This document shows positions 1 through 64,000 of a stretch of DNA of 64,000 bases, piece by piece. Numbering within the stretch: position 1 is the first letter of the stretch; every line of letters begins with the position of its first letter. The notes under the pieces were generated by a model. It was not told the origin of the DNA and made no database searches. It worked only from the letters and a program-made list of their open reading frames with translations. The stretch comes from Halobacteriales archaeon (lineage in GTDB: Archaea; Halobacteriota; Halobacteria; Halobacteriales; SKNY01), in contig SKQO01000080.1 in NCBI GenBank assembly GCA_007118975.1, forward strand, positions 1 to 64,000, written 5' to 3'. Made by a program: the position numbers and the translations under genes.

Positions 1-827
1 CCGGCGGTGAGGATGCCGCGGATACCTCCGACGATGGCGGGATCACTACCGCTGTGGGGTCGCTGGTCATGCCTTCCCATCTCTCCAGAAACGTCAACGG
101 CGATCAGCCGGCCGGCGCCGTACACGTTTTCCGCAGTGCAGACGGGATCGAGTGGCTAGCCGATCCAGGCTTCGCGGAATCCCTAATCCGTCGTGTTCGG
201 CAACAGTGCGGGGCCCATGACTGGTCTGAGAGCGCGATCGAGGCGAGTCAACAGGCCTTCCTCGTGCTGATCGTGATGGGCGCCGTCGAGCGATCGATCA
301 TCCCAGGGGATGTTGTTGTTCACTGTGCGATCACGGGCCTGCTCGGCTTGTACGTATGATTGTCTACTTCGATAATTCGGTGTCAGTTGTCCTAATGGAG
401 CTGGTCGTCTCAGTAATGAACATCCCGGGCCGTTCAGGGCCGGGCCTTGCTTGGCTTGCCCATGACGGCCCCAATGCAATGCATCGAGGAATTCGATCGC
501 ATGACCGTGGTCTCGGTGGGTATCGACAATTTCGAAGGAATCGATTGCACCTGGCTGTGTAGGTTGGACGATCGCCACCGATCCGGTGATCCTCGCCACC
601 TCGTTGCCCGCGGTTGTAGCTGGTAGTCGGTAAAGTGGACCCGAGTGTACGCTCGTGCAACTGAGCCAACCCGACAGAAGGCAACGGGATCGATGCCGTC
701 GATTGCCGAGTATGGTGTGCATAGTGGAGGACGGGGGAGCCACAAACGGCGGTTACTTTCGGAGTGAAGTCACGGAATTCTCCGAAGGAACTGCCTAACG
801 AAGGAATCAGCCCCAGGGTACCCTGCC

Positions 828-989
828 ATGGCTCCCGACGTGCCGCAATCGTCGAATCTCCCCACCGTTCGGGTGGCACCACGGGCCACGCCACGCGTTC
901 GGGTGTTCGGCAAGGACGTCCCTGTCTCCGTACTTCTGGCCATGGTTTCGCTCCCGGCCATCGGAATGGGCGTCGGCCTGCTGTGGTGA
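828..989 (+). CDS. Small putative membrane protein (53 aa, C-terminal hydrophobic helix)
   Basis: Manual translation MAPDVPQSSNLPTVRVAPRATPRVRVFGKDVPVSVLLAMVSLPAIGMGVGLLW; ATG to TGA; absent from the supplied ORF track. Confidence 0.4.
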   Translation: MAPDVPQSSNLPTVRVAPRATPRVRVFGKDVPVSVLLAMVSLPAIGMGVGLLW

Positions 990-1025
990 GGAGACGGAAC
1001 GTGAGGAGAATGTGTCTGGGAACGC

Positions 1026-1784
1026 TCAGTAGATGAGTTCGTCGTCGTTTTCGATCATATAGTAGGTCCTTGCAGCGATATTTACGGCATGGTCACCCAC
1101 GCGTTCGAGATCGCGGATCGTGAGGAGTGCCCGCGACGCAGACGCGACGACGTCCCGAACTTCGTCCTCCGCTAACGTCGCGGGTTCGTCCGCCAGCAGT
1201 TTTCGGACGACATCTTCCCCGGCGGCGCGGCATCGCGCGTCGAGTTCGTCGTCTCGACGGTAAATCGCCCGGCACATCGTCGCGTTTTCCTCTTCATAGG
1301 CGGTCATCGCATCCAATAACATCTCCCTGGCCACCGTCGCTAACGCCTCGATCTCCGGGGCGACGTACGCGGTTTCTTCCTCGTCCTCGGCGTACTGTGC
1401 GAGGTTGACCGCCAGGTCGCCAACACGCTCGAGATCGGTAATAATCTTGAACGAGGCGGCGATGAGCCGGAGGTCGCCGGCGACTGGTTGCTGGAGTGCC
1501 AACAGCTCGATACACTGGTGTTCGATATCGAGATACAGGTCGTTGAGGTCGTGATCGGCGTCCACGACTGTCTGGGCGGCCTCGACGTCCCCGCTCCCCA
1601 GCACCTCGACCGCGCCGTCGAGTTGGGCGACGGTCATTTCACTCATCTGATGAATCCGGTCCTGGAGGTTCTGGAGCTGGGCGCGGTAACTCCGGCGTGG
1701 ACTCATTATCCGAACGGGTGTGAAGCGGGGACTTGAGTGTTGTGAGCAAACGTGCTGGGCGACTCGGAGATTCTCAGTGACCAA
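1026..1784 (-). CDS. phoU: Phosphate signaling complex protein PhoU
   Basis: Two PhoU-type helical repeats (DLERVGDLAVNLAQYA, DLERVGDHAVNIAARTYYM); near the pst genes. Confidence 0.93.
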   Translation of the reverse strand: MVTENLRVAQHVCSQHSSPRFTPVRIMSPRRSYRAQLQNLQDRIHQMSEMTVAQLDGAVEVLGSGDVEAAQTVVDADHDLNDLYLDIEHQCIELLALQQPVAGDLRLIAASFKIITDLERVGDLAVNLAQYAEDEEETAYVAPEIEALATVAREMLLDAMTAYEEENATMCRAIYRRDDELDARCRAAGEDVVRKLLADEPATLAEDEVRDVVASASRALLTIRDLERVGDHAVNIAARTYYMIENDDELIY

Positions 1785-2319
1785 GAGGTCCTATCTCTGC
1801 CCGGAGTGCTCGTAGTTCATCGGCCGGGTACGTCTTTGGGTTGCGAGGGGGGAAACAAACACTCGGCACGATGAGCTGTCCGCGATTGTTGGTGCCGCAG
1901 GGGACCGCTGGGAATTCTGCCGGCGGCGCTGACGCTCCGGATCACGGGAGCGGTAAGTCAGGTGGCCCCACCAGTACCCAGGCCAGTCCATAGGAGAGCT
2001 GGCCGGCGAAGCTGACCTGATGTGGGATGATCTCGGCGATGGCGAGGCGAGGTGACTAGGTATCCGAGACGGACACTTATCCGCGCATCTCGAGATTGAC
2101 AGAAGATGCCCTGTTTGGAACGCTGAACACCAGTTCCGACGTTGGACCGCCGGGATTCATGTAGACAAAGTGTTCGCGCGACGAGGATCGGCGGCCTGTT
2201 GCCTCGGCGCTGTGCGATTCTGGTGTAGTCTCCTTCGGCAGTGGGAAAGCAAATGCTTGGCGTGGGAGTGAACCACCGCAAGGAACGGCGGAAAAGCGCA
2301 CCCGGCAGCCTCGAAACCC

Positions 2320-3168
2320 TCACCCGAATTTGCCGGTAATGTAGTCCTCGACCCGCTGATCCTCTGGCTCTGCGAAGATTTTTGCGGTGCGATCGAACTC
2401 GACGAGCTCACCGCCGGTGAGAAACACCATGGTCCGGTCCGAAATACGGGCCGCCTGTTGCATGTTGTGGGTGACGATGACGACGGTATACTCCTCGGCG
2501 AGCTCCTCGATCAGGTCCTCGATCTTGGTCGTCGCAATCGGATCAAGGGCGGAGGCGGGCTCGTCCATCAAGATCACTCCCGGATCGGGGGCGATTGCAC
2601 GGGCGATACACAGCCGCTGTTGCTGGCCGCCGGAGAGGTCGAGGGCACTCTCGTCGAGCCGATCCGAGACTTCCTCCCAGAGGGCCGCCCGCCGGAGGGC
2701 AGATTCGACCGTTGCGTCGAGGTCGTCGTCACAACCCTGGATCCGTGGCCCGTAGGCGACGTTGTCGTAGATCGATTTCGGGAACGGATTCGGTTTCTGA
2801 AAGACCATCCCGATCTTCCGTCGCAGTGCCACCGGATCGACATCGTTGTCGTAGATGTTCTTCCCGTAAAAACGAAGTTTCCCCTCGACGCGACAGCCGT
2901 CGATCTGATCGTTCATTCGATTGATGCACCGCAGAAATGTCGATTTCCCGCAGCCGGACGGGCCGATGATTGCCGTCACCTCCCGTTCGGGTAACGCTGC
3001 AGTCACGGGCTGGAGCGCCTGTTCGGTGCCGTAGTATACGGTCAGGTCTGATGCATGGAGAACCGTCTCTTCAGACGCTTCCCCGGCGTCTGCAGGCGGT
3101 TCATCGGCCGCGACGTTTGTTTCGAGGGTCGGTGCGAGGTCGTCGACGGTCGGTTCTGAGGTTGCCAT
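2320..3168 (-). CDS. pstB: Phosphate ABC transporter ATP-binding protein
   Basis: Walker [10 protein letters not shown], signature [14 protein letters not shown], Walker B VILMDEP; PstB-like. Confidence 0.96.
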
Positions 3169-3170
3169 AG

Positions 3171-4076
3171 TTATCTAATGCGTTCGTAACGGTTTCGAAT
3201 GTAGACGGCCGAGGCGATCATCGAGAACATCACCGTCAACAACACGATGATACCGTACGCGGCCAGGTGATGGAACTCCGTGACGGGACGGAACGCCCAG
3301 TAGTAGATCTCGGTCGGCATTGCGGCGAAGCGGCTGAACGGATCCCCGGGGATGAGACCGGACTCGAGGACCACTCCGACCATCAGCAGAGGTGCCGTCT
3401 CGCCGACTGCCCGGGCCAGTGCGAGGATCGTCCCCGTCATAATACCGGGAAACGCCGCCGGGAGCACCACCTGGCGAATTGTTTGCCACTGGGTGGCGCC
3501 CGCGGCTGCAGATCCCTGGCGCATCCCGTCGGGCACTCCCCGGAGCGCCTCCTGGCTCGCGACGATGATGATCGGGACGACTAGCAGGGCCAGCGCGATC
3601 GCCCCGGCGAGGATCACGGGCCCTAGACGCATCGCGTTCACGAATACCGCCAGTGCGAGCAACCCGTAGACGACAGACGGGACGCCCGCGAGGTTCGTGA
3701 GGTTTGCCTCGATCAGTCTGGTGACCCGGTTGTCGGGTGCGTACTCCTCGAGGTAGATCGCCGTCCCGATCCCGAGCGCCATCGAAAAGATCACGGTGAA
3801 TACCATCAACCAGATGGAACCGACGATGGCGGCGATGAATCCGGCGGAGAACGGGTCGCGGTGAGCGGTACTGGTAAGGAAGGTAATCGGATCGAGCCCG
3901 ATTGCGAACCCGACCAGCGCCTCCCAGAGGACGTCGAGAATGAGCATGGCCAGCATGACGACCCCGAAGAGCGCCGCGACGAGACAGAACGCGTGAAACA
4001 GCCACCCTCGAATCTTGATTCCGCGAAGGTCGACATCCTCGAAGAGGTCCTGCTCTTCGGCGGTTTCGGCACTCAT
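3171..4076 (-). CDS. pstA: Phosphate ABC transporter permease PstA
   Basis: Multi-TM permease with EAA-type loop ([39 protein letters not shown]); gene order. Confidence 0.95.
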
Positions 4077-5074
4077 CGGTATTCCTCCCGGTAGCGTCGC
4101 TTGACGTAGTCGTTGAGCAAGTTCGCCGCGAGCGTGATCAGAAACAGCGCCAGTCCGACCGCAAAGAGGCTCTGATACTCGACGGACCCGACGGCGGACG
4201 TCCCGCGTACCTGATGGACCATGAAGGCCGTCATGGTCTGGACCTCGGCCAGTGGATCGCTGGTGAGGTTTGGGGAATGTCCGGCAGCGAGGGCAACGAT
4301 CATGGTCTCACCGATTGCCCGCGAGACTGCGAGAATATACGCGGCGAGAATCCCCGACAGGGAGGCGGGAATGACGATCCCGATCGCCACCTGGTACTTC
4401 GAAGCACCCATCGCATACGCACCGTGGGTCAGGCCATCGGGCACGGCAGCCATCGCGTCCTCGCTGATCGAAGCCACCATGGGGATCGTCATGATCCCTA
4501 CGGCGATCGCAGCCGAGAGGGCGTTCAACCGACCCACTTCGATGCCGAACGGGCCGAGGAGGCCACGAAGGAGCACCGGTGTGATAAACGAGATCGCGAA
4601 AAACCCGTAGACGATGGTCGGAATGCCCGCCAGGATTTCCAGGGTCGGTTTCAGGTAGGCCCTGGTGCGCGGGCTGGCGTACAGCGAGAGATACACCGCG
4701 GTTGCGGTACCGATCGGAATGGCGACGAAGGCCGCGAGCACCACGATCAGAAACGTCCCCGCTAACAGCGGGAGAATACCGAACGCGGGTGCGATGCCGT
4801 GGTTGGGGTACCACTGCGTCCCGGCCACGAATTCCCACACGCTGACCCGCTGGCTGAACTCGCCCCCGAGCAGAAATTCATAGAGGCGGATCTCGTAAAA
4901 GAAGCTGAAGGCGTTGTCGAGCAAGGCGAAAAAGATCGCGACCGTTGTCAACACGGTAATCGCGGCGCAGCCGAAGAGGAGTCGCCTCACCCGTCGGTTT
5001 CGCCGCCGATCCGCCGCGGTCACGTCGCCAGTGATGGCGTCGACCGTCGACTGAGATCCATCCTCAGCCGCCAT
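4073..5074 (-). CDS. pstC: Phosphate ABC transporter permease PstC
   Basis: Multi-TM permease (AMAAVPDGLTHGAYAMGASKYQVAIGIVIPASLSGILAAYILAVSRAIGETM); overlaps pstA by 4 nt. Confidence 0.95.
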   Translation of the reverse strand: MAAEDGSQSTVDAITGDVTAADRRRNRRVRRLLFGCAAITVLTTVAIFFALLDNAFSFFYEIRLYEFLLGGEFSQRVSVWEFVAGTQWYPNHGIAPAFGILPLLAGTFLIVVLAAFVAIPIGTATAVYLSLYASPRTRAYLKPTLEILAGIPTIVYGFFAISFITPVLLRGLLGPFGIEVGRLNALSAAIAVGIMTIPMVASISEDAMAAVPDGLTHGAYAMGASKYQVAIGIVIPASLSGILAAYILAVSRAIGETMIVALAAGHSPNLTSDPLAEVQTMTAFMVHQVRGTSAVGSVEYQSLFAVGLALFLITLAANLLNDYVKRRYREEYR

Positions 5075-6107
5075 GGTTCACCTCACCCGGGGTCCCTGCC
5101 AGTTCGATAAAGTAGGCGACGCCGCCCCAACCCATGGCGTCACGATTCTGCCCGACACCTTCCATCACGCTCCCCGTGTCGGTGTGTGGACTGTACTCGT
5201 AGCGGATATCGCCTACCTCCGTGCCGAGCGTCTGGGTAAAGAAATCGAACGTACCGGAGGCAGAATCCCGGCCCCAGAGTTCGATCGGTCGATCGGGATA
5301 GGACGAACGCACGTCGCTCCAGTGGGTGACATCGGAGCCGAACCGCCAGATTGACGACAGCTCTTCGAGGGTGATCTCTTCCATCCAGTCGTTCTCGGCG
5401 TGGACGACGATCGAAAGGCCGTCCCATCCGATCTCGAGCACGGTGTATTCGACACCGTGTCGTTCTGCTTGTTCGGCTTCGTCGGGAAGGATTTCCCGGC
5501 TCGCACTCTGGATGTCAGCGTTTCCTCTGGCAAACTCCGCGAAGCCAGCACCCGTACCCTCCGGTTCGACGGCAACGAGCACATCGGGATGTTTCTCGGT
5601 GAAATCCTGCCCGGCCGCACTCGTGACTGGAGCGACGGTATTGCTGCCGGCGCAGTCGATTTCACCGTCGAGATCATCCGCCGTGGGTGAGATACCGAGT
5701 TCGTCAAACAGGGCGGCAATCGTGTCCTCGTTCTCCTCGACCACTTCGTCACTGGTCGCGAAATAGCCCGACTCCCGCGCGAAGTCCTGCTGACCATCGA
5801 CGTAGAACTGCAGGAACGATCCAAGCACATCCGGATTCTCCTGGAGGCGCTCGTGATTTACGTAAATGTACAGTGGCCGTGTCAGCGGGGAGTACCGCCC
5901 AGCCTCAATGTGTTCGGGGAGGGGATGGTAGAACGCTCCGTCTTGGTCGCTCTCGACGGCGACCGTTCGGATGGGCGTTTCGTCCTGTGTACCGACTGCG
6001 GCGACCCAGTCCAGACACCCGGCCAATCCCGCGGCAATCCCACCGGCCATCGCTCCCATTGCTGCCCGCCGATCGAGATGCGCTCGTCGACGGTTGGTAC
6101 ACATCAT
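5064..6107 (-). CDS. pstS: Phosphate-binding protein PstS (Tat/lipobox-like N-terminus)
   Basis: RRAHLDRRAAMGAMAGGIAAGLAGC signal; GSNTVAPVTSAAGQDF and GRDSASGTFDFF phosphate-binding motifs. Confidence 0.94.
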   Translation of the reverse strand: MMCTNRRRAHLDRRAAMGAMAGGIAAGLAGCLDWVAAVGTQDETPIRTVAVESDQDGAFYHPLPEHIEAGRYSPLTRPLYIYVNHERLQENPDVLGSFLQFYVDGQQDFARESGYFATSDEVVEENEDTIAALFDELGISPTADDLDGEIDCAGSNTVAPVTSAAGQDFTEKHPDVLVAVEPEGTGAGFAEFARGNADIQSASREILPDEAEQAERHGVEYTVLEIGWDGLSIVVHAENDWMEEITLEELSSIWRFGSDVTHWSDVRSSYPDRPIELWGRDSASGTFDFFTQTLGTEVGDIRYEYSPHTDTGSVMEGVGQNRDAMGWGGVAYFIELAGTPGEVNHGG

Positions 6108-6235
6108 TTTCCGATACGTCCTGGAACTACATATACTCGACTAAGATGTATATATTTTGTCCTGGTATTATATATTAGCCGTCACACCACAGCCTATCTC
6201 AGCATAGTTCTATATATGGTATATACTTCCCTAGA
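6108..6235 (-). promoter_or_regulatory. AT-rich promoter/regulatory region upstream of pstS
   Basis: AT-rich tracts (tgtatatatttt, ttatatatta, ctatatatggtatatac) in an otherwise GC-rich genome, directly upstream of pstS. Confidence 0.4.
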
Positions 6236-6662
6236 CAGCACGAGTGCCCGGCAATCCGTCTCACCAAATCGAGCCCGCTTGCCGGGTGCTTCGGTCCACT
6301 CCCGCTAATATCGCTGTGATTGCTGCTCGGGGAGATCGGGTATGCAACGGATCGGGTGGAGGTAATTCGAACCGACATGTCCCGATACGAGGGTCGTATT
6401 CCACTCCTCTTGATGTGTGAACTCGTCTATCGAGACACGGTGTAACACGTTTTTTCGACGGATGATTCCGGGCGTTCTGGCCAGTGAATGCCCATATACA
6501 TAGTTAGTATTGATATCATATATCACGCTGATTTTTGTGTCACCATCTCCTTGTGCAATCTCGAGAGGGCGAAACGGATTGGACGGTTCCAATCACACGC
6601 ACGGATCACTCCCAACGAGACAGAGCCCAACACTCTTGCTACCTCGTGTCGATACAACCGAT

Positions 6663-6893
6663 ATGAACTCCTCGCTCAAAATTGTTGGCTGGGCCATCGT
6701 CGCGATCGTGTTGTTCTGGATCGTACTTCAGGTCGTGAGCGCCCTCTTGGCTTTCCTCTCCTGGCTCGTCGGGATCATCCTCACGCTGGCCGTTGTGGGT
6801 CTCCTTCTGCTGGGAGCGTACCTTGTACTCAAGTACCTCATGGGCGGCTCCTCCGGAGGTACCACGCGAGAGCGAGAACGTATCTACGAATGA
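6663..6893 (+). CDS. Small two-helix membrane protein (start trimmed from the 6510 ORF)
   Basis: MNSSLKIVGWAIVAIVLFWIVLQVVSALLAFLSWLVGIILTLAVVGLLLLGAYLVLKYLMGG. Confidence 0.75.
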   Translation: MNSSLKIVGWAIVAIVLFWIVLQVVSALLAFLSWLVGIILTLAVVGLLLLGAYLVLKYLMGGSSGGTTRERERIYE

Positions 6894-6934
6894 AAACGTG
6901 AGCAGCTAATACGAACGGCACCGGTCGATGCGGC

Positions 6935-7486
6935 ATGGGCCACGATCGGCTTGCTTGGACCGTCGAGGAGTCGGCAATTGCGTACTCCTGCGAGGGCTTC
7001 GATATCGTCAATCAGAAGGTGCGTCTCCCCGAGGGAGGTAGAGCCGAGTTCGATTACCTCTCGGAGCCGCCGAGCGTGGTGATCCTTCCCTTTACGACCG
7101 ACGGTGAGGTCGTGATGATCGAGGAGTGGCGGCAGGCGGTCGAACGTCTCAACCGGGGGCTGCCTGCGGGGACCGCCGAACCGGGTGATGATGACCTCGC
7201 GGCCACCGCACGGCGGGAGCTAACCGAAGAGACGGGATACGTGGCAGACACGTTAGAGCCCCTGGTCAGCGTGGAGCCGGCAAACGGGCTCGCGAACACT
7301 GTGCACCATTACTTTGTGGCGACCGGCTGCTCGCCAACGGGCGAACAGCATCTCGACGAGGACGAAACCATTCTCGTCGACACGATGCCCTACGAGGAGC
7401 TCCTGACGCGTGTGCGGCGTGGTGATCTTCGGGACGGACGCACTGTTCTGGGCGTTCTTTACTACCAGATGGCGCGGTCGGAATAA
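6935..7486 (+). CDS. NUDIX hydrolase
   Basis: Nudix box GDDDLAATARRELTEETGYV (GX5EX7REUXEEXGU-like). Confidence 0.92.
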   Translation: MGHDRLAWTVEESAIAYSCEGFDIVNQKVRLPEGGRAEFDYLSEPPSVVILPFTTDGEVVMIEEWRQAVERLNRGLPAGTAEPGDDDLAATARRELTEETGYVADTLEPLVSVEPANGLANTVHHYFVATGCSPTGEQHLDEDETILVDTMPYEELLTRVRRGDLRDGRTVLGVLYYQMARSE

Positions 7487-7529
7487 CCCGTGTCGGAACG
7501 CTTACCCGAGCTACCCCGAAAATCCGAGC

Positions 7530-9113
7530 ATGTCGCGGCCCGTCTTCGAGGTGAGCGACTACGACGCCGCGGGGCGCCGAGGGGAGTTAACCGTTCCGCG
7601 GGCGGACACGACCGTAGACACGCCCGCGCTCCTCCCCGTGATCAACCCACATCTGCAGCTCGTCTCCGCTGGTCGGATGGCCGCTGACTTCGGCGCCCAG
7701 ATCGTTATCACCAACGCGTACGTATTCCACCAGAGCGCGACTCATCGGGATCGAGTGCTCGAGGACGGACTCCACGAGGTCCTCGAGTTTCCCGGAGCGA
7801 TCATGACGGACTCCGGTTCGTTTCAATTGGCGGAATATGGCGAGATCGAGGTGGATACTCCGGAAATATTGGCTTTTCAAGATGCTATCGGGAGTGATAT
7901 CGCGACACCGGTAGACGTCCCGACACCACCCGACGCCGATCGAACGCGGGCCGAACGGGACCTCGAGGAAACGATGGCGGCTATCGAAACGGCGGCAGCC
8001 TTCGACGCGGGTGACATGCTTTTGAGCGCGCCTATCCAAGGGGCGACGTTTTCCACCCTCCGGGAACGAGCCGCGCGGGAGGTGTACGCCCAGGAGCTGG
8101 ACGTCTTTCCGGTGGGCGCCGTCGTCCCCCTGTTGAACGAGTACAGGTTCGCGGAGACAGTCGACGTGATTGCGGCTGCCAAGCGCGGACTCGGCGAGGA
8201 CGCCCCGGTCCATCTGTTCGGGGCCGGCCATCCGATGATGTTTGCGCTCGCCGTGGCCATGGGCTGTGATCTCTTCGACTCTGCCGCGTACGCACTGTAC
8301 GCTCGCGACGGACGCTACCTGACGGTCCGGGGCACGGTCGACGTCGGGGAACTATCGGAGCTTCCGTGTGCCTGTCCAGTGTGTACCCAGCGCTCGGCGG
8401 AAGAACTGCAAGCGACACCAGCGCGCGAGCAGGAAACACTCCTTGCCGAACACAACCTTCATGTCTGTTTTGCGGAAATGCGGCGAATTCGGGCGGCCAT
8501 CGAGTCCGGCGAGTTGCTCGAACTCGTGGAAGCACGGGCACGGGCCCATCCAACACTCCTCGACGGCTATCGAGCCCTGCTCGAGCACGCCGCCCAGCTC
8601 GATTGCACCGATCCGGCGAGCAGCCGTCGGCCGTTCTTCTACGTCAGTGCGGAGTCTGCGGGCCGTCCCGCGGTGGAGCGACACCACCAACGACTCGAGC
8701 GACTCTCGCCGCCACCCTCACTTCTCCTGGCCGATACGCGGCTCTTCGATAGCCTTCCGGACGAGGCCCCGTGGGAGTGGGACGAGGAGCATGACCTCCC
8801 GGACGGTGTCGTCTCGACCGAAAACTTCGAGGGTTGTTGGCTGGTGCAGGGGCCGTTTGGGCCCGTTCCGCCGGCTCTCTCGCACACGTACCCCGCGACG
8901 GCAGAACTTCCAGCCCGGCTCGACGCGGCCGCGTACACGCGCGGCGTGGAAGGAATTAACCGGCTAGCCGAGGGCACGTCGACTTCCATCACGTTCCTCC
9001 ATCCGGGCTGGCCGGGAGATGCCCTCGATGAACTCGCCGAGGGAGTTGTGGCGCGGACTGTCGGTTCCAATGAGTCAGCTAGTTCTCCGCGGGGGCCCGA
9101 GCCGGAGCAATGA
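7530..9113 (+). CDS. tgtA: tRNA-guanine(15) transglycosylase (archaeosine)
   Basis: DTPALLPVINPHLQLV, IMTDSGSFQLAEYGEIEV, HLFGAGHPMMFALAVAMGCDLFDSAAYALYARDGRYLT; stop overlaps the arcS start (ATGA). Confidence 0.95.
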   Translation: MSRPVFEVSDYDAAGRRGELTVPRADTTVDTPALLPVINPHLQLVSAGRMAADFGAQIVITNAYVFHQSATHRDRVLEDGLHEVLEFPGAIMTDSGSFQLAEYGEIEVDTPEILAFQDAIGSDIATPVDVPTPPDADRTRAERDLEETMAAIETAAAFDAGDMLLSAPIQGATFSTLRERAAREVYAQELDVFPVGAVVPLLNEYRFAETVDVIAAAKRGLGEDAPVHLFGAGHPMMFALAVAMGCDLFDSAAYALYARDGRYLTVRGTVDVGELSELPCACPVCTQRSAEELQATPAREQETLLAEHNLHVCFAEMRRIRAAIESGELLELVEARARAHPTLLDGYRALLEHAAQLDCTDPASSRRPFFYVSAESAGRPAVERHHQRLERLSPPPSLLLADTRLFDSLPDEAPWEWDEEHDLPDGVVSTENFEGCWLVQGPFGPVPPALSHTYPATAELPARLDAAAYTRGVEGINRLAEGTSTSITFLHPGWPGDALDELAEGVVARTVGSNESASSPRGPEPEQ

Positions 9114-10861
9114 CGGAGTTCTTTGAGGTCGTCGAGCGGGACGGACCGGCCCGCCGCGGCGAGCTTCGACTCGATCAATGTCTCATCACGCCGGCTGTCG
9201 CAGACGACGTGCTGGTGGACGCGGGTGATCTCTGGTCCGCAGATCGAGATGTGCCGGAAGGCGATAGCGATGAGGTGACGATCCTCCCGCATCGCGGGTT
9301 CCCCCCGGGGACGGCTGACGAGGTCGTCGACGCCTTCGCACCCTCGTATCCTGATGTCTCGTACCCTAGCGCGGCCGTGATCGACCCGCGGACGGCAGAC
9401 GACCACGGCGCGGACGTGTACATTCTATCGACGGCCCAGGGCGTTGTCGGTCATGCATCAGCGTTTCGGGAGGCAATTAAGCGGGTCCGAGCGGGGATCC
9501 CAGACGACACTGGACTCTGTTTGAGCGGCGTGGCGACTCCGGCGAACGTCGCCCTGCTCGCGTGGGCGGGAGTCGATCTGGTCGATGCCACACGTGCGAA
9601 GATCGCGGGAAGCCGCGGGCAGTATCTCACACCCAGTGGTTCGTACGGGCTCGATGACCTGACCGAGCTTCCGTGCCCGTGTCCCGCCTGCGCTCGAAGC
9701 GTTGACGAATTCGACCGTGCTGCGTGTATCGATCACAACGTGGCAACGCTTCGTGCGGAGCTCGCGACGGTCCGCCAGCGGATTCGCGATGGCCGCCTCC
9801 GGGAGTTACTCGGCGGTCGCTGTCGTCACACGGCCTGGGTCGCCGCAGCGCTCCGGGAGTCCGAAGCCCACCCCGGCTACCTCGAGGAGCGCACGCCCGT
9901 GTTCCGCAGAAGCGACATCCTCGCGAGTTCCGACGACGTGCTCAACCGCGTCGAGATCACGAGGTACGCGGACCGCCTTGCCGAACGCTACGAGTGCCGC
10001 TTCCGGCGGCCAGCCGTCCTTCTTCCGTGTTCGGCGAGGAAACCGTATAGCGAATCCCAGAGTCATCGCCAGTTTCGCGACGTGATCCAGTACCGTGCCC
10101 ATCGCGTAGCAATCTCGTCGCCGATCGGCGTCGTTCCCCAGGAGCTCGAGTGTACGTATCCGGCCCAGCACTACGATACGCCGGTCACGGGCCGCTGGTC
10201 GCCGAACGAGGTGACCCTCATCGGAGAACAGCTCGGGGCATTCCTCGCGACCCACGACTATCCACGGATTATTGCCCACATGCCACCTGGCGGCTACCGG
10301 GAGGTCGTCGAGCACGCCGTTGGGGTTGCCGACGTCGACGTGACCTACACCGTCGAGGATCATCCGACGGTCGAGGCTTCCCTGTCGAATCTGGCCGCAG
10401 CGCTCGATGGGGAACTCGCGTACTCCCGATACGATCGCCGACAACACACCATTCGGGCGATCGCCGATTATCAGTTCGGCCCGGGTGCCGCAGCGGCACT
10501 GTTTCCCTCCTTCGACGTCGAGGCACCGTATCCGAAACACCGGGTGCTCGGCCCGGACGGGGCACACCTGGCGACGATGGTCCCGGAATACGGGCTTCTC
10601 GCGTTGACCCTTGCAGGAGCCCGGCAGTGGGTCGCGGCGGATTTGGAAGTGCGACGTGTGACCATCGATGATTTTGTGCCGCACGGCGATGTCCTCGCTC
10701 CTGGTATCCTTGACGCTTCAGCCGATATCAGGGTGGGCGACGAAGTGGTCGTCGAGGGCCCGTCCGCCTTCGGCATCGGTCGGGCGTGCATGCACGGCCG
10801 CGCAATGGTGGAGAGTACTCGTGGCGTAGCAGTCGACCTGCGCCATTCCGAAGAGTTGTGA
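9110..10861 (+). CDS. arcS: Archaeosine synthase ArcS (TgtA2) with C-terminal PUA domain
   Basis: TGT-like half plus PCSARKPYSESQSHRQF motif and PUA-like C-terminus (VRVGDEVVVEG...GRACMHGRAMVESTRGVAVDLRH). Confidence 0.93.
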   Translation: MTEFFEVVERDGPARRGELRLDQCLITPAVADDVLVDAGDLWSADRDVPEGDSDEVTILPHRGFPPGTADEVVDAFAPSYPDVSYPSAAVIDPRTADDHGADVYILSTAQGVVGHASAFREAIKRVRAGIPDDTGLCLSGVATPANVALLAWAGVDLVDATRAKIAGSRGQYLTPSGSYGLDDLTELPCPCPACARSVDEFDRAACIDHNVATLRAELATVRQRIRDGRLRELLGGRCRHTAWVAAALRESEAHPGYLEERTPVFRRSDILASSDDVLNRVEITRYADRLAERYECRFRRPAVLLPCSARKPYSESQSHRQFRDVIQYRAHRVAISSPIGVVPQELECTYPAQHYDTPVTGRWSPNEVTLIGEQLGAFLATHDYPRIIAHMPPGGYREVVEHAVGVADVDVTYTVEDHPTVEASLSNLAAALDGELAYSRYDRRQHTIRAIADYQFGPGAAAALFPSFDVEAPYPKHRVLGPDGAHLATMVPEYGLLALTLAGARQWVAADLEVRRVTIDDFVPHGDVLAPGILDASADIRVGDEVVVEGPSAFGIGRACMHGRAMVESTRGVAVDLRHSEEL

Positions 10862-10938
10862 CCGGTCGGGCCGGAGGGCTTTTTCCATTCGGTGTCGAAC
10901 TTCGACACAGACCCCCCGGACATGGACACGTCAGAACG

Positions 10939-11397
10939 ATGAGAGACCGGAGCGAGCGCCCGCAAGTGTCGCGGGTTCGCCGGGAAAAACGCCGTCGAGA
11001 TGCCGACCGGAGCTTCGACGGTGGATCCGTAGCGGTCGGCCTATTGCTCGCGCTGACGATGTTTGTCCCGTCTTACGTGTTCACCCTTCCGGCGTGGTTG
11101 CCGCTCGGTAGCGTGGGGATCGGACTCTTTCTCGGTGGATTTCTCGCCAGTTCCATGGCCGCTAGGGTGGGGGCCTGTCGGTTCTGCCACGGAGTCATGG
11201 TGGGAGTTCTCTTCGTCGGGATCGTCGCTGCCGTCACGTTGAGCACGCACGTTGCCCCGGGCGAGCCGGAGTCGGTGGCGCTCGTGGCGACCTTCGACGA
11301 CCGCACTGCCACCATGCTCCTCGGCGCGTTCGGGAGTATTGCCGTGGCTGGATTAGGCGGGCTGGTGGCCGCGCTCCCGGACGCCGCGACGTCGTAA
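10939..11397 (+). CDS. Multi-TM membrane protein, DUF5518-like
   Basis: Several hydrophobic helices; start trimmed to the internal ATG. Confidence 0.65.
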   Translation: MRDRSERPQVSRVRREKRRRDADRSFDGGSVAVGLLLALTMFVPSYVFTLPAWLPLGSVGIGLFLGGFLASSMAARVGACRFCHGVMVGVLFVGIVAAVTLSTHVAPGEPESVALVATFDDRTATMLLGAFGSIAVAGLGGLVAALPDAATS

Positions 11398-11429
11398 CCG
11401 GTTAGGGGAAGGGTGGTCTAGTTCCGCTA

Positions 11430-13247
11430 GTGACGACTGCCGACGCTGCGGGCTGGCTGGAACAATTCTTCGCGGCGCTACAGCGCCTCGGCGAGCCCGT
11501 CGTGACCACGGCCGAGCTCGTCGACGTCGTGGAAGACGACGAACCGTCAGTTGTCCGGAATCTGGAAGCCCTTGTCCGCGCGGATCACATCGGGACGCGC
11601 CGGCTACCGACCGGCGAGCGAATCTGGTTTCCGGTTGAATGGACCGCCGGACTCGAGCGGGAACACGTTGTTTGCTTCCCGGACGAGCGGATCATCGTTG
11701 TCGAAAACCCCGAGCAGTACACCAGGGCGCTGCTGTCCCAGTTTGCTCACCTTGAGGCGACGACAGGTGACGGCGCCTATCGGTATCGTATTCGTCCCGT
11801 CGACGTTTGGCACGCTCCCTACGAGGAATTCGAGCAACTCGAAGGCGCGGTCGTCCGGGTGATCGGCGACCTAGACGAAGGGCTGGCATCCTGGCTAGCA
11901 GACCAGTGGCAGCGCGCCCGACGGTTCAGGCTGATCACCCACCCAGACGGGTACACTGTCCTCGAGGCGGTGACCCCCGAGCTGATGGGTAACGTCGCTC
12001 GCCAGGTCCTCGACGAGGAGCACCTCCACGGGCCGATCTCCGATACGGAAAGCTGGGTTGTGGAGGGAAGCGAGGCAGCCATCAAACGGTCACTGTACGA
12101 GGAAGGGTTCCCAGTTCAGGACGACCGGGACCTCGATACTGGCGAGCCCCTCGCGTTCGAGACCGAGCTGACCCTCCGGGAGTATCAAACCAGATGGGTA
12201 GATACGTTCATGGAGGCGGGTGCCGGCGTCATCGTGGGGCCACCGGGTAGTGGCAAAACGATCACCGCCGTGGAGATCATGCAACGTGTCGGGGGCGAAA
12301 CACTGGTGCTGGTTCCGAGCCGGGAACTCGCGGCCCAGTGGCGCGATGTTATTCTGTCCCAGACCACCCTCGGGCAGGATCAGATCGGCGAGTATCACGG
12401 CGGCACCAAGCAGCTCCGGCCGGTCACGATCGCCACCTATCACATCGCTTCGATGGGTCGACACCGCCACCTGTTCGACGACCGGGAATGGGGACTGATC
12501 GTCACCGACGAAGTACAGCACATTCCGGCGGACGTCTACCGGGGCGCCGCGACGCTCCAGAGTCGGTTCCGGCTGGGATTGTCGGCCAGTCCAGTCCGCG
12601 AAGACGACAAGGAGGCGGAGATCTTCACCCTCATCGGACCACCCATCGGCACGGACTGGTCGGCACTTCTGGAAGCCGGGTACGTCCTCGAGCCGGAACT
12701 CGAGATCAGATACGTGCCCTGGACGTCCACAACCGATAGAGAGTCCTACGATCTCGCGGAGGGACATCAACGCCGGCAGCTCGCAGGAATGAACCCGGCC
12801 AAGCGGGATGAGATCGAGCGACTGCTCGATGCCCATCCCGACGACCCCGTCCTCATCTTCGTAGACTGGCTTGACCAGGGTCGCGAATATGCGGACGTGC
12901 TCGGCGTCCCCTTCATTAGCGGCGAGACCAGGCATGCAGAGCGCGAGCGACTGTTCGAAGCGTTCCGCAACGGCGACGAGCGAGTGCTCGTCATCTCGCG
13001 TGTCGGCGACGAGGGCCTCGACTTACCCGATGCATCGGTCGCCATCCTCGCATCCGGCCTCGGGGGATCGCGCCGACAGGGCACCCAGCGGGTGGGCCGG
13101 ACCATGCGTCCGGCGGCCAGTGCGAGCGTCTACGTACTCGCCACGCGAGGTTCTGTCGAGGAGGACTTCGCACGCAACCAGCTCCGGCACCTGCAGGGGA
13201 AAGGGATGAAGGTGAGCGAGACGACCGTCGCGGGCGGTGAGGAATGA
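11430..13247 (+). CDS. DEAD/DEAH helicase, archaeal XPB/Rad25-like
   Basis: VGPPGSGKTIT (Walker A), VTDEVQH (DEVQ box II), RLGLSASPVREDDKE, GTQRVGRTMRP (motif VI). Confidence 0.9.
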   Translation: MTTADAAGWLEQFFAALQRLGEPVVTTAELVDVVEDDEPSVVRNLEALVRADHIGTRRLPTGERIWFPVEWTAGLEREHVVCFPDERIIVVENPEQYTRALLSQFAHLEATTGDGAYRYRIRPVDVWHAPYEEFEQLEGAVVRVIGDLDEGLASWLADQWQRARRFRLITHPDGYTVLEAVTPELMGNVARQVLDEEHLHGPISDTESWVVEGSEAAIKRSLYEEGFPVQDDRDLDTGEPLAFETELTLREYQTRWVDTFMEAGAGVIVGPPGSGKTITAVEIMQRVGGETLVLVPSRELAAQWRDVILSQTTLGQDQIGEYHGGTKQLRPVTIATYHIASMGRHRHLFDDREWGLIVTDEVQHIPADVYRGAATLQSRFRLGLSASPVREDDKEAEIFTLIGPPIGTDWSALLEAGYVLEPELEIRYVPWTSTTDRESYDLAEGHQRRQLAGMNPAKRDEIERLLDAHPDDPVLIFVDWLDQGREYADVLGVPFISGETRHAERERLFEAFRNGDERVLVISRVGDEGLDLPDASVAILASGLGGSRRQGTQRVGRTMRPAASASVYVLATRGSVEEDFARNQLRHLQGKGMKVSETTVAGGEE

Positions 13248-13287
13248 GCCGACACCGCTAAACGAGGCGCGGCGCCTAGGTGCCCCA

Positions 13288-14355
13288 ATGAGTCAACCAT
13301 CCCCGGATGTATACGAGCAGGGCCGGGGCATGGACGCGCACAACCAGGTGATGCGAGGGATCAGGGCGCAGGCGGAGGCGGCGTACGACCCCCACGAGCC
13401 GACCCGCGTCTGGATCGACGAGGACCGGACCCCGGACGGGCTCCAGGAAAGTCTCACCATTATCCTGAATACTGGTGGATGTCGATGGGCCCGGGCCGGC
13501 GGGTGTACGATGTGTGGCTACGTCGCCGAAACCGTCGACGGCGGTAGCGTGCCACATCCGGCGCTGCTCGACCAACTGGGTGTTGCCCTGGAGCACGAAC
13601 GCGAACACACCGACGAACCGTGCCCATTGATCAAAATTTACACCAGTGGGAGCTTCCTGGACGAACGCGAGATCGGGGCGGAAACCAGGCGGGCGATCGC
13701 GGAGACGTTCGCCGATCGAGAACGCATCGTCGTCGAAAGCCTCCCGGATTTCGTTGCACCCGAGAAACTCGAGGATTTCGTGGTCGAGGGGCTGTCGACC
13801 GACGTGGCGATCGGCCTCGAGACCGCATCCGACCGTATTCGACAGGATTGTGTGAACAAATACGTCACATTCGCTGACTTCGAGGAGGCCGCAGCTATCG
13901 CGCGCGACGTCGGGGCAGGTACCAAGGCGTACTTGCTGTTGAAACCACCGTTTTTGACGGAGGCAGCCGCCGTGACGGACATGATCGAGTCGATTCACGA
14001 GTGCGGAACCCACGCACACACCGTCTCGATGAATCCCACGAACGTTCAGCGCTACACGATGGTCGACGAGCTTTACTTCCGTGGGGGATACCGGCCACCC
14101 TGGCTGTGGAGTATCTGTGAGGTACTCGAGTCAACGACGGGGGCTGATACAATCGTGGTCTCGGATCCCGTCGGTGCCGGGGAGGATCGGGGAGCCCACA
14201 ACTGTGGTGAGTGCGACGAGCAGGTTGCCATGGCGATCAAGGATTTCTCGCTCCGCGGGGAACCGAGCGTTTTCGAGGAGGTCGAGTGCGCGTGCAAGCG
14301 GACGTGGGAACTCGTCATGGAACACGAGACGAGCTATAACCTGCCGTTGGAGTAG
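13288..14355 (+). CDS. Archaeosine biosynthesis radical SAM protein RaSEA
   Basis: CRWARAGGCTMCGY radical-SAM cysteines; ILNTGGCRWARAGGC; clustered with tgtA/arcS. Confidence 0.92.
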   Translation: MSQPSPDVYEQGRGMDAHNQVMRGIRAQAEAAYDPHEPTRVWIDEDRTPDGLQESLTIILNTGGCRWARAGGCTMCGYVAETVDGGSVPHPALLDQLGVALEHEREHTDEPCPLIKIYTSGSFLDEREIGAETRRAIAETFADRERIVVESLPDFVAPEKLEDFVVEGLSTDVAIGLETASDRIRQDCVNKYVTFADFEEAAAIARDVGAGTKAYLLLKPPFLTEAAAVTDMIESIHECGTHAHTVSMNPTNVQRYTMVDELYFRGGYRPPWLWSICEVLESTTGADTIVVSDPVGAGEDRGAHNCGECDEQVAMAIKDFSLRGEPSVFEEVECACKRTWELVMEHETSYNLPLE

Positions 14356-14531
14356 TGGCGGCGTACCGAAACCAACCGCGAAACCGGGACCCACGAGTCT
14401 ATGGTTCTGCGCCGTTGTCCCCCGGCCAACAGTACGCACCCTCCCAATGCCCCGAGCTCTATCGTCTTCGTAACGAGCGCGATCGGATCCTCCACCAGGT
14501 GGTCCACCAGCACTTCGAGCAAGCTATCTGA
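14355..14531 (+). CDS. Possible small protein (58 aa), GTG start overlapping the RaSEA stop
   Basis: VAAYRNQPRNRDPRVYGSAPLSPGQQYAPSQCPELYRLRNERDRILHQVVHQHFEQAI; taGTG overlap suggests translational coupling. Confidence 0.35.
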   Translation: MAAYRNQPRNRDPRVYGSAPLSPGQQYAPSQCPELYRLRNERDRILHQVVHQHFEQAI

Positions 14532-14537
14532 ATAATC

Positions 14538-14657
14538 ATGGACGTGCTCGTGCTCATGTTCGTGATCGCGGTCGTGGTGGTGATCGTGCCCGACATCCTC
14601 GAGGCCCAGAGTCGATTCGACGAGCTAGAACACGTGCCAGTCGAGGTACCCGATTAG
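14538..14657 (+). CDS. Possible single-TM miniprotein (39 aa)
   Basis: MDVLVLMFVIAVVVVIVPDILEAQSRFDELEHVPVEVPD; starts 6 nt after the previous stop. The antisense strand is also open (see findings). Confidence 0.3.
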   Translation: MDVLVLMFVIAVVVVIVPDILEAQSRFDELEHVPVEVPD

Positions 14658-14951
14658 ATAGTCCAGAACCATCCCTGCACCGAGTGCAGAGGCTGGTCGT
14701 AGAGAAAGCACACCGGCGGCGACCGGACCGATTCCCACAAGAATTACCCCCTCGGAGACTACAAAAAGGATGACCAAGATCGAAAACCCACCGCTCGCAA
14801 ACCAGTCTACGAATTCGGGATTGCCGAGCCCGAGGTGGACCGTGGCGCTCCCGGCGGGGAGGATGGCGATCACCAGCAAACGCTCTGGGAGATACGTTAC
14901 TACACGTCGTGGAACATCAACCACCGAAGCCGGCGAGCATGCGGGCACCAT
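14625..14951 (-). CDS. Small multi-TM membrane protein; true start uncertain
   Basis: VVTYLPERLLVIAILPAGSATVHLGLGNPEFVDWFASGGFSILVILFVVSEGVILVGIGPVAAGVLSLRPASALGAGMVLDYLIGYLDWHVF. Confidence 0.55.
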   Translation of the reverse strand: MVPACSPASVVDVPRRVVTYLPERLLVIAILPAGSATVHLGLGNPEFVDWFASGGFSILVILFVVSEGVILVGIGPVAAGVLSLRPASALGAGMVLDYLIGYLDWHVF

Positions 14952-15594
14952 CGCACCCGGCCGTGTAGGGAAGGGTGGCCCGTTCAGGGTGAGGCATCAA
15001 CACTGCGACGTTCTGACGTCGCCCGACGACGCCGGCGACGTTATCGCGGGAACCGTTGGGATTCGCCCGATCTGACACCGAGCCGTCCGGTTCACAGTAC
15101 CGACAGAGAATCCGATCTTCGTCCTCGAGGTCGGCGAGCGTCTCGGCATCGATTTCGAAGCGTCCCTCGCCGTGAGCAATGGGCAGTTTTAGTACCTCGC
15201 CCATCTCGTAGGCAGCCGTCCACGGCGTTTCGGTCGTCTCTATCCGCACGTAGACGTGTTCGCACTGGAATCGAGCGCTCTCGTTGACAGTAAACGCTCC
15301 CGGCGTCAACCCGGCCTCGCACCCGATCTGGGCGCCGTTGCAGATACCCAGCACCGGCACGCCCTCGTCGGCCGCCGCTCTCACCTCCTCCATGATCGGT
15401 TCCTGCGCTGCCATGGCTCCTGCACGCAGATAATCGCCGTAGGAGAACCCCCCCGGTAACACCACGCCGTCCACCTCCTCGGGGAGCCCGTCGTCGTACC
15501 AGACGAGATTCCCGTCAACGTCGAGTTCTTCCAGAGCAGTGACGGTATCCCGGTCGCAGTTGCTGCCACCAAATCGAATCACGGCGACACTCAT
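14917..15594 (-). CDS. purQ: Phosphoribosylformylglycinamidine synthase I (PurQ)
   Basis: VLPGGFSYGDYLRAGA, GVPVLGICNGAQIG glutaminase nucleophile region. Confidence 0.97.
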   Translation of the reverse strand: MSVAVIRFGGSNCDRDTVTALEELDVDGNLVWYDDGLPEEVDGVVLPGGFSYGDYLRAGAMAAQEPIMEEVRAAADEGVPVLGICNGAQIGCEAGLTPGAFTVNESARFQCEHVYVRIETTETPWTAAYEMGEVLKLPIAHGEGRFEIDAETLADLEDEDRILCRYCEPDGSVSDRANPNGSRDNVAGVVGRRQNVAVLMPHPERATLPYTAGCDGARMLAGFGG

Positions 15595-15610
15595 GGCGTC
15601 CTCGTCTGCT

Positions 15611-15862
15611 TCACTGCTGGTCGACCTCCACGTCGAAGTCGTGAATTGTCGGGTTGGCCAGGAGTCGCTCGGTCATTTCCGTGGCCCGTTCCTCGGCATC
15701 CGTCGGTGAGTCCGCCTCGAACTCGACTTGGAAGCGATCGGAACGGCGCACTTTCTCGACGTCGAAGTCGAGCCGCTGCAGTGCGCGCTTGGTTGTTTCC
15801 GCCTCCGGATCCAGGACGCCGGCCTTGAGCCGAACCGTTACCGTGGCGGTATAGCCGGTCAT
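15611..15862 (-). CDS. purS: Phosphoribosylformylglycinamidine synthase subunit PurS
   Basis: TVTVRLKAGVLDPEAETTKRALQRLDFDVEKVRRSDRFQV; adjacent to purQ. Confidence 0.96.
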   Translation of the reverse strand: MTGYTATVTVRLKAGVLDPEAETTKRALQRLDFDVEKVRRSDRFQVEFEADSPTDAEERATEMTERLLANPTIHDFDVEVDQQ

Positions 15863-15898
15863 TGGCTACAGGGGGGATTGGTGGCTGGAAAGATCTTT

Positions 15899-16927
15899 CT
15901 ACTCCCCGCCGGCGTCGAGTGCGCTCACTTCGGCAGCGACCGCGTGTAGGGGCGGTGCAACGAAGACCTGCCGCTCCAGAAACGCGTTTGCCCCGGCCGC
16001 ATACATGTCGCCGATCGTGTCTCGGACGGCTGAGGGCAACGGTTGCGGGGTCGTCTCGCACAGGGACCGCCACTCGGCGACTCCACGATCTGCCGCCTCC
16101 GTTTTGGCCGCCGCAACGGCGTTCACCCACGCTGGGTCTGCCGCTTTGTAATACTGCCGGACGATCTCCTTGGACAGCTGTTGACCGTCGTATGCAAACC
16201 GATTCTCGTCGAATGTCCCCACCACGTCGGCGACCTTGATCTCCCCGTCGTGATAGAGACACTCGATCTTCCCATCGAGGTGATCGAGCCCGACGGCCGC
16301 TGCTCGTTCCGTAATGACCTGGTTGACAGCTTTCGCGAGCGCGGTGAGTTCGGTGAGATCGGCGGCCCCCGCCAACTCGTCTGCTTCCTCGGTCGAAAGA
16401 TACCGGTCGGTCTCCTCGAATTTCGTGGAGAACTCGACGATCGGTTCCGCGAGCGTCACCGCGACGTCCGGCCAGGCACTGAACTCGAGGTCATGATCCT
16501 CCGGTGCCGTCCGGCGTCGGAGACTCGATCCCACCGGAACCTCGTTTCGAAACACGATCTCCAGTGGGATGAGGTAGTTACCGCCGGCGACCTCGTGGAA
16601 CGCCTCGTAGTCGTACTCGCCATCGGCGTACGGGAGTTGGGGGGTCTGGGTGAGCTCGATCATCATCTCGGTGACGGGCTCGTCGATGTCGGTCGTCCGG
16701 GTCGCGCTCGATCCGACACCCAGGTAATGGGTGGGGATCCCAGCATTCTCGAGCGCTTCGAAGTTCGCTCCACCCATCAGGCAGAGCGCGGCTCCTTTAT
16801 TCGGGATATCATCAGGCATCTGGCCCCAGTCAAACACGGAGTACGCGTCGGTGAAGATGAACGCGCCGCGTCCGAGGTCCGTGGGGGTTGGTTCGACGGA
16901 CACCCGGAACTCCTTGACGCTCGTCAT
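15899..16927 (-). CDS. purC: Phosphoribosylaminoimidazolesuccinocarboxamide synthase
   Basis: SAICAR synthetase motifs (GRGAFIFTDAYSVFDWGQMPDDIPNKG, LDGKIECLYHDGEIKVADVVGTFDENRF). Confidence 0.95.
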   Translation of the reverse strand: MTSVKEFRVSVEPTPTDLGRGAFIFTDAYSVFDWGQMPDDIPNKGAALCLMGGANFEALENAGIPTHYLGVGSSATRTTDIDEPVTEMMIELTQTPQLPYADGEYDYEAFHEVAGGNYLIPLEIVFRNEVPVGSSLRRRTAPEDHDLEFSAWPDVAVTLAEPIVEFSTKFEETDRYLSTEEADELAGAADLTELTALAKAVNQVITERAAAVGLDHLDGKIECLYHDGEIKVADVVGTFDENRFAYDGQQLSKEIVRQYYKAADPAWVNAVAAAKTEAADRGVAEWRSLCETTPQPLPSAVRDTIGDMYAAGANAFLERQVFVAPPLHAVAAEVSALDAGGE

Positions 16928-17016
16928 ACAGGAGACGGCGTAGGGTCGCGCAAAGAAGGTTGCCGGTCGCGGTGGATCGCGTAGGCTTTTGTGATCCGAC
17001 GAAAACAGGCTATCCG

Positions 17017-18384
17017 ATGAGCGATCTCGTCCCGCAGGCGGTGAACGTTCCCCGGGATCAGTTCGAGTTCGAACTCCTCCCGGAGACGGACCAATCCTTC
17101 GAGAACGCGCTGGCGAAGGCGCGGGACGGCGAACGGTTACACGTCGACGATGCAGTAGTGCTGCTCACGACCGGAACTGACTCCGATGGCATCGATCCCG
17201 TCAGAAAGGAGGCTGTCCTCGAGGCGGCCGACACTCACCGGGCGGAGACGGTGGGCGAGGAGGTCACCTTCGTCGCCAACCTCAACAACAACGTCACGAC
17301 CGCGTGTAACACCGGGTGCTTGTTCTGCAATTTCAAGGATACGGCCCACCGCTTCGAGCGAGACAATCCGGCCGACCACGGCGGGTTCACCAAAACGCCG
17401 GCAACGTCTTGCCGGATCGTCTCTGAGGCCGTCGAGTGGGGAATTTCCGAGGTATGCTCGGTCAGCGGCCTCCATCCAGCCCTCGCGCTGGACGAGGAAC
17501 ATCTCGAAATCCTCCGTGCAGACGCGAATGATCCGTCGCTTGACTTCAAACCGCCGGAGGCCTACGAGACGGATCCGGGGACCTACTGCGAGCAGCTTCG
17601 CGCTATGTCCGTCGACGGGCTACACGTCCATTCGATGACACCGGAGGAGGCAGCTCACGCTCGACGGGGCACCGACTGGTCCTACCGGACGGTGTACGAG
17701 CGAATGCACGCCGCCGGGCTCGATTCTGCACCCGGAACGGCCGCAGAGATTCTCGTAGACGAGGTGCGTGACGTGATCTGTCCCGGCAAGATCGACACGG
17801 CCGAGTGGGTGGCCGCGATGGAGGGCGCAGCCGAGGTCGGGCTGGGATTGACAGCGACGATCATGTACGGGCACGTCGAGAACGAACGTCACCGTGCGGA
17901 ACACCTACGCGTCGTGCGAGACCTGCAGGATCGGATCGGGGCGATCACCGAATTCGTCCCGCTCTCCTTTGTCCACCACGATACGCCGCTGTATAACGAG
18001 GGGATCGTCTCCGCCAGTTCGAGCACGGTCGAGGACGAACTGCTGATCGCCGTCTCGCGGTTGTTTCTCGACAACATTCCGAACATTCAGTCCTCGTGGG
18101 TCAAATATGGCGACGAACTCGGGCTCAAGATGCTCAACTGTGGCGCCAACGATTTCATGGGAACGATCCTCTCCGAGGAGATCACCAAACGGGCGGGTGG
18201 CCGGTTCGGGGAGGCAAGAAGCGTTACCGAATACGTCGAGATGATCGACGCCATCGGCCGTATTCCGGTGGAGCGGTCGACGGACTATCGACGTCGCCAC
18301 CGGTTCGACCCCGCGGACCCACCGTTCGGGCCAGTCCTCGGGCCAAAAGCCGATGGGACGCCGATGCTCGAACTTGTGTCCTAA
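17017..18384 (+). CDS. cofH: 7,8-didemethyl-8-hydroxy-5-deazariboflavin synthase subunit CofH
   Basis: Radical SAM CNTGCLFC; SVSGLHPAL; SSWVKYGDELGLKMLNCGANDFMGTILSEEI. Confidence 0.95.
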   Translation: MSDLVPQAVNVPRDQFEFELLPETDQSFENALAKARDGERLHVDDAVVLLTTGTDSDGIDPVRKEAVLEAADTHRAETVGEEVTFVANLNNNVTTACNTGCLFCNFKDTAHRFERDNPADHGGFTKTPATSCRIVSEAVEWGISEVCSVSGLHPALALDEEHLEILRADANDPSLDFKPPEAYETDPGTYCEQLRAMSVDGLHVHSMTPEEAAHARRGTDWSYRTVYERMHAAGLDSAPGTAAEILVDEVRDVICPGKIDTAEWVAAMEGAAEVGLGLTATIMYGHVENERHRAEHLRVVRDLQDRIGAITEFVPLSFVHHDTPLYNEGIVSASSSTVEDELLIAVSRLFLDNIPNIQSSWVKYGDELGLKMLNCGANDFMGTILSEEITKRAGGRFGEARSVTEYVEMIDAIGRIPVERSTDYRRRHRFDPADPPFGPVLGPKADGTPMLELVS

Positions 18385-19532
18385 GTGCCAGTCGCGGGAT
18401 CGATCCCGGCAATCGAATCGCCCTCGAGGACAGCCCGATACCGCCGACCACCGGCCGAGTTCGATCGAATGGCTGCTCGAATCGATTCGCTGATCCACCC
18501 GCGGTCACCATGCCCGCCATATTCCGCCGGTAGATACGTCTCATAGACCGGCAGTCGCTCCTCGAGTGGCACGCCGGCGTGATCCGCGAGTTCACGAAGT
18601 TCCTCCAGGGCCGGCCAGGCGTACGTGGGGTTGATGTAGTCGTCGGTAACGGGTGACACGCCGCCCAAATCGTCGACGCCACAATCGAGTAGCTCCGCGG
18701 TCGGCGAGAGGTTAGGTGGCACCTGAACGGACACTTCCGGCGGGAGTGCTGCTCTGGCCATCGCCGTCACTCGCCGCATGGCGTCGACGGAGGGTCGCTC
18801 AAACGTCGATCGCTCGTTGGGCACGACGTTCTGGACGATGACTTCCTGGATGTGCCCGTATCGATCGTGGAGCTCGGCGATCGCAAGGAGGCTCCGTGCC
18901 CGGTCCGCCCAGTCCTCGCCGATTCCGACAAGGATTCCCGTGGTGAAGGGCACCTGTAGTTCACCGGCAACGCGCAAGGTGTTCAACCGTTGCCCCGGCT
19001 GTTTTTTTCGGGGGCCCGCGTGGGCATCAACGTCAGCGACTGTTTCCAACATCACTCCCATCGAGGCGTTCACCGGAGCCACAGTCGCCATTTGCTCTTT
19101 CGTTTGATCGCCCGGATTGCTGTGGGGCAACAGTCCGATATCCAGCGCGAGTTCGCACATCTCTCGCAGATACGTGTGGATCGAATCGTGCCCCAGATCG
19201 TTCAGCTGTTGGTAGATCCCGGTGTACCGATCGTCCGGATCGTCGCCGAACGTAAACAACGCCTCCGTACAACCGGCGTCGACACCGCGTTCGAGGATTT
19301 CTCTCACCTCGTCGGGCGTCAGGAGCGACGCGTCACCGGGGGGATCGAAGTACGTACAGTAGGTGCAGGTGTATCGACACGCCGTCGTCAGCGGCACGAA
19401 CACGTTTCTGGCGAAGGTAAGTCGGTTCGCGGCGTCTACGTCGGCCGGCGTTACCGACAGGAGCTGGTCGACTGCGTCCTCGTCGAGGTCCAGGTCGATG
19501 TCCCACTCCCCGGCCCCCGGAATGGTCGCCAT
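18381..19532 (-). CDS. cofG: 7,8-didemethyl-8-hydroxy-5-deazariboflavin synthase subunit CofG
   Basis: Radical SAM CRYTCTYCTYF; EALFTFGDDPD; convergent overlap with cofH. Confidence 0.95.
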   Translation of the reverse strand: MATIPGAGEWDIDLDLDEDAVDQLLSVTPADVDAANRLTFARNVFVPLTTACRYTCTYCTYFDPPGDASLLTPDEVREILERGVDAGCTEALFTFGDDPDDRYTGIYQQLNDLGHDSIHTYLREMCELALDIGLLPHSNPGDQTKEQMATVAPVNASMGVMLETVADVDAHAGPRKKQPGQRLNTLRVAGELQVPFTTGILVGIGEDWADRARSLLAIAELHDRYGHIQEVIVQNVVPNERSTFERPSVDAMRRVTAMARAALPPEVSVQVPPNLSPTAELLDCGVDDLGGVSPVTDDYINPTYAWPALEELRELADHAGVPLEERLPVYETYLPAEYGGHGDRGWISESIRAAIRSNSAGGRRYRAVLEGDSIAGIDPATGT

Positions 19533-19567
19533 CGGGAAGTGATCCGCGGTGCGTCTTCAAAAACTTG

Positions 19568-20185
19568 TCACCCTCGGGCCCGCCGGGTCACTGTCACCCG
19601 ACCGTCTCCCACCGCAAGGCGGATGCCACGCTCTCGCAACCACGTGGCTGCCCGCCCGTCAGTGTGTAGAAGGACCTCGACGATATCAGCGGGTTCGTCA
19701 ACGTCGGTCGCGAGTCGAAACGAGTCGACCTCTGTTACTTCTAGCTCGTTCGCCGCCGCAATCGCACGATGGTCGCCAAGGGAATTCCCGTGGTAATCCA
19801 CCTCGAACGTCTCATCGCGCACCACGAGGACGTTTGTCCCACCCCCACGGCCGGGGGCGATTACCACGTCACCATTTCGGTCGAAGGTGTCCCGCAGGGC
19901 CTCGGTTGTTGCAAGCGCAACGTCGGCCATGACGACTGCTGTGGGTGGTTGGATTGCGGCCTCGACAGCCGGACTCAACGGCCGATCGTCCACCCGCACC
20001 GTGACGGGGACGGATTCGAACAGCGGCGCCGTCGAAAGCACCGTTACCTTCACGTCTATCGGCTCGAGCGCCGCCAGCACGTCCCCGAGCATCGCCCTCG
20101 CGAACGCCTGACGCTCGTTCGCCGAAAGAAGGTCCCCCAGACGGCTCTTCGGGCGTTCGGGCGTGTACGGAACGATAACCTGCAT
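19568..20185 (-). CDS. cofC: 2-phospho-L-lactate guanylyltransferase CofC
   Basis: MQVIVPYTPERPKSRLGDLLSANERQAFARAML; APGRGGGTNVLVVRD; start trimmed to the internal ATG. Confidence 0.92.
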   Translation of the reverse strand: MQVIVPYTPERPKSRLGDLLSANERQAFARAMLGDVLAALEPIDVKVTVLSTAPLFESVPVTVRVDDRPLSPAVEAAIQPPTAVVMADVALATTEALRDTFDRNGDVVIAPGRGGGTNVLVVRDETFEVDYHGNSLGDHRAIAAANELEVTEVDSFRLATDVDEPADIVEVLLHTDGRAATWLRERGIRLAVGDGRVTVTRRARG

Positions 20186-20222
20186 CGAGTCTGAATCGAC
20201 TGTGTAGAGTCGGCGTGCGTCC

Positions 20223-21404
20223 TCAGAAGAGCGGTTCAAGCTCGTCCTGGTCGTCCTGGACGAGTTCCTCGAGACGTTCGGTACTCGCCTCGCGGATGTC
20301 TTCGATGTTGTCCTGGGTTTCGATGGCCAGCTGCTGGAGCTCTTTAATACGGGGAATGTCGGTGACGCCCGCCAGTAACAGGACGGCCGATACTTCGTCA
20401 GCACTGTCGAGCGGGTAGTCTCCACCGCGTACCTCCATACTTCCGGTCTTTTCTTCGATCCACTTTCGGCCGCGTTCGATCCCTTTGCGGTTCAGATACG
20501 GGCTCGGGCCGGAGAGGACCAAGACTGCCCGTTCGGCTCCCTCGAGCTCGGCGGGGAGGGTCAATCGCCCCAGGGCCGCCTCGCGAACCAGTGAGGTGAT
20601 CCGATTGGTCGCACTGGCTGAATCGATCTCCGGCCCGTCTGCACCCATGAGGCGGGAAAGCAACCCCGAACCGTTCCCGCGTTCGTCACCAACGAAATCG
20701 GATGCATACCCAACAGTGGATATGCCACCGCCAGCGAGCGTATTGATAATTTCGCTGGAGTCGACGACGCTCTCTGCTACTTGTTCATCGGCGTTAACCT
20801 CCCCCGCGCTGAAGAGAATCCCGAACCGCTTGACGATCTCTTCGTTGAGCTGATCGTATCCGCTTTGGACGGATTCACCCGTTTGCCGCCAGGCGTCGTT
20901 GTCAAACACCATGAGGTTGTCCACCTCGTGGATGAACGTCTGGAGCGCCCGTGCGGCATTCAGGGTGTAGATGCCACCTTCGTCGTTGCCGGGCAGCACG
21001 CCGAGGCCGTAGACGGGTTCGGTGTAGATCCGTTTGAGGTGGCGGGCCATCACTGGTGATCCACCGCTGCCCGTCCCACCACCGAGTGCGGAGACGATCA
21101 GGAACGCGTCGATCTCGTGGACGCGAATCTTGTCGATCGCACTCTGGATCTCGTCGATGTCCGCCTCGGCGATTTCGGCACCGAGTTCGTTGTCTGCCCC
21201 GACACCATGCCCTTTAACCTGGGCCTGCCCGATCAGGACGCGGTTCTCCTCGGGAATATATTCGAGGCCGAGCAAGTCCGCCTTCGCGGTGTTGATCACG
21301 ATTGCCGACTGCACGATATTATTCCCTGTCTGTCGATCGAATTCGAGAAAGCGATCGACGATCTTGCCCCCGGCCTGTCCAAAGCCGATCATCGCGAGTT
21401 TCAT
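20223..21404 (-). CDS. cetZ: Tubulin-like cytoskeletal protein CetZ
   Basis: FtsZ/tubulin GTP-binding GGGTGSGGSP; GFGQAGGKIVDRFLEFD N-terminus typical of CetZ. Confidence 0.95.
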   Translation of the reverse strand: MKLAMIGFGQAGGKIVDRFLEFDRQTGNNIVQSAIVINTAKADLLGLEYIPEENRVLIGQAQVKGHGVGADNELGAEIAEADIDEIQSAIDKIRVHEIDAFLIVSALGGGTGSGGSPVMARHLKRIYTEPVYGLGVLPGNDEGGIYTLNAARALQTFIHEVDNLMVFDNDAWRQTGESVQSGYDQLNEEIVKRFGILFSAGEVNADEQVAESVVDSSEIINTLAGGGISTVGYASDFVGDERGNGSGLLSRLMGADGPEIDSASATNRITSLVREAALGRLTLPAELEGAERAVLVLSGPSPYLNRKGIERGRKWIEEKTGSMEVRGGDYPLDSADEVSAVLLLAGVTDIPRIKELQQLAIETQDNIEDIREASTERLEELVQDDQDELEPLF

Positions 21405-21582
21405 AACTCAGCTATGTAACTCCGTGGTAAAAGCACCAACGTCGTATATAAATACCTTTTGCTCGCGGCGCCGTTTTCCCCCACCTGAACCCGGCGCAGG
21501 CGGGCGAAATCGAGGCCGACGGAGTTGAGGGGAAACGGACCGTTTTAACCCGTCTCAGTGTTTCCCCTATTTAATTAGGGTA

Positions 21583-22476
21583 TCAAGCGAGTCGTCTTTC
21601 GAGATGTTCTTCGAGGGTCGTGAGGTCGGCTGGTTGCCGATCGAATGCGGTGATATCGTTGGTTGACACGGTGTTTTTCACGCCGAGTGCCCGGTATTGG
21701 TCCGGCCCGAAGGGAACCAGTGGGAGGAACTTGGCTATGGTGAATCCCACTTTCGCCAGCGGCATCGGGATCGGAACGATTCGCACCGACTGACCCTTCA
21801 TTTCGTAGTACAGCCGGGTGACAGCTGCGAGGCTGTGTACCTCGGGTCCCCCGAGTTCGTAGACCTCGCCATCGTGCGCCCCATCCGTAATCGCTGTTGC
21901 CACGAGTTCGACCAGATCACCCACCCAGATCGGCTGAAATTGCGTTCGTCCGCCCCCTGGCAGAGCGGTCACGTACGGCGTGGTTACCCGTTGGATGAAC
22001 TCGATGAATTCGTCACCCTCGCCGACGACTACCGACGGCCGTAGGATCACCCAGTCCCGGTCAGCAGCCGTGACGACGCCTTCCGCTTGCCCCTTTGCCC
22101 GCAGATGTGCAGTTGGCGCCTCCGTGTCCGCCCCGAGGCCACTCATCTGGACGATCTTCGGAATGCCACATTCGGTGGCTGCCCGCACGAGGTTCCTTGT
22201 CGCTCCAACGTGGACCGTCTGCTGGCGTTCCTCGCCACCCCGTGGCCGGTAAAGCGGGGACAACGCAACGAGGTTGACGACGACGTCCGCCCCCTCGAGA
22301 ACCGCCGGAAGCCCCTCGTACTCGGTGACGTCTGCAGTCGCTGTTCCGACTGAGGCCGGAAGTTCCGCGGCAGCTCCCGATCGAGAGAGTGCCGTCACGT
22401 TCACATTTCTCGTCGCCAGTTCACGACACAGGCGGGTTCCAATGAAGCCCGTCCCACCGGCGACTACTACGTTCAT
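21583..22476 (-). CDS. NAD(P)-binding protein, NDUFA9/NmrA-like atypical SDR
   Basis: MNVVVAGGTGFIGTRLCRELATRNVNVTALSRS Rossmann motif; start trimmed. Confidence 0.88.
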   Translation of the reverse strand: MNVVVAGGTGFIGTRLCRELATRNVNVTALSRSGAAAELPASVGTATADVTEYEGLPAVLEGADVVVNLVALSPLYRPRGGEERQQTVHVGATRNLVRAATECGIPKIVQMSGLGADTEAPTAHLRAKGQAEGVVTAADRDWVILRPSVVVGEGDEFIEFIQRVTTPYVTALPGGGRTQFQPIWVGDLVELVATAITDGAHDGEVYELGGPEVHSLAAVTRLYYEMKGQSVRIVPIPMPLAKVGFTIAKFLPLVPFGPDQYRALGVKNTVSTNDITAFDRQPADLTTLEEHLERRLA

Positions 22477-22560
22477 ACGCCGCGATTTCGCGTCCAGTAA
22501 CGTAAAAGTGGCCGGCGGGCGAATCAAATCATTATTCCCTCGCCTGCGCGAACGCTGGCC

Positions 22561-23145
22561 ATGCTGATTACCGTCGAGGGCATCGACGGAAGTGGCAAAT
22601 CCACCGTGTGTGAAGCCCTGGAAGAGGTATACCCCGAGGCCGTGTTGACCAGGGAGCCGACGACGAGTTGGTATGGCCAGGCGGTGCGACGCTCGATCGC
22701 GACGCCCGACGCCGACCCGCTTGCTGAGCTATTTCTGTATACCGCCGACCACGCCGATCACCTGCATCGACTGATCAGGCCGTCACTCGAGGCCGGAAAG
22801 CTGGTGATCTCTGACCGGTACTCGGACTCTCGGTACGCCTACCAGGGCACAACACTCGAGGGTGTCTTGCCGGAGCCGATGTCGTTCGTTCGCTCGGTCC
22901 ACGAACCGTGGACCCGCGAGCCCGATCTCACCATTTATCTGGACGTGCCGCCGGCCGTTGGAGCGGCCCGGAGCGAGGGGGCCAACAAGTTCGAACACAA
23001 ATCACACCTGCGTGCGGTCCGCGATCGATACGAAACACTCCTTGCCGCGGAACCGGACCGGTTTGTTCGCGTCGATGCCACCCGCTCGTCGTCCTCGGTC
23101 ATCACATCCGTCGAGAGACGTCTCGAGGAATGGCTCGGGACCTGA
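22561..23145 (+). CDS. tmk: Thymidylate kinase
   Basis: [16 protein letters not shown]-loop; [19 protein letters not shown]. Confidence 0.95.
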
Positions 23146-23146
23146 T

Positions 23147-23380
23147 TCAGTGGCTCAGGGAAATGTACGTCTTGGTGTCCACGATCCCTTCGAGCCCTTG
23201 TATTTTCGAGGCGGCTGCGTGAAGTACGCTGTACACGTTCTCCACCTCCACCTCGACGATGATATCGTAGTCGCCGGCGACGATATGTGCCTCGAGGACT
23301 TCCGGCAGGTCACGAATCCATTCGAGGTTTCCCTCGGATTCGCCAACCCCGGTTTTCACCATGATGAAGGCGTGGACCAT
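23147..23380 (-). CDS. Stand-alone Lrp/AsnC ligand-binding (RAM) domain protein
   Basis: VHAFIMVKTGVGESEG...EAHIVAGDYDIIVEVEVENVYSVLHAAASKIQGLEGIVDTKTYISL; no HTH. Confidence 0.9.
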   Translation of the reverse strand: MVHAFIMVKTGVGESEGNLEWIRDLPEVLEAHIVAGDYDIIVEVEVENVYSVLHAAASKIQGLEGIVDTKTYISLSH

Positions 23381-23469
23381 CCGTGTGATGGGTTACCACA
23401 CAATGGGTAAAAACCTTTGCACACCGCCCGAGGACAAGTTTATTCTGGCCGGTCTTCGTAACCCACATA

Positions 23470-24153
23470 ATGCGTTTCGTTCTTGTTGGCGGGGGTCGTG
23501 TCGGGGCGAGGGCGGCGCGAGTCCTCACTGAAGAGGGCCACGGGGTGACGGTCGTCGAGACGGAGCCCGAGGCCATCGAGCGCCTGGAGGCCGCCGGCAT
23601 CCGTGTCGTCCAGGGCGACGGCGGGCGGGAGCCGGTGCTCGAAGAGGCTGGCGTGATGGAAGCGGATGCTGTCGCGGCTCTGACCGGGGATATCAACACG
23701 AATTTCGCCGCCGCGATGATTGCGAAACACCACGGTTGCCGCACCGTCCTTCGGATCGACGAGGACTACCGGGAGGACATCTATCGCCGATATGCAACCG
23801 AGGTCGACGAAATCATCTATCCGGAGCGACTTGGGGCGATTGTCGCCAAGAACGCCCTCCTCGGCGGAAACATTCGTGCGATCGCGGACATCGCCCAGAA
23901 TCTCCAGATCCTCGAGTTACGGGTGACAGAACATTCGCCCATGGCAAATTATAGCATGGGCGAGATCCAACTCCCTGCCGACGCGACGATTCTGGCCATG
24001 GCGAAACGGGACGCCTCGTTCGCCATCCCCGACGAGGACGAAACGCTACAACCGGGCGATCGCGTCGTGGTACTGGCGGATTTCGACGTCCTTTCCGACG
24101 TTCGCCAGCTGATCGTGGGACCGGAGGATCAAGCCGTCGTGGGAGGATACTGA
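23470..24153 (+). CDS. trkA: Potassium transport NAD-binding protein TrkA (RCK)
   Basis: MRFVLVGGGRVGARAARVL Rossmann; TrkA-N plus TrkA-C layout. Confidence 0.92.
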   Translation: MRFVLVGGGRVGARAARVLTEEGHGVTVVETEPEAIERLEAAGIRVVQGDGGREPVLEEAGVMEADAVAALTGDINTNFAAAMIAKHHGCRTVLRIDEDYREDIYRRYATEVDEIIYPERLGAIVAKNALLGGNIRAIADIAQNLQILELRVTEHSPMANYSMGEIQLPADATILAMAKRDASFAIPDEDETLQPGDRVVVLADFDVLSDVRQLIVGPEDQAVVGGY

Positions 24154-24154
24154 A

Positions 24155-24385
24155 ATGGTCACTGCATACATCATGGTCAAGGCTCAGACGTCCGAGGCGG
24201 ATCGACTCCGGGAAGACATCCAGTCCCTCGCGGGAATCGAGACGGCACATATCGTCGCGGGCGACGTAGACCTCATTGCCAAGGCCGTTGTCGATGGTCC
24301 GGCGGACGTGAAAACAATCGCAGCGGACGGGATCCAGGCCATCGAGGGCGTCGAATCGACGCGCACCTACGTGGCGATGGACTGA
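24155..24385 (+). CDS. Stand-alone Lrp/AsnC ligand-binding (RAM) domain protein
   Basis: VTAYIMVKAQTSEADRLREDIQSLAGIETAHIVAGDVDLIAKAVV; starts 2 nt after trkA. Confidence 0.9.
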   Translation: MVTAYIMVKAQTSEADRLREDIQSLAGIETAHIVAGDVDLIAKAVVDGPADVKTIAADGIQAIEGVESTRTYVAMD

Positions 24386-24389
24386 ACGC

Positions 24390-24893
24390 TCACGGCGGCT
24401 CGATACCGTCCTCCCCCGCCTGTCGTCGCGCCTGCGACAACATATCATTCACCGGCGGGCCGTACGCATACCCCGGGATTACCCCCTGTAGATAGGTGCC
24501 TTCCAGAAAGGTGACCAACGCGGTGACGGCCTCGACCGGTGGGGGAGCGTCTGCCGGTCGATCGAAGGTTATGCCCACGGTGACGGTCTCTCGATTCCAG
24601 TCGATTTCGTACTCGGCGGCCGTGAGGTCGGTGGCCTTGTGAGCGTCGGCTGCCCGCAACGAAAGGGTCTCTGCCCATCCTTCGAGGACGACGTCCGGGA
24701 CGGTCTCGTCCAGCACGACGGCGTCCAGCGACGGGAACGTGACATCAACCCTGAAATCGAGACGGCCTTCCGATTCCGCGATGACCAGCTCGGCGTCGAA
24801 TGGCGACGTTTCGATCACGACGCGATCGGCGGATCGGCGGAACCCATCTCGCCGATCGAAGGCGGCGATGACCTCATCTACTCGTTGGCTCAT
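24390..24893 (-). CDS. DUF5813-like haloarchaeal protein
   Basis: Acidic 167-aa ORF resembling the DUF5813 family; ordered neighbours. Confidence 0.7.
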   Translation of the reverse strand: MSQRVDEVIAAFDRRDGFRRSADRVVIETSPFDAELVIAESEGRLDFRVDVTFPSLDAVVLDETVPDVVLEGWAETLSLRAADAHKATDLTAAEYEIDWNRETVTVGITFDRPADAPPPVEAVTALVTFLEGTYLQGVIPGYAYGPPVNDMLSQARRQAGEDGIEPP

Positions 24894-24914
24894 ATGCCGT
24901 CGACCCGCCGCGCG

Positions 24915-25493
24915 TCAATGGAAATTGCGATTCGGCTGTTTCCGACGCCAGGGGATTGCGGGCGTTGACCCACTGACGACCACCCACGCGACGAGCAGGG
25001 CCGCACCGACGATTTCCGGGAGCGCCAGTCCGGGCATCGGCCAGAGTCCCAGTATCCACGTCGCCCACACGAGCAGGTGCAGGCCGACCAGCCCAAGCGT
25101 CGTTTTGCCGGTGTTTTCGTCCCGCCGACGAATCCCGTCACAGAGCATGGCGACGGTGAACAGTCCGAAAAACCCGGCCGCTGTCGGCACGTGCATCGGA
25201 TGGCCGAGTGGAAACAGTCCGACCCCCATCAATCCCAGCATCGCCAGCCCAAACGTGAACCCGGTACAATGGGCGAGCGGGGTTGTGGCTTGGCGTCGCA
25301 AGCCATTGGCATACACGACGCCCAACGCGCCGCCCAGTATCACACTCGCGTTGAAGACGGGCGCACTCCCCGCTCGCGTCCCGAGATCCGATAGTGCGTC
25401 CGTACTCCAGGAAAACGTCGGATCGATCGTCGTTGCCCCAAGAACGCCACCGAGGGTGACAACGACTGCCAGCAGCCCACACGCCCGTTCCAT
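24915..25493 (-). CDS. DUF998 multi-TM membrane protein
   Basis: MERACGLLAVVVTLGGVLGATTIDPTFSWSTDALSDLGTRAGSAPVFNASVILGG; start trimmed. Confidence 0.85.
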   Translation of the reverse strand: MERACGLLAVVVTLGGVLGATTIDPTFSWSTDALSDLGTRAGSAPVFNASVILGGALGVVYANGLRRQATTPLAHCTGFTFGLAMLGLMGVGLFPLGHPMHVPTAAGFFGLFTVAMLCDGIRRRDENTGKTTLGLVGLHLLVWATWILGLWPMPGLALPEIVGAALLVAWVVVSGSTPAIPWRRKQPNRNFH

Positions 25494-25534
25494 CGACTCC
25501 ACGGAAAGGACGTGTTCGAGCACACTATAAACTC

Positions 25535-26833
25535 TTGGCAGGTGGCATCCGAATGCAGCCGTCCCGCGCGATTTTGCCGCTGCGGGCCCAATCTGGAGGC
25601 ATGTCTGGTCCACTCGGGTGGGTACGCGATCACATGCCAGTATTGGGAGCGCTCGCGGAGGAGTACCGGGATACCCAGCCGTTTGCTGGTCACACGGTCG
25701 CGGTGAACTCTCACCTCGAAGCGAAGACCGGGCGGTTGATCGAAGTTATTGCCGCCGCCGGGGCCGACGTCCTCGTCACCGGCAGTGAACCGTACAGTAC
25801 CCAAGCTGCGGTGGTTGCCGCACTCGAAGAACACGAACGAATCACGCTCTTTGTCGAGGCAGGGATGGATGAGAAAGCCTGGGCGTCGGGACAGCACGAG
25901 CTCCTGGCAGCGAGCCCGGATCTTATCATTGATGACGGCTGTGAGTTGATCGCCAAGGTACACGCGGATCATCCCGGGGTGGCTTCCGGCGTTATCGGGG
26001 CCGCAGAACAGACAACTGCCGGGATTACCAGACTGGAGGCCATGGAATCTGACGGGATCCTCCAGTTTCCCGTCTTCGGGGTGAACGATACCCCCATGAA
26101 ACACCACTTCGATAACGTCCACGGCACGGGCGAGAGTTCGCTGGCGAACCTGATGATCACGACGAATATGATGCTTTCCGGCGCGACCGTGGTCGTGGCC
26201 GGCTACGGATTCTGCGGGCGCGGGATCGCCCGCAAGGCCCGCGGGCTGGGTGCTCAGACCATCGTCACCGAGGTGGATCCGCGAAAAGCGCTCGCGGCCT
26301 ACATGGATGGACATCGGGTGATGTCACTAGAGGAAGCAGCACCGAAGGCGGAGTACGTGATCACGGCCACCGGCAACAGAGACGTCGTTCGAGCCGAACA
26401 CGCCGAGGCCATGGCGGACGGAGCGATTCTCGCAAATGCTGGCCATTTTGACGTCGAGATCGACGTGGATGCCCTTGAAACGGCGGCAATAAGGGTGACA
26501 ACGCCACGAGAGGGCGTGAGGCAGTACGAAATGGCGGACGGTCGCCGGATCAATCTCCTGGCAGCTGGCCGTCTCGTGAACCTGACTGGCCCGGTTAGTC
26601 AGGGCCATCCAGCCGAAGTCATGGACACCACTTTCGCGATGATGGCCGTCGCGATCGAGGCGTTTACCCGCGACTCCTCGGACCTGTCCCCAGGGTTGCA
26701 TCCGATTCCCGACCGCCTCGACAAAGCCGTGGCCGAACTAAAACTGGACACACTCGACGTATCGATCGATTCACTCACCCACCGCCAGGAGGCGTACCTC
26801 CACGAGTGGAATCACGCCGACATGCACTTTTGA
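25535..26833 (+). CDS. ahcY: Adenosylhomocysteinase (archaeal)
   Basis: TGSEPYSTQAAVVAAL, FPVFGVNDTPMKHHFDNVHGTGESS, VVAGYGFCGRGIARKARG, NAGHFDVEID; start uncertain (25601 possible). Confidence 0.93.
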   Translation: MAGGIRMQPSRAILPLRAQSGGMSGPLGWVRDHMPVLGALAEEYRDTQPFAGHTVAVNSHLEAKTGRLIEVIAAAGADVLVTGSEPYSTQAAVVAALEEHERITLFVEAGMDEKAWASGQHELLAASPDLIIDDGCELIAKVHADHPGVASGVIGAAEQTTAGITRLEAMESDGILQFPVFGVNDTPMKHHFDNVHGTGESSLANLMITTNMMLSGATVVVAGYGFCGRGIARKARGLGAQTIVTEVDPRKALAAYMDGHRVMSLEEAAPKAEYVITATGNRDVVRAEHAEAMADGAILANAGHFDVEIDVDALETAAIRVTTPREGVRQYEMADGRRINLLAAGRLVNLTGPVSQGHPAEVMDTTFAMMAVAIEAFTRDSSDLSPGLHPIPDRLDKAVAELKLDTLDVSIDSLTHRQEAYLHEWNHADMHF

Positions 26834-26875
26834 ACGATGCACATGCTTTAATCGTCAACGAGGCTTCCCTTCGCT

Positions 26876-28156
26876 ATGGATCTCGCCGTACGCAACGGGA
26901 CCGTGTACACAGACGACGGGTTGCGGAATATCGACGTGGGGATCCGCGACGGAACCATCGTATCTCTCGGGGCTGTGTCGACGGCGAGTCGTGAAGTTGA
27001 CGCTGACGGTGGGCTCGTCCTCCCTGGTCTCGTCAACACGCACACGCACGCTGCCATGACGCTATTGCGTGGGTATGCTGACGATCTCCCGCTCCACACT
27101 TGGCTCGAAGAGCGGATCTGGCCGGTGGAGGCGGAACTCGAACCGACCGACATCGAAGCGGGCACGCGCCTGGCAGCGCTTGAAATGATCACCTCCGGGA
27201 CCACGACGCTCGCCGACATGTACTTCGGGATGGAATCGGTGGCCGACGTCGTCGCTGAATCCGGCCTTCGCGCACGGTTGGGATACGGGATGATTACGGC
27301 TGGGAAAGACGAGGCGGCGGCCCGCGATGAACTCGAGACGGGTGTCCGGTTCGTCCGTGACGTGGACGGTCGCGCCGGGGGACGCATTCACGGCATGATC
27401 GCGCCACATGCACCGTACACCTGTGACGAGTGGTTCCTGGAGGCGGCGGCCGAACGGGCAATGGAGTTATCGGTTCCATTGCATATCCACCTGAACGAAA
27501 CATCGAGCGAAGTGGAGGAATACCTCGCGGAGACCGGAAACCGCCCCACTGTGCACCTGGACGAACTGGGGTGCTGGGATGGTCCTGCGTTCGTCGCGCA
27601 CGGTGTGCACCTCGACGAGCAAGAACGTTCGTTGCTTGGTGAGCGTGGGGTGGGCGTCGCCCACTGCCCGTCGGCAAACATGAAACTCGCGGCGGGGGTC
27701 GCACCGGTGACCGAGCTCGAGGAAACCGGTGTGCGTGTGGGCTTGGGCACCGACGGTCCTGCTTCGAACAACACGCTCGATATGTTCTCGGAGATGCGCC
27801 ACGCAGCATTACTCGCGAAGGTGAGCACTGGCGATCCGACGGTGTCGGCAGCCGCGGACGTGGTCGACATGGCGACGCGCCGCGGGGCCGAACTGTTGGG
27901 ACTTCAGACCGGCGTGCTCGCAACAGGGCGGCCGGCGGATCTAATCGTCGTCGACCTCGACGCACCTCATCTGACGCCTGCCCACGATCCGATCTCACAC
28001 GCTGTGTATGCAGCTCGCGGGTCGGACGTCGAGACGACGATCGTCGACGGCGAGGTACTGATGGAAGACCGGGACGTGCTCGTGTTGGACGAACGAGCTG
28101 TGCGACAGGAGGCAGCAACCCGGGCACGTGAGCTCGTGGCGCGTGTCGATGGCTGA
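26876..28156 (+). CDS. Amidohydrolase, 5'-methylthioadenosine/S-adenosylhomocysteine deaminase family
   Basis: LVNTHTHAAMTLLRGYADD, HIHLNETSSEVEEY, HCPSANMKLAAG, GLGTDGPASNNTLDM. Confidence 0.93.
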   Translation: MDLAVRNGTVYTDDGLRNIDVGIRDGTIVSLGAVSTASREVDADGGLVLPGLVNTHTHAAMTLLRGYADDLPLHTWLEERIWPVEAELEPTDIEAGTRLAALEMITSGTTTLADMYFGMESVADVVAESGLRARLGYGMITAGKDEAAARDELETGVRFVRDVDGRAGGRIHGMIAPHAPYTCDEWFLEAAAERAMELSVPLHIHLNETSSEVEEYLAETGNRPTVHLDELGCWDGPAFVAHGVHLDEQERSLLGERGVGVAHCPSANMKLAAGVAPVTELEETGVRVGLGTDGPASNNTLDMFSEMRHAALLAKVSTGDPTVSAAADVVDMATRRGAELLGLQTGVLATGRPADLIVVDLDAPHLTPAHDPISHAVYAARGSDVETTIVDGEVLMEDRDVLVLDERAVRQEAATRARELVARVDG

Positions 28157-28543
28157 TGCTTGCACCGGTTGAAGCCGACCGTCCGGCGGTCCTGGCGACG
28201 ATCTGTGCGGTGATACGGCTTCGCTCATGCCAGCGTTCGGACTGGACGATCCGATACCCGACGTCAGGCCATAGTGCTTGGTTCAGACGTTCACCACGGC
28301 AGTGGTGGTGGGGCCGTAATTGATTCCAACCTCGCCATCCGTCCACAGTCTCACCGACACGAGACGCGTAGCGGGTGAACAGGCGCGCCGAGACAGTGCC
28401 TCCACGCTCTCTCCCTGTCGTCGCAATCGGGGTATGCAACAGTTTTCGCAGTCCACCCGCTCAACCACCGACTCAACGGCTCGAACGCAGCCGGCTTGGT
28501 CCCAAAACGGCTATCCGCCGGCATTGTCTCCCTGTATCCAGGA

Positions 28544-29566
28544 ATGGCTGACCCAGTTGAACCCATCAACTCCCCCGACGCCACGACGGTCTTTCCGTAT
28601 CACGATCTCACGCCCCCGACCGTCCGGGACGTCTTTCGAGCGAAACCAATCGTGGAGCGACATCTTCCTCGCACCCCGCTGGTCAGGAGCGAGGCGCTCT
28701 CTGAGGCATTCGATGCGGACGTGTATCTCAAGCGAGAGGATACGTTGCCGACGGGCGCCTTCAAGGTTCGCGGTGGTGTCACGCTCGCCGCTCGCCTTCC
28801 CGAACGGTTCGCCGAGCGTGGGCTCGTCGCTGCGAGCACCGGCAATCACGGACAGTCTATCGCGTATGCCGGACGGCTCCTCTCTGTTCCGGTGGTCATC
28901 GTGGTTCCAGAGGCGGCAAACCCGGTGAAGGTCGCCGCAATGGAACGACTGGGGGCGACCGTCAAACAAGTCGGCCGTCATTTCGATGAGGCCCGCGAAC
29001 ACGCTGAAGAACTCGCGAGTACTGAAGGCTACCGGTACGTTCACTCGGGAAATGAACCGGACCTGATCGCCGGTGTGGGGACGGCGGGATTGGAAATCCT
29101 CGAAGAACAACCCGATCTCGAGTACCTGTTCTGTCCCGTCGGGGGCGGTTCCAGCGCGTCCGGCTACTGTCTCACGCTCGGGCAACTGGCCGGGACGAAG
29201 GTGATCGGCGTCCAATCGCACGCGGCACCAGGGGTGTATGAAGCCTGGAACGGCGGCCATCTGAAGCCCCACGATCGTGTCGAGACGCACGCAGAGGGCG
29301 TTGCAAACGGTTCGCCCTTTGCCGTACCCATGGAAATACTACGCGACGGGCTACATGATTTCCGACTCGTCGAGGAGGAGGACATCGATCGAGCGACGCT
29401 CGACCTGCTGGCGAATGATTCGATTCTAGCCGAGGGGGCCGCCGCGACCAGCCTTGCGGCGATGCGCGCAGCAAAGGAGGAACTCCAGGGAGCCTCCGTA
29501 GCCTTCCCCATTTCGGGCCGAAATATCGATGTCGGTTCTCTTCGTCGCGTGCTGGAACAGGCGTGA
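28544..29566 (+). CDS. ilvA: Threonine ammonia-lyase / PLP-dependent dehydratase
   Basis: YLKREDTLPTGAFKVRGG PLP lysine; AASTGNHGQS; PVGGGSSASGYC. Confidence 0.9.
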   Translation: MADPVEPINSPDATTVFPYHDLTPPTVRDVFRAKPIVERHLPRTPLVRSEALSEAFDADVYLKREDTLPTGAFKVRGGVTLAARLPERFAERGLVAASTGNHGQSIAYAGRLLSVPVVIVVPEAANPVKVAAMERLGATVKQVGRHFDEAREHAEELASTEGYRYVHSGNEPDLIAGVGTAGLEILEEQPDLEYLFCPVGGGSSASGYCLTLGQLAGTKVIGVQSHAAPGVYEAWNGGHLKPHDRVETHAEGVANGSPFAVPMEILRDGLHDFRLVEEEDIDRATLDLLANDSILAEGAAATSLAAMRAAKEELQGASVAFPISGRNIDVGSLRRVLEQA

Positions 29567-29637
29567 TGTTGCGGAACGTCCTCGTGGCGCTCCGCACGCC
29601 CATCACAGCTTTCGCCATCGCCGTCCGTTGACCTGGC

Positions 29638-29898
29638 ATGGGCTCCGAGCTTGGAGACCGACTCGACCAGATCGAAAACACAGCGGCTTCCCGCCCGGGG
29701 AAAGCTCTCGACGAGTTCGAAGCGGTTCTGGAGGCGCTCCCGACCGCGATAGAATCCCGCACAGCGGACGCACAGCGGTTGGTTCGGAACGAGGATCTGG
29801 CTGGTGGCGCCAGGGAACTCAGTGAGGCAAGCCTCGACCTTCAGCGCGCGGCGACCCTTTCCCTCACGTTACGAGACGCGGTGCGCTCGAGACGGTAA
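29638..29898 (+). CDS. Small conserved-looking acidic protein of unknown function
   Basis: 86-aa ORF with haloarchaeal composition. Confidence 0.6.
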   Translation: MGSELGDRLDQIENTAASRPGKALDEFEAVLEALPTAIESRTADAQRLVRNEDLAGGARELSEASLDLQRAATLSLTLRDAVRSRR

Positions 29899-30000
29899 CG
29901 TTCACCCAGCTACCAAAAGGCACGCGACTGTTCCAGTAGCCTCCCGTCCCACGGGAGCTTACCCCACTATTTAATCCGAACCCGACCGGCTGTATGGCCC

Positions 30001-30915
30001 ATGGCCAATCCGACAGTCACATTTGGGGTGATACTTCCGGCGTGGAGCGACGCTGCGACGCCGGACGGTTTTACACGTGTGGCAAGCGCCGCGGAGGAAG
30101 CAGGCTTCGATGCGGTCTGGCGTGGCGATCATATCGTGTTTCCGGAGCACATCCCCGAGGGCGGACCGTTCGCGCGCATCGATTCCGTTGCCTACGACGT
30201 ATTCCAGATCCTCTCGCATGTTGCCGCCATGACGGACGGGCTCCACGTCGGGACGAATATCTGCGTGGTCCCCTATCGCCACCCGGTACATCTCGCAAAA
30301 CTCGCACTAACTCTCGACAACCTCGCTGAGGGCCGGTTCGAGTTCGGTGTGGGGGTCGGCGTCCACCGTGCTGAATTCGACGTTCTGGATGTCCCCTACG
30401 AGCAACGTGGTGCTCGAACCGACGAGTTCCTCGAACTGTTCGAGCGTGTGTGTCGATCAGATACACTCGCATTCGAGGGACCCCATCATGAATTCGGGCG
30501 GACGGGGTTCTACCCGCGTCCCGTTCGAGCTGCAGGGCCCCCGATCTGGGTCGGTGGGGAGTCGAGTGCCGCCGTCAGGCGAGTCGCCGAGTATGGGACG
30601 GGATGGACGACGTTTCACCATTCTCCCGAGGAACTCGGCGGCATGCGGGAACGATTGCTCGCTACATGGGATGACTTCGATCGGAATGGGGAACCCGGAT
30701 TGGCGACGCCAGTTCCGGTTTGTCCAGATCGCGAGAGCGATCCAGCAGCGGCGTATCTAACCGGGGATTGCGACCACGATACACGCGTCATCGAGCAGTA
30801 TTTAACTGCCGGCGTGACTCGTCTCAATGTTTCCTTCCGTGGGATCCCACTGGATCACCGCATCTCCCTCATCGATCGGCTGGGAGAGATCATCTCCTCG
30901 ATCGAATCGACCTAG
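30001..30915 (+). CDS. LLM-class F420-dependent oxidoreductase
   Basis: Luciferase-like: VTFGVILPAWSDA, LHVGTNICVVPYRHPVHLAKLALTLDNLAEGRFEFGVGVGVHRAEF. Confidence 0.9.
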   Translation: MANPTVTFGVILPAWSDAATPDGFTRVASAAEEAGFDAVWRGDHIVFPEHIPEGGPFARIDSVAYDVFQILSHVAAMTDGLHVGTNICVVPYRHPVHLAKLALTLDNLAEGRFEFGVGVGVHRAEFDVLDVPYEQRGARTDEFLELFERVCRSDTLAFEGPHHEFGRTGFYPRPVRAAGPPIWVGGESSAAVRRVAEYGTGWTTFHHSPEELGGMRERLLATWDDFDRNGEPGLATPVPVCPDRESDPAAAYLTGDCDHDTRVIEQYLTAGVTRLNVSFRGIPLDHRISLIDRLGEIISSIEST

Positions 30916-30932
30916 CGGGAGGCAACTCCCCG

Positions 30933-31244
30933 TCATGTCGAGCTGTCGTCCGGGTGCTGGCCGCACGCCTCATCTTCCGAGAGCGGTTCGGAGAGCCGGT
31001 CGAGTCGGTCTTGTAGCGCCCGCGAGCGGTTCTCTGTTTCCTCCGAAAGATAGCTGGCGTCAGCCAATCGGCTGTTTTCGACCGTCACCTCGAGCACCGC
31101 GCCGTCGGTTTGTGCGGCATCCGGCAAGTCCTCGATTGGCACATCGAACTGTTCGATGACCTCGTTCTCGTCCTCCAGCAGAATCACCGCAGTCCGTCCA
31201 TCGACGATTCGATCGATCACGCCGCGGTACTGGCCGTCGTTCAT
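30933..31244 (-). CDS. DUF3006 family protein
   Basis: GVIDRIVDGRTAVILLEDENEVIEQFDVPIEDLPDAAQTDGAVLEVTV; 4-nt overlap with the upstream MBL gene. Confidence 0.85.
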   Translation of the reverse strand: MNDGQYRGVIDRIVDGRTAVILLEDENEVIEQFDVPIEDLPDAAQTDGAVLEVTVENSRLADASYLSEETENRSRALQDRLDRLSEPLSEDEACGQHPDDSST

Positions 31245-32344
31245 ACCGCTACCCGATAGCCGAGCCCGTCAATACCGGTACGACTCGTGACGACCGATTC
31301 GTCGTTGTTGGGCTTTGCATCTTTCAGGTCCAACGGATCGGTCGAATACGTCTCGGCCGGTTGCACGGTTAGATCCGAGCCATCCGTCGTCATCACGATG
31401 TCGCCATGGACGCCCGTCCAGTACGTTTCGATATCGTGCGCTGCGAACCGTTCGAGCACGTCATCGTGGGGATGGCCGTACGGTGAATCGAGTGCGCTCG
31501 AGATAACCGCGATCTCCGGCCCGATTGCCTCGAGGAACGATTGCGTCGATGACGTGTTCGAGCCGTGGTGACCGGCCTGATACGCGTCGCCGCTGAGGTT
31601 TTCTTCCCACTCCGCAAGCATGCGATGCTCTGCATCTCGTTCGGCATCGCCCGTCGTCACGTAGCTCACGTTACCGAACTCGAAAACGATCGTGACGCTG
31701 TTGTAGTGGAGATCAGTCCCTGACTCGCCGGCTGCGGGGTTGAGGATCTCGTTCGTGAGGTTTTCACTTTCCAGGGGGAGTGCGTCCCCCTCCTCGACCA
31801 GGAATAGATCCACCTCGTACTCCTCGATTGCGTCCAGGTACGATTCATAGGTCGCTGTATCGTGTGCCACGCCGGAATCGTAGGCCGCACCAATGCCGTC
31901 CCCCTCCTTTTCTGCCCACGCAATAACTTCTGCGTGCCCACCGATGTGGTCTGCGTGCGCGTGTGTCGCGACCAGGTGATCGATTCGGTCGATGTCGTGG
32001 GCTTCGAGATAAGCGATGACCTCCTCACCCGACTGGCGCCAGTCACCGGTGTCGATGAGGATGGTCTTGTTCTGCGGGGTCACGAGCAGGGTCGAATCGG
32101 CCTGTCCGACATCGAGATGGTGGATCGTGAGTTCGTCGTGGGAGTGGTTCGTCTGCGAACCCGTTTCACCGTCGACCGACGAAACAGAATGGGTGGCGGT
32201 GGCCGCCTGCCCCGGACCGTCCGCGTATGTTTCGGTCGTTGATTGTGGTTCGAGGGCGATGTCGCCGCCACCTCCGTCGAACGCGACGACGCCCCCTGCC
32301 CCGGAAATGAATATCACGAATGAAAGAATGACTGCTGCACGCAT
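31241..32344 (-). CDS. Secreted/membrane-anchored MBL-fold hydrolase (ComEC/Rec2 C-terminal-like)
   Basis: HHLDVGQADSTLLVTP, THAHADHIGG, QAGHHGSNTSS; N-terminal signal sequence. Confidence 0.9.
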   Translation of the reverse strand: MRAAVILSFVIFISGAGGVVAFDGGGGDIALEPQSTTETYADGPGQAATATHSVSSVDGETGSQTNHSHDELTIHHLDVGQADSTLLVTPQNKTILIDTGDWRQSGEEVIAYLEAHDIDRIDHLVATHAHADHIGGHAEVIAWAEKEGDGIGAAYDSGVAHDTATYESYLDAIEEYEVDLFLVEEGDALPLESENLTNEILNPAAGESGTDLHYNSVTIVFEFGNVSYVTTGDAERDAEHRMLAEWEENLSGDAYQAGHHGSNTSSTQSFLEAIGPEIAVISSALDSPYGHPHDDVLERFAAHDIETYWTGVHGDIVMTTDGSDLTVQPAETYSTDPLDLKDAKPNNDESVVTSRTGIDGLGYRVAV

Positions 32345-32546
32345 GGCCGTATCAGCAGTTCTGAGAAAAAGAATCTAGGGTTTGTTCGGATTTTTGATCA
32401 ATCAGTCATCTCACCTGAAGAACTCAGTGCTCCCTTCGGTCCCGTATCGGCTCTCGCGAAGCGCGCGCCACCACCTGCCGATCCATCATCGAACCGACCA
32501 AAGGAATCTTCCCGAGCGACCACGCTCAATCGTAGCGGGCCTGCTA

Positions 32547-32629
32547 TGAGGGGACGGGGATTTGAACCCCGGGACTCCTACGAGACGGGGTCTTAAGCCC
32601 CGCGCCGTTGGCCACTTGGCTATCCCCTC
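32547..32629 (-). tRNA. tRNA-Leu (anticodon TAA), no intron
   Basis: Acceptor GAGGGGA/TCCCCTC, T-loop GGTTCAAATC, anticodon loop CTTAAGA, long variable arm. Confidence 0.95.
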
Positions 32630-32734
32630 GCGGACGGCACGTCGCTCTACTCGCTCGCCCGGATTACTGCTTTCGGTTCGGACGGTGTGTCATCTAACGA
32701 TTTACCCCTACCACCGCAAGATCGGCCCGTTCCG

Positions 32735-33241
32735 TCACTCGTGGATGGTGATGGACTCGAGCACGACGTCGTCGGTCGGTCGATCGTTGGGGTCGGTCTC
32801 GACACTCCCGATCTCTTCGACAGTATCCATGCCACTGACAACCTCGCCGAACACCGCATGGCCATCATCCAGGTGTGGCGTGGGGGCGAGCGTGATGAAA
32901 AACTGCGATCCGTTCGTGTCGGGACCACGGTTCGCCATCGAGACGATGCCAGCCTTGTCGTGCCGGAGTTCCGGGTGGAATTCGTCGTCGAAGGTGTAAC
33001 CGGGACCGCCGCGACCGGTGCCGAGCGGGTCTCCCGTCTGGATCATGAAATCCTCGATGACCCGATGAAAGAGGACGTCGTCGTACAGCGGCGTGCCCGG
33101 CATGTCCTCGCCAGTGTCGGGATGTTCCCACGACTTCTCCCCGGTCGCGAGCCCGACAAAGTTATCGACAGTGCGGGGCGCCCGCTCGTCGAACAGTTCG
33201 ATCTCGATGGCTCCCCGGTCGGTGTGGATAGTTGCCTGCAT
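32735..33241 (-). CDS. Cyclophilin-type peptidyl-prolyl cis-trans isomerase
   Basis: FHRVIEDFMIQTGDPLGTGRGGPGYTFDDEF; NGSQFFITLAPTPHLDDGHAVFGEV. Confidence 0.96.
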   Translation of the reverse strand: MQATIHTDRGAIEIELFDERAPRTVDNFVGLATGEKSWEHPDTGEDMPGTPLYDDVLFHRVIEDFMIQTGDPLGTGRGGPGYTFDDEFHPELRHDKAGIVSMANRGPDTNGSQFFITLAPTPHLDDGHAVFGEVVSGMDTVEEIGSVETDPNDRPTDDVVLESITIHE

Positions 33242-33288
33242 AGGTAGCTGTGGTCACCGACCCCGGAAAACCGTGGTGATCGGTCCCG

Positions 33289-33861
33289 TCAGCCGAATGT
33301 GAGCTCCTCGCTCGTCGTCACCTCGCCGAACAGCCAGTCAGCATGTTCGAGGGCATATGCCCTGTGGTCTTCCTCGATCGCGCCGATGGCGTCACGAACG
33401 AGCACCGGACGGTAGTCCCGGAGGCCCGCGCTTCCGGCCGTATGGAGAACGCATACGTTGGCGAGTGTACCCGATAAGAGCAAGTCGCTGATGCCGTGGG
33501 TATCCAGGTATGCGCCGAGGTTGGTCCGGTAGAATGCATCGTATGTGTGTTTGACGATCACCTGATCCTCCGGGTCGACAGGGAGGTCCTCGTAAAGCTC
33601 CGCCTCCCAGCTGCCTTCAATTGCGTGCTCGCCCCATCGCTCGAATTCGTCGTAATAGTGGTTCTCATCGAACTGTTCGGGAGGGTGCACGTCTCGAGTA
33701 AAGATGACTTCGACGCCGTGCTCCCGGGCTTGGTTGATGAGTGCCGCGACCGGTTCGAGAGCCCTCTCGCTGCCCGGGGCGTAGAGGCTGCCGTCGGGAT
33801 GGCAGAACGCATGTTGCATGTCGACGACGATGAGGGCGGTCCGATCCGGCTGAACTCGCAT
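33289..33861 (-). CDS. Isochorismatase-family cysteine hydrolase (nicotinamidase-like)
   Basis: ALIVVDMQHAFC; LLSGTLANVCVLHTAGSA catalytic Cys region; near a nicotinate phosphoribosyltransferase. Confidence 0.9.
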   Translation of the reverse strand: MRVQPDRTALIVVDMQHAFCHPDGSLYAPGSERALEPVAALINQAREHGVEVIFTRDVHPPEQFDENHYYDEFERWGEHAIEGSWEAELYEDLPVDPEDQVIVKHTYDAFYRTNLGAYLDTHGISDLLLSGTLANVCVLHTAGSAGLRDYRPVLVRDAIGAIEEDHRAYALEHADWLFGEVTTSEELTFG

Positions 33862-33953
33862 GCATCGCTGTTGTTTGCCCCGGTTCGAAAGGATTGCGCC
33901 AGTCGAACGGCCCGATGTGAGGACTTATCACCCCGCGAGACCAATAGTATCCG

Positions 33954-35504
33954 ATGGCCGCCCGTGCCGCGGTCCTGATCGGGGTGGTCGTACTCCTGGC
34001 GGTAGCGATGGCCGGTTTTGCGACGATAGACAACACACCACTATTCGAGAGTGACGAAAACGAAACACTCGAGGTGTGGGAAACGTACGAGGCCAACGAA
34101 TCGCTCGATATCAACGAGAGCGAAGGACTCGATGCCGCAGACGTAGATAGCGTCGTCAACCGAAGTATGGCCCGCGTAGAAGCGATCAGAGACGTACGGT
34201 TCGAGGAGCGACCGAACGTCACCGTAATCGACCGGGAGACCTTCCGGAACGAATCGACGGTACCCACTCGGTCGGCCGATACCCGGACGTTCGATAACGT
34301 GAAACTTCGGGCACTGTTCTTCCTCGACGGGGAGGAGGACATCGAAACCATCGAAGCGGAGCTTCGCAACGAAACAGTGGGTGGCTACTACTCGACTGCG
34401 ACGGGAGAGATCGTCCTGATCGCCGATGACGACGACCTCGTCCTCGACGAGATCACATTGGCTCACGAGCTCGTCCACGCCTGGCAGGATCAGCACATGA
34501 ACCTCTCATCGATTGCCGACGCGGACACACGGGACGGGCAGCTCGCGAGACTGGCGGTAATCGAGGGGGACGCGGTGTACGCCGAGGAGCGATATGAACA
34601 ACGATGCGAGGCCGAGTGGGAATGCGTGCGCCCGGAACACGAAACCGAGCCCGACGGGGACATCGACTGGGGGCTGTTCCTCCGGGACTTTCATCCGTAC
34701 AGCGATGGGCCGGCCCTGGTGAACCGCACCTACGAGCAGGGGGGATGGGACGCCGTCAATAACCTCTACGAGAACCCGCCGAACACGACTGCGGAAGTCA
34801 TTGATCCGAACCGATCCGATGCGATCGATATTTCCAGTGCCAATCTGACGGACGCCCACCGGGGTGAGTGGGAGCGATTGCGTCCGAGTGGCGAGATCGA
34901 CCACCAGCGGCTCGGGCAGGCAAGCATGTCGGCGATGTTTGCCGCCACCATCTACGAGGATCCGGGTCATTCCGTGGTTGATCCGGACGATGTCCTCAAC
35001 TTCGACCACGCCGAACCCACCCCGCGCGTCGACCCGTTGAACTACGACATATCCGCAACCAGCGGCTGGACGGACGATAGGTTCCACGCATACGTCCTAG
35101 AGGACGAGGAGACGGGGTGGGTATGGCGGTCTACCTGGGAGTCCGACGCGGACGCGGAGGCCTTTGCCCAGGGGTATGGCGAACTGGTCGAAATCAGAGG
35201 GGGGCAAGAAGTGTATCCGGGAGTCTATCGTCTGGAAGGGCCGACGAACGACGGTGCGTACGCGATGAACGTCTCGGGTGACACTGTGACACTGGTGTAT
35301 GCGTCCGACGAAGGCGAACTGCTCAACGTCTCCACGAAGATCGCTTCGGATGTTCCGATCGAACCGGAGCATCTGGACGATGTCGATAATCTGGAGGCGA
35401 TGCCAGGCTTCGGGGTGGGGCTGGCAATTGTGAGCTACGTGGCGGCGATGCTCGTCATTTTCGCCCGTCACTCGCGGGGAGGCGCCGCTGGTCGCGAAGC
35501 GTAG
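33954..35504 (+). CDS. Hvo_1808-type surface protein with HExxH motif and PGF-CTERM-like tail
   Basis: Hydrophobic N-terminus, LAHELVHAWQDQH...EGDAVYAE, C-terminal MPGFGVGLAIVSYVAAMLVIFARHSRGG. Confidence 0.88.
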   Translation: MAARAAVLIGVVVLLAVAMAGFATIDNTPLFESDENETLEVWETYEANESLDINESEGLDAADVDSVVNRSMARVEAIRDVRFEERPNVTVIDRETFRNESTVPTRSADTRTFDNVKLRALFFLDGEEDIETIEAELRNETVGGYYSTATGEIVLIADDDDLVLDEITLAHELVHAWQDQHMNLSSIADADTRDGQLARLAVIEGDAVYAEERYEQRCEAEWECVRPEHETEPDGDIDWGLFLRDFHPYSDGPALVNRTYEQGGWDAVNNLYENPPNTTAEVIDPNRSDAIDISSANLTDAHRGEWERLRPSGEIDHQRLGQASMSAMFAATIYEDPGHSVVDPDDVLNFDHAEPTPRVDPLNYDISATSGWTDDRFHAYVLEDEETGWVWRSTWESDADAEAFAQGYGELVEIRGGQEVYPGVYRLEGPTNDGAYAMNVSGDTVTLVYASDEGELLNVSTKIASDVPIEPEHLDDVDNLEAMPGFGVGLAIVSYVAAMLVIFARHSRGGAAGREA

Positions 35505-35534
35505 ATTTTTCGCCCGTGCGGGGAAACCCGCGCC

Positions 35535-36677
35535 ATGGCCGGTTTCGAGATGCTCGATGCGGAGACGATCCAATCGGGTCGCGCGACGGACGCGTACTTT
35601 CTGCGGACCGAGGAGACACTCGAACACGCTGGAAAAAACCCACGCGTCAGCCTGGAAGTGACAGCGGACCAGTTCCCAACGGGCGAATTCGAGGTGTTTG
35701 CGGGAGTGAAAGATGCAGCCGCGCTGTTTGAAGGCATGAACGTCGATGTGGATGCGTTGCGTGAGGGCCAGCTCTTCGACGGGGGGCCGGTAATGCGTAT
35801 CCGCGGCCGGTACCGAACGATCGCTCGTTACGAAACCGCTCTCCTCGGATTTCTCTCCCAGGCTGCTGGGTTTGCAACCCGCGCACTCAGGGCCAGGCTG
35901 GCAGCACCGGATACCCACCTCTACAGCTTCGGATCCCGTCACGTTCATCCGGCGATTGCCCCCGTCGTGGAGCGGAGCGCCCTCATTGCGGGGTTCGACG
36001 GTTTCTCTCACGTGGCGGCGGGAGACGTACTTGACCGAGCCGCTAGCGGGACTATGCCTCACGCCTTGCTATTAGTCTTCGGGCGGGGTAACCAGGAGGA
36101 GGCGTGGGTGGCGTTCAACGACGCCATGGACCCGTCGGTTCCCCGGATTGCCCTGTGCGATACGTTTAGCGACGAGATGGACGAGGTACTCCGCGCCGTC
36201 GAGTCCCTGGGCGCCGATCTGGAAAGCGTCCGGATCGACACCACTGGCTCGCGTCGGGGGAATTTCCAACACATTCTCAAGGAGCTTCGGTGGGAGCTCG
36301 ACCGACGCGGCCGAGACGACGTCGATATTTTCGCGAGTGGTGGCCTCGGCGCGGCCGAGTTGGCCACCCTGCAAGACGTGGCGAGCGGGTTCGGTGTGGG
36401 CAGTTACATCACCGACGCCGATCCAGTCGATTTCGCCCTCGATATCGTCTCGGTCGAGGGCGAATCGATCTCCAAGCGCGGCAAACTGGCGGGACGAAAG
36501 GCGGTCTACCGGACTGCGACGGGCGAGCACGCGATCCGGCTCATTGACCACGAGCCACCGGCTGACGCCGAACCGCTACTTCACCCATTGCTCCGGAGTG
36601 GAGAAATCGTTCGTGAGTTCGATCTAACCAGTGCGGCCCGGCGTGCCCGCGCCGACGCCGCGACGGTCGGTTTCTAA
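35535..36677 (+). CDS. pncB: Nicotinate phosphoribosyltransferase
   Basis: VSLEVTADQFPTGEFEVFAG, FGSRHVHPAIAPVVERSALIAGFDG, VDIFASGGLGAAELATL. Confidence 0.9.
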   Translation: MAGFEMLDAETIQSGRATDAYFLRTEETLEHAGKNPRVSLEVTADQFPTGEFEVFAGVKDAAALFEGMNVDVDALREGQLFDGGPVMRIRGRYRTIARYETALLGFLSQAAGFATRALRARLAAPDTHLYSFGSRHVHPAIAPVVERSALIAGFDGFSHVAAGDVLDRAASGTMPHALLLVFGRGNQEEAWVAFNDAMDPSVPRIALCDTFSDEMDEVLRAVESLGADLESVRIDTTGSRRGNFQHILKELRWELDRRGRDDVDIFASGGLGAAELATLQDVASGFGVGSYITDADPVDFALDIVSVEGESISKRGKLAGRKAVYRTATGEHAIRLIDHEPPADAEPLLHPLLRSGEIVREFDLTSAARRARADAATVGF

Positions 36678-37304
36678 CTACCGGCTCGATCCGACGCGCT
36701 CGACGCTTCCCATCGGTTCTCGCTCCCTGAAGACGGCGGTGTCGAACAACAGGACATCGACATCCGGATCGTCCCACCCGTTCGGGGGAATATTACATTT
36801 CCTGCACGTGCGCTCGAGGTAAGCCTGGGCTGGCCAGTTGTTCTCGATCGGAATCGTCGGGTAGAGCCAGTCCGCGCCGCGTGGCGTCTCGATGGCAATC
36901 CCGTGACGGCCGAGTTCCAGGTCGGTCAACGGGTCCTCCGTGGTGAACAGATCTCGGATCACACACACCGACACGAGCAAGTTCGACAGCTCGGCCGGTT
37001 TGACCTCGGAGCCGCAAGAACTGTCGCTGGCGGCTTCGATAGCGGCCTCGACGATTTCGTGGCCCAACTGTTCGTTACTTCGATACGAGCCGGCACAGCC
37101 GCGGAGACTCCCCCGACCTCGCGAGGACTCCAGGCGTACCAATGCCCCAGTCCGCTGGTAAAAGGCTTCTCGCATACTGCCCGGCTGCTCGCGTTGCCCG
37201 TTTACCACGTAGGACTCGATCGCCTCCCGCGCCAGTTCCACCGTGCGCGCTCCGTCCTCATACGTAAGGCTCACGGTATGGGCCTCTGCCATACGACCAG
37301 ACAC
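36678..37304 (-). CDS. AMMECR1/TIGR00296 family protein
   Basis: GALVRLESSRGRGSLRGCAGS, ETPRGADWLYPTIPIENNWPAQAYLERTCRKCNIPPNGWDDPDVDVLLFDTAVFRE. Confidence 0.93.
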   Translation of the reverse strand: MSGRMAEAHTVSLTYEDGARTVELAREAIESYVVNGQREQPGSMREAFYQRTGALVRLESSRGRGSLRGCAGSYRSNEQLGHEIVEAAIEAASDSSCGSEVKPAELSNLLVSVCVIRDLFTTEDPLTDLELGRHGIAIETPRGADWLYPTIPIENNWPAQAYLERTCRKCNIPPNGWDDPDVDVLLFDTAVFREREPMGSVERVGSSR

Positions 37305-37439
37305 GACCTACGCTAACTTGAACGCTTCTCATTGGTCGCATCGCTTTTGAACCCACCATCATCAGGTGATCCGGGCGATAACCGGTCGCCGAAAAGACCG
37401 TCATCGGGTCGATTATATCGCTTCAGCCTCTACGTGTAT

Positions 37440-37732
37440 GTGGCAGAGGGAGCCCGACTGCCGCGATCCCGACGGATCGTGAGGAAAGTCCCCCCACCGG
37501 CCGGGCGCGCGACCGGGCGCAAGCCCGGGGCGGGAGACCGTCGGCCCTGGCACAGAAACGACACCGCTCGGGCAGACCGATGAGGTGGGATCCGAGCCAC
37601 CGAGGACCGACCCCCGAGAGTGGATGGAACGGCCACCCTCGCCGGTGCAAGTCCGCGCGACGGTAGCCCGGTATCGGCGCGGACGCTCAGCCGAATGTCG
37701 GGACGAACAGAAGGGGGCTTACTCCCCTCAGC
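37440..37732 (+). ncRNA. rnpB: RNase P RNA
   Basis: GAGGAAAGTCC, cACAGAAA, ...GAACAGAAGGGGGCTTAC CR-V-like end; terminal helix GAGGGAG/CTCCCCTC. Ends approximate. Confidence 0.93.
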
Positions 37733-37791
37733 CATCATTTCCTACCCCGTTCACGACACGTTTAGGTCGCGTCCGCCACAAGCGTGTGGCA

Positions 37792-38466
37792 ATGCTCAGC
37801 GCGGTCATGGAGGATTACGTCAAAGCGATCTACGAACTCCAGGTCGAGTCCGACGACCGCGTCAGCACCTCTGCGATCGCCCAACGGCTGGATGTTACGC
37901 CGCCGACAGTCACGAGTATGCTGGAGAGTCTCGAGGAACGCGAACTCATCGATCGGAAAAAGTACGCCGGTGTTCGCCTGACCGGGGACGGAGAGCGGGT
38001 CGCCCTCGAGATCATTCGGCACCACCGGCTCCTCGAGGCGTATCTCACCGAGCACCTCGATTACTCCTGGGAAGAAGTCCACGAGGAAGCAGACCGGCTC
38101 GAGCACCATATCAGCGAAGAGTTCGAGGCGCGCGTGGCGGCCGCCTTGGATCATCCCCAGGCCGACCCGCACGGCGATCCCATCCCGAATGCGGAACTGG
38201 AACGTCCGGACGAGCGAGCTGGAGCGACGCTCCTGGAATTCGAGGAACTCGACGAGGTAGAAGTCTTGCGGGTCCGAGACCGGGATCCCGAGGTCCTGGA
38301 GTATCTCGCCGAACGGGGCATAGAACCGGGCACGCTCCTGCGGATCGAGGAAGTGGCGCCGTTCGGAATGATGACATTGCGACCAACCGACGCGACCGAT
38401 ACGGTGTCCCTTCCCGAGGCAGTCGCCGTTGGCGTTCGGGTGAAGCCGATCGGCAAGGAGCAGTAA
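37792..38466 (+). CDS. DtxR-family metal-dependent transcriptional regulator
   Basis: MEDYVKAIYELQVESDDRVSTSAIAQRLDVTPPTVTSMLESLEERELIDRKKYAGVRLT; FeoA-like C-terminus; start trimmed out of rnpB. Confidence 0.93.
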   Translation: MLSAVMEDYVKAIYELQVESDDRVSTSAIAQRLDVTPPTVTSMLESLEERELIDRKKYAGVRLTGDGERVALEIIRHHRLLEAYLTEHLDYSWEEVHEEADRLEHHISEEFEARVAAALDHPQADPHGDPIPNAELERPDERAGATLLEFEELDEVEVLRVRDRDPEVLEYLAERGIEPGTLLRIEEVAPFGMMTLRPTDATDTVSLPEAVAVGVRVKPIGKEQ

Positions 38467-38500
38467 CGACTGAATCTCGCGCGCGACCCCCTGAACCCTC

Positions 38501-38674
38501 TCAGACGATCTGGAGGTGGTTCTCCCGCAGTTCGTCTTCCGAGAGGTCTTGGTCGTGGACCTCCCGCATGTGTTTTTGTGCGAGTTCTATTGCTTCGTCC
38601 TCGTTCTCGGATTGAATGATGAATCGGCAGGTGTCCGAAACCGATTCACAGTCCAGTTTGTGTGCTTGTGCCAT
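38501..38674 (-). CDS. DUF1059-like small protein (57 aa)
   Basis: Manual translation MAQAHKLDCESVSDTCRFIIQSENEDEAIELAQKHMREVHDQDLSEDELRENHLQIV; absent from the ORF track. Confidence 0.88.
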   Translation of the reverse strand: MAQAHKLDCESVSDTCRFIIQSENEDEAIELAQKHMREVHDQDLSEDELRENHLQIV

Positions 38675-39010
38675 AGTTGGTGTGCGTTCGCTCGTTCCCG
38701 CGGGGCGACCTCCATCCCACGGGTTCTCCGGGGGCGCGTCGGCGTTCCAGGTGGATCGATGCCCGTGTGGGAAATCTGACGGTCCCCCCGGAGCACACGC
38801 TTTTACAGTGTCTCCGAGCGTAACTAATGTTCACGTACGCGGTGACAGTTTCGTCAAGAACGTCCCAACAGCCCGACAGTCGAAGGATAGGAACGGATTA
38901 ATCGGTCCGATCGGGTGAGATCCCCGGTGAGGGGACGGTGTCAGACCCGCGCAAACGGCCGGTTCGAAGGGTTTATTCGCCGCCTCGGTCTTTCTTGGTG
39001 TACGATCACT

Positions 39011-39541
39011 ATGCCGGAGAAACCAGCTTCGATGTACCGGGACATCACGAAGCCGCCGTACACCCGGCGGGAGTACATCACGGGAATCCCCGGCTCGAAG
39101 ATCGCCCAGTACAAAATGGGTAACTTCGACGCCGAACCTGACGACTACCCGATCCAAATCAGCCTGTCAGTCGACGAATCGTGCCAGCTTCGCCACGGTG
39201 CCCTCGAAGCAGCCCGGTTATCCGCCAACCGGTATCTCATACAGGAACTGGGTGAAGGGAACTACAAGATGATCCTGCGGAAGTTCCCCCACCAGGTGCT
39301 GCGGGAGAACAAGCAGGCGACCGGGGCAGGTGCCGACCGTGTCTCCGACGGGATGCGATTGGCCTTCGGGAAGGTCGTCGGCATGGCGGCGCGCATCGAG
39401 CGCGGTGACCGCCTGTTCACGGCATGGTGCGAGCCGGAGCAGGCGCCCGTGGTCAAGGAGGCCTTCCGGCGGGCGTACAACAAGATCTCCCCGCCGTGCA
39501 CGATCACGGTCGAACGCGGCGAGGAACTCTTGGTGGCGTAA
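39011..39541 (+). CDS. rpl10e: Ribosomal protein L10e (uL16 family)
   Basis: [38 protein letters not shown]; start trimmed. Confidence 0.97.
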
Positions 39542-39599
39542 CTGGCTGGATTTCCGGCGAGGCGGTTACTTTTTGCCGATCCCGGGAACACTCGAGGGC

Positions 39600-40478
39600 A
39601 TGGTGCGGCTGGCGGTGACGACGACCTCCGAGACGTACGAGCGACTCCAGGAACCGCTCGGCGAGCGAGCCGTCTCGGTCGATCATTTGCAAGTCGACGA
39701 ACGCGCGGTGGCCCTGACCGTGGACGACGCGCCGTGGAACCCAACGGATTTCGACGTCGGGTACGTGTATCCCTCGCGATTGATGGAAGGCGGTGTGGCC
39801 GATCCGTGGCTCGATGTACCGTGGGTGAATGGGGCGGCGGATGTGCTTCGGTCGCGGAACAAGGGTGGGGTGCTCTCTCGGCTCGCAGCCGCCGGCGTGT
39901 CGGTGCCGGAGTCCGTCCTCGTCTCCAACCCGGTTGATGAATCGACGCTCCGGGAGGTGTTCGACCGCTTTGATGGCCCCGTCGTCGTCAAGCCGAATTC
40001 CACGACGCGAGGGGTCGGGGTCGCGCGTGCGGACGACCTGGATTCGTTTTTGGGTATCGTCGACTATCTCGGGCTCGTCCACGATTTCGTCGCTACCGGG
40101 GACAAATCTTTTCTCGTGCAGGAATACCTGCGTGGAGCACGAGATCTCCGCGTCATGGTCATCGACGGGACCTACGCGGGCGCGGTGGAGCGTCGTCTTC
40201 CGGATCGTGCACGGGATGCGGGGCAGTGGAAACACAACGTCCACCGGGGGGCTGTCGCCACCGGAATTCAGCCGGACGCTTCGGTCCGAAGGCTCGCGGA
40301 GACTGTCGCTGCCGAACTAGACCTCGCCCTCGTCGGGGTGGACATCCTCGTCACAGACGACCGGGCGCTGGTATCCGAAACGAATGCTCGGCCGACAATC
40401 GACGATGCGACAAAATATGAGCCGGGGTTTTTCGACCGACTGGCGGATCTCATCAAACGCACGGCAGGAAAGCCGTGA
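39600..40478 (+). CDS. RimK-like ATP-grasp protein
   Basis: GPVVVKPNSTTRGVGV, FLVQEYLRGARDLRVMVIDG, LVGVDILVTDDRALVSETNARPTID. Confidence 0.9.
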   Translation: MVRLAVTTTSETYERLQEPLGERAVSVDHLQVDERAVALTVDDAPWNPTDFDVGYVYPSRLMEGGVADPWLDVPWVNGAADVLRSRNKGGVLSRLAAAGVSVPESVLVSNPVDESTLREVFDRFDGPVVVKPNSTTRGVGVARADDLDSFLGIVDYLGLVHDFVATGDKSFLVQEYLRGARDLRVMVIDGTYAGAVERRLPDRARDAGQWKHNVHRGAVATGIQPDASVRRLAETVAAELDLALVGVDILVTDDRALVSETNARPTIDDATKYEPGFFDRLADLIKRTAGKP

Positions 40479-40485
40479 CGGTCGT

Positions 40486-40872
40486 TCAGGAGACGTTGAT
40501 GTCCGAGGAGTGGTTTTTCCGGTCGAAGACGACCTCGAGAACTCCGTTGTTGTACGTCGCCGCTGCACTGTTCTCGTCGACGCGGGCCGGCAGGTTGATC
40601 CGCTCGTCGTACTCCCGCCGATCGTTCTTCGCACTGATCGTCAGCGAGCGTCCGTCACACTTCAGTTGGATGCCGTCCTTCTCCACGCCGGGCAGATCTG
40701 CAATGACACGAACCTCGTCGTCGTGTTCGTGAATATCGACGTGCGTGTCCTGGCCGAACCCGCTGTCCGCACCGGTGCTGACCCGGACGTCGGCCGATCC
40801 GCCCATCATCTCGTTCATCATCCGCTCGATCTCGCGGAACAGGTCATCGAACGGATCGTCACGTGGGGGCAT
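40486..40872 (-). CDS. Hsp20/alpha-crystallin family protein
   Basis: DEVRVIADLPGVEKDGIQLKCDGRSLTISA; INLPARVDENSAAATYNNGVLEVVF; start trimmed. Confidence 0.94.
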   Translation of the reverse strand: MPPRDDPFDDLFREIERMMNEMMGGSADVRVSTGADSGFGQDTHVDIHEHDDEVRVIADLPGVEKDGIQLKCDGRSLTISAKNDRREYDERINLPARVDENSAAATYNNGVLEVVFDRKNHSSDINVS

Positions 40873-40996
40873 TACCGGAAGTTCGCGAGGACGGGGGATA
40901 TGCTTTTTGCACTCATTCCCGTTCATGCTCCCGGGCAGGTCGGAGAGCTTCGGTGCAAACAGTACTTACTTGCCGTCGAACGACAGAATATTTCCC

Positions 40997-42076
40997 ATGA
41001 GCTCTGCGAACGGACGTACCCCGGTCCGGGTTGGCCTGAATGGCTTCGGACGGATCGGTCGAAACGTGTTACGGGCGACAATGGTCCACGATCGGGTGGA
41101 ACTGGTTGCCATCAATGACATCATGGACAACGATGACATGCGCTATCTCGCGAGCTACGACACGGTCCACGGACGTCTCGATGACGTCTCGGCGACGAAT
41201 GGCCGGCTCTCGGTGGGCGGCGGGGAGGTCGAACTCCTCAGCGAAGAGGATCCAGCCGCGCTTCCCTGGGATGAGTTGGATGTCGATGTGGCCCTCGAGT
41301 GCACCGGGTTGTTCCGGGACTACGAGGGCGCCAGTAAACACTTGACTGCCGGTGCGGACAAAGCAATCATCTCCGCACCGCCGAAAGGTGACCGAGACGT
41401 GCTCCAGGTGGTCTACGGTGTCAACCACGATGAGTACGACGGCCAAGACGTCATTTCGAACGCTTCCTGTACGACCAACAGCGTCGCCCCGCCAGTGAAA
41501 GTCCTTCACGATGCCTTCGGCGTCCGGCGCGGGCTGCTCACGACGGTCCATGCGTACACGAGCACGCAGGCGCTCGTGGATGCCCCCCTCGCAAAACGAC
41601 GACGGGGTCGGGCGGCGGCCGCAAACATCATTCCGACGTCGACGGGTGCGGCCGTCGCCACGACCGAAGTTCTCCCGGAGCTCGAGGGTCGTTTGGATGG
41701 GATGTCGATGCGGGTTCCCGTTCCGAACGGGTCGGTGACCGACCTCGTGGTCGACCTCGAAGCCGAGCCCGATCGCCAGGACGTCAACGAGGCCATCCGG
41801 CGTGCAGCGGACGACGAGCTCGCCGGCGTGCTCGGATACACGGACGAGGAAATCGTGTCCTCGGACATCATCGGCCTCCCGTTTTCCTCGTACGTCGATC
41901 TCAAGTCAACGATGGATGCCGGCGACGGATTCGTCAAACTGCTCGCGTGGTATGACAACGAGGCGGGCTTTTCCAACCGTCTGCTGGATGTGGCGTCCTA
42001 TATCTCGACAGGCGAGGAGCTGGACCCGGGGCCGACCCGCGTGAGCCCGGGTGCAGAGCCGTTTACCGGGGGGTGA
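40997..42076 (+). CDS. gap: Glyceraldehyde-3-phosphate dehydrogenase, bacterial-type
   Basis: VGLNGFGRIGRN, SNASCTTNSVAPP catalytic Cys, WYDNEAGFSNR. Confidence 0.97.
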   Translation: MSSANGRTPVRVGLNGFGRIGRNVLRATMVHDRVELVAINDIMDNDDMRYLASYDTVHGRLDDVSATNGRLSVGGGEVELLSEEDPAALPWDELDVDVALECTGLFRDYEGASKHLTAGADKAIISAPPKGDRDVLQVVYGVNHDEYDGQDVISNASCTTNSVAPPVKVLHDAFGVRRGLLTTVHAYTSTQALVDAPLAKRRRGRAAAANIIPTSTGAAVATTEVLPELEGRLDGMSMRVPVPNGSVTDLVVDLEAEPDRQDVNEAIRRAADDELAGVLGYTDEEIVSSDIIGLPFSSYVDLKSTMDAGDGFVKLLAWYDNEAGFSNRLLDVASYISTGEELDPGPTRVSPGAEPFTGG

Positions 42077-42088
42077 CGCTCACCTGCT

Positions 42089-43315
42089 ATGTTCGCGACG
42101 ATCGACGACCTCCCACGGGGAAGACGAATACTCGCGCGCCTGGACCTCAACTCACCTGTCAAGGACGGCGAGGTACAGGACAATCGCCGGTTCGGCCGAC
42201 ACGTGGAAACGCTGCGTGAGCTCATCGAAGACGAGCACGCGGTGACCGTGCTGGCCCACCAGGGTCGGCCTGGTCGGGACACGTTCGTCTCACTCGAACA
42301 ACACGCCGTGATCCTCGAGGAGTATCTGGGCGAGGAGGTCCGGTTCTGTCCCGAGACCCTTGGACGAACGGCCGCAGACGCGATCGACGGTCTTGGACAC
42401 GGCGACATTCTCGTCCTCGAGAACGTGCGGATGGTCGAGGAGGAACTGGCCGATCGAACACCCGAGGAACACGCACGCTCGCGGCTGGTCGCCGGGCTGG
42501 CAGCACACACGCAGGCCTACGTCGGGGACGCCTATTCGACCGCGCACCGAGAACACGCTTCCATCGTCGGGTTCCCCCACGTGATGCCGGCTGTCGCCGG
42601 TCGTGTCATGGAACGGGAGTACCAGGCGAACTCCGCGATCCAGGGACGGTCCTTCGATGGGTCAGTCGTTATGGTACTCGGCGGGACCAAAGCCGACGAT
42701 CTCTTTCGCGTCATCGAGGGTGTAAGCGACCGGGTGGACACCTTCCTGCTCGGTGGGGTCATCGGGGAACTGTGCCTACGGACCCAAGGCTACGAGGTAG
42801 GGTTTGACGTCGACGATGGCGAGCTGTTCGATCCGATCTGGCGAGAACACGCCACCGAGATTCGCGACCTCGTACGTAGTTACGAGGATCAACTACAGTT
42901 GCCGACGGATTTGGCCTACGAGGACGGAACGGGAGGCCGGTCGGAGCTCGACGTCGACGGTCTCTCGAAATCACGGGACCTCCAGGACATCGGCCACGAC
43001 ACGATCGATCGTTATCGCGACGTGATCGACGATGCCGCGGCGGTGTTCGTGAAGGGTGCAGTCGGCGTCTTCGAGGACGATCGATTCAGCGCCGGGACGG
43101 TCAAACTGGTCGAGGCGATCGGCGAGAGCGACGCGTTCTCGGTTATCGGGGGTGGCGACACCTCCCGCGTCCTCGATCTATACGATCTCGACGAACGGAA
43201 CTATTCGCACGTCTCTATTGCCGGCGGTGCATACGTTCGCGCGCTGGCTGGTGAATCGCTCGCAGGGGTCACGGCCCTGGAGGCCGCCGCGGCACGAATG
43301 GCCGAGCGACGGTGA
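42089..43315 (+). CDS. pgk: Phosphoglycerate kinase
   Basis: RILARLDLNSPVKDGEVQDNRR; VLGGTKADDLF; VIGGGDTSRVLD. Confidence 0.95.
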   Translation: MFATIDDLPRGRRILARLDLNSPVKDGEVQDNRRFGRHVETLRELIEDEHAVTVLAHQGRPGRDTFVSLEQHAVILEEYLGEEVRFCPETLGRTAADAIDGLGHGDILVLENVRMVEEELADRTPEEHARSRLVAGLAAHTQAYVGDAYSTAHREHASIVGFPHVMPAVAGRVMEREYQANSAIQGRSFDGSVVMVLGGTKADDLFRVIEGVSDRVDTFLLGGVIGELCLRTQGYEVGFDVDDGELFDPIWREHATEIRDLVRSYEDQLQLPTDLAYEDGTGGRSELDVDGLSKSRDLQDIGHDTIDRYRDVIDDAAAVFVKGAVGVFEDDRFSAGTVKLVEAIGESDAFSVIGGGDTSRVLDLYDLDERNYSHVSIAGGAYVRALAGESLAGVTALEAAAARMAERR

Positions 43316-43352
43316 AGACAATGACTAACTCCACCCTAGCCGAGCGTGGTGT

Positions 43353-44312
43353 ATGGACGACACCGGACTCGAGCCAGCGGCCGCCACGGCCGTAAACCAG
43401 TGTCTGCGGCTGTCGCCGGACGAAACGTGTCTGATCGTCACTGACGACGACCGATTGGCGATTGCGGAGGCACTGTATGGAGCAGCGGCGGAAACGGGTG
43501 CAACGGTGACCCAGCTTCGATACGAACCGGGAGCCGAACACGGAGCGGAGCCCCCAGTGCCGACGGGTACTGCCATGGCGGCCGTCGACGCGTTCTTGGC
43601 CCCGACCAGCAAGAGCATTAGCCACACGAGAGCACGTCAGGCCGCCTGCGAGGCGGGCGCCAGGGGTGCAACCCTTCCGGGCATTACTGAGGATGTGTTC
43701 GTAACGGGCCTGGCAGCCGATTACGATTCAATCCGTTCGGCGTGTGAACGGCTCGAAACGCGCCTGGACGGGGTATCAAGCGTCCGTGTTACCACGCCTG
43801 CTGGAACGGACGTGACGTTCGACGTGGGAACTCGCGAGTGGCGATCGGACACGGGTTTGATCCACGAGCCAGGCGCCTTCTCGAACCTCCCGGCTGGAGA
43901 GGTCTTTATCAGTCCGGCCGCGGCGACGGGAACCTACGTCGTCGACGGAACGATGCGCCCCTACGGACTGCTGGACCCGGGTCAGCGGATCACGATCACC
44001 GTCGAGGACGGGTACGCGACCGACATTGACGACGACCGGGTTCGCGAATCATTCGAACGGGCCGCCGAGAGCGTCGGCCGAGACGCGTACAACGTTGCGG
44101 AGTTGGGCATCGGCACAAATCTGGGGGTGACGGACCTGTCGGGATCAGTACTCCTCGACGAGAAAGCGGCCGGCACGGTCCACATCGCCCTGGGTGATGA
44201 CGCGAGTATCGGCGGGGATACCGATGCACCGATCCACGCGGATGGCGTGCTGCGCTCCCCAACGGTGTACGTCGACGGGGCGGAACTCCAGCTGCCAGGG
44301 TCAACCACCTAG
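43353..44312 (+). CDS. Aminopeptidase-like protein (M29 family-like)
   Basis: GTDVTFDVGTREWRSDTGLIHEPGAFSNLPAGEVFISP; AELGIGTNLGVTDLSGSVLLDEKAAGTVHIALGDD. Confidence 0.85.
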   Translation: MDDTGLEPAAATAVNQCLRLSPDETCLIVTDDDRLAIAEALYGAAAETGATVTQLRYEPGAEHGAEPPVPTGTAMAAVDAFLAPTSKSISHTRARQAACEAGARGATLPGITEDVFVTGLAADYDSIRSACERLETRLDGVSSVRVTTPAGTDVTFDVGTREWRSDTGLIHEPGAFSNLPAGEVFISPAAATGTYVVDGTMRPYGLLDPGQRITITVEDGYATDIDDDRVRESFERAAESVGRDAYNVAELGIGTNLGVTDLSGSVLLDEKAAGTVHIALGDDASIGGDTDAPIHADGVLRSPTVYVDGAELQLPGSTT

Positions 44313-44378
44313 CCACGTGCCCGGCGTTTTTCGCCGTTCTCGGGGAACTTTTAGCGATGGGCCGTGATAGTGGATGGT

Positions 44379-45053
44379 ATGACCGCCAGGGACCTCGACG
44401 TCGGGGACCATGTCGTGGCCCGCTGCCCGTCCTGTGCGGACGGACGGCCGCAGCCCCACGAGGTCCTAAAGCCCTCCACACAGGCCACCGTGCGGTGTCT
44501 GACCTGCGATCACGTTCACAAAACTCGCATCGAACCCGAGACGACAGAGCCAATCCGCGTTGTGGTTTCGGTCGATGATGAGTCGCTGGCGACGGAGGCG
44601 GACGTGCCTACCGAGGAGACTCTCGCTGTCGGCGAAGAGTTCGTCGTCGAGACCGACGATGACGTCCTGGGGGTCCGCATCACGAGCTTGGAACTCGAGG
44701 GAGACCGGCGAGTCGAAAGCGCCCCGGCCACGGCGATCAACACTATCTGGACGCGGGCGGTCGATAACGTCGCCGTAAACGTAACCGTCCATCCTGCCGA
44801 CGGCCGCCGGGAGGCAACCACCAGCGATCGGTGGTACGTGCCCGGTGACGAGACCGTCGAGGTAGGGGAGCAACGGGAGGTAAACGACGCGACCGTCCGG
44901 ATCGAACGTATCCAGCTCCGCGAAGACGCGATCGCCTATTCCACTAACCTCGTCGACCGAGCGGGAGAGCCGGTCCAGGCAAAGGACATCAACCGAGTGT
45001 ACGCCCGCGAACAGGGTGCGTCAGGATGGAGGTCAGCCTGGGATGAACTTTGA
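44379..45053 (+). CDS. HVO_0476-family zinc finger protein
   Basis: CPSCADGRPQPHEVL...CLTCDHVH; acidic beta-rich C-terminus. Confidence 0.85.
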   Translation: MTARDLDVGDHVVARCPSCADGRPQPHEVLKPSTQATVRCLTCDHVHKTRIEPETTEPIRVVVSVDDESLATEADVPTEETLAVGEEFVVETDDDVLGVRITSLELEGDRRVESAPATAINTIWTRAVDNVAVNVTVHPADGRREATTSDRWYVPGDETVEVGEQREVNDATVRIERIQLREDAIAYSTNLVDRAGEPVQAKDINRVYAREQGASGWRSAWDEL

Positions 45054-45723
45054 TCCGACCGGCGGTAACGGGGACCGATCGTCGCCCGCCGAGACTGATT
45101 TCGCGAGCGCTCGAAATCGAATGGTCGATCGCCTCGAGCACAACGGCCGTATCACACGCCAGGAAACGGCAGGGGCGATGCGTGCGGTTCCACGGCACGC
45201 CTTCGTTCCCGAGGACAAGGCGGGGTCCGCGTACGCAGATCGTCCACTCGGAATCGGTGAAGGGCAAACGATCTCCGCGCCTCATATGGTCGCGATGATG
45301 ACGGATCTTCTGGAGGTGTCTCGTGGCGATAAGGTCCTGGAAATCGGAACGGGATGCGGGTATCACGCGGCAGTCACGGCGGAACTCGTGGGAGCAGAGA
45401 ACGTCTTTTCGATCGAATACCATGATTCTCTCGCGAGGGAGGCTCGCGAGGTGCTCGAGGCCTGTGGATACGGCGCCGTTACGGTACAAGTCGCCGACGG
45501 TCACGACGGGTGGCCCACCCATGCGCCGTACCGTGCCGCGTATCTGACGTGTGCACCCACGTCATTTCCCGAGGCTGTCGTCGAGCAAGTCCCCGACGGC
45601 GTTGTCGTGGGTCCGATCGGCCGTACCAGACAGGACTTGATCCGACTCCGACGGCGTGCTGGGGAGACGATCCAGCGTGAGAACCACGGTGGCGTCCGGT
45701 TCGTGAAAATGCGGCGTCAGTGA
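45043..45723 (+). CDS. pcm: Protein-L-isoaspartate O-methyltransferase
   Basis: YADRPLGIGEGQTISAPHMVAMM; VLEIGTGCGYHAAVTAEL. Confidence 0.94.
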   Translation: MNFDPTGGNGDRSSPAETDFASARNRMVDRLEHNGRITRQETAGAMRAVPRHAFVPEDKAGSAYADRPLGIGEGQTISAPHMVAMMTDLLEVSRGDKVLEIGTGCGYHAAVTAELVGAENVFSIEYHDSLAREAREVLEACGYGAVTVQVADGHDGWPTHAPYRAAYLTCAPTSFPEAVVEQVPDGVVVGPIGRTRQDLIRLRRRAGETIQRENHGGVRFVKMRRQ

Positions 45724-45770
45724 GCCGGTGCAGTCGCACGATTCAAGTCGATCGTCTGCCTAGCGGGTAC

Positions 45771-46517
45771 ATGGACCCGGCGGTTCTCCGTGACGATATG
45801 GTCGATAGCCTCGAGCACGAGGCAAAGGGGGTGATATCGAGCGATGCTGTCGGGTTGGCAATGCGGACGGTCCCCCGTCACGTGTTTCTGGAGGAGACGC
45901 ATGCGGCTCACGCGGATCGGGAGCACCGCATCGCGGGGACGATCGTGTTCGCTCCGAGCACAGTCGCCCGACTCGTGGAAGCGCTCGCGCCCGATCCGAA
46001 CGATCGGGCCCTGCTCGTGGGTGCTGGCGTCGGGTATACCGCCGCGGTCTTGGCAGAGATCGTCGGGGAACGAAACGTCCACGCGATCGAACTTTCCGGC
46101 GACATCACACGGTTGGCACGCCGTAACCTCGCGGACGCCGGCTACGACGGGGTATTGGTGTCACAAGGGGATGGTGCACACGGATTAGGGCCCTATGCCC
46201 CGTACGATCGTATACTGGTCGAAACGGCAGTGGTGAATCCACCGCGACGGCTGCAGGATCAGCTCGCACCGGACGGACGGATGGTCCTTCCGCTGGGTGC
46301 CGGCATCCAAGAACTGGTCGCCGTCGAAGGGGACGAGGTTGTCCGACGGTTCGGCTCGATCGCCGTCGAACCCATGCTCCTCCCGGGGGAGGAGTCGGGT
46401 GCTATCGAACGCAATCGGACCAGACGCGAGGATCGGGAGCACGCGGAACGGGCGGCTCAGCGACGGCAGAGCCTGGCCCACGAGTGGATCGACTGGGACA
46501 CAGATTCGCCCGGCTAG
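45771..46517 (+). CDS. Divergent protein-L-isoaspartate O-methyltransferase paralog
   Basis: AMRTVPRHVFLEETHAAHADREHRI...LLVGAGVGYTAAVLAEIVG; adjacent to pcm but motifs altered. Confidence 0.85.
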   Translation: MDPAVLRDDMVDSLEHEAKGVISSDAVGLAMRTVPRHVFLEETHAAHADREHRIAGTIVFAPSTVARLVEALAPDPNDRALLVGAGVGYTAAVLAEIVGERNVHAIELSGDITRLARRNLADAGYDGVLVSQGDGAHGLGPYAPYDRILVETAVVNPPRRLQDQLAPDGRMVLPLGAGIQELVAVEGDEVVRRFGSIAVEPMLLPGEESGAIERNRTRREDREHAERAAQRRQSLAHEWIDWDTDSPG

Positions 46518-46536
46518 TCGTCTCCGCCGGGTCGGG

Positions 46537-46965
46537 TTAGGGCTGTTCGAGCGTGTTGACGAAGTCGTCCACCGGCAGGACGGAGTAATCGACGGCGACG
46601 GTATCCTGTGTGGCCCGAATTTTCCCGACGAATTCGGAAATTTGGGTCAAATTTCCCTCGACGACAAACAGTTCCAGGCAGTAGTGCTCGCCGACGTGTG
46701 TGTGGACGTTCGAGCTGACGAGATCCTCATGTTCGTGTCGCAACCGCATCATTCGCTCCTCGACGGTCAGCGTATCGTAGTTGAACAGTACCGTGATCAC
46801 GCCCATCAGGGGACGATCAGCCAGCTCTCGATCCTCGAACTCCCCGAGGAGATCCCTGGCCGCCTCGCGCATTACCTCACTCCGCCCTGTATATCCGTGC
46901 TGGTCCGCGAACTCGTCAATGCGGTCCAGGAGGTCTTCGGGCATCGAGATACTTACTACTGTCAT
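46537..46965 (-). CDS. nikR: NikR-type CopG-family nickel-responsive regulator
   Basis: RHH N-terminus [55 protein letters not shown] metal site. Confidence 0.92.
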
Positions 46966-47031
46966 ATGTTAAATTGTGGCTGAGTAGTTGTTAACTTTTC
47001 CTAAAACCCGTCGCTCACGGGTTGCCGATTA

Positions 47032-48462
47032 TTATTCGAATTCGACATCGTGCCAGGAGAGGCGGACGTCCCGGGCGGCCGCGACCTGGTCGATTCGGCG
47101 GGCGCTCGTGCGTCTCGGTGCATCGGCAAAGTCGTCCTCATCACCCGCCGCGACGGTGTTAAACGCCCGGGCTAGCTGATCCAGCGTGTCCCGGTTCTCG
47201 CTCTCGGTCGGTTCCGTCATGAGTGCCTCCCGGACGATATCGGGCCACTTCGTCGTCGGGGGGTGAACGCCGTGATCGAGCATCGCCTTCGCCACTTCAG
47301 CGGCGTCCTTATCTCCGGCACTCGCGACAAATTCGTGGTGATACGGTTCATGCGGGATCTCCATGTCGAGTTGCGAGCCCAGATAGTTCGCGTTAAGGAC
47401 GGCCTTCGCACTGGTATCGGCCAGTCCCGGATCCCCCAGGCGAGCGATATAGGCGAACGCCTTGATGAGTACCAGCCAGTTTCCACAGAATCCGTGGACC
47501 TTTCCGATCGACTGTGCCGGTTCGTAGGTCTCGAACCCGTCGCCCGTCTCGCGAATGTGTGGGGTCGGCAGGAAGGGTTGAAGATCTTCGGTGACCCCGA
47601 CCGGTCCTGCGCCCGGGCCGCCACCGCCGTGCGGTGTGGCGAAGGTTTTGTGGACATTGTAGTGCATGATGTCAAAGCCCATATCGCCCGGGCGCGCGCG
47701 GCCAAGTAACGCGTTGAGGTTAGCGCCATCGTAGTAGAGGAGTCCCCCCGCGTCGTGGACGGTAGCCGCGATGGTTTCGATATCCCGCTCGAACAGTCCG
47801 AGCGTATTGGGGTTCGTCAGCATCAGGGCAGCCGTCCGATCGGACGTGGCCGCTTCGAGGGCCGAGAGGTCGATGCGGCCGTCGTCCCCGCTCGGTAGTT
47901 CGATGACGTCATAGCCGGCCAGTGCAGCGCTCGCGAAGTTGGTGCCGTGTGCGGTATCAGGGACGATCACCTCATCCCGGTGGCTCTCCCCCCGGTGGTC
48001 GTGGTAGTTGGCCGCAATCCGGATCCCCGTGAATTCCCCGGCCGCGCCCGCGGGCGGCTGCAGGGTAACCGCATCCATGCCCCCGATGCGGGCGAGGTAG
48101 TCCTGTAATCTCCCACAGAGTTCGAGCGTCCCCTGGGTGGTTTCGTCGCCCCGGTGGGGGTGAATCAGTCCGGCCGGGTCGGCCGCAACGTCCTCCGTGA
48201 ATTTGGGGTTGTACTTCATCGTACAGGATCCCAGCGGATAGGGACCGCTGTCGACGCCGTAGGTCATCTGCGATAGGCGGGTGTAGTGACGTGCGAGTTC
48301 CGGTTCGCTCAATCGGGGAAGTGTCACCTCGTCACGGGTGAGCTCGTCGGGGAGGGGAACGTCTCGGTCGTCGAGATCGACGGTCCGTTCCGCCTTCTCG
48401 GCGGAAAGTGGCTCGTATACCGGCTCCTCCGTTCGCCGCCAGCGCGCCTGGTCGTAGATCAT
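47032..48462 (-). CDS. gcvPB: Glycine dehydrogenase (decarboxylating) subunit 2
   Basis: [41 protein letters not shown] lysine; start trimmed. Confidence 0.96.
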
Positions 48463-49793
48463 GCCGTCGCCTCCTCGAATGCCTTGACCAGCCCGTCGAT
48501 CGCGTCGGCCGTGAGCTCCGTGACACACATCTGCAGATGATCGTCGTCCAACACGTGCACGGCATATCCCGCGCCAACGAGGGCGTCGGCAACCGACTTC
48601 GCAGAGGCGTCCGTCCGCGCCACGAACTCCCTGAAATGATGGGCTTCGTACACCGGAGCGGTTACCCCCTCGATCTCGTCGAGCCGTGCCGCGAGTTCGG
48701 CCGCCAGTTCGACGCACTCGCTCGCCAGGTCGACCAGTCCGTCGGCCCCGAGCCAGGTCAGATGCATCGCTGTCCGTAACCCGACCCAGGCCTGATTTGT
48801 ACAAATATTACTGGTGGCTCGTTCCCGCCGGATGTGCTGTTCCCGCGTCTGAAGAGTTAGGGTGTACGCTCGCCGTCCGTCGTCATCTGTCGTCGCCCCG
48901 ACCAGCCGCCCGGGTACCTGCCTGAGGAACGTATCGCGGGTCGCAAACAGACCGAGTCCCATCCCGTGGCTCGTCGGGAGTCCGAGGGAGGCGGCGTCCC
49001 CGATGACGACGTCGACTCCCTGGCTTGCGGGCTCGGCCAACAAGCCCATTGCCACGGGGTCCGTTCCGAGCGTCGCGAGCGCGTCGTGGTCGTCCGCGAG
49101 CTCACAGACCTCGACAACGGCCGGCTCGATCGTCCCGTAGACCGTCGGATTTTCAAGATACACGAAGAGCGTGTCCGCATCCACCTGATCGCGAAGTCCG
49201 TCGACATCCACCGTTCCGTCCGCGAACGGATACGCCTCGATACTGACGTCGGTCCCCGCCAGGTAGTTCTCGAGCACGGATCGTCGACCGGGAACCATCG
49301 CTTCCGGCACAAGGACGCGGTCGCCGTCGACCCCGCGAAGCCGGGTGGCCATCGTCGCCGCTTCCCCCAGGGCAGCCGCTGCGTCGTAGCTCGAACAGTT
49401 GACCACCGGTAGTCCGGTGAGCTCGACGAACATCGACTGGTACTCGAACAGGGCTTGGAGGAATCCCTGGGCGATCTCCGGCTGGTACTGGGTATAGGAG
49501 GTGAGAAACTCCGAACGACCGGCGACGTCATCGACGACGGACGGAATGTAGTGGCCATAATGGCCACGACCGAGAAACTCGATCAGCTCGTCGTTGCGTC
49601 CGAATAGTTCAGCACATTCTTCGCGGATCTCTCGCTCGGTGCGCTGGTCGATCCCGAAGGAATCGTCGAACGCGACGGCATCCGGGATGTCGAACAGTTC
49701 GTCCTCGGTTTGCACCCCGACCGCTTCGAGCATCGCTGCCGTCTCCTCGGGAGCGTGGGGGGTGAACGGGCTGCCGTCCGTCTCGTGGGCCAT
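48459..49793 (-). CDS. gcvPA: Glycine dehydrogenase (decarboxylating) subunit 1
   Basis: [23 protein letters not shown]; overlaps gcvPB by 4 nt. Confidence 0.96.
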
Positions 49794-49884
49794 CGCAGTT
49801 AGTCCCTCCCGCCGCGCTGGGTAGTTTCCATACGGTTCACCGGCTCGTCTACGTAACGTACGTATCCCATCGATTGTGCACCGT

Positions 49885-50268
49885 TCACTCGAGCTGATCT
49901 TCGTACTCCGCCGCAGAGAGTAATTCGTCGACCGCGTCGGCCGCCGTCGGTTCGATCTCGATCATCCACCCATCCCCGAACGGATCCTCATTGACGAGTT
50001 CCGGCTGGTCCATCACGGTTTCGTTGACGTCGGTGACGGTTCCGCCGACCGGTGCGTACAGATCCGACACGGCCTTGATGCTCTCGATAACGCCGAACGC
50101 TTCCTCCGCCTCGAGCTCGTCGTCTACCTGCGGAAGCTCGACGAACACGATGTCGCCGAGCTCGTCCTGTGCGAAATCCGTAATACCGATGCGAACGATC
50201 CCGTCGCGATCTTCGACCCATTCGTGGGTCGCGACGTACCGCCGGTCCTCCGGGACCTCATAGGTCAT
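49885..50268 (-). CDS. gcvH: Glycine cleavage system H protein
   Basis: [21 protein letters not shown] lipoyl-lysine motif. Confidence 0.97.
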
Positions 50269-51359
50269 CGTGTGGATTCCAGGAATGGGGGGATCACAAT
50301 TCTTGCCTTTTTGGCCGCTCCCCGGATGCTCACGCCGATCTCACGCCCCTCCTGGGCCGCACTCGAATCGACGTACCCCATGCCGATCGGTTCACCGAGT
50401 GTCGGACTCATCGTTCCGCTCGTTACCTCCCCGATAACACTGCCCGCTTCGTCGAGGATGTCGTAGCCTTGACGTGGAATGCCGCGCTCGGTCAGTTCAA
50501 ACCCGACAAGGCGTTGCTCTGGGCCGTTCGCCGCCTGTTCGACCAGGCGATCATGACCGAGGAACGGTGGCTCCGCGTCGAGGGACACGACGAAATCCAC
50601 CCCGGCTTCGAGCGGCGTGCGTGGATTCGATTCTCGGTCGAACTCGTGGCCGCCGAGCAGGTACCCCATCTCGAGCCTGAGCGTGTCGCGGGCGCCCAGT
50701 CCGCACCGTTGGGCCTCGAGTGCCTCGTCGACGATCGTCGCCTGGTCCCACGGAATCAACAGCTCCACGCCCGCTTCTCCGGTGTAGCCGGTGTGGGACA
50801 CCCGACACTCGACCCCCGCGACGGTCCCCACCGCGTGGTGGTTACGATCGAGGTCAGTGGGGACGTCCTCGCCGATCGCTCCAACGACTTCGATGGCGTC
50901 AGGCCCCTGGATCGCGAGCATCGCATATTCGGTGGTCTGGTTTTCGACCGTGGCGTCGAGCCCCCACTCGTCCCGATGGGACACCCAGTGGTCGGTCATC
51001 CACTCGTCGGTTCCCGCGTTCGGGACGAACAGGTAATCCTCAGCATCACGCTGAAAGAGCATGATATCGTCGAGGATGATGCCTGATTCGTCGGTGACTG
51101 TCGAGTACTGCGCCGCCCCTGGCGTGAGCCGATCCACGTCATTGGAGGTTAGCCGCTGGCAGAGTGTGCGACTGTCCGGTCCCGCTACCGAAAGCTCGCC
51201 CATATGGGAGACATCGAAGACGCCCACCGACCCCCTGACGGCGGCGTGTTCGACCTTGATGGAATCGAAGGTGACTGGCATCTCCCAGCCGCCGAATTCC
51301 GTAAAGCGAGCGCCGCGAGCCTCGTGACTGTCGTATAACGGGGTTTTCCGATTCGACAT
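50265..51359 (-). CDS. gcvT: Glycine cleavage system T protein (aminomethyltransferase)
   Basis: [47 protein letters not shown]. Confidence 0.97.
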
Positions 51360-51449
51360 GTTCGATCGATCGGTGCGCTACGGTATTGGTTTGTGGGGTC
51401 TCGGTGGCGGAGCGGCGACGTTTTTGCCCCCGGGTGGAACTGAACGCCC

Positions 51450-52280
51450 ATGGCCTACGACGGTCCGATCCTCGACAATCACCTCCATCTCGATCGAGAA
51501 CGTGGCAAAGGTATCGCGGCAGTCGAGGAATTCGTTGCTGCGGGCGGAACGCACCTGGTCGTGATCAACAAGCCCTCCTGGTCATACGGGGTGAACGTGA
51601 CCGACCCGGCCGACTTCGAAGTGGGGTACGGTGAGACGATGTCGATTGTCGACGACGCTACCGAGGTACTCCCGGGGATGGCGTGGGCCGCCCTCGGTGT
51701 CCACCCGGCGCTCATTTCTCGGCTCGTCGATGATCGCGGGTTCACCCCGCAGGAAGCGGCTTCCCTGATGAGCGGTGGGATCGATCGGGCTGCCCAACAC
51801 GTTGTCGAGGGAACGGCGCTAGCCCTCAAATCCGGACGTCCCCATTATGACGTTTCCGAGGAGCTCTGGGATGCGTCAAACGACGTGCTACGGCACGCAC
51901 TTGAGCGGGCGGCGGCGATCGATTGTGCCGTCCAGTTGCACACCGAGCAAACGACAGATCTACGCGAGATCACGGAATGGGCAGCCGCGGTGGGGCTCCC
52001 GGCCCAACGGGTCGTAAAACACTACGCAGGCGATCGGCTCGAGGGCCCAGTTCCCAGCGTGATCGCCCGGCCCGACCCGATCGAAGCGATGGTCAACCGG
52101 GGCGTACCGTTTCTGATGGAAACGGACTATCTCGACGATCCCGACCGTCCCGGTGCCGTTCTCGGGCCAAAGACCGTCCCACGACGTGTCGAGTGGTTGC
52201 TTTCGGAAGGCCATCAGACCGCCGTCGAACGTGCCCACGTCGAGACTCCCGAGCTCGTGTACGACCTCCGGCTCGAGTAG
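51450..52280 (+). CDS. TatD-related metal-dependent hydrolase
   Basis: ILDNHLHLD; LHTEQTT; KHYAG; LMETDYLDDP. Confidence 0.88.
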   Translation: MAYDGPILDNHLHLDRERGKGIAAVEEFVAAGGTHLVVINKPSWSYGVNVTDPADFEVGYGETMSIVDDATEVLPGMAWAALGVHPALISRLVDDRGFTPQEAASLMSGGIDRAAQHVVEGTALALKSGRPHYDVSEELWDASNDVLRHALERAAAIDCAVQLHTEQTTDLREITEWAAAVGLPAQRVVKHYAGDRLEGPVPSVIARPDPIEAMVNRGVPFLMETDYLDDPDRPGAVLGPKTVPRRVEWLLSEGHQTAVERAHVETPELVYDLRLE

Positions 52281-52365
52281 GCGCACTCGACCGAGCCATG
52301 TGCGAGCGCGACCCAGGGATCCCGCCGAGAGAAAGGCCTTTCAGGCCCGCTCCGAACAGTGGTGT

Positions 52366-52938
52366 ATGACCGCGGCCGAAGAGGAGTTTTACACGCCGGA
52401 ACGATGGGAAAACTGGCTTTCCCGGATCCGCGAGGAGGACATCGACCCAGAGGACGAAGATGCGGCACGATTGCTCTTGAACCTCCAGGACGACACCACC
52501 ATCGCGGTCGTCAAGATCCTAGAAGCGTACGACGAAGAGCGAATCGGGGATGAAGAGACGCTCGCGGAGCTCGAGGAGGTCCGCGAAATCGTCCTCGAGG
52601 AGGTGGATTTCGAGGACGAAGACAAGGCGATCCTGGTCGATGGGGTACAGACGAGTCTGCTCTGTGTGTTCCTCGCAGCGGAGGAATACGTGGTGAACGG
52701 TCCGGAATCGAACGAATCGATCGCCGATTGTATCGAGACGGCCCAGGCTGCCGAGGCCGAGGACGATCTCGATAATGCGCTGTGGCACTGTGCGCGCGCC
52801 GGCACTGCCATCCTCGACGGGGAACACCTCGATCGCGCCATCGGCGAAGAGATGGAGTACTCGCTGGTCGCAGAATGGATCAACGGACTCGACAGCCTGG
52901 CAAGCGCCGTCAGTGATCCCGAAGTCGTCGAGGAGTGA
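52366..52938 (+). CDS. DUF2150 family protein
   Basis: EEFYTPERWENWLSRIREEDIDPEDEDAARLLLNLQDDTTIAVVKIL; start trimmed. Confidence 0.85.
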   Translation: MTAAEEEFYTPERWENWLSRIREEDIDPEDEDAARLLLNLQDDTTIAVVKILEAYDEERIGDEETLAELEEVREIVLEEVDFEDEDKAILVDGVQTSLLCVFLAAEEYVVNGPESNESIADCIETAQAAEAEDDLDNALWHCARAGTAILDGEHLDRAIGEEMEYSLVAEWINGLDSLASAVSDPEVVEE

Positions 52939-53001
52939 GGTTCGACGATTGACGATGTTCGTATCGACACTCATTATAGGGTCAGCCGGGATTCCCAACG
53001 T

Positions 53002-54345
53002 ATGACCGACGTCGGGATTGATGCGATCGAGATCTGGACCGGCAAACTCCGGTTGGATCTCCCTGGAACGCTCGCCCCCGCAAAGGGTGAAGATCCCGAG
53101 AAATACACCAAAGGTCTCGGACTGTTCGCTTCTTCGCTCCCGGACACCTACGAGGACATCGTCACCATGGGGGCAAACGCCGCCCACCGGCTGATGGAGC
53201 GCGAAGACGTCGTCCCCGCTGATATCGGACGGATCGACGTGGCCACCGAGAGCGCGTTCGATAACTCGAAACCCGTATCGACGTACATTGCGGGCTGTCT
53301 GGAACAAATATACGACGGCGATTTCAGACACGCCAACAAAGGAGAGCGAAAATTCGCGTGCGTCTCGGGCACCCAGGCCATCGACGACGCGTACAACTGG
53401 ATTCGTGCGGGGAGACATCGGGGCCGATCCGCGCTGGTGATTGCGACCGATACCGCACTGTACGAGCGAGGTGACGCCGGAGAGGCGACTCAGGGTGGCG
53501 GCGCGATTGCCATGTTGATCGCGGAGAATCCCAAACTCATGACGCTCAGTCAGGCCCAGGGGTTCGGAAGCATGGACGAGACCGACTTCCTCAAGCCAAA
53601 CCAGCAGTTCCCGAGCGTCGACGGCAAGCGCTCGATACAGGTCTATCTCGCCCGCATGCGTGAGGCAATCGAGGATTTTGAGGGACAGAACGGTGAGATG
53701 CACCCCGAAGACTACGCCCACATTCCCTTCCACACGCCGTTCCCCGGCATGGTTCGGAAGGCAGCCGCGCTCGGTTATCGCCGGCTGATACGCGATACGG
53801 ATGTCGAGGAGGCGCTCGCGAATAAGATCGGTCCACAACCCCGGCCGGAGGCCTTCGCGGACACCGAGGAGTATCGCGAAGCCCTCAGCGAGTACACCGA
53901 AGCCCTCACCTCGACGGATCGATACACGACCTGGTATGAAGAAGTAATCGAACCGACACTATGGATCTCGCGCGAAGTCGGGAACTGGTATACCGGGTCG
54001 GTCCACGTCGCTCGTGCAAGCGCGCTTCTGGACGGGGCCGCGAACGGGAGAGATCTTACCGACGCGAGGTTTCTGGTCGCATCCTACGGGAGTGGCGCTC
54101 AAGCCGAGATTCACGAGGAAGCGGTCCAGCCCGGCTGGAAGCGGGAAATTCAAAAGCTTCCGATCGAGGACCACCTCGAGCGCCGCAGCGACATCGACTT
54201 CGAGGAGTACGAACTCGTCCACGACGCGCACAACCATGACGTTGACACCGGGACCGACTTGCGAACGTTTTCCGTCCCGGAACACGAGTTTGTCTTTGAC
54301 GGCTGGGGGCCGATGAACGAGCGCCAGTACCGGTTTGTCACCTGA
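53002..54345 (+). CDS. hmgB: Hydroxymethylglutaryl-CoA synthase
   Basis: IDVATESAFDNSKPVSTYIAGCLEQ; FACVSGTQAIDDAYNWI; HIPFHTPFPGMVRKA. Confidence 0.95.
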   Translation: MTDVGIDAIEIWTGKLRLDLPGTLAPAKGEDPEKYTKGLGLFASSLPDTYEDIVTMGANAAHRLMEREDVVPADIGRIDVATESAFDNSKPVSTYIAGCLEQIYDGDFRHANKGERKFACVSGTQAIDDAYNWIRAGRHRGRSALVIATDTALYERGDAGEATQGGGAIAMLIAENPKLMTLSQAQGFGSMDETDFLKPNQQFPSVDGKRSIQVYLARMREAIEDFEGQNGEMHPEDYAHIPFHTPFPGMVRKAAALGYRRLIRDTDVEEALANKIGPQPRPEAFADTEEYREALSEYTEALTSTDRYTTWYEEVIEPTLWISREVGNWYTGSVHVARASALLDGAANGRDLTDARFLVASYGSGAQAEIHEEAVQPGWKREIQKLPIEDHLERRSDIDFEEYELVHDAHNHDVDTGTDLRTFSVPEHEFVFDGWGPMNERQYRFVT

Positions 54346-54355
54346 GCCTGTTTGG

Positions 54356-55072
54356 TCACTCGTCGGGCAATCGTGCGACACGATCCAGCAACTCCTCGAG
54401 CGGCTGTTCGGTCACGGCGAGGGAGACCCCGTCAATTCTCGCGAGATCCGGCGCGTGGTCCCACAGGTCGTCGGTCGTCAGACCGTGCAGGACGATGGCA
54501 TTGGGCTTCGGACTCGCCACGCGCATCGCCACGAGCGGCGATTCGCCCCGGGTAACACGCGTGAATACCAGTGCTCGCTCCGTACTCTGGCCGTACAGCC
54601 GGTAGAATTCGTCGCTGGAGAGCCGGGTGATTGCGTCGATACTGTCGATGATGGTGTGGCCGTTGATCGCGGTTGCGGTGCCCGCTGTCACCTCGATCGC
54701 CTCGATCGATTCGTAAAACCGATCCAGTGTGAGTGGCGCCGCGTACTCACGGAGATCGTGAACGATCGATTCGTCGAACCCCGCGGAGAGGACGCGTTCG
54801 AACTGGCGGATGCGTTCCCCGCCCGCGGCTTCGTCCAGCGTAAGCATCGCCTCGACTAGCCGTCGCACGACGGAGATTCCGGGATTTTCCCGTCTACCAC
54901 CTTCATAATCGCTGATGACCGATGCGGAGACGTCGAGCTGAGACGCGAGCGATGCCTGAGAAAGACCGAAATCGTTTCGCCACTTTCGGATCGTGGCTCC
55001 CGGCTCTTCGCTACAGACAATCTCGCCCGCGATGCGAGTCGCCAAACGATACCGCGGGCTCTCCTCGCGCAT
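54356..55072 (-). CDS. HTH (XRE/Cro-type) transcriptional regulator
   Basis: IRKWRNDFGLSQASLASQLDVSASVISDYEGGRRENPGISVVRRLVEA HTH_3. Confidence 0.88.
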   Translation of the reverse strand: MREESPRYRLATRIAGEIVCSEEPGATIRKWRNDFGLSQASLASQLDVSASVISDYEGGRRENPGISVVRRLVEAMLTLDEAAGGERIRQFERVLSAGFDESIVHDLREYAAPLTLDRFYESIEAIEVTAGTATAINGHTIIDSIDAITRLSSDEFYRLYGQSTERALVFTRVTRGESPLVAMRVASPKPNAIVLHGLTTDDLWDHAPDLARIDGVSLAVTEQPLEELLDRVARLPDE

Positions 55073-55129
55073 ATGTCATCGACGGAGGAGCGACCGAAAA
55101 AGGATGTCGGCCTTCGAGTCGGGACTTCG

Positions 55130-55888
55130 TCACTGGTACATGCTCATTGTCCTCGCTTCGGGCGGCGATTCATCTTCGGTAACCTGTTGGTACTGCCTGG
55201 CGACCTGCTGCATTTGCCGCCTAATGTCCTCGGCCTGCTCTTCGAGTGGTGTCGTGTCGATGTCGAAGTCCACCATCGGCTCCAGCGCCGTTTCGATAAC
55301 GGCTCGGGCCGCGCCGGGGTCGGGGAGTTGGGGATGAGCCCGTACGATGAGCAGGGTTGCCGGGACGTCGGCCCGATAACATTCTCGAACGATGGCACCG
55401 GTAATGCCGCCGACCACGCCGTGCTCGTCCGGGATTTCGACCCCCACGTCCTCCAGTTCTTCGACGAGTTCGGGTGTCGTGGCGATGCCACGTACCTCGC
55501 CCAATTGGTCCTCCGATTCCGCAGGTGCGCCCGCGAGGAAGATCGCGCGTTCGAACGTCTCTGCGAGTTCGGAGAGCACACATCGGCTGAGCCCTTCAAA
55601 TGCGCGCTGCGGGAGAGCCAGGTCGCTTTGTAGAGTCATAACCCCATGCGATTCGCTTGCGTATACGCGCACGAGATCCTGAATCAACCCGTTTTCGAAA
55701 GTGACGACCGGCGGGAATTCCGCGGCATGAATGCTGCCGTAGTGCTCGAGACCCAGCTGGTCACTGATCTGGTCGACTGCGATTGCGGCGACGAGTCCGA
55801 GCCCGGGGAGTCCCTCGATCAACGTCGGCGACTCGATGTCCACGTCGTTCACCAGCTCCAAGTGCGCGTCGTTGGATAGTTCGCTCAT
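55130..55888 (-). CDS. PAC2-family (proteasome assembly chaperone-like) protein
   Basis: SPTLIEGLPGLGLVAAIAVDQISDQLGLEHYGSIHAAEFPPV. Confidence 0.9.
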   Translation of the reverse strand: MSELSNDAHLELVNDVDIESPTLIEGLPGLGLVAAIAVDQISDQLGLEHYGSIHAAEFPPVVTFENGLIQDLVRVYASESHGVMTLQSDLALPQRAFEGLSRCVLSELAETFERAIFLAGAPAESEDQLGEVRGIATTPELVEELEDVGVEIPDEHGVVGGITGAIVRECYRADVPATLLIVRAHPQLPDPGAARAVIETALEPMVDFDIDTTPLEEQAEDIRRQMQQVARQYQQVTEDESPPEARTMSMYQ

Positions 55889-55989
55889 GGGACCCCGTTA
55901 GGCCGGCTGTCAGTTAGTCGTTATCGAACAACCGGTGCTTCACACTCACAAACACAAACGGTCGCTCCCCTCGCACACGAAGAGGCATT

Positions 55990-56040
55990 ACGGAGATTCA
56001 AGGAGCAAACCCCGTGCTTCAGGGCGGAGAGGATGTCAAC
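55990..56040. mobile_element. Putative degraded right end of an IS200/IS605 (IS1341-type) TnpB element
   Basis: attcaaggagcaaaccccgtgcttcagggcggagaggatgtcaac; shares CAAGGAGC and a CCCCGTGC/GGGCGG hairpin with tnpB ends; no tnpB ORF nearby. Confidence 0.45.
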
Positions 56041-56473
56041 CTCCGCCGTCCAGGCCGGCCCTTTGGAGCCGCTCGCCCTCCTCACTTGACACCTCGAGAT
56101 CCGGGACTGGCGTCGGCTTCCCGTTATCATCGATCGCCACGAACACGAAGTAGGACTCGGTCGTCAGCTCCGTTTCTCCCGTCAATGGATCCTCGCCGAA
56201 TGCTCGGACACGCAAGCGAACACTTGTCCGCCCCGCAGCGTACACATATGCCTCGACGAGGGCGATATCACCGATCGCGAGCGGTTTTTCGAAATCCACG
56301 GAATCGATGTGGGCGGTCACGCAAGGACGACCCGCAAACCGCATGGCACTCATCGCGGCGACCTCGTCCATCCAACGCAACACGTTCCCGCCATGGGCCG
56401 TTCCCAAGTTGTTCGCGTGGTGGGGCTGGATTCGATTGCGATCGATAATCTGCGTGTCGATGAGATCAACCAT
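56036..56473 (-). CDS. Acyl-CoA thioesterase (hotdog fold)
   Basis: IQPHHANNLGTAHGGNVLRWMDEVAAMSAMRFAG. Confidence 0.92.
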   Translation of the reverse strand: MVDLIDTQIIDRNRIQPHHANNLGTAHGGNVLRWMDEVAAMSAMRFAGRPCVTAHIDSVDFEKPLAIGDIALVEAYVYAAGRTSVRLRVRAFGEDPLTGETELTTESYFVFVAIDDNGKPTPVPDLEVSSEEGERLQRAGLDGGG

Positions 56474-56532
56474 GGGTGCAGGCGTGTCGCCAGTCAGTTA
56501 ATCGTATGCGATCAAGCCGGTGATACGCGCGC

Positions 56533-56844
56533 CTACAAGCGAGATAACAGCATGGTTATCGTACCGTCGTTTGCGGATTTGGTCCGCTCGAACGGGGCGA
56601 TACTCCGCTCGTGACAGCGCGGACACTCCTTGTGTGGTCGATCCATCACGTTTCCACACGTAATACACCGATAGGACTTGGTGTCCGCCGGATACCGGTC
56701 GGCCTGACTGCTGAGGTCGACGTCGAGGTTCTCTCGAACCATGACGCCACCCGCTTGTCCGCATTCGGGACAACGATTCTTTGGCTGCTCGAAGAGGCTC
56801 TTGCAGATCACACAGCGAAACGGCTTGTTCGGCAGGCTGCTCAT
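56533..56844 (-). CDS. Small zinc-ribbon protein with paired CxxC motifs
   Basis: MSSLPNKPFRCVICKSLFEQPKNRCPECGQAG...YRCITCGNVMDRPHKECPRCHE; start trimmed. Confidence 0.8.
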   Translation of the reverse strand: MSSLPNKPFRCVICKSLFEQPKNRCPECGQAGGVMVRENLDVDLSSQADRYPADTKSYRCITCGNVMDRPHKECPRCHERSIAPFERTKSANDGTITMLLSRL

Positions 56845-56944
56845 ACCATCACACCGTCCCGAGGCTAGGGGCTCCATCTGGGGCGATCGAATCCCGATAA
56901 GGGTCAGCAACCGCTTGCGCGCGCGACCGAGATAGCCCTGTGAG

Positions 56945-57066
56945 ATTTGGAGCCACGGCTGGGCTCAGCCGACTGGTGAGGCCCCTGCCCGCGTTCGGCC
57001 CTCTCCCGGGCGTCCCCGGGACAGAATCTCCCGCGACGACCTGGCCGAAGACCTGATGGTACACGC
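56945..57066 (-). ncRNA. Candidate structured RNA or long 5' leader
   Basis: TTTATA box (57090-57095, minus), then hairpins CCCGGG-GACG-CCCGGG and GGGGCC...GGCUCC; no convincing ORF. Confidence 0.3.
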
Positions 57067-57154
57067 CTGACTCTAACGTCAGTCGCAGGTATAAACCCTT
57101 TGTCGTCCTCGCGGGAACGTCTCGCGCCCCGATCCTAACACGGGCCCATGAAGC

Positions 57155-57394
57155 CTATGCGTACGTTTTTTCGAGATGTGCCACGATGTCATCGCTCTCG
57201 GCGAGTCCCGTCACTCCGTGTTCTTCATCGACGAGGACCGGCACGCCGCGCTGACCGCTCACCGCTTCAACCTCGTCACGTTGGGATTTCGCCGCGGGCA
57301 CGTCGTGCGTGATATACTCGAGATCGAGATCGCTCAGTTTTTGCTCGACCTTTCGACAAAATGGACACCCTGGCAATCGGTAGAGTTCTAGCAT
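57155..57394 (-). CDS. Glutaredoxin / GST N-terminal domain protein
   Basis: MLELYRLPGCPFCRKVEQKL CPFC; GVPVLVDEEHGVTGLAESDDIVAHL. Confidence 0.92.
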   Translation of the reverse strand: MLELYRLPGCPFCRKVEQKLSDLDLEYITHDVPAAKSQRDEVEAVSGQRGVPVLVDEEHGVTGLAESDDIVAHLEKTYA

Positions 57395-57504
57395 CTCCTC
57401 GATCGATGCGAGCGTCAGGGCCCGCTTAACACTAACGGGCGGGTGCGTCGATCTCGCCTGATCCAGGTAGCACCTATATTTTCGTGGCTAGCATCGTTTC
57501 GTTC

Positions 57505-57933
57505 ATGGGAGCGGGAATCAATCGCTCGACGAATCCAGTGGATTCTCGTTGGTGGTACTGGATCGCCGCCTATCCGCTGTTCCTGTTGGTGTTCGTCCCG
57601 CTGATCGTGTTTGTCGTTGCGCTGGTGGTGATCCCCGCGGTGATCTTGATCGAGGTCGAGCCGGGCGCGTCCGGACTCATCGTGGTCCCGCTTGTCCTGG
57701 GCGGCGTGCTGTTCCTCGGCCTCGCAGTGGGATTCCTCGTCGTGTTTCTCGTGTTGCCCGTAGCACTGTACGCGGACGCAAAGGAGATACGGGCTGCAAA
57801 CGTCGATTGGGATCCCGACCCGGTCCTATACGGACTGGTAGCAGCGCTCCAGTGGTTGTTCAGTCCGTTTATTGGGTTGGTGATTGCGCCCTATTACCTG
57901 TACCGACGGCACCAGGTCCTGGGTGTCCCATGA
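57505..57933 (+). CDS. Multi-TM membrane protein
   Basis: Long hydrophobic segments WYWIAAYPLFLLVFVPLIVFVVALVVIPAVI... Confidence 0.8.
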   Translation: MGAGINRSTNPVDSRWWYWIAAYPLFLLVFVPLIVFVVALVVIPAVILIEVEPGASGLIVVPLVLGGVLFLGLAVGFLVVFLVLPVALYADAKEIRAANVDWDPDPVLYGLVAALQWLFSPFIGLVIAPYYLYRRHQVLGVP

Positions 57934-57946
57934 GACGGTGATCTCT

Positions 57947-58414
57947 GTGGAAGATGTACCTCGATTTCTCTGTGACGTAATGTTGGGAAAACTTGCCGTT
58001 TATCTCCGTATGTGTGGGTACGATACCGCCTACGCGGGAGACCGTGGTGTGGAAACGAATGATGCCGTACTGGCGATCGCCGACAACGAAGGGCGCACGA
58101 TCGTCACGCGGGATCAGACGCTTGCGAATCGGGCGAATGAATCATTGTTGCTAGAAGGACTCGACCTCGAGGACATGCTTGCCGAGCTGGCAAATACGGG
58201 GATCCACCTTGCGCCAGCGGATCCACCGACACGATGCGGCCGGTGCAACGGTCCGCTTTCGCCGGAATCTCACCCCATCGATCGGCCGGATTACGCACCG
58301 AGCGATCCAAGAACGCCCTGCTGGGTTTGCGATCGTTGTCACCGAGTGTTCTGGAAGGGCAGCCACTGGGACGATGTCGTCACAAGGCTCGCATCAATCG
58401 AAGAAGTCGCATAA
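57947..58414 (+). CDS. Mut7-C RNase/PIN-like domain protein with zinc ribbon
   Basis: FLCDVMLGKLAVYLRMCGYDTAY; RTIVTRDQTLANRA; CGRCNGPL...CWVCDRCHRVFWKGSHWD. Confidence 0.92.
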   Translation: MEDVPRFLCDVMLGKLAVYLRMCGYDTAYAGDRGVETNDAVLAIADNEGRTIVTRDQTLANRANESLLLEGLDLEDMLAELANTGIHLAPADPPTRCGRCNGPLSPESHPIDRPDYAPSDPRTPCWVCDRCHRVFWKGSHWDDVVTRLASIEEVA

Positions 58415-58448
58415 GTGCCCTGAGTCGATGTTGGCCGCAACCGGGGTA

Positions 58449-58682
58449 TCAGGGCTCGAATGCGACGCTCGTAACGGTATCGAACACGCCCGCGACCGAG
58501 TGAATCTCGTCGGTTACCGTCACCGCGATATCATCTTTGGAGTCGAGGTTCAGCGTGACGATGAGATCATACTCTCCGGTAACGAGGTGAACCTGTTCGA
58601 CCAGATCGCTTTCAGCGATCGTTTGTGCCGCTTCCCTGACCGCTCCCGGCTCCACCATTACGTGGACGTACGCATCCGTCAT
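58449..58682 (-). CDS. Stand-alone Lrp/AsnC ligand-binding (RAM) domain protein
   Basis: MTDAYVHVMVEPGAVREAAQTIAESDLVEQVHLVTGEYDLIVTLNLDSKDDIAVTVTDEIHSVAGVFDTVTSVAF; start trimmed. Confidence 0.88.
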   Translation of the reverse strand: MTDAYVHVMVEPGAVREAAQTIAESDLVEQVHLVTGEYDLIVTLNLDSKDDIAVTVTDEIHSVAGVFDTVTSVAFEP

Positions 58683-58825
58683 AGCACGCGATGATTCGCA
58701 CTCCTCCGGCTTAATACTGGGTGCTGCCCATCCCCGTCGGGCTCCCTTCGCTCCGGTCGGCGCTGGTGGCCCCGACATAGGCGGGATTAGTATCGTTATC
58801 CGGTCAATTCGTCGTCCTCACAGAG

Positions 58826-59208
58826 ATGGTGGGAATCGGGGCAATCACTCGCCTGGTCGAGGCGTTGCTTGTGGCCTACGGGATCGGTGTACCGCCTGGT
58901 TGGCTGGCGAGGGTGCCATCGCAGGGTTGCTTGCCCCAGGGATGATCGCCATCCTCGCTGGTATCCATCTGCTGGCGCCGCGACCATCCGTCACCACTAC
59001 GACACTCAGTTTGTCGTTCCTCGGTGGGGAACTCATGGCCGGATACCTCGGCTTCGGTATCCTGACGGTGCCGATCGGCCAGGATCCGGCCGAAATCAGT
59101 GCCTTCGAACGGTTTGCGGTAACGATCGGTGGGGTGGATGCCCTCGCCATCCTCCCGCTGGTGTTCAAAATCCCACCCATCCAGCGGCGAATCGACGGTG
59201 ATGACTGA
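58826..59208 (+). pseudogene. Membrane protein gene with apparent -1 nt frameshift (around 58885-58900)
   Basis: MVGIGAITRLVEALLVAYGIG continues in another frame as TAWLAGEGAIAGLLAPGMIAILAGIHLLAPRPSV...IQRRIDGDD. Confidence 0.5.
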
Positions 59209-59427
59209 TGCCCGGGGCGATCGGGCTTGTTGTACGGCGTATCGCTTACGACCGACGAGCTTCGTGAAGCTGGAGGATCGCTCGTACATTTGGCCGCACT
59301 ACAAAGGGTCACACTCGACGAGTCGTCTTTATGTAAGAACCCGGTGCTGGAGGCGGATACTCCACGCCGAACGTATCAACGTTTGATGTGCGTATATGTG
59401 GCCCAGGAGCGCCTCCCACCTGGTCGC

Positions 59428-61326
59428 CTACATTCGATCGCGCATGGCTGCCTGTTCGAGGAACGACTCTGGCAGTGCCTCGACCTCGCCCACCTGGACC
59501 CGCCACAGGTTGGCATAGAGTCCGTCGTTCCGCAGTAGTTCCCCGTGCTGACCACGCTCGTTGATCTGTCCGTCTTCGAGCACGAAGATGCGATCGGCGT
59601 TTCGGACAGTCGAGAGCCGATGGGCGATCACGAACGTCGTTCGATTCTCGATGAGGTTTTCGAGGCTTCGCTTGATGAGAACCTCCGTCTCGTTGTCGAC
59701 GTGGCTCGTCGCCTCGTCGAGGATGAGGATCTCCGGGTCCTCAAGAATCGTTCTGGCGATCGCAATCCGCTGGCGCTGTCCGCCGGAGAGTTTGTCCCCG
59801 CGCTGGCCGACCTCGGTATCGTAGCCGTCTTCGAGGTCCGTGATGAATCCGTGTGCGTTTGCGAGTTCGGCCACCCGACGGATGTCGCCCTCCGGGACGT
59901 CTTTCCCGTACGCGATGTTCTCGCGGATCGTCCCCGGAAACAGGAACGGTTCCTGGCTGACGTAGCCGATCGATTTCCGCAGACTCCGGATGTTGATATC
60001 GCGGACGTCGTACCCGTCGACCCGCACTGCACCCGAATCCACGTCGTGGAATCGCAACAGCAATTTCATCAGGGTCGATTTTCCCGACCCCGTGGGTCCG
60101 ACGAGACCGATCATCTCGCCCGGTTCGACCTCGAATGACAACCCATCAAGTGCCTTTTCTTTCTCGTTATATGAGAAGTGAACGTCATCATATTCGACGC
60201 GCCCGCTCACGTCTTCTAGCTCGTGTGCCCCCTCCTCTTCCGGTATCTTCCCGGGGTAGTCCATAAGCACCCAGACGCGTTCGGCGGATGCCTTGACCTT
60301 CTGGTAGTTGTTGAGGAGTTGGCCCGCTTGCGCCATGGGTGCCTGGATCTGCCGGGTGTAATCAAGGAACATGACGATGATTCCGACCGTGATGTCTCCC
60401 GTGAAGAACAGCGGTGCCCCGAACATCAACCAGTACCCGCCGGTGAACAGTACCAGCGCGAATCCGGCGCCACTGATGAACGTCAGCGACGGCCCGAACC
60501 GAACGCCCCAACGGCGGGCATCCCACCGTGCTTCCTTGTGTTCGAGGGAGGATTCGCTGACGCGGTCGGCCTCGAATTGTTCGGTCGTAAACGCCTTCAC
60601 TACTGCAATGCCGCTGATGTTGTTTTCGAGTCGCGCGGCCAGCTTTCCGAACGTGCCCCTGGCGGCTCGATATTTCGGGCGCACGATTCTGACGAACATA
60701 TAACTCACCAGGAGAATGAACGGCGCTGGTAACAGTGCGACTAGGGCGAGCTGCCAGTTGATCGCGAGCATGACAACCGTAATCCCGGCGACCTGCACGA
60801 TGATGTTGAGAATTCGCCCGACCCAGCCGTTCAGAAATCCTTCGAGTCGGTTGACGTCGCTGGCGATGATCGCCATGATCTCCCCGGTCTGTTTGTCCGA
60901 GAAAAACCCCATTCCCTGGTACTGGACTTGATCGTAAACGTCGGTCCGAAGTGCGTGTTGGGTCTCCTCGGCAAAGTACGCCCAACCCCAACTGCCGGCC
61001 CACGTCGAGAGCGAGTTCAATACGTAAATCCCGATCAGCAGTAAAAAGATGAGCGTCAGCTGTTCGGATGGGGTAGCTGGAATCCACGCGTCGGGCACTC
61101 CCGGAAGCCCGAAGGGTGTTTCCTGGGTGAACAGCGAGTCGATTGCCAAAGCCAGAATGTATGCTGGCACCAGCCCCATGAGGGGGGAGACCATATTCGA
61201 CACCAGCGCAATACCGGCAGGCAACGGATATCTGATCCCGTACTCCTTGAACAACCGGAGCATCGGGAATCGTACTTCGGAGCGTTCCTCGATGAAGAGC
61301 TCCTCTCGATCGACCCGACCAGACAT
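59428..61326 (-). CDS. ABC transporter, fused TM and ATP-binding domains
   Basis: GLVGPTGSGKSTLMKLLLRF, LSGGQRQRIAIARTILEDPEILILDEATSHVDNETE. Confidence 0.96.
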   Translation of the reverse strand: MSGRVDREELFIEERSEVRFPMLRLFKEYGIRYPLPAGIALVSNMVSPLMGLVPAYILALAIDSLFTQETPFGLPGVPDAWIPATPSEQLTLIFLLLIGIYVLNSLSTWAGSWGWAYFAEETQHALRTDVYDQVQYQGMGFFSDKQTGEIMAIIASDVNRLEGFLNGWVGRILNIIVQVAGITVVMLAINWQLALVALLPAPFILLVSYMFVRIVRPKYRAARGTFGKLAARLENNISGIAVVKAFTTEQFEADRVSESSLEHKEARWDARRWGVRFGPSLTFISGAGFALVLFTGGYWLMFGAPLFFTGDITVGIIVMFLDYTRQIQAPMAQAGQLLNNYQKVKASAERVWVLMDYPGKIPEEEGAHELEDVSGRVEYDDVHFSYNEKEKALDGLSFEVEPGEMIGLVGPTGSGKSTLMKLLLRFHDVDSGAVRVDGYDVRDINIRSLRKSIGYVSQEPFLFPGTIRENIAYGKDVPEGDIRRVAELANAHGFITDLEDGYDTEVGQRGDKLSGGQRQRIAIARTILEDPEILILDEATSHVDNETEVLIKRSLENLIENRTTFVIAHRLSTVRNADRIFVLEDGQINERGQHGELLRNDGLYANLWRVQVGEVEALPESFLEQAAMRDRM

Positions 61327-61578
61327 CGCCTATACAGCCCTCTCGCGATCGGCTTCCAGTTTCAGTACTCCCGACCAACGATTGGGCGGTAGACGGTTCG
61401 TGACGGTGGTTTGGGCAGCGGCTAGCGGTTCGTGAGTTCTCGCCATACTGCAGTAAACGGCGGTCCAGTATAAATACGCACGCAAGTCGGCGAGGGCTAC
61501 CCCCAACTTCCGCTCGTGGTGGGGAGATGACCGGCATGCTCAGCGCCGTGTCGGAGTGTTTAACTCTTGCAGGCTAAG

Positions 61579-61621
61579 CCCCGTCCTCAAGGAGCGACCG
61601 AAGGGAGCGAGTAGGGCGGGG
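61579..61621 (+). repeat. Upstream copy of TnpB-element terminal hairpin
   Basis: CCCCGTCCTCAAGGAGCGACCGAAGGGAGCGAGTAGGGCGGGG; 36/43 identical to 62950-62992. Confidence 0.8.
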
Positions 61622-61684
61622 ATACAGCCGTACACTCCTTGACTTACCGAACGTTCAAGTGGCAGCCAGCCTACCAAATTCGTA

Positions 61685-62995
61685 GTGGTTGAGGAGACGT
61701 TCAACTACGTTGTAACGCCGGACTGCGACGAGACAGCCGCCGCAGCGTGGAGCGATATTCAAACCTGCCGCGACGTGTACAACCATGCACTCACGCAGGA
61801 ATACCGCCCCCGACCTGACTACGACAAACCATCGTACCGGGAGATGCAGAACAAAATCACGGCGTGGGAAGAGCGGTGGCCCAAATGGAGTACTGCGTAC
61901 TCCAAATGCCTGCAGATGGCTGTCCGTCGGCTCAAACAAAGCGAGAGCGTACTTGGGTCTCTTCAAGCCCGAGGCTATGACGTAGGGGGGTTGAAATGGA
62001 AAGCACTGCACGAATTCCGCAGCATCGTATACAACCAGTCCGGTTTCGACGTGGATCATCACACGGACCGGACTGCCCACGCGGTCGTGAACTTCTCCAA
62101 GATCGGTGATTTCCACCTCACCTACCACCGCCCACTCCCCGACGACGGAGCCATCACACTGATCATCCTGAAGAAAGAGAAAACCGGTGACTTGTCCGTC
62201 AGTATCGTCGTCGACTACGCCCCGGAATACCCGGAGAACCCGGCTGTCGAAGACATCGACCCGGAAGACACAGTCGGGATCGACCTCGGCATCACAAAGT
62301 TCATTCACAACTCAGACGGTCTTTCGTTCGATTCACTTGACGAGCAGCGTGACCGCGACCGAATTGACCGACGACACCGTGATCTCTCCCGGAAAGAACA
62401 CGGCTCGAACAATTGGGAGAAAGCCCGGCAACTACTTGCTCGGGCATACGACCGATTGCACAACCGGCGTGAAGACTACCGGCAGAAACTTGCCCACGAA
62501 TACACCACTCGGTACGACGCAGTGTTCCTCGAAGACCCAGACATGAAAGCGATGAAGGAAGATGGCAGGAATAGTCGGAATATTGCAGCGATGTCGTGGC
62601 GGCAAACAATTCAGGCATTCAAGCGCCACGGGGAGAAAAACGGGTGTTACGTCATCGAGGTGCCACCGGAAGGCACGACGAAACGTTGCTCCCAATGTGG
62701 GTGTAAGACGGAAAAGCCGCTATGGGTCCGTGAGCACTCGTGTCCCTCGTGTGGATTCGAAGTTGATAGGGACCACAACGCTGCGTTAGAGATCAAACGC
62801 CTCGGACTGCAACAACTCGGAATCGAAACTTCGGCGGAAGATGTAGGTCAGGGCATGGCAGAATCAACGCCTGCGGAGACTGCGCTCCCTGGGGACACTG
62901 AGAAAACACCCGATGATGTGTCTCCAAAGCGCGTCGTTGAAACAAAAAACCCCTGCCTCAAGGAGCCACCGAAGGCGGCGAGTAGGCAGGGGTAG
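61685..62995 (+). mobile_element. tnpB: IS200/IS605-family (IS1341-type) TnpB RNA-guided nuclease gene, no tnpA
   Basis: RuvC-I VGIDLGITKF, RuvC-II FLEDPDMKAM, zinc ribbon CSQCGCKT...CPSCGFEVDRDHNAALEIKRLG; full length. Confidence 0.95.
62950..62992 (+). repeat. 3' terminal hairpin of the TnpB element (likely omega/sot-RNA 3' structure), inside the tnpB 3' end
   Basis: CCCCTGCCTCAAGGAGCCACCGAAGGCGGCGAGTAGGCAGGGG followed by tagttcac. Confidence 0.75.
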
Positions 62996-63035
62996 TTCAC
63001 CTAGACAGCTTCAGGACCGCACAATCCGTAAAACG

Positions 63036-64000
63036 ATGAATTCGCCACCAGCACCCACGCGTCGGACGTTCGCGATCGTGGGTATCGCGGCCTTCTCGTA
63101 CACCTGCTTGATGTTCATTTGGTTTACCCTCCCCGCATATCTTTCCCCGATCATCGACGAATTGGGGCTTTCGAGCACGGAGGCCGGGATCGTCGTGGGG
63201 GCCGTTCCATTGACGTATATTCCACTGGCACTGCTTTCTGGGTTGTTTGTCGACCGCGTCGGTCCGGGCCGGAGTCTCGCAATCGGCGTGCTGCTGTTTG
63301 GTCTCGCACAGATCGGCCGGAGTACCGTCTCCGATTTCTGGTCGTTGCTGGGATTCACGATCCTGATCGGGGTGGGAGCGACGACCATCACGTTTGGGCT
63401 GCCCAAGCTGGTCTCCATGCTCTTCCCCCCGGATCGTACCGGCGCACCATCCGCCATCTATCTGGTCGCGGCGAATACCGGTTCCGCGACCGCCTTTGCC
63501 CTTGGACGCCCGCTCATCGGTCCGCTGCTCGGTGGCTGGCGGCCGCTGTTTTTCTGGAGTGGGCTCCTGGCGGTCGTGTACGCGATCGGGTGGTTAGGCC
63601 TCGCGCTCCTGCTCGGACTCGACAACGTGGGGGACCCGAGCGACGGGTCATTGCAGGGGATGGTCGACGATCTCCTCACGGTGTTGTCCCACCGCGAACT
63701 CCAGGTACTCGTCCTCATTGGAACGATGTATTTACTCGTCGGTCACGGCGTCCAGGGCTGGCTACCGACCGTTCTGGAGGACCGGGGGATCTCTGCCGCG
63801 GTCGCAGGCGTTACGACGAGTGGATTCGTCGTGGCCCTCGTCGTTGGTATCGTGACCGTTCCGACGATTGCGGATCGACTTGGCCGTCGTCCCACTGCGC
63901 TCAGCGTCTGTGGCATCTTTGTAAGCGTGGGCGTCCTCACCATCATGTTCGCCCCGACACCCGGCCTCTCGGTCGTGGGAGTCGTGATCGCCGGTATCGG
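63036..64000 (+). CDS. MFS transporter (runs off window end)
   Basis: MNSPPAPTRRTFAIVGIAAFSYTCLMFIWFTLPAYLSPIIDELGLSSTEAGIVVGAVP...; about 9 TM; open at the right edge, so missing from the ORF track. Confidence 0.9.
   Translation, partial: MNSPPAPTRRTFAIVGIAAFSYTCLMFIWFTLPAYLSPIIDELGLSSTEAGIVVGAVPLTYIPLALLSGLFVDRVGPGRSLAIGVLLFGLAQIGRSTVSDFWSLLGFTILIGVGATTITFGLPKLVSMLFPPDRTGAPSAIYLVAANTGSATAFALGRPLIGPLLGGWRPLFFWSGLLAVVYAIGWLGLALLLGLDNVGDPSDGSLQGMVDDLLTVLSHRELQVLVLIGTMYLLVGHGVQGWLPTVLEDRGISAAVAGVTTSGFVVALVVGIVTVPTIADRLGRRPTALSVCGIFVSVGVLTIMFAPTPGLSVVGVVIAGI

What the first reader, a model, noticed from the sequence alone, without database searches (positions are those of the whole stretch)
61579..62992. 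TnpB gene bracketed by two hairpins whose stem differences are compensatory
CCCCGTCCTCAAGGAGCGACCGAAGGGAGCGAGTAGGGCGGGG (61579-61621) and CCCCTGCCTCAAGGAGCCACCGAAGGCGGCGAGTAGGCAGGGG (62950-62992) differ at 7 of 43 positions. In the outer stem all four differences keep pairing: G-C/U-G in the left copy becomes U-A/G-C in the right copy. That implies selection on structure rather than sequence. The right copy is inside the tnpB 3' end, where IS1341-type sense-overlapping RNAs / omegaRNAs are known. The left copy in the matching frame reads SPVLKERPKGASRAG, like a TnpB C-terminus (NPCLKEPPKAASRQG), so it may be the right end of an older element or a second scaffold/decoy upstream of tnpB.
Basis: partly seen in the sequence, partly recalled or inferred. 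Interest (0 to 1): 0.62.

Follow-up and report, generated by a model that had tools for sequence, protein, structure and literature searches.

The report
Two end hairpins of a TnpB transposon
The two look-alike hairpins are the left and right ends of one small, ordinary jumping gene of salt-loving archaea that carries tnpB; their matched base changes are real but expected, and this copy has probably lost the ability to move.

Summary
The two 43-nt hairpins differ at 7 positions, and all four outer-stem differences keep pairing. [quoted passage not shown]

Of 80 haloarchaeal tnpB relatives plus the window, 46 have the LE hairpin and 56 the RE hairpin. Covariance models built without the window separate the two: left copy 62.8 bits (LE model) against 42.3 (RE model); right copy 66.3 (RE) against 35.1 (LE). 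Autonomous tnpA+tnpB elements carry the same hairpins outside both genes. A sister genome shows a clean empty site. IS608-type guide/target pairing holds: the last LE guide base complements the last target base in 49 of 55 elements (permutations never exceeded 35). The RE guide is GAAG in 52 of 56.

So the left copy is neither an old right end nor, on this evidence, a TnpB decoy. The right hairpin probably also ends the omegaRNA: synonymous conservation rises to 83-88% there against about 45% in the gene body. In this copy both guides look damaged while the tnpB catalytic residues are intact, suggesting a stranded copy. New member of a known kind.

The parts
61559..61563 (+). Target sequence left of the element (TTTAA; CL/TAM = TTTA or TTAA, 1-nt uncertainty in the exact cut)
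   Evidence: Homology with L010/L011 starts at TTYAAC; TTAN|C rule in relatives; empty site of a relative; inferred for this copy
61564..63000 (+). tnpB-only IS200/IS605 (IS1341-type) element; its first base may be 61563
   Evidence: Sharp ends of similarity with L010 and L011; LE and RE models
61572..61575 (+). 5' arm (GGCT) of the LE closing stem
   Evidence: Covarying helix 1 of the LE alignment, 93% paired, 4 of 5 pairs with double changes
61576..61578 (+). LE guide (GL) site, AAG; the fourth base (T in L010, AAGT) is missing
   Evidence: Alignment; rule
61579..61621 (+). LE subterminal hairpin (the finding's left copy)
   Evidence: LE model 62.8 bits, E 1.5e-17; RE model only 42.3 bits
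61622..61629 (+). ATAC + AGCC: 3' side of the LE, with AT after the hairpin as in IS608 (A42, T43) and the 3' arm of the closing stem
   Evidence: AT in 44 of 46 LEs; covariation
61685..62995 (+). tnpB, 436 aa, GTG start, RuvC triad D200/E283/D363 and zinc-finger CxxC pairs intact
   Evidence: Pfam Cas12f1-like_TNB 5.8e-18 and OrfB_IS605 1.5e-16; ISDra2 TnpB 9.3e-22; positions
62795..63000 (+). Probable omegaRNA (reRNA/sotRNA) scaffold overlapping the tnpB 3' end
   Evidence: Synonymous codon identity 0.64-0.88 here against 0.41-0.52 in the gene body, 76 relatives; by analogy with ISDra2 and H. salinarum omegaRNAs (PMC8612924, PMC12558985)
62946..62949 (+). RE guide (GR) site, AAAA here; GAAG in 52 of 56 elements
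   Evidence: alignment
62950..62992 (+). RE subterminal hairpin (the finding's right copy), last codons of tnpB
   Evidence: RE model 66.3 bits, E 5.2e-14; LE model 35.1 bits
62996..63000 (+). TTCAC right terminus (CR = TCAC), last bases of the element
   Evidence: Invariant end of similarity; RE tails; empty site of a relative
63001..63020 (+). Flanking DNA that would be the omegaRNA guide (CTAGACAGCTTCAGGACCGC)
   Evidence: Position inferred from ISDra2 (PMC8612924); sequence

Best explanation
The two hairpins are the LE and RE subterminal imperfect palindromes of one non-autonomous IS200/IS605 element that carries only tnpB. As single-stranded DNA on the + strand they would be bound by a Y1 transposase (TnpA) supplied in trans. 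The guide just 5' of each hairpin pairs with the cleavage site (TTAN at the left, TCAC at the right) to position the cuts. They resemble each other because one TnpA must recognise both. Their stems drift by paired changes because shape, not sequence, is recognised there. The RE hairpin lies inside the tnpB 3' end and probably also forms the 3' part of the omegaRNA that guides TnpB to the empty site; the LE hairpin does not. Shown: the anatomy, the LE/RE identity, the covariation, the guide-target rule, a clean empty site in a relative, and an intact TnpB triad. Inferred: TnpA binding, omegaRNA production, and loss of mobility of this copy because both of its guides are altered.
For: LE and RE hairpins at matching places in relatives (46 LE, 56 RE, 43 with both, window included). 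Models built without the window split the copies by 20 and 31 bits. Element ends coincide with the ends of similarity to L010 and L011. Of 30 tnpA loci, 11 have both hairpins outside the tnpA-tnpB unit. Empty site of L042 in L136, with no target duplication and a 19/20 match to the L042 RE-flank guide. Guide-target complementarity 49/55, 0 of 100000 permutations. GR GAAG with CR TCAC fits the positional pattern deduced from IS608 (PMC5934647). Covariation. Synonymous constraint at the tnpB 3' end.
Against: No empty site was found for the window element itself. No tnpA element with these ends was found in the host assembly, which is 78% complete. No Rfam omegaRNA/sot family matches the window or 20 relatives. 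No expression or binding data. About 24 of the 80 relatives, mostly more distant ones or loci cut by contig ends, lack a recognisable hairpin of this type.
Confidence: 0.95

Rival explanations
1. The left hairpin is the right end of an older, lost element of the same family.
For: The two hairpins are 84% identical, and in one frame the left copy reads like a TnpB C-terminus.
Against: It scores 20 bits better as LE than RE. It has LE-only features (closing stem, ATACAGC 3' flank, T.G pair at position 6) and lacks RE features (tnpB scaffold, GAAG, TTCAC). Orthologous LEs sit in the same place in dozens of relatives.
Confidence: 0.02
2. The left hairpin works mainly as RNA: a decoy or regulatory scaffold in the tnpB 5' untranslated region that binds TnpB.
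For: It resembles the RE hairpin, which ends the omegaRNA; the stem tolerates U.G pairs (T.G at position 6 in 38 of 46 LEs), which are more stable in RNA than in DNA.
Against: In tnpA-bearing elements the hairpin is outside tnpA and far from tnpB. Conserved guide/target complementarity next to it is explained only by DNA transposition. The upstream omegaRNA scaffold and the TTCAC motif are missing.
Confidence: 0.05
3. The hairpins are transcription terminators that insulate tnpB.
For: GC-rich stem-loops bracket the gene.
Against: The right one is inside the coding sequence and neither is followed by a T run. The conserved flanks are guides and cut sites, not terminator features.
Confidence: 0.03

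Closest known systems
IS608 (Helicobacter pylori) and ISDra2 (Deinococcus), IS200/IS605 family
   Same: Subterminal LE and RE hairpins, 4-nt guides 5' of each hairpin pairing with the cleavage sites, AT just 3' of the LE hairpin, longer tip-to-hairpin distance at the left, insertion 3' of a TT-rich target without duplication (PMC5934647, PMC8612924)
   Different: No tnpA in the element; TTAN target and TCAC right terminus; LE has a covarying closing stem below the guide; both guides altered in this copy
Haloarchaeal IS1341-type/IS605 elements and PATEs (ISNph5-22, ISHwa17-29; Haloquadratum study PMC3119063)
   Same: tnpB-only elements with near-terminal palindromes that can be alike at both ends, conserved target oligonucleotide, longer 5' than 3' tip
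   Different: No direct sequence comparison with the ISfinder entries was possible here
Haloarchaeal sotRNAs/omegaRNAs (sot0042, sot2652; PMC8303175, PMC12558985)
   Same: Right-end hairpin and terminal motif at the tnpB 3' end, overlapping the coding sequence
   Different: No match to any Rfam family

Membership tests
IS200/IS605 transposon (IS1341-type, tnpB only) | Subterminal imperfect palindromes at both ends, forming hairpins on the same strand | tested here: met
IS200/IS605 transposon (IS1341-type, tnpB only) | Same ends as tnpA-carrying (Y1) elements | tested here: met
   11 of 30 tnpA loci have both hairpins flanking the element
IS200/IS605 transposon (IS1341-type, tnpB only) | Insertion 3' of a short target without target duplication | tested here: met
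   Shown for relative L042 against the empty site in L136; not found for the window copy
IS200/IS605 transposon (IS1341-type, tnpB only) | Guide next to the hairpin complementary to the cleavage site | tested here: met
   Met in the family (49/55; GAAG/TCAC in 52/56); the window copy itself deviates at both guides
IS200/IS605 transposon (IS1341-type, tnpB only) | Mobilisation by TnpA through single-stranded DNA | not testable with these tools
   Needs biochemistry
TnpB RNA-guided nuclease | OrfB_IS605 and TNB domains with RuvC D/E/D triad | tested here: met
TnpB omegaRNA (reRNA/sotRNA) | Constrained non-coding RNA at the tnpB 3' end ending with RE hairpin and flank guide | tested here: inconclusive
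   Synonymous constraint and RE covariation fit; no Rfam match; transcript not testable

The most novel reading that the evidence does not exclude
In these haloarchaeal elements the LE, but not the RE, has a second covarying stem closing beneath the hairpin, so that the target guide (AAGN) sits in an internal loop. That could be an LE-specific way of presenting or gating the guide, not seen in the main IS608 LE palindrome. Whether it has been described before was not settled.
Probability: 0.25. Interest if true: 0.35.

Novelty: new member of a known kind. Interest (0 to 1): 0.2.

Why it matters
It settles that matched hairpins around archaeal tnpB genes are transposon ends. It gives usable LE and RE models to delimit tnpB-only elements, their targets and likely guides. 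It also confirms, by natural covariation in 55 archaeal elements, the guide/target pairing worked out structurally for IS608. For the window itself it is routine annotation.

Tried and rejected
Rfam search of the window and of 20 relatives: no match. Empty site for the window element among 196 genomes of the order: only the neighbouring transporter gene matched. The 2015 sotRNA paper is not held. Older right end, terminator and decoy readings were considered and rejected or ranked low, as given under rivals.

Full report
Observation. Both 43-nt sequences are present as stated. They form a 46-nt direct repeat of 83% identity. Their common core is found only at these two places in the window (0.00 expected by shuffling) and in the 3.43-Mb host assembly. 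The right hairpin folds far better than shuffles as RNA (z -4.2); the left is weaker (z -2.65). The four outer-stem differences are pair-preserving.

Gene. The enclosed ORF (61685-62995) is a TnpB: Pfam Cas12f1-like_TNB and OrfB_IS605, with ISDra2 TnpB among the best solved relatives. The RuvC residues D200, E283 and D363 and the two CxxC pairs are present. Only 120 nt separate the left limit from tnpB, so there is no room for tnpA.

Relatives. A scan of GTDB genomes gave 80 haloarchaeal loci. The left hairpin precedes tnpB and the right hairpin ends it in most of them: 46 LE, 56 RE and 43 with both, window included. LEs share CTAAGN[CCCC..GGGG]ATACAGC. REs share AGGAAG[CCCC..GGGG]TAGTTCAC, or the variant ending AGGAAGTCAC. 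Alignment with the two nearest relatives (87% and 62% identical TnpB) shows similarity starting at TTYAAC and ending at TTCAC. These are the element limits.

Left end or right end. I built covariance models from LEs (R1, 43 sequences) and REs (R2, 54 sequences) without the window. The left copy scores 62.8 bits with R1 and 42.3 with R2; the right copy scores 35.1 and 66.3. The left copy is therefore an LE. In the whole host assembly R1 also finds a second LE, next to a tnpB with three stops on contig C147; R2 finds no RE there.

Covariation. In REs 97.7% of pair cells are standard and the covariation score is 0.324 against 0.104 in shuffles. In LEs the figures are 96.6% and 0.284 against 0.128. 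No shuffle reached either score, and slid structures fall to 0.014-0.083. These controls do not fully remove relatedness, but all double changes concentrate in the predicted stems. The LE has an extra closing stem (GGCGCT/AGCGCC; GGCT/AGCC in the window) with double changes in 4 of 5 pairs; it is not part of the RE structure. LE stem position 6 is T.G in 38 of 46 elements while RE position 6 is mostly Watson-Crick; I have no explanation for that asymmetry.

Autonomous partners. Among 30 tnpA (Y1) loci from the order, 11 carry this LE hairpin just 5' of tnpA and this RE hairpin 1.2-1.8 kb on. The LE therefore marks the element end and is not tied to tnpB. The host assembly has three Y1 hits, two of them with stops, none with these ends nearby.

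Empty site. Joined flanks of L042 (Haloarcula amylolytica) match a sister genome continuously at 94%. That allele reads CTTAC|TGTCACGG, against TTTTAC|CTGAATTGAGG...TTCAC|TGTC in the filled one. Insertion is 3' of TTAC, without duplication. The 20 nt right of the L042 element, the would-be TnpB guide, match the empty allele at 19 of 20, as homing by TnpB would require (mechanism from PMC8612924).

Guide rule. In IS608 the cleavage sites TTAC and TCAA interact with guides AAAG and GAAT next to the hairpins (PMC5934647). Two of the pairs are stated in the text (A16:T-3 and A17:T-4); the remaining positions (third A with A, fourth complementary) are my deduction from the printed sequences. The same pattern fits here. 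At the right, GAAG (52 of 56) goes with TCAC. At the left, the last guide base complements the last base of TTAN in 49 of 55 elements, using all four bases (G-C 28, A-T 10, C-G 8, T-A 3); 100000 permutations never exceeded 35. AT follows the LE hairpin in 44 of 46, as at A42/T43 of IS608. Shared ancestry inflates the permutation result, but four different pairings argue against a single inherited coincidence.

This copy. The window LE has lost one base between AAG and the hairpin relative to L010 (AAGT), and its RE guide is AAAA instead of GAAG. Both should hinder excision, so I infer, at roughly 60%, that this copy can no longer be mobilised although tnpB is open and its triad intact. The exact left cut is uncertain by one base (TTTA|A or TTAA|C).

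OmegaRNA. Among positions with the same amino acid in 76 relatives, identical codons are used 41-52% of the time in the body of the gene, 64-67% in codons 371-413 and 83-88% in codons 414-436. This fits an overlapping RNA of about 200 nt. H. salinarum omegaRNAs are described with a right-end hairpin and a terminal motif (PMC12558985), and haloarchaeal sotRNAs are processed from tnpB transcripts (PMC8303175). No Rfam model matches here.

Known or new. Near-terminal palindromes of tnpB-only IS605-type elements in haloarchaea, sometimes identical at both ends and with a longer tip at the 5' end, were described in 2011 (PMC3119063). The finding is a new member of that kind.

Noticed in passing
host contig C147:44028-45495 (L008, L123): A second element of the same family with a good LE (89 bits) and target TTTAAC, but a tnpB with three TGA stops and no recognisable RE: a relic.
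   Followed up: partly
L019, L020, L024, L053, L056, L061, L086 (LE regions): Some LE hairpins carry palindrome-rich inserts of tens of bases inside the hairpin, reminiscent of the small repeats reported to insert into near-terminal palindromes in Haloquadratum (PMC3119063).
   Followed up: no
L074:4142-4230, L050, L044, L077: More distant tnpB relatives have an unrelated RE hairpin (e.g. GAAGCCTCGGGGCTTGACCCCGAGGCAGGTTCAC) but keep the GAAG guide and TTCAC terminus.
   Followed up: no
LE hairpin stem position 6 in 46 elements; window 61584 and 61616: T.G pair in 38 of 46 LEs at a position that is mostly Watson-Crick in REs; the reason is unknown.
   Followed up: partly
host C35:33966, C137:863, C119:6556 (L090-L092): Three Y1 TnpA genes in the host assembly, two with in-frame stops, none with this element's ends nearby.
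   Followed up: partly
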